A stretch of DNA of 33,793 nt from a virus. The DNA lies in the IMG/VR virus record IMGVR_UViG_3300037485_001152, positions 1 to 33,793 of that record, one strand, 5' to 3'. Below the pieces are notes generated by a model. The model had not been told where the DNA came from and did not search any database. It saw nothing but the letters and a program-made list of their open reading frames with translations. Both the position numbers and the translations under genes were made by a program. Position 1 is the first letter of the stretch; each line of letters opens with the position of its first letter. Below are positions 1 through 33,793 of the stretch, one piece after another.

Positions 1-127
1 TTTATGAACGATGATATGATATTCCCATTAAAGAAGATACAAGGTGACTTAAGATGGTTATGGAATAACATAAGCCATGACACACCTACTCATGAAGTCA
101 TAACAGTATTAAGAAAGGCAAATGAAG
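1..127. repeat. Terminal direct repeat (left copy) marking a circular assembly
   Basis: The first 127 bases are identical to 33667-33793. An exact overlap of 127 nt is what a de Bruijn assembler with k=127 leaves at the ends of a circular contig. A real short terminal redundancy or circular permutation gives the same picture. The polymerase-like gene reads in frame across the joint, which supports circularity. Confidence 0.93.
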
Positions 128-228
128 AATTGAATAACACAGATAAGTTTGAGAGTTTATTAGCAAAGATAGCTATTACAGGCTGGACTAACCTTAAAAT
201 GTTCCAGAGAAAAGAGAGTCAAGAATGA
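1..228 (+). CDS. C-terminal part of the polymerase-like replication protein that starts at 32260
   Basis: This is the end of a gene cut by the window edges. The ATG at 4 is codon 471 of the frame that opens at 32260 (33670 minus 32260 is 1410, a multiple of 3), so it is not an independent start. Joining 32260-33666 to 1-228 gives 544 residues. This part is the last 74 residues, mostly charged helix with no motif I recognise, lying beyond the catalytic-like core. The TGA stop overlaps the ATG of the next gene at 225, so translation of the following KGW gene is probably coupled. The reading-frame joining is seen in the sequence; the function is argued at 32260. Confidence 0.9.
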   Translation, partial: FMNDDMIFPLKKIQGDLRWLWNNISHDTPTHEVITVLRKANEELNNTDKFESLLAKIAITGWTNLKMFQRKESQE

Positions 229-518
229 TTAACGAGAATAAACGCTGGACTGCTAAACAAAGAGCATTAACGATAGCCGCCATCTCTAAGACCTATAGGT
301 TCTTGGATAAGAATGGAGTGCTGGTTATAATCAAGAACCTTAATAAGTTCAATAAAGATAATGGATTTCCAGGGTCACATATGTATTCAGTCGCCTTGGG
401 TAAAGAGAAATCCTATAAAGGCTATACTCTCTATAATGGCGAGAAGGTAACTGAGGTTGAGTTCTGGGGAACCCAGAATTGCGAAGCAACCTCTAGTGAG
501 GCTGAGTTATGCCTCTAA
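225..518 (+). CDS. Small KGW-repeat protein 1 (putative DNA-binding accessory)
   Basis: The protein has 97 residues. Residues 22-70 form one copy of a repeat that recurs in four other proteins of this genome: an aromatic strand (YRFLDKNG), then IKNLNKF, then a short helix, ending in YKGYTLY. The pattern (F-x-P/D-x-G, I-x-N-L-x-x-F, x-K-G-W/Y-T) resembles the small DNA-binding modules that accompany HNH and GIY-YIG homing nucleases in phages, but no nuclease residues are present. The start overlaps the stop of the polymerase-like gene (ATGA) and the gene ends 10 nt inside the next one. It belongs to the replication operon. Domain family and role are inferred from pattern alone. Confidence 0.8.
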   Translation: MINENKRWTAKQRALTIAAISKTYRFLDKNGVLVIIKNLNKFNKDNGFPGSHMYSVALGKEKSYKGYTLYNGEKVTEVEFWGTQNCEATSSEAELCL

Positions 519-790
519 TTCAGAATAAAATAGAAGGAAGATATTGTTGTAGCTGTCATGCTTCCGTAGCCATTGACGAAGAAATCTTTCATCTAGCTTC
601 CAGTAAAGACGATGCTATTCGTCAGAATCGTAATCTTAAGAAGCAATATCGCTTTGACGAAACGGTAGTTTGTGTGATGTGTTATAAGCGTATGTTCAAG
701 AAGCTATTGGCTGGACCAGATGAACACTGTTATCTCTCAGTTAAAGAACTTAATGAAAGATCTCGTGCAGAAAGAGAAGGTAAGAAATGA
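509..790 (+). CDS. Small zinc-ribbon-like protein
   Basis: The protein has 93 residues with two CxxC knuckles, C13-x2-C16 and C55-x2-C58, spaced as in a zinc ribbon, followed by a lysine- and arginine-rich helical tail. The same knuckle spacing, followed by the KGW repeat, occurs inside the single protein at 2658, so this gene and the next (787) look like a two-gene version of that fusion. It starts 10 nt inside the upstream gene and its stop overlaps the next start (ATGA), indicating coupled translation. Nucleic-acid or protein binding is likely; the actual function is unknown. Confidence 0.8.
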   Translation: MPLIQNKIEGRYCCSCHASVAIDEEIFHLASSKDDAIRQNRNLKKQYRFDETVVCVMCYKRMFKKLLAGPDEHCYLSVKELNERSRAEREGKK

Positions 791-1188
791 GAAAAGAGTA
801 TAGGGTAAGGACACGATATAACTTCCGTGCTCCCGATGGGATGATTCATGAGATCATTAACCTCAAGAAGTTCTGCCGTGAGCACGACCTGGGATATGAT
901 GGTATGGGGCAACTAGCTTCTCCCAAGAAGTCTGAACGCTGTCATTCATATAAGGGCTGGACCTTTATCTCTAGAACCAATCGTAATGGAGATACTGTCA
1001 TAGCACCTCTTCTGTTATCCGGTCCAAAGAAACGTGGACTTAATGTTAACCCTCTAGGTATGGTTCCAGAAGAACGGCACTATAAGAACCGCTGGAACTT
1101 TCACCAGTATAAACATCTAGAGCTTCTAATGAACGCTTACCTATACTCAGTCTGCTTTTTACTAGCCATCCTAGTTTGGTCATGTTAA
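787..1188 (+). CDS. KGW-repeat protein 2 with C-terminal membrane-like segment
   Basis: The protein has 133 residues. Residues 10-60 are one KGW repeat (YNFRAPDG, then IINLKKFC, ending YKGWTF). The middle is basic. Residues 114-133 are strongly hydrophobic (LYSVCFLLAILVW), which could be a C-terminal membrane anchor and is unexpected for a DNA-binding-like protein. The ATG overlaps the stop of the zinc-ribbon gene and the gene is the last before the terminator at 1262. A frameshift that created the hydrophobic tail cannot be excluded. Function unknown. Confidence 0.78.
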   Translation: MRKEYRVRTRYNFRAPDGMIHEIINLKKFCREHDLGYDGMGQLASPKKSERCHSYKGWTFISRTNRNGDTVIAPLLLSGPKKRGLNVNPLGMVPEERHYKNRWNFHQYKHLELLMNAYLYSVCFLLAILVWSC

Positions 1189-1261
1189 GCTAGGAACAGG
1201 AGATAGTGGATTCTCAAATTCTCTAATCTGATTATCTCCAGATCGTTTCTCTTCCGATCCA

Positions 1262-1299
1262 AAAAGCCTCTTTTAGCAATTCCGCTATTAGAGGCTTTT
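1262..1299 (+). terminator. Rho-independent terminator ending the replication operon
   Basis: Arms AAAAGCCTCT (1262-1271) and AGAGGCTTTT (1290-1299) pair perfectly and enclose a second small stem, TAGC with GCTA. The 3' arm ends in a T tract. It sits 74 nt after the stop at 1188. Confidence 0.85.
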
Positions 1300-1328
1300 C
1301 GTCTATATAAAGCCTTTGTTTGACTAGA

Positions 1329-1354
1329 ACGTGACTATACGTGACCATACACGT
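1329..1354. promoter_or_regulatory. Tandem 10-bp repeat with embedded inverted repeat (operator-like)
   Basis: ACGTGACTAT at 1329-1338 is followed immediately by ACGTGACCAT at 1339-1348, one mismatch apart. The second copy also forms an inverted repeat ACGTG-N6-CACGT (1339-1354). It lies about 45 bp upstream of the candidate promoter of the 1488 operon, so it is probably a protein-binding site. Confidence 0.5.
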
Positions 1355-1377
1355 AAACCCTTGAAATCATTAAGGAA
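1344..1377. repeat. Upstream element shared by two + operons (copy 1)
   Basis: ACCATACAC (1344-1352) followed by CCCTTGAAATCATTAAGGAA (1358-1377). The same two blocks occur at 32077-32085 and 32098-32117 upstream of the polymerase-like gene. The 20-mer differs at one position and the spacer is 8 nt longer there. The core CCTTGA-N5-TTRAGG is roughly palindromic. A shared regulator is the simplest reading. Confidence 0.6.
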
Positions 1378-1396
1378 ACTTTCTTTCTGTTATTGG

Positions 1397-1425
1397 TTTA
1401 AATTCCGGCTGGAACCTGTTATACT
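1397..1425 (+). promoter_or_regulatory. Candidate promoter for the 1488-2492 operon
   Basis: A -10 box TATACT (1420-1425) lies 17 nt downstream of TTTAAA (1397-1402, 4 of 6 matches to the -35 consensus). The spacer contains the small palindrome TTCC-GGCT-GGAA. It is about 60 nt upstream of the first start codon. Confidence 0.55.
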
Positions 1426-1487
1426 ATAAGAGAGGCAACGAGAGCAAAGTGTTCTACGGCAGACCTTAAAGAGATAGAGACGAGAAG

Positions 1488-1766
1488 ATGGCTAAGAAGA
1501 ACGTGCAGAAGATTGATGGCTGTGAGCGGGTTTGTAAGGCGATTCGTCTTGTGGACGCCTTCGCAATGCTAGACGGCAGGGCGAGCGGCAGCAAGTATAT
1601 TCGTGATCAGGTCTCAATGCGCTGGTTTGCTGACAACGATCAGATGGAATTAGTTGATGACCTGTATGACTTCTCTACGCTTGATAAGGCTAGCCCTATC
1701 CCTTCGTTAAAGGGTGTCAGTGTTGAAGAATTTGAGATGGTTATTAAGGGCAGATACAATGAGTAA
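1488..1766 (+). CDS. Hypothetical protein, first gene of second + operon
   Basis: The protein has 92 residues, is mixed alpha-helical with a basic N-terminus (MAKKNVQK) and an acidic C-terminal half, and has no family I recognise. The start is preceded by purine-rich GACGAGAAG. It ends 8 nt inside the next gene, suggesting coupled translation. Compared with the 1-1188 block this operon uses CGT and GCG codons more often, giving it a slightly different look. It is probably an early phage protein acting on host or phage metabolism; nothing more can be supported. Confidence 0.75.
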   Translation: MAKKNVQKIDGCERVCKAIRLVDAFAMLDGRASGSKYIRDQVSMRWFADNDQMELVDDLYDFSTLDKASPIPSLKGVSVEEFEMVIKGRYNE

Positions 1767-1968
1767 GCCGCTTAAGCCAGGAACACAGGTTCGACTTCAC
1801 GAGGATAACACGCTAGCGGTTATTGTGAGAATTCCGTTAGAGGGTCGTGGTAGAGCCAAGTGTCGTTATATGAGCGATGGTCGTAGCAATGTGATGTATG
1901 ACGTTCTTAACTGTGAGAACGATATCCAGGAGTGTTATCGGTATTCGTTTACCGTCGTTAATAAGTGA
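1759..1968 (+). CDS. Small basic beta-rich protein, unknown function
   Basis: I start this gene at the ATG at 1759 rather than the upstream alternative at 1714. The 1759 ATG has AAGGG about 8 nt upstream and overlaps the previous stop by 8 nt. The 69 residues alternate hydrophobic and basic (GTQVRLHEDNTLAVIVRIPLE), like an SH3-type small barrel that could bind nucleic acid or protein. It is the second of four closely packed small genes. No family recognised. Confidence 0.72.
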   Translation: MSKPLKPGTQVRLHEDNTLAVIVRIPLEGRGRAKCRYMSDGRSNVMYDVLNCENDIQECYRYSFTVVNK

Positions 1969-1988
1969 TTGAATAGGAGATAAAGACA

Positions 1989-2204
1989 ATGACTAAGAAG
2001 AAGAATGCTCGTAAGTTTTACAAGACAACGATTACTATCACGACCATTACAGAGGACGAACCGTTTGATGCAGAAGTTTTTGAAGATGCCGTGAGTTCAA
2101 CCTGCTCAATGTTTCAAGTTAACGAGGAAGAGATTGCGGAAGCAAATCTGGATGACGAACTTCTGGAATTCGACGACTGCTTCGTGGAATATCTTAAGCG
2201 TTGA
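1989..2204 (+). CDS. Small acidic protein, unknown function
   Basis: The protein has 71 residues with a basic start (MTKKKNARKFYK), a threonine/isoleucine strand, and then a very acidic body rich in Glu and Asp. A clear AGGAGA lies 8 nt before the ATG. Such acidic early phage proteins are often nucleic-acid mimics or inhibitors, but nothing specific shows that here. It sits between the barrel-like gene and the membrane protein gene in the same operon. Confidence 0.75.
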   Translation: MTKKKNARKFYKTTITITTITEDEPFDAEVFEDAVSSTCSMFQVNEEEIAEANLDDELLEFDDCFVEYLKR

Positions 2205-2222
2205 TTTAGGAGAATAGAGAAG

Positions 2223-2492
2223 ATGACTAATAACAAGGTGCCATGGCCATTCGTCCTAATCATTCTAGGTGTTGTCTGTTTTGGAGTATTGTTCTTAAAA
2301 GTTCGTGAGCATAATGTTTATGAAGAACAGGTCAATAAGGTTATGACCACTGGATGGTCTACATTTCAAGATAGACTAGATGCTAGAATTCTTCGTGAGA
2401 ATGGTCATTATTATGAAGCCGACCTAATTGATGCTCACATTAGACTAACCGCTGAACATGAAGTAACTTATCTTAACTCACAAGAAAACTAG
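2223..2492 (+). CDS. Small single-pass membrane protein
   Basis: The protein has 89 residues: a short polar N-terminus, a transmembrane helix at about residues 8-27 (VLIILGVVCFGVLFL), then a charged helical domain. A strong AGGAGA precedes the start. It is the last gene before the terminator at 2543. One membrane helix plus a soluble helix is the shape of an inner spanin or other lysis accessory. It lies in the early-side operon, so a host-takeover role is equally possible. Confidence 0.75.
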   Translation: MTNNKVPWPFVLIILGVVCFGVLFLKVREHNVYEEQVNKVMTTGWSTFQDRLDARILRENGHYYEADLIDAHIRLTAEHEVTYLNSQEN

Positions 2493-2542
2493 AATTTAGT
2501 CTTAAGAATACTGTGTAGCTTTTCTTTAAGACAGAGTAAAAG

Positions 2543-2574
2543 AACCTCCAGCAATAATGCTAGGAGGTTTTTTT
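2543..2574 (+). terminator. Rho-independent terminator of the 1488 operon
   Basis: AACCTCC pairs with GGAGGTT, with an inner AGCA-ATAA-TGCT stem and one bulged A, followed by seven Ts. It starts 51 nt after the stop at 2492. Confidence 0.93.
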
Positions 2575-2608
2575 ATGTCTTTTTTCATGGCAAATAAACA
2601 ATGGCATA

Positions 2609-2617
2609 TATACTTAT
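2609..2617 (+). promoter_or_regulatory. TATACTTAT motif upstream of 2658 gene
   Basis: TATACTTAT lies 40 nt before the chosen start at 2658, just after the terminator. The same 9-mer or a near match occurs upstream of several genes on both strands. No -35-like box stands at 17 nt. Proposed as the core of a phage promoter. Confidence 0.5.
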
Positions 2618-2657
2618 ATACATCGCATAAATGTATGCGCAGAAAGGTTGGCATATA

Positions 2658-3521
2658 ATGTACATAAAATCCTTGTATTCAAATAACTGTGATGAGTGTT
2701 ATGAGAGAATTCATAAAGATGACAACATGTGGTGGACACGTGGGGGTATGGTAGCGAATATAGAGACTGCTGAGGTAGAACAACAGAAGGCAAACGTGCT
2801 CTGTATACCGTGTGCTAAGAAATTAGGTAAACCAAAGTTCACTGGAGTCTGTATCCCACCAAATCTTATTCCAAGAGTTGCGGCGAACTATCATCATAAT
2901 TCCAAGACCAAAGAACGCATTGCGAATAAAGTCTCTAAACTATTTGTGCTCTATAATCCAGCTGGAGAACGTGTTAAGATTAAGAACCTTCATAAATTCT
3001 GTCGTGATAACAATCTCGTGACGAGTTGCATGCACGGTCTAGTCTCTGGTCTTCGTCAAGAATATAAAGGCTGGACTGCTACAGGCAATAAACCAGTTAA
3101 ACGTCTTTATCGCTTTCTTGACCCAAGAGGTAACCTCGTTGAAACTCATAACCTATATGCTTTCTGTAATGCCAATAACCTAGTCCAGTCCTGTATGAGA
3201 CAACTAATCATTCTTAAGAACCAAAGCTCTCATAGAGGCTACACAAGAGCACCAGACCTGGGTCTTGTGCAGAGCACAAGCCTGGTTCCTGACGCCACAG
3301 TAGCCCTAGAACCTGTCCAGATAGAAAACCTGGGCAGTGGTGCATCCGAGAGACAGAACGTGCTAATGGAGCTCCAGGGAGCTAGAACAGCATATGCGCT
3401 ATCTATCAAGGCATCTGAGTTATCTGATAAGTTAGCTAATGAGGGTAAGGATGTGGAGTCTGCTCTTCTTCATGATATCAGTAAAGCACTTGAAGCTAGA
3501 GCATTATGTGTGTTGGTATGA
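2658..3521 (+). CDS. Zinc-knuckle protein with two KGW repeats
   Basis: The frame opens at 2631, but the ATG at 2658 has AAAGG upstream and the earlier ATG has none, so I use 2658 (287 residues). C11-x2-C14 and C49-x2-C52 form a zinc-binding pair. Two consecutive KGW repeats follow at about 95-140 (LFVLYNPAG, then IKNLHKFC, ending YKGWT) and 148-197 (YRFLDPRG, then NLYAFC, ending HRGYT). The last 85 residues are helical. The layout equals the 509 and 787 genes fused, plus one repeat. DNA or RNA binding is likely; no nuclease motif is visible. It ends in a 4-nt overlap with the next start. Confidence 0.82.
   Translation: MYIKSLYSNNCDECYERIHKDDNMWWTRGGMVANIETAEVEQQKANVLCIPCAKKLGKPKFTGVCIPPNLIPRVAANYHHNSKTKERIANKVSKLFVLYNPAGERVKIKNLHKFCRDNNLVTSCMHGLVSGLRQEYKGWTATGNKPVKRLYRFLDPRGNLVETHNLYAFCNANNLVQSCMRQLIILKNQSSHRGYTRAPDLGLVQSTSLVPDATVALEPVQIENLGSGASERQNVLMELQGARTAYALSIKASELSDKLANEGKDVESALLHDISKALEARALCVLV
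3264..3280. repeat. Palindrome CTTGTGC-AGA-GCACAAG
   Basis: A perfect 7-bp inverted repeat with a 3-nt loop, inside the 2658 gene. The same arms with loop TCA occur in the gap at 9404-9420. Confidence 0.6.
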
Positions 3522-3739
3522 CACCAGATAGATTTCAGACAGGACAATTGGTTGTCATTGACCCATATATCTCTAGAAATTATAAGATAGGAATATACAT
3601 TAGAAGAGATATTCGTATCTCACCGCTGTTTACAGAGCACTCTATACCTATCATTTACTCAATGAACATAGTGCTGGTTGATGAAAAGATAGAAGAATAT
3701 CTGGATTATATGCTGACTGAGTTAGACAATAAAGAATAA
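3518..3739 (+). CDS. Small hypothetical protein
   Basis: The frame also opens at 3506, but the ATG at 3518 overlaps the upstream stop as ATGA, which fits coupled translation. The 73 residues start MTPDRFQTGQLVVIDPYISRN, a beta-rich stretch, and end in an acidic helix. Nothing in it identifies a family. It lies between the zinc/KGW gene and the operator of the ribbon-helix-helix pair. Confidence 0.68.
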   Translation: MTPDRFQTGQLVVIDPYISRNYKIGIYIRRDIRISPLFTEHSIPIIYSMNIVLVDEKIEEYLDYMLTELDNKE

Positions 3740-3750
3740 GAACAATTTAA

Positions 3751-3768
3751 TATTATGAACTCATAATA
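3751..3768. promoter_or_regulatory. Perfect palindrome, probable operator of the ribbon-helix-helix pair
   Basis: TATTATGA-AC-TCATAATA is a perfect 8+2+8 inverted repeat ending 4 nt before the AAGGAGAT ribosome site of the gene at 3784. Small ribbon-helix-helix regulators commonly repress their own operon from such sites. A related everted palindrome (TCATAAT-G-ATTATGA) occurs at 10185-10199. Confidence 0.6.
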
Positions 3769-3783
3769 GAATAAGGAGATAAT

Positions 3784-3969
3784 ATGGCTAAGGAAAAGAA
3801 AGATATCAAGTATCGTATTGTGAGTGTAAGGGTGACTGAAGAAGAAGCATTGGTTTGGGAGAAGTCTGCTGTTGAACTAGCGACTATGCTTGGTAAACCA
3901 ATATCCTTCTCAGCATTCTTAAGACTGGTGATGAACACACATTGTAAGAAGGAGACTGTATCTGTATGA
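3784..3969 (+). CDS. Ribbon-helix-helix-like DNA-binding protein 1
   Basis: The protein has 61 residues. A basic N-terminus leads to a beta strand (YRIVSVRVT), then helix EEEALVWEKSAVELATML, a turn, and helix FSAFLRLVM. This is the order of a ribbon-helix-helix (MetJ/Arc-type) repressor. AAGGAGAT lies 6 nt before the ATG. Its stop overlaps the next gene's ATG, and that gene encodes a second protein of the same shape, so they may form a pair. The perfect palindrome at 3751-3768 suggests autoregulation. The fold is inferred from pattern, not from a search. Confidence 0.78.
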   Translation: MAKEKKDIKYRIVSVRVTEEEALVWEKSAVELATMLGKPISFSAFLRLVMNTHCKKETVSV

Positions 3970-4229
3970 CTAAGAAGACTAAACCAGGGCGTTTAGGGAA
4001 CTTAAACGCTGGGCATAAGAAGGAAATGGTATCTATTACGTTTAAGGTAAAGCAGTCTGAGTATGATGCTATTAATGAATCTAGAATAGCAATGGCAACT
4101 AAGTTTCCCGGCATGAAGTTCACAATCCAGGATTATGTCAGATTGCTATTGGAGTTCTCAGTCTTTGCTCACGAGAAGACAAAAGATGATCCAGAACAGT
4201 TTAGCGATATAGACCTTGGCTCTGCCTAG
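3966..4229 (+). CDS. Ribbon-helix-helix-like DNA-binding protein 2
   Basis: The protein has 87 residues. A basic, lysine-rich arm (MTKKTKPGRLGNLNAGHKK) leads to strand VSITFKVK, helix SEYDAINESRIAMATKF, a loop, and helix TIQDYVRLLLEFS, again the ribbon-helix-helix order, with an acidic tail. It is translationally coupled to the 3784 gene. It is the last + gene before the convergent terminator at 4237. It may heterodimerise with its neighbour or act as a second switch between early and late expression. Confidence 0.78.
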   Translation: MTKKTKPGRLGNLNAGHKKEMVSITFKVKQSEYDAINESRIAMATKFPGMKFTIQDYVRLLLEFSVFAHEKTKDDPEQFSDIDLGSA

Positions 4230-4236
4230 ATAAAAC

Positions 4237-4270
4237 AACGCCCTGAGTCTCGAAAGATTCCAGGGCGTTT
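4237..4270. terminator. Convergent (probably bidirectional) terminator
   Basis: AACGCCCTG and CAGGGCGTT pair over 9 bp around a 15-nt loop. A T tract follows on the + strand, and an AT-rich stretch (TTGTTTTA) follows on the - strand. It lies between the converging + and - gene blocks. A second, looser hairpin (CCTGACA and TGTCAGG, 4272-4307) follows. Confidence 0.85.
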
Positions 4271-4309
4271 GCCTGACACTATGTAGGAGGGATGTCTGGA
4301 TGTCAGGAC

Positions 4310-4675
4310 TTAGAGCTTAGCTACTTTATGTTTAGCTGTTTGAGTAACCATATTAACTGGGACTTTACAGTTCTGACAATGATCAACGAACATTGTCTGA
4401 ATGATATCGAGTTGTTCTTGAAGATGAGTGATCTGAGTCCTAAGAGAAGTATTTTCAGTGATAAGAACTTCAATTCTAGCTGTTAGTTCAATTACCTTAC
4501 TATCATTGAAATGATTTTCTTTACGTTCATCTTGAAGCAATTGCTGAAAGGTTGCTCTTACTTGTTCATCTCCGGATAATGATTGCTTCTGTCTAGTAGC
4601 GAAATAAGTGCCTAAAGCAGTTAAGCCGGAGGAACCAAGTATCGCTGTTATAATCTCTGGTATATTCATAATCAT
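4310..4675 (-). CDS. Membrane-anchored coiled-coil protein, lysis candidate
   Basis: The protein has 121 residues. A short N-terminal hydrophobic segment (ITAILGSSGLTALGTYF) is followed by a long heptad-rich helix at about 40-95, then a CxxC (CQNC) and a basic tail. It is the last gene of the leftward late block, where lysis genes often lie. An N-terminal membrane helix plus coiled coil fits an inner spanin or a holin-like accessory. A start 2 codons later (MNIPEI) is possible; neither has a strong ribosome site. No endolysin is next to it, so the lysis assignment is only a suggestion. Confidence 0.7.
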   Translation of the reverse strand: MIMNIPEIITAILGSSGLTALGTYFATRQKQSLSGDEQVRATFQQLLQDERKENHFNDSKVIELTARIEVLITENTSLRTQITHLQEQLDIIQTMFVDHCQNCKVPVNMVTQTAKHKVAKL

Positions 4676-4688
4676 TCAAAAGCTTTCT

Positions 4689-4982
4689 TTAAGTGGATTC
4701 AATGCTAATCTGAAATGAGTAATCGTCTAGACGATCCCCAACTGTTGTTATTCTACAAGTTACGTTATAGATTTCCCCGAGAGTACCCCCGGATATCCAG
4801 CAGTGAGCAACTGTTGCTGAATTCCATGGAGCATAAGGGCCTGTCCCAAGAGTTATTCCTGAGTCTAATATCCAATCAACTGAGTCAAGAGTATCGCCAC
4901 CATAGCACTTAAGTAACCATGGTCCCCAATTCACTGGATAATCTAGAATTGAATCAGGGTCTTTTGTGAATACTGTAATCAT
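4689..4982 (-). CDS. Small tail-associated domain protein (paralogue of the 5006 gene's C-terminus)
   Basis: The 97 residues match, in order, the C-terminal domain of the repeat protein encoded next to it: KDPDSILDYPVNWGPWL here and KDPDASRDYTFDFRPWL there. Both then end with an aromatic strand, W(C/H)..., a RVDD or RLDD motif and F.(I/L)SIE. Stand-alone copies of this beta-sandwich-like domain are common in phage tail regions. AAGGATA precedes the start. It probably decorates the fibre or tail tip, or helps the fibre assemble. Confidence 0.78.
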   Translation of the reverse strand: MITVFTKDPDSILDYPVNWGPWLLKCYGGDTLDSVDWILDSGITLGTGPYAPWNSATVAHCWISGGTLGEIYNVTCRITTVGDRLDDYSFQISIEST

Positions 4983-5005
4983 AATATTATCCTTAAATAG
5001 CCGGC

Positions 5006-6214
5006 TTAAGCGGCTTGTTCTATTGAGAGATTAAATGTGATATCATCGACTCTACCATCTCTGGTTCTACAATGCCAGGTCAATGGCAAATAGTCTCCAT
5101 TTTGGTCATATGATAGCCATGCAGTTGCTGTATGTTCTGTATATGACCATAGTGGTTGGTCATAGCCTATAGGTGCCACTAATTGAACGAATTCAAAAGT
5201 ATTGCCATTGAGCCATGGTCTGAAGTCAAATGTGTAATCACGACTAGCATCGGGATCCTTTTGAAGATAGATGGGAACATGTCTCTTTCCTATCTTAATG
5301 CTAGCATCAGCTATAAAGCCATCAACTGGAACAATAACATTGGATTGAGTCTCAACAGTCGATGTACCTTCTGATAGACAATTGAATATAACAGCTGTAA
5401 TAGAGTCGGACTGACACGTAGACGTACCTTCTGCTAGACCAGCTAGATAAGCTACTGGCTCAAACAGAGTATCAACAGCTGACGTACCTTCTACTAGACC
5501 AGCTAGATAAGCTACTGGCTCAAACAGAGTATCAACAGTTGATGTACCTTCTGCTAGACCAGCTAGATAGCATTCTGCCTCAAATATAGCATCAACAGCT
5601 GATGTACCTTCTGCTAGACCAGCTAGATAAGCTACTGGCTCAAATATAGCATCAACAGCTGATGTACCTTCTGCTAGACCAGCTAGATAAGCTACTGGCT
5701 GCAATAGAGCAGCTGCTGTAGAAGTTCCATGAGCTCTCCATATATGACCGGTCTCAGTTGAACCAGAGACCGTCATTGAGCTATTAGAAATAGTAAATGG
5801 TGAGAAATCTTGGAAGAAATCTGTAGTAATACTGCTACTAATAACAGTGATTGATGAAACACATGTAGCGAATGGAGAGAAATATAGATTATGATCTATT
5901 ATATCAGTGATAGCATCAACAGCTGATGTACCTTCTGATAGACCAGCTAGATAAGCTACTGGCTGCAATAGAGCATCAACAGTTGATGTGCCAGCTACTA
6001 TCTCCGGCAATACATCTAATACGGCATGAATTTCGATTAAAGAAGTTACATCTGATGTACCATTAATAATCCCGGATATGATATCAGCATAAACAACTAG
6101 TGAGTCTGCTGTTGATGTACCAGATGCGGTTCCATATATGCTGCCAGCTGCATCGTCGGCCAGAGCTATATTAAAACCACCTCCACCATTTCTTAGATTA
6201 ATATTAAAGGACAT
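5006..6214 (-). CDS. Repeat-rich tail fibre or tail appendage protein
   Basis: The protein has 402 residues. Eleven GTS motifs recur about every 20 residues, most in the form EGTSAVDAIFEPVAYLAGL. They lie in a short N-terminal set and a tight central array, interrupted at about residues 110-165 by a non-repeat beta-rich segment. The last ~85 residues (from KDPDASRDYTF) are the domain that also stands alone at 4689. AGGAGA lies 6 nt before the ATG. Repeated short beta units of this type build elongated phage fibres. Near-identical DNA repeats make the array length likely to vary by recombination. Confidence 0.8.
   Translation of the reverse strand: MSFNINLRNGGGGFNIALADDAAGSIYGTASGTSTADSLVVYADIISGIINGTSDVTSLIEIHAVLDVLPEIVAGTSTVDALLQPVAYLAGLSEGTSAVDAITDIIDHNLYFSPFATCVSSITVISSSITTDFFQDFSPFTISNSSMTVSGSTETGHIWRAHGTSTAAALLQPVAYLAGLAEGTSAVDAIFEPVAYLAGLAEGTSAVDAIFEAECYLAGLAEGTSTVDTLFEPVAYLAGLVEGTSAVDTLFEPVAYLAGLAEGTSTCQSDSITAVIFNCLSEGTSTVETQSNVIVPVDGFIADASIKIGKRHVPIYLQKDPDASRDYTFDFRPWLNGNTFEFVQLVAPIGYDQPLWSYTEHTATAWLSYDQNGDYLPLTWHCRTRDGRVDDITFNLSIEQAA
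5416..5730 (-). repeat. Tandem 60-bp coding repeat (about five units) in the fibre gene
   Basis: The unit recurs with an exact 60-nt period from 5416 to 5700 with a partial unit to 5730, encoding EGTS(A/T)VDAIFEPVAYLAGL. Units at 5581 and 5641 are identical over the full 60 nt. Another stretch of the same unit is at about 5912-5990. Confidence 0.95.
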
Positions 6215-6224
6215 CTAGATTCTC

Positions 6225-8228
6225 CTATACAGCATAATCATCATCTGAACGACCAAGAAGAACTCCGGATTCTCTTGCTACCACATAGACTTTCTCTGTA
6301 TTATCATACCAAGTGAATGAATAGTCTCCATTGCCTATACTGGATGTAGTAGCTAATTTCTTATCATCTGCCGTTCTTAGTAATTGAAGTTCGACTGTTC
6401 CACCAGCACTTCCAGCCACTGATCCTGTAACAGAGAAGGTATTGGAGTGATAAGTGTAGTTCATGTCCAGCCCTATTACTTCCAAGCCCCACGGCGACGC
6501 CGACGGATTGAATGAACCCATAATCGCTAGAGATCTGGTCAATGATAGATCATATTTTCCTGTCGTTGGATCATCCTTAAATTTCTTAGAGATATCTGTA
6601 ACATCAGAATTAAAACGACGTATTGACATGAAGCTCAGATCCATGATGGTCGAATATTGATTATTGATTCTAAAATTACCAGCACCTTCAGAGCTGAATT
6701 TAGACAATGTAGCATATGGTCTAGGCATGGACTCGTTTGCGTCAGCCCTCGCCGCTACGAAATTCATTGTAAACATTGATGAATTGAAATAATAGTATGG
6801 ATCTGCGATCTTTATAAGACTCTTCCCAGTTACTTCGAATCCATATATATAATTCCCTGGCCAGGCATAGTGATCTAGAACTGAATTAAAAATAGTATGA
6901 TTATGAGCTCCAGTTCCCTGCGCACTTTTACCTGATGTATAATTGATAATCCAACAAGAACTAAGTGATATATCAATATTGATCAGCGCTCTAGCGCTCA
7001 TCGGCGCCGAATCTAAAGGATGAAATAAATCAAAGTCTAGCGTATTCTTACCACGATTAAGACTTAAAGTAGGTATAAAATTCTGAGAGTTAGGTCCGAC
7101 TAAGTTAGTCGCCACCTCGCCGTCAGCCAATGTACTCCATGAACCAGATGTTGAAGAACCTATACGATAATAATAATATGCATAGAGCCGCTCAATCGCA
7201 TTCCATAACATGTTTAAGGACGATGATTGTGCAGTAATAGTTCCTGGCTCTTCAATATAGAAATCTACTGAGGTTCTTCCATAAGACGACGTAGATAGAC
7301 CGAATTGTGATGTAGCTATTGGAGCTACACAGATAGAATTGAATACAGTGCTAGTAGCGGCTTCATTATATTCATAGGTCACTACTAGATGAGCACTAGG
7401 ATGCTGATATCTAGCCGCAGAAGCCCAGTAATATAGACTATGAGTAGTTGCTGTATCGAATGACATTGATCCAGAGAAACAATTGAATCTAAGAATATCA
7501 TAGGTATCTGAAGCTAAAGTACTGATTACAGTACCTGTTGTCTGTATAGCTGAATCTATTGACAAAGAAGCGCTGAAATTTGTCGTGGATGCCACGCCTG
7601 CTTCATTACCTTCAAATTGAATAAAAGCACCTTTATATGACTTACTAGCTTCTGTTAGATAAGTGTCTAGCGCTGGAAATACACATTGTGCTGTTGCAGG
7701 CTTACTAGTTGGTAATGTGCCTGTCATTGTTGTAAGAGGAAGATAGATAGTCTTTATCTTGGTAGCACTAGTGTCATCATAATCATATGTGATTATCAAT
7801 TCAGCTGATATGTTATTAAAAGCCGGAGGCCCTGTACCAGTGGTACTTCTAAGAACTTGAAGATCAGCTGTCATTGATGTACCTGACCAGTTACTAGTAA
7901 AATAAGATGTAATATCTGTCTGAGAATAAAAAGAATAATTCTCAGCGGGGGCAATATTTGGAATTGCAGTTGGTAACACATAATTGGTATCAGCTGAATA
8001 TGCAGCTGTACCTAGTTTGAATTTAGTATTTGTTGTAAATACCATAGCAGCTGGAATGCCAGTGCCATAGCATGTCCTATAATCCCATCTTACTACAACT
8101 GACTTGAAGGCAATAATGGTTTCTGGAATAGCAACTACAATCTGAGATAAGTTCGTTAATACGTTATTAGCTATTTGCGCTGTATATAAAGGAAAAGCAT
8201 ATCTGATTGTTTTAGTGCGAGTTGTCAT
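6225..8228 (-). CDS. Large beta-rich tail/fibre structural protein
   Basis: The protein has 667 residues, rich in Ser, Thr, Tyr and alternating hydrophobic strands, with at least two related internal blocks (RYAFPLYTA... and KTIYLPLTTMTG...), each ending in an (A/H)LVVTYEY or ELIITYDYD strand. The C-terminal 70 residues (SVTGSVAGSAGGTVELQLL...) look like a small carboxypeptidase-regulatory or Ig-type sandwich. It lies 10 nt upstream of the repeat fibre gene. It is probably a virion surface appendage involved in receptor contact. No enzymatic motif seen. The assignment is inferred from composition and position. Confidence 0.75.
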   Translation of the reverse strand: MTTRTKTIRYAFPLYTAQIANNVLTNLSQIVVAIPETIIAFKSVVVRWDYRTCYGTGIPAAMVFTTNTKFKLGTAAYSADTNYVLPTAIPNIAPAENYSFYSQTDITSYFTSNWSGTSMTADLQVLRSTTGTGPPAFNNISAELIITYDYDDTSATKIKTIYLPLTTMTGTLPTSKPATAQCVFPALDTYLTEASKSYKGAFIQFEGNEAGVASTTNFSASLSIDSAIQTTGTVISTLASDTYDILRFNCFSGSMSFDTATTHSLYYWASAARYQHPSAHLVVTYEYNEAATSTVFNSICVAPIATSQFGLSTSSYGRTSVDFYIEEPGTITAQSSSLNMLWNAIERLYAYYYYRIGSSTSGSWSTLADGEVATNLVGPNSQNFIPTLSLNRGKNTLDFDLFHPLDSAPMSARALINIDISLSSCWIINYTSGKSAQGTGAHNHTIFNSVLDHYAWPGNYIYGFEVTGKSLIKIADPYYYFNSSMFTMNFVAARADANESMPRPYATLSKFSSEGAGNFRINNQYSTIMDLSFMSIRRFNSDVTDISKKFKDDPTTGKYDLSLTRSLAIMGSFNPSASPWGLEVIGLDMNYTYHSNTFSVTGSVAGSAGGTVELQLLRTADDKKLATTSSIGNGDYSFTWYDNTEKVYVVARESGVLLGRSDDDYAV

Positions 8229-8241
8229 GTAAACCTCATTG

Positions 8242-8250
8242 ATAAGTATG
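8242..8250 (-). promoter_or_regulatory. CATACTTAT motif upstream of 8228 gene
   Basis: The minus strand reads CATACTTAT 13 nt before the start codon of the 667-aa gene, directly after the terminator at 8283-8307. It is a member of the recurring TATACTTAT set. Confidence 0.45.
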
Positions 8251-8282
8251 GAGTCCTAGTAAGAAGCTTCTGCGTAAAGAAA

Positions 8283-8307
8283 AGCCACCCTGGAATGCAG
8301 AGTGGCT
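8283..8307 (-). terminator. Terminator after the fibre-paralogue genes
   Basis: On the minus strand AGCCACTCT and AGGGTGGCT pair with one mismatch around a 7-nt loop and are followed by TTTCTTT. It separates the 8337 gene from the 6225-8228 gene. Confidence 0.8.
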
Positions 8308-8336
8308 CAGTAACTGGACCTATGCTAAGCACAGAT

Positions 8337-8891
8337 CTAGCCCTCAACGATTACAAGAGTTCCAGCTGCTATTCTAGGAATCATTCCTTGAACAGGCACA
8401 AAAGAGACTGGAGGATCGGTAAATGTACCCCAATATAAGATCTTACCTGGTCCTGTTGACTCGGTACCGATAGCCCAATAGAATATTTCCTGGCCAGGTG
8501 TGTCAATGATCGCTGAAGGTAGTTGAATATTCACAGTAGGAAATACTATATCATTAATATTACTAACCTGGGAATCGATGATAGACCATTCAGCAGAACT
8601 TCTAGGAATGGCTACTCTATGATATCCGTCATATGTTGCTTCAACTACACCGTATGATAATCCATTGATATCTACTTTAGTGACATCCTGAGTTAATCTT
8701 TCAAGACCAGCCTCGACAGTAGGCTTACTATCGTGAATAATATCCGTCCCATATAAACCAATATATACATTACCAGCTGAGGCCGATCCTGTAATGGGTC
8801 CGCCTGAACCCTCATATTGATACAGGCCCAATGATTCATTATTGAATATTAATGACAGTAATTCCTGACTGAAGTCTTGTTCAAATGTCAT
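8337..8891 (-). CDS. Virion surface protein, fibre-paralogue C
   Basis: The protein has 184 residues, the third of three related proteins encoded side by side. Shared order: an amphipathic start with LIFNN, a glycine-rich loop, VYIGLYG, a tyrosine/glycine patch (YDGYHRVAIPRS), SAEW, a strand with VFP, and a C-terminal IGTESTGPGKILYWG. The stretch 'LY(I/V)(G/S)L...GYARV' is typical of a small family of phage tail or head surface proteins. It starts one base from the stop of its neighbour. The terminator at 8283 follows. Role inferred. Confidence 0.75.
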   Translation of the reverse strand: MTFEQDFSQELLSLIFNNESLGLYQYEGSGGPITGSASAGNVYIGLYGTDIIHDSKPTVEAGLERLTQDVTKVDINGLSYGVVEATYDGYHRVAIPRSSAEWSIIDSQVSNINDIVFPTVNIQLPSAIIDTPGQEIFYWAIGTESTGPGKILYWGTFTDPPVSFVPVQGMIPRIAAGTLVIVEG

Positions 8892-9374
8892 TTAATCTAC
8901 TCCTAGGACTATTGCGCCTGGTTTATACACGACTACTGTTCCTATTGGAGCATTGAGATTCGCATATAGTGGTGGCCCATTAATATCATACACTACAATA
9001 TTTGTCATTGAGGTAGGCCCTATAGCAATCTTAAGACGATAGAAGGACCATTCAATCCCGACGTCGACCATGTCTGTTATCATTGGAAATCTGACCTCGA
9101 CACGATTCGTAACTGTTATTGTACCTTCAACATTGGATACTAGCCAGTGAGCTTCGTCTCTAGGCATTTCAACACGTGCATAGCCTTCTGGACTTCCGTA
9201 GGTGCCCGTGAAGTCATCATTGCCGTCTGGAGAGTATAGGCTCACAAGTCCAATATATAGACTACCGGTGCTTGGTGTGCCTATAATTCCAGCAGTATCA
9301 CCAAGACCAGTAATTGGTACGTTATTGAAAATCAATCTTAGTTGATCATATTCTAATCTATCAGACTTACTCAT
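8892..9374 (-). CDS. Virion surface protein, fibre-paralogue B
   Basis: The protein has 160 residues and begins MSKSDRLEYDQLRLIFNN, closely matching the neighbour at 9430 (MSKSDSWETDLLNHLFTN). It then has the shared SLYIGL, GYARVEMPRDEAHW and VVYDINGPPLYA blocks. AAAGGAT lies 4-5 nt before the ATG. It sits between its two paralogues. Divergent copies in a row suggest either a heteromeric appendage or successive duplication for binding diversity. Confidence 0.77.
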   Translation of the reverse strand: MSKSDRLEYDQLRLIFNNVPITGLGDTAGIIGTPSTGSLYIGLVSLYSPDGNDDFTGTYGSPEGYARVEMPRDEAHWLVSNVEGTITVTNRVEVRFPMITDMVDVGIEWSFYRLKIAIGPTSMTNIVVYDINGPPLYANLNAPIGTVVVYKPGAIVLGVD

Positions 9375-9403
9375 ATAATCCTTTGATGATAATACCTAGC
9401 AGA

Positions 9404-9420
9404 CTTGTGCTCAGCACAAG
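9404..9420. repeat. Palindrome CTTGTGC-TCA-GCACAAG in intergenic gap
   Basis: A perfect 7-bp inverted repeat lies in the 55-nt gap between fibre paralogues A and B, with the same arms as at 3264-3280. Looser relatives are at 8321-8335 and 9918-9930. It may act as a small transcript hairpin or a recombination point. Confidence 0.6.
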
Positions 9421-9429
9421 CCCCAGGCT

Positions 9430-9870
9430 TCAATCTTCTGTGATTTCGGCGCCCAATGCAGGTATGATAGCAGTAATACCTGTTGTTACAGCAACAGATG
9501 GTGTTACTGCTCCGGAGTATAAGAGCTTTCCAGTGCCACTTGCATCTGTTCCGATACCAAAGTGTGTGACAGTAGTAGATCCACCAGAACAGACTGTGAA
9601 GGTAACCGCATTTGTATTCTTCACTGAGTTGCCTGAGACAGTCCATTGAGCCGCTGAGCGTAGGACAGGAACTCGAGCATATCCTGTAAAAGTAGCTTCG
9701 TCAGAAGACTGATCTCCGGCCTCGGTTGGGTCGGCAGAATGTAGACTGACATATAGATCACCAGCAGCTGCTGATGGTAATAGTCCTTCGGCGTCGCCGA
9801 CTAGTAGTACAGCTGTGTTAGTGAAAAGATGATTTAGAAGGTCTGTTTCCCAAGAATCTGATTTGCTCAT
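9430..9870 (-). CDS. Virion surface protein, fibre-paralogue A
   Basis: The protein has 146 residues with the clearest family pattern of the three: LFTN, AAGDLYVSLHSADPTEAGDQ, ATFTGYARVPVLRS, AAQW, VTHFGIGTDASGTGKLLYSGAV. Single-domain proteins with LY(V/I)(S/A)LH..DP and GYAR are frequent in phage structural regions, where they are annotated as tail or decoration proteins. AAAGGA lies 8 nt before the ATG. It is the first of the three tandem copies. Confidence 0.8.
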   Translation of the reverse strand: MSKSDSWETDLLNHLFTNTAVLLVGDAEGLLPSAAAGDLYVSLHSADPTEAGDQSSDEATFTGYARVPVLRSAAQWTVSGNSVKNTNAVTFTVCSGGSTTVTHFGIGTDASGTGKLLYSGAVTPSVAVTTGITAIIPALGAEITED

Positions 9871-9886
9871 TATGATATCCTTTATA

Positions 9887-9895
9887 GTAAGTATG
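9887..9895 (-). promoter_or_regulatory. CATACTTAC motif upstream of 9870 gene
   Basis: The minus strand reads CATACTTACTATA 16 nt before the ATG of fibre-paralogue A. TTACTATA is shared with the site upstream of the tape-measure gene (about 17635). Confidence 0.4.
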
Positions 9896-9986
9896 TTGCT
9901 AGCATAGATCCAGACCTGAGCACTGTGCTTAAGGCCCTAGACGTGAGTGACTGTCATCATTCTAGACTTAGAACTAATTAGCGACG

Positions 9987-10163
9987 TCAGGCAGAATGCA
10001 TAGGTAATAGCATTCTAGGTCTACCAGCTGGCACTGATAGTCTATTTTCTGGTTGAACTTGCAGATATCTAGTTGGAGTTATGGCGGCTACATGCAGTCC
10101 AAGCACTGCTGAGGAGACTGTCGATATACCTTCTGATAAACAATTGAATTCAATAATGCTCAT
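9987..10163 (-). CDS. 58-aa protein carrying a single degenerate fibre repeat
   Basis: This short frame starts at an ATG with AAAGGAAGAGG just upstream, one of the best ribosome sites in the region, and runs 58 residues. Its N-terminus, IIEFNCLSEGISTVSSAV, matches the end of the repeat array of the 402-aa fibre protein (VIFNCLSEGTSTVETQSNV). The rest (PTRYLQVQPENRLSVPAGRPRML) is basic and proline-rich. It could be a small fibre accessory or a fragment left by duplication of the fibre gene; the intact start signal favours expression. The antisense + frame at 10081-10272 is its shadow. Confidence 0.6.
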   Translation of the reverse strand: MSIIEFNCLSEGISTVSSAVLGLHVAAITPTRYLQVQPENRLSVPAGRPRMLLPMHSA

Positions 10164-10274
10164 AATACCTCTTCCTTTAAGTAGTCATAATGATTATGAT
10201 ACCCTAAGAGATCTCTATCTTCCACTAGCTCCAGGAGCTCTTATAATCAATTCTAGACTTGGGATGAGCTAGCA

Positions 10275-10315
10275 TACGTCTAAGACATTAGGAACGATTA
10301 TAGAGCTATCCTGGC
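10275..10315 (-). repeat. 41-nt dispersed repeat, copy A
   Basis: It matches 17719-17759 at 35 of 41 positions in the same orientation, with a central run AATCGTTCCTAA identical. Both copies lie in gaps between - strand structural genes. Confidence 0.75.
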
Positions 10316-10326
10316 TTAACTGGTAA
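10297..10326 (-). promoter_or_regulatory. Candidate promoter TTACCA-18-TATAAT for fibre genes
   Basis: On the minus strand a consensus TATAAT (10302-10297) lies 18 nt after TTACCA (10326-10321). It would drive the 58-aa gene and the fibre paralogues. The -10 lies inside repeat copy A; the matching position in copy B is TAGAAT. Confidence 0.4.
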
Positions 10327-10540
10327 TGGTCTTAAGAGATATCTCTGTGTCACATAGGGTATACAGTTCTATTTGGTTATCTATTAATAGGTTGTGGAGC
10401 CCTACCATATAGAGGGAGTAAGAGAGTAATAAGATAATCTCTAGAGGATTAAGAGGTGCGTAATGTTTTATACACTGTTCCACATGAGCAGTAGAAGAGA
10501 CGCTCCCCTGTGTCCTATAGTAGTAGCAATAAGATAATGA

Positions 10541-11503
10541 TTAAGGAACTACGGTCTCTTCGGCACACCAGGCTGCTAGATAGAAGGTTCTGCCTGCTGT
10601 AGCTGATTCAGCTTTAAAGGCTATATGATATTGAACTGGAGTATTAGAAACCATACCATTGCTAAGAGACATGTCTTCGCACTCAAAGTCTATAGAGTCA
10701 TAATCTATCCAGATAAATCCAGCTGCTAATGGTGCTGAACCTGGTATTACAATATCGTGATAAGAAGCATTCTTAACATTTGTTATTCTTATTGTTCCTC
10801 CATAGCTAGCATTTTCAGCACTCACTAAGAAATGCCAGGTAATAGGAGCTGTTGAATCAGCCACGTATATCTTTCTAGGACAGAAGATACCATTTTGAAC
10901 AATGTAGGCTAGTGTGGTGGTTGTAGTTGATTTAGAACCACCAGTCTTATCGGCTAATAATGAATTAGCAAAGTAATGTCTTCTGAATGGTTGAACAGCA
11001 GCTTCGAAGACACCGCCAATAGAGCTATAATCGTTACAATCAATTGGTGCTCTAGCCATGACAGTAACTTCTTCAATACCTTTATCGGTATCATTATCCA
11101 GTCTCTTTCTAGGTTCTTCTCTGCATGTTAAACCCACGATCTTCTGAGGAGCAGAGCTAGCATTGGTATAGGTATAAGAGATATTGCTAACAGTTAGGAC
11201 TTTTGTAGCTATTGGTTCAACATAATCATATGAAGACTGAATATTACCAGCGGTATCTTCTTGATATACGGTCCAACGTCTAACTGTTGCTCTTCCATTA
11301 GGTGTTACTCTGAAGTTATAAACACAAGAAGCCCCTACCGCTACTACATTCATAGGAGCATATCTAGGAACTATCACATCACCTTGGCCTAAGGACCAAT
11401 TTAATGAATGCGCTGCGTCATACCATGTAGCACCTCTGACAGCATTTGAACTGGATATAGAAGTATTACTAATCTTAGATGTTTTGAAGGGAACAGATGT
11501 CAT
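10541..11503 (-). CDS. Tail tip/appendage protein, unknown
   Basis: The protein has 320 residues, beta-rich, with no signal or membrane segment. It contains IDFECEDMSLSNGMVSNTPVQYHI, which resembles PVYDEMSFDASNGLV....TPVTIWI in the protein encoded just upstream at 11519, so the two may share a C-terminal beta-sandwich. It lies downstream of the tail-hub candidates and upstream of the fibre genes, so a baseplate or adhesin role is the best guess. No enzyme motif recognised. Confidence 0.72.
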   Translation of the reverse strand: MTSVPFKTSKISNTSISSSNAVRGATWYDAAHSLNWSLGQGDVIVPRYAPMNVVAVGASCVYNFRVTPNGRATVRRWTVYQEDTAGNIQSSYDYVEPIATKVLTVSNISYTYTNASSAPQKIVGLTCREEPRKRLDNDTDKGIEEVTVMARAPIDCNDYSSIGGVFEAAVQPFRRHYFANSLLADKTGGSKSTTTTTLAYIVQNGIFCPRKIYVADSTAPITWHFLVSAENASYGGTIRITNVKNASYHDIVIPGSAPLAAGFIWIDYDSIDFECEDMSLSNGMVSNTPVQYHIAFKAESATAGRTFYLAAWCAEETVVP

Positions 11504-11518
11504 TGATTCATATCCTTA

Positions 11519-12151
11519 TTATGGTGCCGGCCGGCAATATTCTGTAATAACATACTGAGATAGAGTCACGTATTGAAGCGTCGAGGCGACACCTGAGCAT
11601 GCCGCATCTTCAATCCAGATAGTAACTGGTGTTGTTGTGACTAGTGTTGGTACCAGCCCATTGCTAGCATCAAATGACATTTCATCATAGACTGGTTGTG
11701 GCTCAGTGAAGTCTATCATTTGTTCTTTCTGAGCACCAGTCTGGAATGTTCGCCATACATCGTTCTGATCTGTAAAAGTATCAGTCGTGTATGTCGCTGT
11801 AATGCCAGAGACTCTAATGCGCAATGCCGCTATATCACCTTTACTGGACCAGCCAGCAAGAAATACTCTAAGAGAATATGGCACTCCAGTCTCATCCACT
11901 CTAGCATTATATCTTATTGTTGATATGACACCGTATGAGTGAGGATTATTATCAATTGATATCAATCCACCAGTTCCTACGCCACCTTTAGAACACCATG
12001 ATGCTATTACTTGACTTCTAGAATCTGCTATATAGTTGATATTGTTTGCTAGTAGTTTAGACGTGCTAGTTCTCATTGGCAAACCAGAGACTGCTATAGC
12101 TGTTGCCGGCATGCCTTTCATGATACCGCCGTAAAGACTTTTCTGGGTCAT
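11519..12151 (-). CDS. Tail tip/appendage protein, unknown
   Basis: The protein has 210 residues, rich in Ser, Thr, Gly and strands. The start overlaps the stop of the 887-aa gene (ATGA), so it is co-translated with the tail hub. The segment YDEMSFDASNGLV is echoed in the next protein. Position suggests a small tail-tip or fibre-attachment component. No catalytic pattern seen. Confidence 0.72.
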   Translation of the reverse strand: MTQKSLYGGIMKGMPATAIAVSGLPMRTSTSKLLANNINYIADSRSQVIASWCSKGGVGTGGLISIDNNPHSYGVISTIRYNARVDETGVPYSLRVFLAGWSSKGDIAALRIRVSGITATYTTDTFTDQNDVWRTFQTGAQKEQMIDFTEPQPVYDEMSFDASNGLVPTLVTTTPVTIWIEDAACSGVASTLQYVTLSQYVITEYCRPAP

Positions 12152-14811
12152 GCGAATGTCCTTGCTGGAACGAATGTCGCTCCTAATAATACTAAGTCTG
12201 TAGTGTCAGCGATAGTGCAGAACTTCTGTTGGCTGACAGTTTGATTTGAAGATATCTGATATTCTACTGACGCTACTGTGAATAGCGTAGGGTCATCACC
12301 AGAACCGTCGATTACCATTGAGCCACCTGGATTAATACTAGCTATAGCTCCAGTGAAGTATCTAGGAGTATCTACATTAAGCTCCAATATTATAACTTTA
12401 TCTCCTACTACCCATTCCTCTATTGTTGCCCAGCCCTCTATAGGAGTAAGGGTACAGTCATAACTTCCAAGACCTACCGCTGTAACGGGATTAACAACTG
12501 AAGAAGGAGCATATCCAGCAATTCTTGCTTGACTCATTAGCACTATTAGTTCAACATAGCCTTCAAGTGGATTCACTGAGCGTCCTAAGACTATACCTGG
12601 CAAATCAACTATACCTCTTCCACCGTTCTCAGTATCGGGTATCTGACTTACTGTAATACTGACTCTTTCTCCTATTATGCAGTTAACAGCCGTTAGTGGT
12701 AATGTTAGAGTTACAGTGTTATAGCTTCCTCCGAGAACAGAGAACCAGGTCTGTGCCATTCTAACGATATCATTTTGAACATCGATAGCGGCATCGCCAG
12801 TAACAGCATAAGACTTAGGTTTAATGGTCATATCTCTAGGAAGAGGGTTTCTGGATAGAGCAACGCAGTCTCTAGCGATGACTGATGAGCCTAGATACTT
12901 GTCTGTTTCTAGATCATATCCAGTTGACATCAATATTCTATTAACAATACCGTATGGCCCGTGTTCAAAGCCTGGTAACTGTCTTTGAGTTAGATGATTT
13001 GAAGAATCGATTGTGAAGACTGTTGACTCAGTAGGTGCCGCCATCTGGAATGGTATAAGCTTAAATCGGCCATCTGTTGCTATAGAAGGCACTAGCCCAG
13101 CCATCTTACATTCTTCTGTAATGAATTCAGCTAGATTAGCATCCTTAAACCCGCCATAATATCTGTTATTAATCCAGGGAATTCCAGCTGTAATGATATC
13201 AACATTAGCAGTTGTAGTTGTGGTATCGATATGTTGAGTAGTGATGAAGGGCTGACGGCCCGCTGGTGCTTCTACGGGCGCATTAGAGCAGAGATTGGCT
13301 ATGAAGGCGGCTACGTTTACACCTTCGGTAGCGGACGAGTATAAACGGCTTATAGTCAATTCTGGAAGGTAGTCTTTAATATAGGCTCTATTATAGGTTC
13401 TTAATCCTCTATCACTGAAAGCGACAGTAGCAAATCTATCTGTTGTATCGAAATTCAATACAGGCCATGAATGTGTAGCCTCAGGTAGACCATTTAATGC
13501 TGGCCATTTAAGAATAATAGTATCCCCTGTTGTTAGTTCGGTAGTGCCACCAAGATATAGAGTATTAAGTGGTGGGTCTCTTCTCATATCAGCTGATGCT
13601 GGACGACCTAACATACCACGTGGCACCATACCAGCATTTGGTATAATTGCAGTTCTAAGAGAAGTTCTTGACATATCATCAGCGATATCAGAATGTTGAA
13701 GACTGTATATACGATGTTGATCAACTGACTCTACTAAATCTCCAGCCTCGTCACGCATGAAATTAGCAGATGATATGAATGGTTCTAGATATCCTACACA
13801 TGTTGCTTCAAGCCAGTAGTCATGTGGATGGACACCGGTAGTGTATAATAGTGTCCAAGAGCCATTCTCTTTTGGGACTGCTTTAAGGCTTGGTGCTGTA
13901 GTAGTAAGAGGTTCAGACCAACCTGCTGTATAAGCAACTATTGCTGTATTAACGGCATCACAAAAGTCTTCTTGTGTTTCATAGAATCCAGCTGGAACAA
14001 CAACGATGCAATGATCGGATGCGTGACGTGCAGATGATTGCTCATGATTCTGATGACGCCATAAATGAATTCTAGGTGTAGTCTCCACGTGAAAGTTAAT
14101 ACCACGAATACTGAATGGTATAGTCAAATCCTTGGATAGAGTCTGATCGAGTATATTCATTACTCCACCAATTGATATCTCCCAGGTATTAAGACTTCTA
14201 AGTCTAGGTTGCATCTCTACAATACCCGTCCAAACTAGCGTTCCATCACCAGTTTCTCCATCACCATAAGCATAGACATAGGCAGTTAAGCCTTCGATGG
14301 ATGGGCGTCTATTTGTAATTTCAGGACGAACCATCATTTCTGGTGGATCAACATAATGAGACTGAATTTGTGAACCTCTTCGACCACGTGTGATCTCTAT
14401 ATGAGTGTCACCGGTGCCTAGATATACTCCAATACACTCTTGTCCCATATAAACATATGTTCCATCGGTAAGCACTGGAGCAGTAATATCCATGAATGTT
14501 GAATAAGGAGTTATAGATCCTTCAAGATAGGTTGTGATATCCGGCTCTAATGAAAAAGAATTCCCTATAATCCCATCTGAGTCATCAATGATTTCGGCAG
14601 TGAAGCCTTGTTGTGTTAGTTTGCAAGCTGCTGGATCTAGATGTTCTGACCATTTGATTGTAGAAGCATTAAGACCGGCCATGCGGACTCTGCCATCAGA
14701 AGAACTTCCGGCTAGATGATCTGATGTAACGAATTCAATAGGATGACCTGCTATTTCAAGTCTAAAACTAAGACTACCGTTACCAGTTGCTATTACATTC
14801 GAATAAGTCAT
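12148..14811 (-). CDS. Large tail-tip / baseplate hub protein
   Basis: The protein has 887 residues. The N-terminus (SFRLEIAGHPIEFVTSD, then RMAGLNASTIKWSEHLD) resembles the strand-rich first domain of distal tail or hub proteins. The middle has an IGGVMNILDQTLSKD block typical of tail hubs that define a planar axis. The C-terminal 150 residues carry repeated beta modules. It follows the 281-aa gene with a TAATG stop/start and precedes the 210-aa gene with ATGA. It is the second largest block after the tape measure, in the usual hub position. I looked for an intein or peptidase motif and saw none. Confidence 0.75.
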   Translation of the reverse strand: MTYSNVIATGNGSLSFRLEIAGHPIEFVTSDHLAGSSSDGRVRMAGLNASTIKWSEHLDPAACKLTQQGFTAEIIDDSDGIIGNSFSLEPDITTYLEGSITPYSTFMDITAPVLTDGTYVYMGQECIGVYLGTGDTHIEITRGRRGSQIQSHYVDPPEMMVRPEITNRRPSIEGLTAYVYAYGDGETGDGTLVWTGIVEMQPRLRSLNTWEISIGGVMNILDQTLSKDLTIPFSIRGINFHVETTPRIHLWRHQNHEQSSARHASDHCIVVVPAGFYETQEDFCDAVNTAIVAYTAGWSEPLTTTAPSLKAVPKENGSWTLLYTTGVHPHDYWLEATCVGYLEPFISSANFMRDEAGDLVESVDQHRIYSLQHSDIADDMSRTSLRTAIIPNAGMVPRGMLGRPASADMRRDPPLNTLYLGGTTELTTGDTIILKWPALNGLPEATHSWPVLNFDTTDRFATVAFSDRGLRTYNRAYIKDYLPELTISRLYSSATEGVNVAAFIANLCSNAPVEAPAGRQPFITTQHIDTTTTTANVDIITAGIPWINNRYYGGFKDANLAEFITEECKMAGLVPSIATDGRFKLIPFQMAAPTESTVFTIDSSNHLTQRQLPGFEHGPYGIVNRILMSTGYDLETDKYLGSSVIARDCVALSRNPLPRDMTIKPKSYAVTGDAAIDVQNDIVRMAQTWFSVLGGSYNTVTLTLPLTAVNCIIGERVSITVSQIPDTENGGRGIVDLPGIVLGRSVNPLEGYVELIVLMSQARIAGYAPSSVVNPVTAVGLGSYDCTLTPIEGWATIEEWVVGDKVIILELNVDTPRYFTGAIASINPGGSMVIDGSGDDPTLFTVASVEYQISSNQTVSQQKFCTIADTTDLVLLGATFVPARTFA

Positions 14812-15656
14812 TAGATCTCAGTTCCCCAGGTAATACGTCTGACAGCAAATTTCATATCCCAATACCCATCAAAGTCAACTGACACTCTAGTAGGATCAAA
14901 TTGTGCTGTCTCAGGTCTCATCTTATATATCCAGCCGTCTTGGTTCTCTAATAATACACCTTGAAGATGCTGGAATGGCATATGTGCTCTTGTGTACTTA
15001 TAAAACTCTTCCCATGACCACCAGACCTTAGTGTGATCTGTATAATCTTCTGGCTTATGAACAGGAGCTCCTGCACAACCATAACTTATATTCCAGTCTG
15101 TATCCAATGGACCTGGGTCTGTCTCAAATGGTTGCGTCCATTCAGAATAGATTGGTATTTGATCTGGATATGTTGAATAGCCAATGCCATTATCTGATTC
15201 ACTATAATTCACTCTGCCTGTAGGCTCATATGGAGCATGGACTTTAGATTGATTAGGTATAATAGAACGAATAAGATACTTTGGTCGTTTATCTGACGTA
15301 TAAGCACTATTACCAGATAAATTCCCTGAGAATCCTAGAATATCTCTTAACTCAGTTCCTAATGTTCCATCCCAATTGACAGCGAATATATTATTATCGA
15401 TTGATGAGATTGAATAATAGAGCGAATATGGGCTGAATTGTAGTTGAAGATTAGCGACTAGGGCCGCAATGTCATTACAGAAGGGCTTTATTGTTTGATT
15501 ATCAACTAGACCTGAGGCTACTATGTTACCGTGAAGATATAGACCTGATGTAAAAGCAACTGTTCCAGTAATACCACCAGTGAATTGAGCACCTGCTCCA
15601 GCCAGATTTAGTCTAGCAAAGTCGAATCCTACTGAATATGTGTCATGTGCGCTCAT
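14811..15656 (-). CDS. Tail protein between tape measure and hub (distal-tail candidate)
   Basis: The protein has 281 residues with aromatic-rich strands and many Trp and Tyr residues toward the C-terminus (VWWSWEEFYKYTRAHMPFQHLQG, then FDGYWDMKFAVRRITWG). It lies immediately after the tape-measure gene, sharing a TAATG stop/start, with AGGAGAT upstream. This is where siphoviruses encode the distal tail protein. The family cannot be confirmed by eye. Confidence 0.7.
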   Translation of the reverse strand: MSAHDTYSVGFDFARLNLAGAGAQFTGGITGTVAFTSGLYLHGNIVASGLVDNQTIKPFCNDIAALVANLQLQFSPYSLYYSISSIDNNIFAVNWDGTLGTELRDILGFSGNLSGNSAYTSDKRPKYLIRSIIPNQSKVHAPYEPTGRVNYSESDNGIGYSTYPDQIPIYSEWTQPFETDPGPLDTDWNISYGCAGAPVHKPEDYTDHTKVWWSWEEFYKYTRAHMPFQHLQGVLLENQDGWIYKMRPETAQFDPTRVSVDFDGYWDMKFAVRRITWGTEI

Positions 15657-17614
15657 TATGAAGATCTCCTGAGCCGTCCACGGCTCTCACTGATGCCTCT
15701 ATCGATATCTCTATATAGTTGCGCTCTATCAGCCGCATAGACTAGACCAGAAGAACCAATATTAACAATTGTTGTCTGAGCACTCTTATCTTCTTTAGCA
15801 GAAGAACCAGATGGCCCACCACCAGGTGCAGAAGTAGCTGGAGAACCACCAGCAGCCTTACCACCACCGTATATACCAGACTGAATTGCCGCAGCCGTAA
15901 AGCTAGCCGCTGCTGCTGCGTGAGCAATACCACCTGGGTAATCGTATGTAGCAAAAGAGGCAATTGATTCAGCTGTTTCCATCAATGCTTTAAGAGCAGC
16001 TGTGATAGTCATTGCCTGAGCTATAGCATCTAGTTTTTCTTGCTCAGTCTTCTTAGAATTGGCAGCCGATTTAGTCATTGCATCATTCATAATATCGATG
16101 CCAGTTGATAGCGCTCCAAATCCTGCTTCTCTAATGGCTCTAGACTTAGAGGCATGCTCTTTTTCAGCGTCTAATATCTGTTTAGCAAGCTTATCATCCT
16201 CAGCCTTAGCTTCTTTTGCTCTCTTTGCTCTAGCTTCGTCATTATCAAGTCTTGAAGCTTCTGCTGTAGCATATGATTGTTCTGCCAAGAATTGATCTAG
16301 ATCAGCTTTATCCTGTTGCAACATGAAATCAGCTTCTTGAACTGATATCTGATAATCTTGTCTCTGTGTATAGAATGCACGCTCAAGATCCAATAAAGTC
16401 CTAAAATGTTCGCTGGCTGCTTCTTGCGCCGCTATATAACCTATCTTTTCATCTACTGTCAATTCAGCTAAGAATATATTCTGAGAAGTTAATGATTCAA
16501 ATTCATACATCTCTTGAATTTGCTCAAGAGTTAAAGCTTGATTCTGAGCAGTGCTAGTCGTTGATGCGGTGTAAGCTTCAAATGCTTGAAATCTAATATT
16601 ATATTGGTCTTCAAGCCATTTATTCTGAGATATAAAACGTTGATTAGCTGCATCTTGTTCAGAGGCTAGAGCTGCTGCTCCGGCATCTACGCCTCGACCA
16701 CCACCAGTATGCGCCGGAGGATTGGGAGGTGCTGCCGGTGCTGGAGGCTGTTGTGCTGCCCTGGCAGCTCTTGTACGAGCCTCAGCCAAGAATGTTACAG
16801 CACTTGCTAACTGTCTGACAGCATCTTCTTGATCTCTGAGAGCATTACTAAGAGCTCTTTCATTTCTCTCATTGGCAGTAAACCCTGAGGCTCCACCACC
16901 TGGACCCCGGGTCTCAGACTCAGCCATTTCATTCCTAGACTCAGCTGCTTGCCGTAGCGTCGTCGCTATGAGATTTGCCTCGGCCAGCTTCTTCCGACGT
17001 TCGAAGACATTTTCTTCTTGTTGAGCAATAGTGCCGCCACCGAACTGTACAGTAGCGGCCTGACTCTCATCAGCACGTGCTTGAGCCCTACGACGTATAT
17101 TCTCATCAAATTCCTGAGTATCTTTTCGTAATTTGACTGAGTGATCATCTAGAGCAATGCTATCATTAATTGTCTTTTGCGTAGCTTCATCAAGCGTTCC
17201 CGAATATTCCTTAACAAGAGGAATGATAATGCTTACAGCTGTAGCCGCTAGACCTAATGCTATACCCCATGGTCCTAGACTCATTTGAGTCATTGACTGA
17301 ACAGCGCCAGTTGCCTGACCTACTGTTGATATAACACCGCCCAATGCTGGACTGAGCTTGCCGGCAGCACTACCTGCTAAACCTAAAGCAGAACCAAATT
17401 GCCCTACTTTAGATCCAGCCTGGTCTGCTGCCGTCCCTACATTCTTAGTAGCATTAGCAGCTGATGCTGTGGATGCTTCAAGAGTCTTGGTTGATTTAGA
17501 TGTAGTTTCAGCGCTAGTTCCTAGCTTCTCTGTTGAACGAGTAACTCTATCAATTTCTTGAGATGCCTGTGCCGCACCTTCTACTGTAGTCTTAATAATA
17601 AGATCATCACTCAT
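15656..17614 (-). CDS. Tail tape-measure protein
   Basis: The protein has 652 residues. It has an alpha-helical, Ala/Ser/Gln-rich N-terminus, a hydrophobic stretch at about 112-134 (GPWGIALGLAATAVSIIIPLV), a long charged coiled-coil region (about 150-500, with a Pro-rich hinge PPAPAAPPNPP), and a Gly/Ala-rich C-terminus. These are the marks of tape-measure proteins, which set tail length and are ejected with the DNA. With roughly 1.5 angstrom per residue the tail would be near 100 nm. AAGG lies before the ATG. Upstream are the two tail-chaperone candidates. Confidence 0.88.
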   Translation of the reverse strand: MSDDLIIKTTVEGAAQASQEIDRVTRSTEKLGTSAETTSKSTKTLEASTASAANATKNVGTAADQAGSKVGQFGSALGLAGSAAGKLSPALGGVISTVGQATGAVQSMTQMSLGPWGIALGLAATAVSIIIPLVKEYSGTLDEATQKTINDSIALDDHSVKLRKDTQEFDENIRRRAQARADESQAATVQFGGGTIAQQEENVFERRKKLAEANLIATTLRQAAESRNEMAESETRGPGGGASGFTANERNERALSNALRDQEDAVRQLASAVTFLAEARTRAARAAQQPPAPAAPPNPPAHTGGGRGVDAGAAALASEQDAANQRFISQNKWLEDQYNIRFQAFEAYTASTTSTAQNQALTLEQIQEMYEFESLTSQNIFLAELTVDEKIGYIAAQEAASEHFRTLLDLERAFYTQRQDYQISVQEADFMLQQDKADLDQFLAEQSYATAEASRLDNDEARAKRAKEAKAEDDKLAKQILDAEKEHASKSRAIREAGFGALSTGIDIMNDAMTKSAANSKKTEQEKLDAIAQAMTITAALKALMETAESIASFATYDYPGGIAHAAAAASFTAAAIQSGIYGGGKAAGGSPATSAPGGGPSGSSAKEDKSAQTTIVNIGSSGLVYAADRAQLYRDIDRGISESRGRLRRSS

Positions 17615-17622
17615 ATATTACC

Positions 17623-17793
17623 TTAATGCTTTCTATAGTAAATAGCACTGCCATAATACTTTATTGAACGAACACTAGGAGGCTCTATAGTGCGTGTAGA
17701 GCCCCAGATGGGTAACGATACGTCCAAGAACTTAGGAACGATTCTAGAGGCATCCTGGCGTCGGGCATCATTGTCGTTGTCTATTAGCTCTAT
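17623..17793 (-). other. Open frame without start codon extending the tail-chaperone gene
   Basis: The frame one base ahead of the 105-aa gene is open for 56 codons, crosses its stop, and reaches within 12 nt of the tape-measure start. It has no ATG or GTG and one internal TTG. It encodes a coherent stretch (IVPKFLDVSLPIWGSTRT, then IEPPSVRSIKYYGSAIYY). A +1 (equivalently -2) programmed frameshift from the 105-aa frame would add it to that protein. No obvious slippery run is visible. Confidence 0.4.
17719..17759 (-). repeat. 41-nt dispersed repeat, copy B
   Basis: It matches 10275-10315 at 35 of 41 positions. A 7-bp hairpin (GGCTCTA and TAGAGCC, 17681-17703) lies just beyond it. Confidence 0.75.
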
Positions 17794-18085
17794 TCAGGTT
17801 ATCTTCAGCTTCTCGGTTCTTACGTTCTTCTCTCATATCGAAGACTTCAATTTGAGACTGTAAGTTTGTTATTAACTGAGCTGCTTCAAGGACTATTGCT
17901 AATTGTTCATCGATATCGACTACTCCCTTTTCAATATGATTTCTTAATATCATTGCTGACTGGATAATAGGGTCATCATACACTCTCCAGGGACAAGCAG
18001 AGGGAGCAATACCTGTTAATCGTTCTATTGCTACAGCGTGTGGTATTACTGTCATTCCTATTCCAGGAACAGCGAATGAGTTCAC
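17768..18085 (-). CDS. Tail assembly chaperone candidate 2
   Basis: The protein has 105 residues with a GTG start overlapping the upstream stop (GTGA). It has a hydrophobic first third with WRVYDDPIIQSAM, then a long charged helix ending in basic residues (REERKNREAEDNLNRANRQRQ). Two small overlapping genes directly before a tape measure are the usual place of the G and G-T type chaperones that coat the tape measure during tail assembly. The additional open frame at 17623 could extend it. Confidence 0.68.
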   Translation of the reverse strand: MNSFAVPGIGMTVIPHAVAIERLTGIAPSACPWRVYDDPIIQSAMILRNHIEKGVVDIDEQLAIVLEAAQLITNLQSQIEVFDMREERKNREAEDNLNRANRQRQ

Positions 18086-18735
18086 TGGTCTGATGGGTTC
18101 TCCGGCACAATCACATCCCCAGGCTCTTCTGATTTCATAGGGGCTTGAGGAACAGAGACTGACTGCACGTTTGTGACCGTCGTGTTTAATCTTGTCTGGT
18201 TTAGGATAGCCACATGGTGTAATTGATAATGATGTGCTGCGAGCACCGAGGTATGCGGCAGAGGCGCATAACCCACGTCTATAAAACCCAGACGGCTTCT
18301 GCTATAAGCCACAGCCCCCACTTCATAGATAACATGAAAGCCTACTTTTTCAAATAGATAATCTAGTGCATCTTCATCTAGACCTGGCATACCATTAATG
18401 CTCTTAGGAAATATAGTCTCAGGCTGAGTTGTCAATGAATTGCTTAATTCAGCACGCACTAAACAATAGCTTATTGCTCTTAACCACTTGGTCTCAGGTG
18501 TTGGAAGAGAATCGCATTGTGCTCGTTCATAGGCTTTAAGAGGTCTTAGATGAAATACAGATGCTCTTTTACCAGGATTAAGCTTAATAAGTCTGGGGTC
18601 TCTGTTACCGTAACTGCCTGGTTCACCAAAATGCAATGCATAATCAGCTCCCATTGCTTCTTTATTAATAGCTGGATCAAATGACACATAACACGCTAAT
18701 AACTTACTTGCATCTATCTCAATATTATAACTCAT
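18082..18735 (-). CDS. Tail assembly chaperone candidate 1
   Basis: The protein has 217 residues. It starts MSYNIEIDASKLLACYVSFDPAIN and contains FHLRPLKAYERAQCDSLP, which fits a helical assembly factor, with a disordered acidic C-terminus (PMKSEEPGDVIVPENPSDQ). AGGAGAG lies before the ATG. It overlaps the next small gene by 4 nt, and the pair precedes the tape measure. Assignment rests on position and size; sequence similarity is not evident to me. Confidence 0.65.
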   Translation of the reverse strand: MSYNIEIDASKLLACYVSFDPAINKEAMGADYALHFGEPGSYGNRDPRLIKLNPGKRASVFHLRPLKAYERAQCDSLPTPETKWLRAISYCLVRAELSNSLTTQPETIFPKSINGMPGLDEDALDYLFEKVGFHVIYEVGAVAYSRSRLGFIDVGYAPLPHTSVLAAHHYQLHHVAILNQTRLNTTVTNVQSVSVPQAPMKSEEPGDVIVPENPSDQ

Positions 18736-18761
18736 ATGTTTGCTCTCCTTAGTGGCTGAAC

Positions 18762-18770
18762 ATAAGTATG
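18762..18770 (-). promoter_or_regulatory. CATACTTAT motif upstream of 18735 gene
   Basis: The minus strand reads CATACTTAT 26 nt before the start, at the end of the 10-bp hairpin at 18768-18799. Confidence 0.45.
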
Positions 18771-18799
18771 GCTCATAAACATTTAAGTCTATGAGCCAT
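18768..18799. repeat. 10-bp inverted repeat (possible attenuator)
   Basis: ATGGCTCATA and TATGAGCCAT pair perfectly around a 12-nt loop, between the 117-aa gene and the chaperone gene. The minus strand continues with ACTTAT, not a T tract, so termination would be weak. Confidence 0.7.
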
Positions 18800-18824
18800 T
18801 CTTAATGCGTATTAGAAGTTAATA

Positions 18825-19178
18825 TTAGAGGAGCCAAGGAGCTGAACTATTAAAGTAGCTTATATGACCATTGGCAGCTGCGACTACTTTAAAGTAAGAG
18901 CTACCTGAGTCTAGTCTGAATGTATGAAGAGTTGATGCGGCAAAGGGCCCTGCCATAACGCCAGTTAATGCTGATAGAGCGCCAGAAGCAGGAACGTTAA
19001 CGGGTGATGTTGCTCCGAAAGCAATATAGAAAGCTTGGTCGGCTACGAACGAGAAGTTCTGTGCTGGTGCTCCGGCAGATAGATTAACATTCTCAGCTGA
19101 AGAGGTGAGTGCTAGTAGATTTACATTGACAAAGCTACCTGATAAAGGAGCCGTGGGTGCTAGATTGAATATAGTCAT
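18825..19178 (-). CDS. Small structural protein, unknown
   Basis: The protein has 117 residues with low charge, rich in Ala, Ser and Asn, with beta-strand character throughout (NFSFVADQAFYIAFGA, then HTFRLDSGSSYFKVVAA). AAAGGAATAATAAAATA precedes the ATG. It lies between the tail tube and the chaperone genes. It could be a tail-surface decoration. No family recognised. Confidence 0.72.
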   Translation of the reverse strand: MTIFNLAPTAPLSGSFVNVNLLALTSSAENVNLSAGAPAQNFSFVADQAFYIAFGATSPVNVPASGALSALTGVMAGPFAASTLHTFRLDSGSSYFKVVAAANGHISYFNSSAPWLL

Positions 19179-19219
19179 TATTTTATTATTCCTTTAAATG
19201 ATCGGGGACGTTTGTATCC

Positions 19220-20500
19220 TCAGAAGACGTGTATCTTCAAGGCGCTCTTTTCTACCTCTGTGGTAGGAGCGGCAATTTGTTGGTTATTAGTTGCTAGCCA
19301 AGAGATAGACTGACCATATAGACCATTTGCATCTGTCTTGACTGGAGCTAGATTGATTTGTGCTGTTGGAGCACTGATAAGAACGAATCCTTCAGCGGTT
19401 GAACCGATCTGCTGACAAATAGGGAATTTAGTTCTAGCTTGATCGAGTGCTAGCCATGTGGTTGAGGCCAAATCGTTATAAGCAATGAAGTTACCTGTGA
19501 CTGCTCTGCCTCTAGCTCTCTTCCAGCCTACAATGTTAGATGAGTGTTGGCCGTCAGGAGATGTAATTGGAAGAACAGAGAATGCTGGCTGCCAAGTAGC
19601 TTGTGAGTGTTGAACTAAGTTACGAGTAGCGCAGAAACCGGCTGTCATGCCAGAACCGACAATTAGTTCTGAATCCATATTGACTAGCGGAAGATAATTC
19701 ACTGAATCAGTAGAGACGCCGAGTGGTTCTCCGCCAATTCTTTCCCATCCAGCGCCTTTAAGCTGAACAGTGAGTTTAGCTAGCTGTCCTGGGGTAACGT
19801 CGATACCAAATGTTCCTTGCATACCAGCTGCCATCCATTGGTCCATAATCTCAGCACCTTCACAGATGAATTGAAGACTGTCTAGATTACCTGCAAGTCC
19901 TGCAATCATATGATAGGTTGTAGAGAATAACATATAAGCATTTTCAAGTGGAGCATCTGAGAACTCTATATTAGGAGTAATTGTTGTGCTATCTGATGCC
20001 ATTACTTCACGTGCTTCGTATTTGCCATTAATAAAAACAGCAATTGCTGTTCCGGCTGGAGCTAATCCAGTTCCATAGCCAGCTGGAACTATAATACTGC
20101 TAGCAGTTGAGCCTGCCCCCACTAGGCAAGTAGTTGCTTGAGGAGTACCATTAGTAACGTCACCCATTAAGGTCTTTAATAGACGTTTAGTGGGGCAAGT
20201 AGCAATGCTTGGATAGACTGGGCTAGCACCGCCTGTTACAGGGGCTCCCGTGCCGGGTAGATGAGTAGAGAAGTTAAGAGTGCTAGACTTTAAGCCTAGT
20301 ACTAAATCGCTATTATGATAATCATGAACGTGTTGATTGATAACACCAGGCTCAAGATGTTCTTGAAGAGCGGCTAGTTGAACTGTACCTTCAATACAGG
20401 GTAAATCAATGAAGTTACCAAGAGAACCCGTCTCTGAGGTTCCGAACGAACCCTCTACTGCTAATCTAACTCGCCCAATGGCTGAAATTTGTACTGTCAT
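19220..20500 (-). CDS. Major tail (tube) protein candidate
   Basis: The protein has 426 residues. It starts MTVQISAIGRVRLAVEGSFGTSE and IDLPCIEGTVQL, a pattern common in siphovirus tail-tube proteins that begin with a strand and a bulky beta-barrel. The C-terminus ends in strands (AQINLAPVKTDANGLYGQSISW). It follows the tail-terminator and tail-completion genes and precedes the chaperones, which is the tube position. There is one such gene and no sheath-sized partner, pointing to a non-contractile tail. AAAGGAA lies before the ATG. Confidence 0.78.
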   Translation of the reverse strand: MTVQISAIGRVRLAVEGSFGTSETGSLGNFIDLPCIEGTVQLAALQEHLEPGVINQHVHDYHNSDLVLGLKSSTLNFSTHLPGTGAPVTGGASPVYPSIATCPTKRLLKTLMGDVTNGTPQATTCLVGAGSTASSIIVPAGYGTGLAPAGTAIAVFINGKYEAREVMASDSTTITPNIEFSDAPLENAYMLFSTTYHMIAGLAGNLDSLQFICEGAEIMDQWMAAGMQGTFGIDVTPGQLAKLTVQLKGAGWERIGGEPLGVSTDSVNYLPLVNMDSELIVGSGMTAGFCATRNLVQHSQATWQPAFSVLPITSPDGQHSSNIVGWKRARGRAVTGNFIAYNDLASTTWLALDQARTKFPICQQIGSTAEGFVLISAPTAQINLAPVKTDANGLYGQSISWLATNNQQIAAPTTEVEKSALKIHVF

Positions 20501-20552
20501 GATTGTTATTCCTTTATAAGTCTATCTACGTTAAATAGCGAACTGATTTTGT

Positions 20553-21092
20553 TTATGCTACGGCTGGAGTTCTCTTAATCCAGCCCGTGAATACATGTTC
20601 TGTGATGTATAAGCCTGGACCTTGACCAGCAATAGGCACCTGGTCCTTAGTAACTGTGCTACTTTCATATTGAAGAATACCTGAGATAAGTCCTGTGGGC
20701 TCGCCGGCATCATTTGTTATTAGTTTCCCAGGCCAACCTAATAGACTTCTAATAGCAAAGCCTAAATCAGAACTATCGCTCTTAGTCTGTTGATAGCTTA
20801 GGCTACCAACAGCTGGTGTCTTTTGTAGAAATGCTGTCTCAATTACTATTTTGACATTCTCTATCCAGATAGGACTAGGTTGCATTACTTGGTCGGCGCT
20901 CTTAAAATATTCTATTTTGATATCTATTACAGGTCTAACAAGAGAGCTAAATGCTTGATTAAAGAGATCTGAGCCTGTATTAAAACAGATATCTAGTTTA
21001 CCATTGGGAATAGAACGAATACCAGATACTTCTCCAGTGAGAAGTTCAACGATACAGGTTCTAAGAGCATTTTCTGTTGGTATTAGTGTCAC
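20553..21092 (-). CDS. Tail terminator-like protein
   Basis: The protein has 179 residues and overlaps the upstream gene by 4 nt (ATGA). It begins MTLIPTENALRTCIVELLTG, then alternating strands (VRPVIDIKIEYF, WIENVKIVIETAF) and a conserved-looking GLYITEHVFTGWI end. Gene order (head-completion, tail-completion, this, tail tube) matches the tail-terminator position in Mu-type and lambda-type maps. The fold is not confirmed. Confidence 0.68.
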   Translation of the reverse strand: MTLIPTENALRTCIVELLTGEVSGIRSIPNGKLDICFNTGSDLFNQAFSSLVRPVIDIKIEYFKSADQVMQPSPIWIENVKIVIETAFLQKTPAVGSLSYQQTKSDSSDLGFAIRSLLGWPGKLITNDAGEPTGLISGILQYESSTVTKDQVPIAGQGPGLYITEHVFTGWIKRTPAVA

Positions 21093-21538
21093 GTTGGTTT
21101 CTTTCCGGTGGTCACATAAGTCTTAATCCACTCACCCAATTGGTCCATTAGTAACTTAGAGTTTCCAGCTTTACCTGTAGGCATAAATGCTCTTCCTGGT
21201 ATAAATATAGTCCCATTATTAAAGAACTTAGCATATGGCGCTGAGGCCCCTATCACTAGACTATTAAGCCCAGCTGTTTTGGCATATAGACTACCTATTA
21301 GCTTACCAGTTTCAATACCTAATACACCGTGTTTATATTTCAGTGTGCTAATAGCATTAGCCTTCCACTTGGTTCCTTCAGGTGTTCTGGTCTTATAGAA
21401 TGAGTCTTCCATTAACGTTATGAATTTCTTACCAGCTGGTTCTAGAACTGGCTGTAAGTTCTTTAGTCTAGTAGACATTGCTTTTAACTTAACAGTCAAT
21501 GCCTCTGGTGATGATCCTTGTTTAAACGTTAAACTCAT
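21089..21538 (-). CDS. Phage virion morphogenesis (tail completion, Mu gpG-like) protein
   Basis: The protein has 149 residues: a helical N-terminus, then TRTPEGTKWKANAISTL, GLGIETGKL-type segments, and the diagnostic YAKFFNNGTIFIPGRAFMPTG. The pattern YA..(F/H)..G....PGRAF(M/L)P is that of the phage virion morphogenesis family, which acts in tail completion or head-tail joining. The ATG overlaps the stop of the small KGW gene, and its own stop overlaps the tail-terminator start. Confidence 0.85.
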   Translation of the reverse strand: MSLTFKQGSSPEALTVKLKAMSTRLKNLQPVLEPAGKKFITLMEDSFYKTRTPEGTKWKANAISTLKYKHGVLGIETGKLIGSLYAKTAGLNSLVIGASAPYAKFFNNGTIFIPGRAFMPTGKAGNSKLLMDQLGEWIKTYVTTGKKPT

Positions 21539-21765
21539 AATGGCTTAGTCCAGCCTTTATGACATATTTGCGTTCCGAACGTCACTTCACGAAGAGCGTA
21601 ATATGATAATGATTTCTCTCTAGCGAATTTAGCCATATTCATGATGATAACTAGCTCTCTGTGTGGTGATATCAATGACCATCTCTTGCTGTTACCGTAT
21701 CGACTACATCCAGCGTAATTTAGCTTGACCGAATTGTGCTTGGCTAGGACTTGATAGAGTGCCAC
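21535..21765 (-). CDS. KGW-repeat protein 4, inserted in the head-tail module
   Basis: The frame can start at GTG 21765 (76 residues). A start nearer the repeat is possible because the 5' part overlaps the end of the 21704 gene. Residues 28-73 are a complete KGW repeat (RWSLISPHRE, then IIMNMAKFAREKSLS, ending HKGWTKP), matching the + strand copies. It has no nuclease domain. It ends in ATGA overlapping the tail-completion gene. A DNA-binding-like domain between structural genes looks like an insertion or the remnant of a homing element. The start is uncertain. Confidence 0.65.
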   Translation of the reverse strand: MALYQVLAKHNSVKLNYAGCSRYGNSKRWSLISPHRELVIIMNMAKFAREKSLSYYALREVTFGTQICHKGWTKPL

Positions 21766-22177
21766 CTGGCGCTAGATCAGATCCACCATCACCACCCAAT
21801 AGATCTCTTTCCATTCCAGGTAGGTCTATTCTAGCTCCATCTGCTTGAGAATAAAGCTCACTTGGATCAGGAAGATGAGCATCTATTTCTGGATTAACGG
21901 CCACGGCTTTTCCATATCCGTATGCTAGTCTAATCCAGACCTTGAATGCCATTGCTTGAAGCATATCATTTGCTTCTGTTCCTAGGGCTGGAACAGGACC
22001 AGTAGAGCTTACTGTAGAGTAACCACCCTTACGGGCAGCTGAAACTACAGCAGCATCTGCCATCTTGATATATTGAGCTTTAACTGCGTCTGTTGGACAT
22101 AGACTGTTATAAGCCTCAGTTCCAAGAACTCTACCACCCAGCATTGACTCAATAACACTATTCGTTAATATGCTCAT
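21704..22177 (-). CDS. Head-completion / connector protein candidate
   Basis: The protein has 157 residues. The N-terminal half is helical with GTEANDMLQAMAFKVWIRLAYGYGKAVAVNPEID, and the C-terminal third is low complexity (Gly/Ser/Pro/Asp). The 'helix, then laYG...' pattern and the position between capsid-side genes and the tail-completion gene suggest a gp36-like neck protein. The family is not certain. Confidence 0.65.
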   Translation of the reverse strand: MSILTNSVIESMLGGRVLGTEAYNSLCPTDAVKAQYIKMADAAVVSAARKGGYSTVSSTGPVPALGTEANDMLQAMAFKVWIRLAYGYGKAVAVNPEIDAHLPDPSELYSQADGARIDLPGMERDLLGGDGGSDLAPGGTLSSPSQAQFGQAKLRWM

Positions 22178-22331
22178 TTAATACCTCTAGAGATAAGTAT
22201 AGAGGCTCAGTCATAATAGACATAATCCATAAAGCCGTTGAACTAGCGTTATGTTGTTTACCACGATAGAAATCAGACTCTATACTACTAGGCGTTAATA
22301 CTCTAATAGGGATTACTGCATTAATAGACAT
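22158..22331 (-). CDS. 57-aa hypothetical protein
   Basis: I start at the ATG at 22331, which has CAGGT about 8 nt upstream; an earlier in-frame start at 22355 lacks one. It encodes 57 residues (SINAVIPIRVLTPSSIESDFYRG and onward), ending 20 nt inside the next gene. It fills the space between the methyltransferase and the connector gene. Translational overlap supports it, but no family is recognisable. Confidence 0.5.
   Translation of the reverse strand: MSINAVIPIRVLTPSSIESDFYRGKQHNASSTALWIMSIMTEPLYLSLEVLNEHINE
22193..22201 (-). promoter_or_regulatory. TATACTTAT motif upstream of 22177 gene
   Basis: The minus strand reads TATACTTAT 15 nt before the connector start, inside the small hairpin CCTCTA-N10-TAGAGG. 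Confidence 0.5.
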
Positions 22332-22405
22332 ATGATTTACCTGTAGCAATATCATTGATCCCAGCCTGAGAGATTTTTCCAGTTATTTCGGGACGCTTCC
22401 TAATT

Positions 22406-23215
22406 TTAGTAATTTCTAACGACGACTTCATTTTTTCTTCCTCTTGAACTTCCTTTGCAAGACACCATTCTTGATGCCATCACAGTTTCTATTTTAAATT
22501 TCTTATAAAGATCTCGGATAAAAGATGTGTCGCTATTAGACAGCATAAAATAGCCTCCTTTTTCATTAATAGACGAGCAGAATTCCGCTAGTTTCTTTTG
22601 CTCTGTTTCTCCAAACCCAGAGCTATCATAGCCAGTAAACGTTTGATGATATGGAGGGTCTAGATAATAAAAATCATTCTTGATTATAGAAGATTTTTCA
22701 TATCCTTGATGCCGAATATCAACATCTTGGAGCACTGCTGAAACAAGTCTTAAATTAGTTTCATCTAGTATGATTGGATTAGTATATCTCCCCATTGGGA
22801 CATTATAATCTCCCTTGCTATTAACACGATACATCCCATTAAAACATGTTTTGTTAATATAAATAAAAAGAGCTGCTTTCTTCACAGAATCAGATTCTGT
22901 TGATAGCTGCTTTCGAGCTTCATAAAAATGATCTTTATTATGTGCAATTTCATGCAATTTCAATTCTTGGACAACAGCATCTGCATTATCTCTTACACAC
23001 ATAAATGCATTTACCAAACGTTCATTAACATCCGATAAATAAGATGATTTATTTCTTGTTGCAAAATATAAAGCACCCCCGCCCATAAAAAGTTCATGAT
23101 ATGAACCATAACTTTCTGGTAAGCGGCTGATCAGCTCCTGCAATATAGAACGTTTTCCTCCAACCCATTTAAGAAATGGTTTTGCTTGAACGTCTGTCTT
23201 TTTTAAAATCTCCAT
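22406..23215 (-). CDS. dam: Dam-type adenine-N6 DNA methyltransferase (D12 class)
   Basis: I start at ATG 23215, which has GGGAGG 8 nt upstream, giving 269 residues; the frame opens earlier at 23308. The protein has PFLKWVGGKR at 13-22, ELFMGGGALYF at 41-51 (SAM-binding motif I), NKTCFNGMYRVN at 121-132 and the catalytic DPPY at 186-189. This is the order of Dam/DpnM enzymes, which methylate adenine, typically in GATC. It lies in a different base context (T- and A-rich, fewer CTAG) from the structural genes around it and has its own promoter-like sequence, so it is probably an acquired gene protecting the genome from host restriction. Target specificity is not shown by the sequence. Confidence 0.93.
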   Translation of the reverse strand: MEILKKTDVQAKPFLKWVGGKRSILQELISRLPESYGSYHELFMGGGALYFATRNKSSYLSDVNERLVNAFMCVRDNADAVVQELKLHEIAHNKDHFYEARKQLSTESDSVKKAALFIYINKTCFNGMYRVNSKGDYNVPMGRYTNPIILDETNLRLVSAVLQDVDIRHQGYEKSSIIKNDFYYLDPPYHQTFTGYDSSGFGETEQKKLAEFCSSINEKGGYFMLSNSDTSFIRDLYKKFKIETVMASRMVSCKGSSRGRKNEVVVRNY

Positions 23216-23267
23216 AAAACAACCTCCCAGACTAGGAATGCACCTTTCAGAACAGTCATCTGTGATT

Positions 23268-23296
23268 AGTATATCACTTGGATGGCTTCTCTTTAA
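23268..23296 (-). promoter_or_regulatory. Candidate promoter of the methyltransferase gene
   Basis: The minus strand reads TTAAAG, 17 nt, TATACT, about 55 nt before the start at 23215. It overlaps the end of the 23831 gene. Confidence 0.5.
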
Positions 23297-23831
23297 TAGT
23301 GGCAGCATCTAGTTTCTTATTAAGAGCATCAATCGTCTTCATCATTCCAGCTAGAATAGCTGCCATATCACCTGAAGAGTCTTTCGGCTGTAAGTCTTGA
23401 ACTAGTTTAGCCGCTTTAGTAGCCGCTTCCTCTTCTATAGTGCCAAGACTATTCAGTGTCTTAACTGAGACTAATGGTTTAATTCCTCTAAAGTTACTTT
23501 CATGAAAGACTTTAGATACTGAGGATGGGTATGTATTAGCGTTATTCTTAAGTGGGTTCTCTTTAATGAAGCGCCCAAGAAGCATCTTATAACGTTGTTC
23601 TGCGGCTTTAACCAATTGGGGTTCAGTCTCTATTCTATCTTCAAGTGAAGCGAGGTCTGTCTCATAGATTTGTATTTGATGAGTGCCAGGCCCATATGCT
23701 CTACCATTATTAAGAAGAATAGGAGAAACGTTATCTCTTACTGTTACTTCAACTAATAGTCTATTAACTGGTTCTGCATATTCAGCCGTATGTCCATGTG
23801 GGGTATGTCTATCGAAGCGTGTCTGAGCCAT
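23274..23831 (-). CDS. Hypothetical protein downstream of capsid/HNH insertion
   Basis: I start at ATG 23831 (MAQTRFDRHTPHGH, 185 residues); a TTG start at 23849 is possible. The ribosome site is weak. The N-terminal half is strand-rich with GRAYGPGTHQIQIYETDLASLEDRIE, the rest is helical, and the C-terminus is a lysine-rich coiled coil. It lies directly downstream of the capsid once the HNH insertion is ignored, so it may be a head-associated protein. No family recognised. Confidence 0.72.
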   Translation of the reverse strand: MAQTRFDRHTPHGHTAEYAEPVNRLLVEVTVRDNVSPILLNNGRAYGPGTHQIQIYETDLASLEDRIETEPQLVKAAEQRYKMLLGRFIKENPLKNNANTYPSSVSKVFHESNFRGIKPLVSVKTLNSLGTIEEEAATKAAKLVQDLQPKDSSGDMAAILAGMMKTIDALNKKLDAATIKEKPSK

Positions 23832-23865
23832 TATGATATCATTTCTCAAGCGTAGTAATAGTGCT

Positions 23866-23893
23866 TGGTCAACCGATAGAGATTCGAACTCTA
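23866..23893 (-). other. tRNA 3'-end-like segment (T arm, acceptor strand, CCA)
   Basis: The minus strand has a perfect T arm (TAGAG-TTCGAAT-CTCTA with the consensus T loop), then 7 nt, an A and CCA, exactly as at a tRNA 3' end. Immediately upstream a TGCTC/GAGCA stem encloses 17 nt instead of an anticodon loop. No 5' acceptor strand or D arm is found, so it is not a complete tRNA. It could be a decayed tRNA or a tRNA-derived attachment-type sequence. Confidence 0.5.
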
Positions 23894-23915
23894 ATCATGC
23901 TCCCTGTCCTGTCAA
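23888..23915 (-). promoter_or_regulatory. Candidate promoter TTGACA-16-TAGAGT
   Basis: A consensus -35 TTGACA (23915-23910) is followed after 16 nt by TAGAGT (4 of 6). It lies after the terminator at 23963 and could restart transcription for the 23831 gene and the tail module. It overlaps the tRNA-like segment. Confidence 0.45.
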
Positions 23916-23938
23916 GAGTGAGCACAGTCGTAATACCA

Positions 23939-23947
23939 ATAAGTATA
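23939..23947 (-). promoter_or_regulatory. TATACTTAT motif after the HNH terminator
   Basis: The minus strand reads TATACTTAT 15 nt beyond the hairpin at 23963-23991 and about 108 nt before the 23831 start. Confidence 0.45.
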
Positions 23948-23962
23948 CCTCAGGAAATGAAA

Positions 23963-23991
23963 AAGCCACCAGTCAGCAAGACTGGTGGCTT
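23963..23991 (-). terminator. Terminator downstream of the HNH gene
   Basis: A perfect 12-bp hairpin (AAGCCACCAGTC and GACTGGTGGCTT, 5-nt loop). The minus strand continues TTTCATTTCC. Confidence 0.9.
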
Positions 23992-24024
23992 CTTCACTCT
24001 ACTATAGGAAAGGATTATGGAATT

Positions 24025-24522
24025 CTAGATACGATTATAAGTATAGTCTATCCATACCTTTTTCCAAGTTCTTCCTGTCAGGACGTTGTTAATGGCAGAT
24101 CGACTTAGTGTCGGGTATAATAATAGTAGCTCATCTGTGTTTATGCCGGAATCCCTTTTAGAGTGTATGTCTATGACATCCTTCTCTTTAAGTTTAGCCT
24201 TAGGATTATTAGCTCCGACATGTCTAGCACTACGACCCTTCTTTACTTTATCACTCATATTTCCTTGATGTGTATCTAAGAACAAATGATTAATATTAAC
24301 GCATGCCGAATTATCGCATTTATGACAGACGCATAACTTATCTGGAATTATTCCATTGACCAGTTCCCAAAGCGCTCGTGTCACTAACCAAAGCTTTCCA
24401 TCGTGGCCACGCAGTCTTCCATAACCACCGTCGATGCCACTCTTAAACCAATTATGACACCCGGTTTTAGTGTCTAATTTCCAGCCGCTATTAATTCGCT
24501 CTAACAGTGTTTTTCTTGCCAT
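24025..24522 (-). CDS. HNH homing-type endonuclease
   Basis: I start at ATG 24522, which has CAGGAG 9 nt upstream (165 residues); the frame opens at 24546. Residues 66-80, CHKCDNSACVNINHL, are the HNH_3-type core with its metal-binding cysteines and histidines. The sequence continues FLDTHQGNMSDKVKKGR, typical of phage-borne free-standing HNH enzymes. The C-terminal third (NPKAKLKEKDVIDIHS, then SRSAINNVLTGRTWKKV) is a DNA-binding helix-turn-helix tail. It sits between capsid and tail genes, bounded by a terminator on each side, as expected of a mobile intron-less homing gene. It would cut DNA of related phages near this locus. Confidence 0.92.
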   Translation of the reverse strand: MARKTLLERINSGWKLDTKTGCHNWFKSGIDGGYGRLRGHDGKLWLVTRALWELVNGIIPDKLCVCHKCDNSACVNINHLFLDTHQGNMSDKVKKGRSARHVGANNPKAKLKEKDVIDIHSKRDSGINTDELLLLYPTLSRSAINNVLTGRTWKKVWIDYTYNRI

Positions 24523-24572
24523 ATAACAATCTCCTGGCACTATCATAGCATACCCGATTATAGCTTTAAAGC

Positions 24573-24608
24573 AAAAACCCCAACTACCTGTTAAGGCAGT
24601 CGGGGTTT
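24573..24608 (-). terminator. Terminator after the capsid gene
   Basis: The minus strand AAACCCCGACTGCC and GGTAGTTGGGGTTT pair over 14 positions with G-T pairs and end in TTTTTGC. It lies 135 nt beyond the capsid stop and before the HNH gene. Confidence 0.85.
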
Positions 24609-24695
24609 CTATCTTACTTCAAGTATACTCTATTAGGGGACGTTTGTTAACCGTTCTTGGTAGGCAAAGCCTGTCATGACGGCAGATTATATCTT

Positions 24696-24726
24696 GCACC
24701 TAGAGAGAGGGGAACTCTCTAAGTGC
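24696..24726. repeat. Hairpin directly after the capsid stop
   Basis: GCAC-C-TAGAGAG and CTCTCTA-A-GTGC pair over 11 bp with one internal mismatch around a 7-nt loop. There is no T tract. It is a possible mRNA-stabilising hairpin for the highly expressed capsid transcript. Confidence 0.7.
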
Positions 24727-24743
24727 TTGAAATCATTGGGTTA

Positions 24744-25712
24744 TCACGAAACAATATTGCCGAAAATCGTCTGTGGGGCGCCTGCGGCGACCTTACAATC
24801 GACTAAAAGTCCGTACTTGAAAGCATCATTGTCCTGTACGAACGCTGAATTCATATCGACATCAATTTGCTCAACAACGTCTGAGCCCTTGAGGAAGATG
24901 AAGGGTTTCGCTTGACCGCTTGGGTCTTTGGCGATGAGATACCAGCTGTGATCGGTGATGAATTGATTCTGAATGAATTCAACAAGGCCCTTGCTTTCGT
25001 TACCGATTGCAGTTGCCGCTACAGTTGAACCACCTTCAGCAGTCGCCGAAGAAAGACCGATTGCACGAAGATCACCTTTAGTGATTTCAAGAGCCATGGT
25101 GCGGAGTTTGGGTCCAGCAACTAGCGCATATGGAACCACATTGAAGGGTTCGCCGTTCTCACGTTTGAATGAGAGCATTGCGTCATAAGTTGTGATGAAG
25201 GAGAGTGGGGTAAGGGCCGCTGTTCCGTAGTTAGACCAAGCTGCGCCTGCGGCGCCATGAGCATGGTCATCGTCTATAAGATTAGAGCCATCATAACAGA
25301 CTGGTCCTTTACCTGAGTTAGAGGTAAGTTCAGCGTGAAGAAGGATATTCTTGTAGTTCTTTTGGCCTGATAGCCATTGACGGATACGAGAAGCTACTGT
25401 GCCGATTTTGTCGTATTGAACTTCTTTACGAGGAAGAAGCATTGAACGAACGTAGGTAGAGAGAGTGGTGTCGAGGGTTGAAACTCGAGCTGTCTCATAT
25501 TCACGTGCGCCAATGAATTCCTGCCAGGTTCCTAGGACATCCTGGTATTGCGCCTGGTAAGTCATTCCACCTTCTGTCGAGACTTCTTGACAGAATGCAG
25601 ATACAACGGCGTCGTTAGCAACTGACATGAAGAGCTCTTCGAAGACAGTGCGGAACGTTGTAAGGGAAGCGTCTAGTGCGTCCCGATTAATAAGATTTGA
25701 TGCTGTTGCCAT
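24744..25712 (-). CDS. Major capsid protein, Mu gpT-like
   Basis: The protein has 322 residues. The start NLINRDALDASLTTFRTVFEELF, then YQAQYQDVLGTWQEFIGAREYETARVS, LLPRKEVQYDKIG and CYDGSNLIDDDHAHG, follow the order of Mu-like major head subunits (Y..LG..P.(L/M)..W.G.R, then DG..(F/L)...DH). Downstream are a stem-loop and a terminator; upstream are the paired decoration proteins. This assembles the HK97-fold shell. Assignment is strong by motif order and context. Confidence 0.9.
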   Translation of the reverse strand: MATASNLINRDALDASLTTFRTVFEELFMSVANDAVVSAFCQEVSTEGGMTYQAQYQDVLGTWQEFIGAREYETARVSTLDTTLSTYVRSMLLPRKEVQYDKIGTVASRIRQWLSGQKNYKNILLHAELTSNSGKGPVCYDGSNLIDDDHAHGAAGAAWSNYGTAALTPLSFITTYDAMLSFKRENGEPFNVVPYALVAGPKLRTMALEITKGDLRAIGLSSATAEGGSTVAATAIGNESKGLVEFIQNQFITDHSWYLIAKDPSGQAKPFIFLKGSDVVEQIDVDMNSAFVQDNDAFKYGLLVDCKVAAGAPQTIFGNIVS

Positions 25713-25745
25713 GGTGATTTATATTCCTTTATTTAAATTCTTGGG

Positions 25746-26204
25746 TTATGTGAGATCTTTAACAAGTTTACGAACTGCGACCCAGGCGGTAGTGGACGAT
25801 GGGACTTCAATAATCTCACCGACCTGTGTATCGTCTGTTGAAGCAGCACTTGTTACGACATCATTATCATAAACTGTTGCTGCTGTGCCTACCAAGCCAA
25901 CTAGCGTGGTATTAGTTGTGAAGAGTTCCTCGTGTCCGTACATTACTTCAACATATGTTTCGCCGGCTGTAGTTGAGGTAACTGATTTTGTAGCTACTCC
26001 TACGAAGGAACCAGATGCGAATTCAGTGTCCGCAGCATTCTCTGCGAAATAGGCATCTCCGCTATATGCGAAGGCTGCTGCGCTCTCGGGGATCATAACC
26101 ATTGCTCCAGCTGGAATGGTATGAGATGCGGTCATAAGGTATTTAGCGTATTTCGCTCCCTTAAGGTTACGTTGCTTACGTGCTTTGCTTGTAGTAATGG
26201 CCAT
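25746..26204 (-). CDS. Capsid decoration-like protein (DUF2190-like), copy 2
   Basis: The protein has 152 residues. The pattern AKYLMTASHTIPAGAMVMI, then SFVGVATKSV, YVEVMYGHEELF, GTAATVYDNDVV and QVGEIIEVPSSTTAWVAVRKL is that of small beta-barrel proteins encoded next to Mu-like capsids and thought to decorate or stabilise the head. It is a paralogue of the 26226 gene, about equal in length and collinear throughout. AAGGAAT precedes the start. Confidence 0.85.
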   Translation of the reverse strand: MAITTSKARKQRNLKGAKYAKYLMTASHTIPAGAMVMIPESAAAFAYSGDAYFAENAADTEFASGSFVGVATKSVTSTTAGETYVEVMYGHEELFTTNTTLVGLVGTAATVYDNDVVTSAASTDDTQVGEIIEVPSSTTAWVAVRKLVKDLT

Positions 26205-26225
26205 TGTCTTTATTCCTTAAATGGT

Positions 26226-26657
26226 TCACGCAAGATCAGGTGAAAGAACTCTGATGCCGACCCAAACTTTAGTCGCCGATGGGACTTCGATGATTGTTCC
26301 GACTTGAACTTTATTGGTTGCTGTTCCAATGGTCTGAACTTCGTCATTGGTTTTAACGCCACAGCCAACACCAACTAGACCACTGAGGTCTTCTGTTGAA
26401 GTCAATAGAACTTCGTGTCCGTATTCGACATTGATATAAACAACATCAGCAGCGCCTGCGGTCACTGTCTCTGTCGCAATGCCTACGAAATTACAAGCCG
26501 CTGTATCAGCCGCATTAAGTGCTCTTTGAGTTGATTGAGTAACCATAACAAGCCCACCTTGTGGAATGGTTGTATTTGCTGTCATGCGATATTTCGCATA
26601 TGATAAGCCGGCAATGTTACGAACGTTGCGAGCTGTTGCTGATGTGATTGCTGCCAT
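26226..26657 (-). CDS. Capsid decoration-like protein (DUF2190-like), copy 1
   Basis: The protein has 143 residues, collinear with the 25746 protein: AKYRMTANTTIPQGGLVMV, NFVGIATETV, YINVEYGHEVLL, GCGVKTNDEV, QVGTIIEVPSATKVWVGIRVL. The two genes are 21 nt apart. Tandem copies may place different decorations at different head sites. The leader has the ACTATTTA motif near 26697. Confidence 0.85.
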   Translation of the reverse strand: MAAITSATARNVRNIAGLSYAKYRMTANTTIPQGGLVMVTQSTQRALNAADTAACNFVGIATETVTAGAADVVYINVEYGHEVLLTSTEDLSGLVGVGCGVKTNDEVQTIGTATNKVQVGTIIEVPSATKVWVGIRVLSPDLA

Positions 26658-26717
26658 GATGTTTATATTCCTTTATGTCTAATGCGAACTAGTTTCTAAT
26701 AAATAGTGTGTTCTTGC

Positions 26718-27581
26718 TTAATTGCCCGAATGAGTTGCTTTAATGGCTAAAGCTTTACGAATCCAAGCGTCTGCATGAATTCCTGTTAAGCCTTGGCCAC
26801 GTGCAGATAGTCTAAGTGTCTTGACGCTAGGGTCTGTCTCATCAAGCTTATCTTGAATTACTGGTGAGCCCTGAGGAGCCTTGACAGGAGAAGCACTGAG
26901 ACCAGTTACACGGTGTTCAGTTGGTGGTTTATTTGATGGCATACCGTCAAATAACTTAATGGCCATTTCTTCATTGGTATTAACGGCAGATAAGAACAAT
27001 TCCTTCTGAGCCGCTGTGATCTTGCCATCTGATAATAGTCTAGAGAATGAAGCTTCATGACGTGCTTTAGTTTCAAGAGCAGTCTGTGCAGTCTTATAAG
27101 CTGAAAGTTCAACAACAGTTGCTCTTAAAGCGTCTACTTCTGTTTGAAGTTCAGTGCTTCTATTCTTATAAGCAGATAGTTCAACGCTCATTGGTAGAGG
27201 TGCTGGAGCAACAGGTGCGGCCGCTGCATCAGCTAGTGCTTTAGAAGCAGTAGCAGTCTTATTGATAGCCGCAGATACGCTATCTAAGTTATTCTTGACT
27301 GCGCTTGATAGAGTTGGGATATCTAGTCCAGTTGCGCTAGAGAGCATATCACAGATTTCTTTGCATTCCATCATTGGGTCAACAACTTCTTGAGCAACTT
27401 CTTCTGGTGATTCGGTCTCATCAGTTACTTCTTCGGTTGCTTCTGCAATTGGCGCATCACCTACTGCTAATGGTTTACAAGCACACTCAGTCTTAGAACA
27501 ATTTGGGCAGACTCCTTCAACTTCAAGCACTGGTTCTGCATTGGGATCCACTGGTACTTCGACTACTTTATCTGATTTCAT
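26718..27581 (-). CDS. Nested scaffold protein from an internal start
   Basis: Inside the protease gene, codon 174 is an ATG (MKSDKVVEVP) with AAAGGA 8 nt upstream, falling exactly where the protease domain ends. In Mu and lambda-type phages the scaffold is made from such an in-frame internal start. The product would be 287 residues: acidic linker, CxxC cluster, coiled coils. The site is seen; its use is inferred. Confidence 0.7.
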   Translation of the reverse strand: MKSDKVVEVPVDPNAEPVLEVEGVCPNCSKTECACKPLAVGDAPIAEATEEVTDETESPEEVAQEVVDPMMECKEICDMLSSATGLDIPTLSSAVKNNLDSVSAAINKTATASKALADAAAAPVAPAPLPMSVELSAYKNRSTELQTEVDALRATVVELSAYKTAQTALETKARHEASFSRLLSDGKITAAQKELFLSAVNTNEEMAIKLFDGMPSNKPPTEHRVTGLSASPVKAPQGSPVIQDKLDETDPSVKTLRLSARGQGLTGIHADAWIRKALAIKATHSGN

Positions 27582-28100
27582 ATTTAGATTCCTTTGATTG
27601 ATTTTAGATAGGCTAATAGCAGCCATTCCTTCTAAGAAGGGATTATTTGTAAGACCTAGTTGATATAACTCAGTGCCAATGGACTTACCCGATACTCTAT
27701 CAATTGATGCAAAGTCAACGACTACAGAAGAGAACTTATATTCTCCTTCTCTAATAGATGCAGCTGCCTTCTTTGTGAATTGACAAAGACCCCATAGCTC
27801 TAGACCTTTCTTACCAGATCTAGTCTCTAGTTCAATGATAAATCCAGCGGCTGGAGCTCCATCACCTGATGGATGACCATATGTAATTGGCACTGGTTGC
27901 TCAACTGAGTTGAACTTCGTTAGAATTTCACCGAAGGACTTCTTATTAAAAGAAAATGGTCCGGATACATGACCAGCGAATGTGCCTTCATAAGCCATTT
28001 GAACCCAGGTCTTATCGCTATCTTTTCCTAGAATAGGAGCTTTAGCAGCAAGAGAGATAAATGATTTACCGTTTAAGTTGATTAGGGATGCTGTAGCCAT
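26718..28100 (-). CDS. Prohead protease with fused scaffold, Mu I-like
   Basis: The protein has 460 residues. The N-terminal 175 residues match the Mu I-type maturation protease: PVPITYGHPSGDGAPAAGFI, then EGEYKFSSVVVDF and LYQLGLTNNPFLEGMAAIS (the 'LTN.P.L.GM' block). The remainder is the scaffold: an acidic region with CPNCSKTECACK, a Glu-rich linker, then coiled coil and AQKELFLSAV. No Shine-Dalgarno is seen before the ATG at 28100. ACTATTTAGTATT lies immediately upstream, so the message may be nearly leaderless. An internal start makes a separate scaffold (next entry). Confidence 0.88.
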   Translation of the reverse strand: MATASLINLNGKSFISLAAKAPILGKDSDKTWVQMAYEGTFAGHVSGPFSFNKKSFGEILTKFNSVEQPVPITYGHPSGDGAPAAGFIIELETRSGKKGLELWGLCQFTKKAAASIREGEYKFSSVVVDFASIDRVSGKSIGTELYQLGLTNNPFLEGMAAISLSKINQRNLNMKSDKVVEVPVDPNAEPVLEVEGVCPNCSKTECACKPLAVGDAPIAEATEEVTDETESPEEVAQEVVDPMMECKEICDMLSSATGLDIPTLSSAVKNNLDSVSAAINKTATASKALADAAAAPVAPAPLPMSVELSAYKNRSTELQTEVDALRATVVELSAYKTAQTALETKARHEASFSRLLSDGKITAAQKELFLSAVNTNEEMAIKLFDGMPSNKPPTEHRVTGLSASPVKAPQGSPVIQDKLDETDPSVKTLRLSARGQGLTGIHADAWIRKALAIKATHSGN

Positions 28101-28129
28101 AATACTAAATAGTGCCGTTCATTGAATTA

Positions 28130-28204
28130 TTGCAGGAGCCAGATTTGAACTGACGACCTTATGGGTATGAACCATATGAGATAACCATACTTCTCTACCC
28201 TGCT
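28130..28204 (-). tRNA. tRNA-Met(CAT), initiator-like
   Basis: On the minus strand 75 nt fold as a full cloverleaf: acceptor AGCAGGG with TCCTGCA, D arm GAGA/TCTC with GG in the loop, anticodon arm TATGG-TTCATAC-CCATA (anticodon CAT), 5-nt variable loop AGGTC, T arm GTCAG-TTCAAAT-CTGGC, and discriminator A. CCA is not encoded. Position 1 does not pair with 72 (A-A) and the D stem has A11-T24, both initiator features. The 3' third follows the E. coli tRNA-fMet sequence closely (AAGGTCGTC-N-GTTCAAATC-N-GGC). It keeps two of the three G-C pairs of the initiator anticodon stem. It lies between portal and protease genes. Confidence 0.9.
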
Positions 28205-28230
28205 AATATAAATATATGCTAGCAGGGTAG
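28195..28230. promoter_or_regulatory. Inverted repeat covering the tRNA 5' end
   Basis: TAGCAGGGTAG and CTACCCTGCTA are perfect 11-bp arms 14 nt apart. One arm is tRNA bases -1 to 10, the other is its leader. In the precursor RNA this hairpin would compete with the acceptor stem. Confidence 0.8.
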
Positions 28231-28249
28231 GAATTGATTAAAAGCGATT

Positions 28250-29668
28250 CTAGCTGTTCAATACGTCGTCTGGAGTCAGTGCCGGGTTACTATCTTCGGA
28301 CGTAGCTGAGGAGGCCGTAGGAGCAGGGGCGACAGCTGTAGGTGCTTGTGCTACGGACTTTACAGGTTCAGGATTAAGTGGATCGGTTTTGACGGTGACA
28401 TTCTCTAGAGTAGCAATTTCTTCCCCGCCTTGAAGACGAGTCCAAGCTGGCAATCCGGCTGCTTTACGCACTTCATTTCTAGTTGCGCAACCAGACTTGA
28501 TTACTGAATCAGATACTTCAACAGCATGCTCGAATATGCTTTCTATTACTGGAAGTGGACAATCTGGTGAGAAACCATTGTAGTGACGAATCCAGGAAAC
28601 GCAGTCTCTCGTGATAGCTGACCACATTAGTTTAGCATCTTGTGCTGTGCTCTCTAGTCTTAGACTGTCTCTAGTCTCAGTTGCTGCTCTAGAGCCATTG
28701 GGTCCAGCTATTAGTAGATCAGGACTGACACCCATAGCCAAGAAGATCTGTTCATCTAGTTTAGCTACTAGGTCTTTATAAACTGTACTGGAGGCTCCAG
28801 CTGCACTATCCATAATCTCTACTGTGCTAGCACCAGTTACTACTCCGACCATATCATTGGTCATATCTAAGAGGTCTTGTAGTGCTTGGTCTCTTTGATT
28901 TCTATCGGTACCAGGAGCCATATGAGCTAAAGCCAATGGGCTTCCGAAGCGTTCTGCACATGATACCCAGAATTGAATGCCGGCCTTCTTAAAGATAGCA
29001 TACCATAATGCGCTTCTGAAACAACCGCTGTCTATTGGTCTGAAATTCTCTGTAGCGATATTATGAATAAGATATCCGCCTGGGAATTCAGTTGTGTTAA
29101 TCCATTCATAACTGGCATTGCGTGCTTCTACTTGCCAATCACGGTTATATTTTAGTTCTCTAGTCATAATGGGCCATGGTGTAGGAAGCCAGTTATCATC
29201 TTTAAGTGACCAGACTAGTTCATGAGCGCTAATGCCCATACCGATAGCATCTAGAACTCGCATTAAGAATGATTCTACTGAGTCCATACTGTCTAGCCAG
29301 CGTTTTACTAGAGTTGCTAGTCTTTCTGCTTCTTCTTTAAGATCAGGAGCTACGGTTGCTGGAGCATTAACTGTATATGCCCGGCCTGCTACTGCCGCTC
29401 TACGAATAAAGTAAGCTCTTGTCAATACTGGATCTGTACTAAGATTGGCGGCCGCATCTGCAAACCATTCATATCTACCGATATCGAGTTGTGCTAATGC
29501 CGAGCTCATTCTATCTGGAGTGATAAGAGAGCGACCAGGGATCTGGAATAATGACCGTCTAGTCGTCATTACTTCTCTATTAGCTGGCTTCCTCGGAGAT
29601 GATCTCTCTGGAACTAATGGAACAAAGGCATCTAGTGCTCGTCTTGATTTACGGGTATTGGTTGTCAT
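28250..29668 (-). CDS. Portal protein (Mu gp29 / DUF935-like)
   Basis: The protein has 472 residues. After a basic start it shows MSSALAQLDIGRYEWFADAAANLSTDPVLTRAYFIRR, then VLDAIGMGISAHELVW, HNIATENFRP, RFGSPLALAHM, GVSPDLLIAGPNGSRAATETRDSLRLES and a Pro/Ala-rich acidic tail, the order of DUF935 portals that form the dodecameric DNA gate. It is encoded right after the large terminase and before the protease, as in Mu-type maps. AGAAAGAA is upstream. Confidence 0.87.
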   Translation of the reverse strand: MTTNTRKSRRALDAFVPLVPERSSPRKPANREVMTTRRSLFQIPGRSLITPDRMSSALAQLDIGRYEWFADAAANLSTDPVLTRAYFIRRAAVAGRAYTVNAPATVAPDLKEEAERLATLVKRWLDSMDSVESFLMRVLDAIGMGISAHELVWSLKDDNWLPTPWPIMTRELKYNRDWQVEARNASYEWINTTEFPGGYLIHNIATENFRPIDSGCFRSALWYAIFKKAGIQFWVSCAERFGSPLALAHMAPGTDRNQRDQALQDLLDMTNDMVGVVTGASTVEIMDSAAGASSTVYKDLVAKLDEQIFLAMGVSPDLLIAGPNGSRAATETRDSLRLESTAQDAKLMWSAITRDCVSWIRHYNGFSPDCPLPVIESIFEHAVEVSDSVIKSGCATRNEVRKAAGLPAWTRLQGGEEIATLENVTVKTDPLNPEPVKSVAQAPTAVAPAPTASSATSEDSNPALTPDDVLNS

Positions 29669-29735
29669 TGATATATTCTTTCTTAATCATGCGGCTTTTT
29701 CAAGCAGGCTGGATTGTAATCATAAGTAGCTAGCA

Positions 29736-31244
29736 CTACCAGACAGAGCGTGCTCTCTTCATTGAGCCCTCAGAATAGCCTGTAAGCCCTTTAGCCGTGC
29801 TTCTAGTCTTACCTGATGTAGCTACTCGATCACCTGGTTGAGAGGCTATTAGAGCGTTTATAGCAGAACTGAGAGCATCTACTATATCATCATGTTCAGC
29901 GCCTGAACCTGTGAAACCTATTATTTGTTCTGTTAAAGCCGGCACCCATAGCTTATTAACTGGAACCAATAATCTACCTTCGTTCCATATCTTAGATAAT
30001 GGTAATGCTCTGCTGACTTTATCTTGAACAGCATTAACGATATTCATCTTAATACCTAGGCCATGTGGAGGCATTGCTGTCATGAATGCTATTGTTCCTT
30101 TTTCAGAACCACCAGCATCCATGCGTGTCATTGTATTTGGGTGCTTACCCTGGAAGTCTTTAAGCATCTGAGCAAATTGTGGAGCACTAGTCTGCGCTGT
30201 AATCATGTCTAAGACATAGTATAGAGCACTGTCCCCTTCACCTTCTCTACCTACACAGATAGCAACTGAGCTATCTGCTGTCTTAGAAGCGGTATAACCG
30301 AGATCCACGCCTAGGCTCTTGTATAGATTGAAGGTATCTAATGCTTCAATGTCATAGGTCTTGAACTCTGACTTGAAGATTTCAGCGCCATCTTGAAGAG
30401 GCCGGCACTGAAATAGACTATTCCAGGTGATTACGTCTGACATCAAGCCTTGAAGTTTTTCTAATGACCATTGTTCAGGCCAGAGTGGCTGTCCATTATC
30501 TAAGAGTGCTGGAAGGTGGATGTGTTTATATTGATATGCTTCAGCTTCAGTGCCACCAAGTATACCATCCATTATCTTTCCTAGTAAGTCGGAGCGTGAC
30601 CATCTTGCCATTTGAATAATAATTGAGACTGTTGAACGTGCTCTGGTACTAAGAACGTCACGATAGAAGTCATCAACTGTTTGAGACCAAGCCGCTGATC
30701 GTGACTGTCCTCTGTTCTTCACTGGGTCATCAACGATACAGATATCTAACGCTCTACCTGTTAGAGAGCCTTCAATGCTAGTAGCATAGACTCCACCACC
30801 CTCTACTAGTTTAAACTCATTCTTAGAATCTACATCGGTTGTTATATGAAGCCCGGCTCTTCTTGCAAGCTCTCTAAGCTCTCTACCTACTAATCCAGCC
30901 TGGGAATGACTATAAGAGACGTACACTATGCGCTTTGTAGGGTCACGTAATAATGTGGCTATAATGAAAGATGATAGAGTCGTTGTCTTACCTACTTGAC
31001 AACTGCATGCTATGGTAAGACGTGTTGGTTTAAACCATATCTCTTCAATAGCATCTATCATTGGCTTTAAGTGTTCTGGGCGTGAGTAACCTGGGTTTAA
31101 TGCTGGGACTAGATCCATAACAGATAAGCTTCTGAGAGGATTACCGGCCGTTTGTCTCTTAGCTGTATCTATTTGAGACTTAATCTTCTGGATAGATCGT
31201 ACTTGCCTGATAGCTGCCATTGTAGAGTTTAATGCAGAACTCAT
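29736..31244 (-). CDS. terL: Large terminase subunit (packaging ATPase and nuclease)
   Basis: The protein has 502 residues. The ATPase half has Walker A SCQVGKTT (81-88, a deviant P-loop), IVYVSYSHSQAG (coupling region), and Walker B ICIVDDP (169-175). The nuclease half has VDLGYT (Asp314), MDAGGS (Asp376) and HDDIVDALS (452-460), the three acidic clusters of the RNase-H-like terminase nuclease. The ATG overlaps the stop of the 36-aa gene. It translocates and cuts phage DNA at the portal. The Mu-type combination without transposase suggests ordinary packaging of concatemers or a circular template. Confidence 0.95.
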   Translation of the reverse strand: MSSALNSTMAAIRQVRSIQKIKSQIDTAKRQTAGNPLRSLSVMDLVPALNPGYSRPEHLKPMIDAIEEIWFKPTRLTIACSCQVGKTTTLSSFIIATLLRDPTKRIVYVSYSHSQAGLVGRELRELARRAGLHITTDVDSKNEFKLVEGGGVYATSIEGSLTGRALDICIVDDPVKNRGQSRSAAWSQTVDDFYRDVLSTRARSTVSIIIQMARWSRSDLLGKIMDGILGGTEAEAYQYKHIHLPALLDNGQPLWPEQWSLEKLQGLMSDVITWNSLFQCRPLQDGAEIFKSEFKTYDIEALDTFNLYKSLGVDLGYTASKTADSSVAICVGREGEGDSALYYVLDMITAQTSAPQFAQMLKDFQGKHPNTMTRMDAGGSEKGTIAFMTAMPPHGLGIKMNIVNAVQDKVSRALPLSKIWNEGRLLVPVNKLWVPALTEQIIGFTGSGAEHDDIVDALSSAINALIASQPGDRVATSGKTRSTAKGLTGYSEGSMKRARSVW

Positions 31245-31351
31245 TTCTTAAAGCCAATCTTCCAAAATAGATACTCAACACCACCTATTAGAAATAAAAG
31301 CGATATAGCGTCAGCTAGCACTGAGAGCACCACGTATAGCATCGGGTTCAT
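31241..31351 (-). CDS. 36-aa single-pass membrane protein between the terminase genes
   Basis: The start ATG overlaps the small-terminase stop as TAATG, and the TGA stop overlaps the large-terminase ATG as ATGA, so it is perfectly fitted between two core genes. The product is one hydrophobic helix (LYVVLSVLADAISLLFLIGG) followed by an aromatic patch and a basic end (WKIGFKK). It is too short for most gene finders. A pinholin-like or other small membrane role is possible; so is a mere translational coupler. Confidence 0.75.
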   Translation of the reverse strand: MNPMLYVVLSVLADAISLLFLIGGVEYLFWKIGFKK

Positions 31352-31725
31352 TAGGAATTCTCTATAACGTTATCAGATAATCCTAGCATTGTCTTTGCTA
31401 GGGAGTCTGCTGAGACTCTATCAGTGATCAGCTTATAAGCTGTAAGCTTATCTTGATTACTAGCATCGGGGGCATCTAGAACCTGCACTACAGTCTCATA
31501 GGCACGTAGAAGAGCTATCTGAGTAATATCAGCAATCTTCTCTTGCATTGCCAGTCTGCGTTCAAGAGCTAACTTAGCTATCTCTGGATCTTTAAGAGCT
31601 TCATTACGATAACGGATAACTGTCTTGGTGGAGCAATGATGGCGCTTGGCTGCTTCCTCTACTGTCAGTTGCTGGGAGGTAGCTACAATGCTTGCCTTCA
31701 GGTCTTTTGGTTTCTTAGATTTCAT
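31351..31725 (-). CDS. terS: Small terminase subunit / helix-turn-helix DNA-binding protein
   Basis: The protein has 124 residues. A basic start (MKSKKPKDLKASIVATSQQ) is followed by a helix-turn-helix (LTVEEAAKRHHCSTKTVIRYRNEAL) and then helical oligomerisation-like sequence. This is the domain order of small terminases, which recognise the packaging site. It overlaps the 63-aa gene start side (ATGA) and precedes the 36-aa and large-terminase genes in one operon. Confidence 0.83.
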   Translation of the reverse strand: MKSKKPKDLKASIVATSQQLTVEEAAKRHHCSTKTVIRYRNEALKDPEIAKLALERRLAMQEKIADITQIALLRAYETVVQVLDAPDASNQDKLTAYKLITDRVSADSLAKTMLGLSDNVIENS

Positions 31726-31913
31726 AACTGTATTTCCTGATAACCACGCTGAGGATCTTCTTCTGGAAGACTGTCAGTTGGTTGGTAATAAGATGCTGGA
31801 TTATCCAGAGGGATTTCTAGAGATATTGAAGCCCGGGTCTTGGGGTCTCCCCAAGCCTGGCTTTGTTTAAAGCGTTCAATCTCTAAAAGCTGTCTGATTA
31901 TCCAGTCATGCAT
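31722..31913 (-). CDS. 63-aa hypothetical protein, first gene of the leftward late operon
   Basis: The protein has 63 residues: an N-terminal helix (HDWIIRQLLEIERFKQ) then a proline-rich acidic tail (LPEEDPQRGYQEIQ). Its stop overlaps the small-terminase ATG, tying it to packaging. TATACTTAAAGG lies directly before the ATG, leaving almost no 5' leader, so either translation is leaderless or the motif is not its -10. Function unknown. Confidence 0.7.
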   Translation of the reverse strand: MHDWIIRQLLEIERFKQSQAWGDPKTRASISLEIPLDNPASYYQPTDSLPEEDPQRGYQEIQL

Positions 31914-31918
31914 ACCTT

Positions 31919-31926
31919 TAAGTATA
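31919..31926 (-). promoter_or_regulatory. TATACTTA motif at the head of the late operon
   Basis: The minus strand reads TATACTTAAAGG 5 nt before the ATG of the 63-aa gene, the closest placement of this motif to a start codon. Confidence 0.45.
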
Positions 31927-32076
31927 GATGATAAGACAATACTATTAATGCTCTCTTAATACCTATCAAGACTTCTCTACTCTCTAAGAATACGAGTACT
32001 ATACATGTATATGTTGCTCAAACCAGCCCTGTTTAAAACAATCACCAATAAAAATAGACACTTGAGCACCACCAAA

Positions 32077-32117
32077 ACCATACACATTGAAAACTACCCC
32101 TTGAAATCATTGAGGAA
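32077..32117. repeat. Upstream element shared by two + operons (copy 2)
   Basis: ACCATACAC (32077-32085) and CCCTTGAAATCATTGAGGAA (32098-32117), matching 1344-1377. The 20-mer differs at one base from copy 1. Confidence 0.6.
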
Positions 32118-32235
32118 TTTGGTTCAAGAAACCCTTACAACTGTTTTTTACACACCGAGGTTTTTGCATGAGAAATATATATTTAATGTTTATTTAAGAT
32201 TTATTAAATAGTTTATAGTTTTACTGTTTCTGGTG

Positions 32236-32244
32236 TATACTTAT
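32236..32244 (+). promoter_or_regulatory. TATACTTAT motif upstream of the replication gene
   Basis: TATACTTAT lies 15 nt before the start at 32260, with AAGAGGA between. No TTGACA-like box at 16-18 nt. Possible -10 core. Confidence 0.5.
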
Positions 32245-32259
32245 AGTAAGAGGAAATAA

Positions 32260-33793
32260 ATGACCGCTCTTAAACAATATCAATGCAACTATAAATCGAT
32301 AATCACAAAACTCAACGAGTATGTGAACGACCTACAAGGGCTTACACCATCTCAAAAAGAAACGAGAGGTATCCGTGTTGGTTTAGCTTTTCATATTCTT
32401 GTTGAGCTTCAACTTAGACACACCAGGCCAAGACATAATACTCGTATATACAAAATTGGCATATCGTCTGAGCTAGCGAAAGAACTATTTGGTAAAACAT
32501 ACACTGAACTTATCCAGGCCATGGTCGATACTGGCATTCTCTCTTTAAGAGATAATCACTGTGCTGGAAGAAACTGCCGTGGATACAGTGTTGATTTAAC
32601 AAATCATGAAAAAGAGCCTGTATGGCTAATCAACGATGAACATGTTCATTTTAAAAAGAAGATATATGACAACAAGGAGACAAATAGAATGCACATGGCT
32701 ATCAAACGAAATGACCTGCTTGAATATATGAAACCAACTATATTCAACATTGAACTTACACCATCTTCAATCCCGATGGAAATTCTTGGTGAGTATCCTT
32801 TACAAATCAAAGAGTTCTGCACCTGGAAATCACCAACAGAAAAGACATATGCCAAGAAAGCCGCCTTTCTTGTTATGAACAAAGATATGTCCCAGTGGAT
32901 CCCTCCTACAAACTCCCCTCGCTTCTCTTTATCTCAGAACGGAAACAGAATGTATCATACCTACACCTGTTGCCCAAAGACAATGAAGTCGTTTATCAAG
33001 ATTGATGGAGAGAATATAGTTCAATTTGATATCCGCTCTTGTCATCCATTCTTCTCTTTCGTAGCAACCGGCAATCAAGAATTTCTAAATCTATATCATA
33101 CAAAAGATATATATCAAGAAGCTGTCAATTTCAAATTCAAAGGAAAAGATGTCCCAGTTGATGCTAGACAAATTGTAAAAGAAGAGTGGTCGGCATGGCT
33201 CAATAATCACACTGGATACGATTATGAAATTGGTGAGTGGTTTCTACAAGAATATCCAGCATATTACTATGCTATTAAGCAGTTTAAGAAAGAGATGGGT
33301 AAAACCTTATATCTTAAATGGGTTGAAATGGAGAACCAACTTATCAAAAAGACCATCTATCCGCTTCTTATAGAGCGCAATGTTAAGTTCATAGACGCAC
33401 ACGATGGCTTTGATGTCCCTGAAAGCCAAACCAGACTTGTTCTTGAAGCACTTGAAGTCTATAAAGCAAACAATGATATCAACTCTATTCCAGACTTTAA
33501 ATACGGCAACCCTCTTGTCGGGATACCAGAAGAAAAATGGATGCCTCTTGCTGGCGCTACACAGGGGCTAGAATTCTCGCAAGCCTCTGAATCTATACAG
33601 GAGCCCATCCAGCAACTAGAAGCGATTGTAGAGGCTCCTGTGAGCTTAGAAGATATTATGGAGGATTTTATGAACGATGATATGATATTCCCATTAAAGA
33701 AGATACAAGGTGACTTAAGATGGTTATGGAATAACATAAGCCATGACACACCTACTCATGAAGTCATAACAGTATTAAGAAAGGCAAATGAAG
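32260..33793 (+). CDS. Polymerase-like replication protein (TV-Pol / superfamily-A-like), continues at 1-228
   Basis: The ATG at 32260 has AGAGGA 6 nt upstream. The frame is open to the window end and closes at 228 after the joint (544 residues). Residues 35-115 are a winged-helix-like domain ending AGRNCRGYSVDL. Then come NRMYHTYTCCPKTMKSF with VQFDIRSCHPFFSF (Asp257, motif-A-like), ARQIVKEEW (Arg303-x3-Lys307, motif-B-like) and FIDAHDGFDVP (His381-Asp382, motif-C-like). HD(G/S/E)F is the second catalytic aspartate site of family A DNA polymerases and T7 RNA polymerase. The same reduced core defines the TV-Pol family of mobile elements. It is the only replication-like gene seen, so it probably primes and/or copies the genome. 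Assignment by motif order, not by search. Confidence 0.7.
   Translation, partial: MTALKQYQCNYKSIITKLNEYVNDLQGLTPSQKETRGIRVGLAFHILVELQLRHTRPRHNTRIYKIGISSELAKELFGKTYTELIQAMVDTGILSLRDNHCAGRNCRGYSVDLTNHEKEPVWLINDEHVHFKKKIYDNKETNRMHMAIKRNDLLEYMKPTIFNIELTPSSIPMEILGEYPLQIKEFCTWKSPTEKTYAKKAAFLVMNKDMSQWIPPTNSPRFSLSQNGNRMYHTYTCCPKTMKSFIKIDGENIVQFDIRSCHPFFSFVATGNQEFLNLYHTKDIYQEAVNFKFKGKDVPVDARQIVKEEWSAWLNNHTGYDYEIGEWFLQEYPAYYYAIKQFKKEMGKTLYLKWVEMENQLIKKTIYPLLIERNVKFIDAHDGFDVPESQTRLVLEALEVYKANNDINSIPDFKYGNPLVGIPEEKWMPLAGATQGLEFSQASESIQEPIQQLEAIVEAPVSLEDIMEDFMNDDMIFPLKKIQGDLRWLWNNISHDTPTHEVITVLRKANE
33667..33793. repeat. Terminal direct repeat (right copy)
   Basis: Identical to 1-127. Any annotation of 33667-33793 duplicates the left end. 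Confidence 0.93.

Follow-up and report, generated by a model that had tools for sequence, protein, structure and literature searches.

The window, that is, the whole 33,793-nucleotide stretch of viral DNA analyzed here (IMG/VR record IMGVR_UViG_3300037485_001152), encodes across its ends a 544-aa protein that on balance we read as an exonuclease-less superfamily-A DNA polymerase joined to a winged helix, which probably primes at the phage origin and works with the host replisome. A preliminary description had proposed a reduced superfamily-A core, and this was borne out by hidden Markov model (HMM) comparison, two Foldseek searches, and a profile match to the divPolA2 polymerases.

The record carries an exact 127-bp direct repeat at both ends (1–127 identical to 33667–33793). 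As 127 bp is a usual maximum assembly word length, the window was taken as a circular assembly, most likely of 33,666 bp, in which the end repeat is most likely an assembly word overlap rather than a biological terminal repeat. Joining 32260–33666 in frame to 1–228 reproduced the gene described earlier across the contig ends, with 544 codons and a stop. The 5′ part is an open frame at 32260–33793 (plus strand, residues 1–511) containing the entire polymerase core, and the 3′ end runs through the end repeat and over the contig join at 1–228 (plus strand, residues 470–544 and the stop). The core, to about residue 405, is encoded on a single unbroken stretch, the frame staying open to residue 511 at the contig end, and is thus independent of the join. 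The ATG is preceded by AAGAGGA, a good ribosome-binding site.

Domains were assigned from a 25-sequence alignment and from the predicted structure (all coordinates on the plus strand). The winged-helix-like N-terminal domain, residues 40–112 (32377–32595), was recognized from alignments and modeled secondary structure, and contains the invariant residues G78, Y81, G103, and Y109. A beta-hairpin (NGNRMYHTYT, 32932–32970) carries the invariant R230 and T236 and aligns with GGRMY of divPolA2. Motif A, FDIRSCHPFF (residues 256–265, 33025–33054), provides the predicted metal ligand D257, and H262 occupies the ribonucleotide-gate position, the counterpart of E710 in E. coli Pol I (PMC7581432); D257 and P263 are invariant. 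D283-I-Y285 (33106–33114) aligns with DPY of divPolA2, and Y285 is invariant; D283 is the probable conserved fingers Asp, assigned by alignment only, and Asp is missing there from most of the huge-phage relatives introduced below. Motif B with helix O, R303QIVK307 followed by EEWSAWLNN (33166–33207), lies on a modeled helix (302–315) and holds the invariant K307. Motif C, DAHDGF (residues 379–384, 33391–33420), places the invariant H381-D382 in a modeled hairpin between strands 378–380 and 383–387, and F328, P333, K343, and E358 are invariant as well. The residues named in the preliminary description for motifs A, B, and C were therefore all found in place. For motif B, the R-x3-K itself stood and its canonical continuation did not: the aromatic residues and Gly that follow it in PolA and in the huge-phage relatives (Y..FG) are replaced in the window protein by S311 and N315-N316. 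The family-A core is likely catalytically competent. A P-loop reading of AKELFGKT (residues 73–80) was rejected, as this segment belongs to the winged helix and its conservation is not that of a P-loop.

AlphaFold was run on the window protein with 24 relatives. The resulting model has an overall pLDDT of 56, with the palm and fingers (240–405) mostly at 62–91. In a Foldseek search against the PDB, family-A DNA polymerases filled ranks 1–23 (probability 1.00 and E 2.5e-4 for the best), among them apicoplast PolA (E 2.5e-4), Taq, Klenow, Pol theta, and T7 DNA polymerase, and the first mitochondrial RNA polymerase appeared at rank 43 (E 0.64). Global TM-scores were low, about 0.3–0.4, and together with the weak model they speak against our reading. 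The relative L037 gave a better model (pLDDT 90, pTM 0.84), for which apicoplast PolA, Taq, and Pol theta again came first and mitochondrial RNA polymerases followed from rank 22 (E 0.0095). Compared with viral models, its best named matches were a 'putative DNA polymerase I' (47%, TM 0.9) and divPolA2-type proteins, among them the 'DNA polymerase' of Barba31A. Both proteins were thus placed with family-A DNA polymerases. In the window model, the D257 strand is followed by helices, the helix 302–315 with R303 and K307, a long helix (350–372), and the H381-D382 hairpin, the order of elements expected for a family-A palm into which fingers are inserted. The suggestion of a winged-helix-like N-terminus was likewise supported, the order helix-strand-helix-helix-strand-strand being modeled both in the window protein (helix 40–53, strand 63–69, helices 70–77 and 81–90, strands 95–98 and 106–112) and in its relative; the pLDDT was about 39–73 over residues 40–112 of the former and mostly 73–96 over the 54–121 block of L037. 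N-terminal to the hairpin, L037 has helices at 138–153, 163–173, 180–188, and 195–209, and the corresponding window region is of low confidence.

Searched alone, the window protein had no significant match in Pfam, PHROG, or PDB sequences, and the PF00476 model matched neither it nor any of the 24 relatives. A tblastn search of 50,697 phage records yielded one match, in an uncultured huge phage of 636 kb (24% identity, residues 68–387, E 7e-4). Relatives of that protein occur in four further huge phages (the matches of LR756501 and LR756503 being identical). An alignment-based scan of IMG/VR gave 33 loci on contigs often longer than 90 kb, the largest 476 kb. The family members include proteins of LR756502, LR745206, LR756501, and LR756504, the IMG/VR loci L009–L041, and L001 and L004–L007; the BFVD entry A0A8D9FR19, 'putative DNA polymerase I', belongs to the same huge-phage family. 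An HMM of the relatives built without the window protein scored it at 60.8 bits (E 5e-18, Z=1000) and reported 0 of 2000 shuffled copies, so the similarity is not due to chance. No close relative turned up when the window protein or pieces of it served as queries in pattern scans of IMG/VR and of GTDB genomes, which rely on exact 8-mer seeds that distant homologs escape, and a genome scan with the member L007 as query found no relative. PHROG 15971, 'DNA polymerase I', matched just one relative (E 0.002) and for this reason was not taken as proof. Terminase relatives in IMG/VR, looked up for the neighbors of terL in related phages, were only 23–31% identical, and the polymerase family is carried by none of them.

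The huge-phage proteins share the domain order of the window protein (winged helix, hairpin Arg, and motifs A, B, and C) and the invariant residues, at about 20% identity. Their consensus reads YGRMHTNFT, DIKNSQP, RxxxKExTYKVLFG, and TVHDS; the window protein differs at YGRMHTNFT, DIKNSQP, KxxxYKVLFG, and HDS, and has a 140-aa C-terminal extension that they lack. Most of the relatives are on contigs of huge phages. In a palm-only tree, it was the sister of the entire huge-phage group (98/87) on a branch of 4.46 changes per column, and its exact place is unsure because the branch is so long. No other family member is so divergent, and none of the others was seen in the complete genome of a small phage. 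With about 390–460 aa, a winged helix, and a family-A core, the huge-phage proteins merit a family name of their own. Without a Pfam family and with next to nothing in PHROGs, they are overlooked when giant phages are routinely annotated.

PolB was present in nine of ten huge-phage records and a DnaB-like helicase in eight. In six of the ten (LR756504, LR745206, LR756502, LR756511, and two IMG/VR records), the homolog was located within about 10–25 kb of the DnaB-like helicase gene, and in all of these except LR756504 PolB (PolA in LR756511) was also near. The huge-phage members thus keep replication company as an addition to a replicase, and are not the main replicase there, since PolB is present. 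In LR756511, a 595-kb phage, the L007 member (3506–4669) overlaps by 4 bp a gene for a 428-aa PolA (4666–5952), placing two distinct family-A enzymes in one operon. A lack of DnaG primase was considered as an argument for priming in these phages and was set aside as mixed: the DnaG N-terminal domain (DNAG_N) had no match in the ten huge phages, and Toprim_2 matched in six of them.

In the 33.7-kb window genome, searches covering all but some of the small proteins found no helicase-type consensus P-loop, primase, ligase, recombinase, or second polymerase, in agreement with the earlier view of a phage without recognizable helicase, primase, or ligase; a small SSB-like protein may have escaped recognition. 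The polymerase gene leads a plus-strand group extending from 32260 to 4229, in which the downstream genes are small and encode three KGW proteins, a CxxC zinc protein, and two short proteins resembling ribbon-helix-helix regulators. Small proteins ending in KGW are encoded at 225–518, 787–1188, and 2631–3521 (plus strand) and at 21535–21765 (minus strand), the last within the structural module. The three plus-strand copies match residues ~196–259 of the phrog_2081 HNH endonuclease without its nuclease part, and the 296-aa KGW protein contains two such units. The suggestion in the preliminary description that the zinc and KGW proteins could partner the polymerase is conjectural, as is its proposal that the enzyme itself starts and copies the genome. 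The minus strand carries the structural module, with a Mu-type portal, a protease, and a major head protein. Also on this strand, genes for a D12-class adenine methyltransferase and an HNH endonuclease (22406–23308 and 24025–24546) lie within the structural module, and a tRNA-Met (cat) gene (28129–28205) is located between the portal and protease genes. A tail-adaptor-like gene at 5006–6214 (minus strand) contains 60-nt tandem repeats (repeating AEGTSAVDAIFEPVAYLAGL), part of the unit recurs near 10117–10149 in the stretch 9987–10163, and the product is possibly a variable tail protein.

Upstream of the polymerase gene lies an AT-rich intergenic region (31914–32259). The cumulative GC skew has its minimum there, which may mirror gene strand only, and the region is a candidate control region or origin. 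A 21-bp imperfect palindrome (CCCTTGAAATCATTGAGGAAT / CCCTTGAAATCATTRAGGAAT) occurs within it at 32098–32118 (plus strand) and again at 1358–1378, two copies with 0.01 expected. Each copy precedes a gene group on the plus strand by 110–142 bp, with a TATACT-like box, making the element a candidate operator or initiator site.

In the reading that we prefer, D257 and D382 in the palm and fingers would bind two metals, K307 and R303 would bind the incoming nucleotide, and the template would be contacted by R230. Phage DNA would be held by the tethered winged helix, so that synthesis of the first DNA strand or of a primer could take place at a phage origin, perhaps beside the enzyme's own gene. 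The host DnaB helicase, SSB, Pol III, and ligase, invoked because the phage has no recognizable ones, would then take over bulk copying. Covalent attachment of a winged helix to the core would be a simple, testable way to start chains without a separate template-holding partner. A more far-reaching version, in which a one-protein initiator and primase-polymerase both recognizes the origin and makes the first strand for a tailed phage of 33.7 kb lacking its own helicase and primase, and the huge-phage family primes beside PolB and DnaB, is rather doubtful.

Many small phages without polymerases have their genomes started and copied wholly by the host replisome. The same could apply here if the protein were a working family-A DNA polymerase confined to primer extension, in repair, gap filling, or recombination, and this we consider unlikely. 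Such a role would agree with CcPol, a polymerase that merely extends primers when its partner MP is lacking (PMC7581432), with the coexistence of the huge-phage relatives with PolB, and with the suggestion of Yutin et al. that divPolA2 acts in repair, PolB being the replicase in those phages (PMC11348598). The window phage, however, has no other recognized replication gene for it to complement, the polymerase gene heads a plus-strand group of early type, and the added winged-helix domain fits initiation better than repair. Loss of catalysis, leaving a degenerate polymerase retained as a DNA-binding or replication-initiator protein, is the least probable of the readings weighed. The altered helix O (S311, N315-N316), the S-C-H in motif A in place of N-S-Q, and the very long branch would fit it, and probably inactive relatives of RRM type are known in similar elements (PMC10061031). 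The fingers helix has also given up the aromatic and Y-G positions that are typical of active family-A enzymes (S311, N315-N316), and the gate Glu is His; this weighs against our preferred reading too, as activity may be altered or lost, although divPolA2 and Ma-LMM01 likewise have N and H at these positions. Against degeneration, the altered positions recur in divPolA2 and Ma-LMM01, and both metal-binding Asp residues, the motif C His, R303, K307, and R230 are kept at 20% overall identity, which would be unexpected had catalysis been lost.

The product is likely DNA rather than RNA. In T7 RNA polymerase, the gate and fingers residues are Gly542 and Tyr639, with H262 and N315 as their window counterparts, so the small gate residue and fingers Tyr of T7-like enzymes are both absent; it is from the bulky H262 opposite Gly542, N315 opposite Tyr639, and the fold ranking that we infer DNA synthesis. 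The alternative raised in the preliminary description, an RNA polymerase acting on phage promoters, was accordingly disfavored. In its fuller form, a phage enzyme of the T7 superfamily would transcribe phage genes or supply RNA primers, its winged helix recognizing promoters such as the 21-bp element, and this appears quite improbable. It draws on the relationship of TV-Pols and divPolA2 also to T7-like and mitochondrial RNA polymerases (PMC2579912, PMC11348598), on the mitochondrial RNA polymerases in the fold list of L037, on the HDS of the relatives, which matches T7 RNA polymerase, and on the position of the 21-bp element upstream of two plus-strand gene groups. Yet the window model ranked DNA polymerases far ahead (2.5e-4 vs 0.64 for mitochondrial RNA polymerase), and the 544-aa protein has no large N-terminal RNA-polymerase domains.

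Among known systems, divPolA2, found in barbaviruses, ICP1-like Vibrio phages, and others (PMC11348598), has a small PolA palm without exonuclease, as does the window protein. An alignment of AUR84708 and nine relatives was made here, and with hhalign its profile matched that of the family at 97% (E 1.1e-10), with the hairpin Arg and all three motifs (A, B, and C) in register; the window protein alone scored 13.5 bits with the divPolA2 HMM (best shuffle 8.4). The two share motif A as D-[FI]-R-x-x-H-P, motif B as K-x7-N, and DPY/DIY in the fingers. In contrast, the N-terminal domain of divPolA2 is unlike that of the window protein, the C-terminal VMxxAYxxVVGxxxNC conserved in the divPolA2 alignment is absent after motif C in the window protein and the huge-phage family, and divPolA2 phages also encode PolB, whereas the window has no recognized second polymerase. 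In some Vibrio phages, the divPolA2 gene adjoins a putative DNA helicase gene (qdvp001_146) or a winged-helix gene (NVP1101O_132) (L121, L117). We know of no function for either divPolA2 or the huge-phage family.

TV-Pols were defined by a thumb made up of two antiparallel helices that come before the hairpin, an absolutely conserved Arg in that hairpin ahead of motif A, a palm with two Asp residues, and fingers with Asp and RxxxK, and their linkage to a D5 helicase, resolvase, or integrase is common but not universal (Iyer et al. 2008, PMC2579912). The window protein shares the minimal core with the TV-Pols (MAP_030 of Ma-LMM01, Sputnik V13, and CcPol), which include stand-alone forms: it has the palm residues D257 and D382, R230 in a hairpin aligned with divPolA2 and MAP_030, and R303-K307 with, by alignment, D283 in the fingers. 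Motif A CH, K-x7-N, and HDG are further features in common with the protein of Microcystis phage Ma-LMM01. His at motif A +5 (SCHP in the window, ALHP in divPolA2, KCHA in Ma-LMM01) and Asn at helix O K+8 (WLNN, MFNA, and VING, respectively) are both lacking in the huge-phage relatives. It differs in having a winged helix as its N-terminal domain, and no D5 helicase, resolvase, or integrase was found in the window. MAP_030 was chosen by its motifs and neighboring transposases as the putative TV-Pol of Ma-LMM01, a phage named in PMC2579912; it scored -2.3 bits with the family HMM, a single-protein comparison of low power, and searches of plasmids and phages with MAP_030 did not yield enough relatives to build a TV-Pol profile. 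Of the earlier label 'TV-Pol-type', the defining motif set and the Ma-LMM01-like details (DxxxCH, K-x7-N, HDG) held, and a significant profile match to MAP_030 was not obtained; the relatives demonstrated are the huge-phage family and divPolA2. With all motif parts present, but the thumb region of low confidence and no significant profile link, the protein is called TV-Pol/divPolA2-like rather than a proven member.

The fold of canonical family A (PF00476) is present in the window protein, though the family model is unmatched, and the canonical gate Glu E710, helix-O F762, and Y766-G767 are replaced by H262, S311, and N315-N316. CcPol-MP of SCCmec, in which CcPol keeps the equivalents of E710 and F762 for dNTP choice (Bebel et al. 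2020, PMC7581432), was the only complex of a TV-Pol-type enzyme shown to prime DNA as of that report. There, a TV-Pol-type core primes with a DNA-binding partner (PMC7581432, PMC10061031). The window protein likewise combines a family-A core with a DNA-binding module, and by this analogy de novo priming is conceivable for it, though we hold it with some doubt. CcPol retains the gate Glu and helix-O Phe and works with a helicase of the same operon, in both of which the window differs, and its partner MP is a separate OB-fold protein, whereas the window phage carries a winged helix in the same chain.
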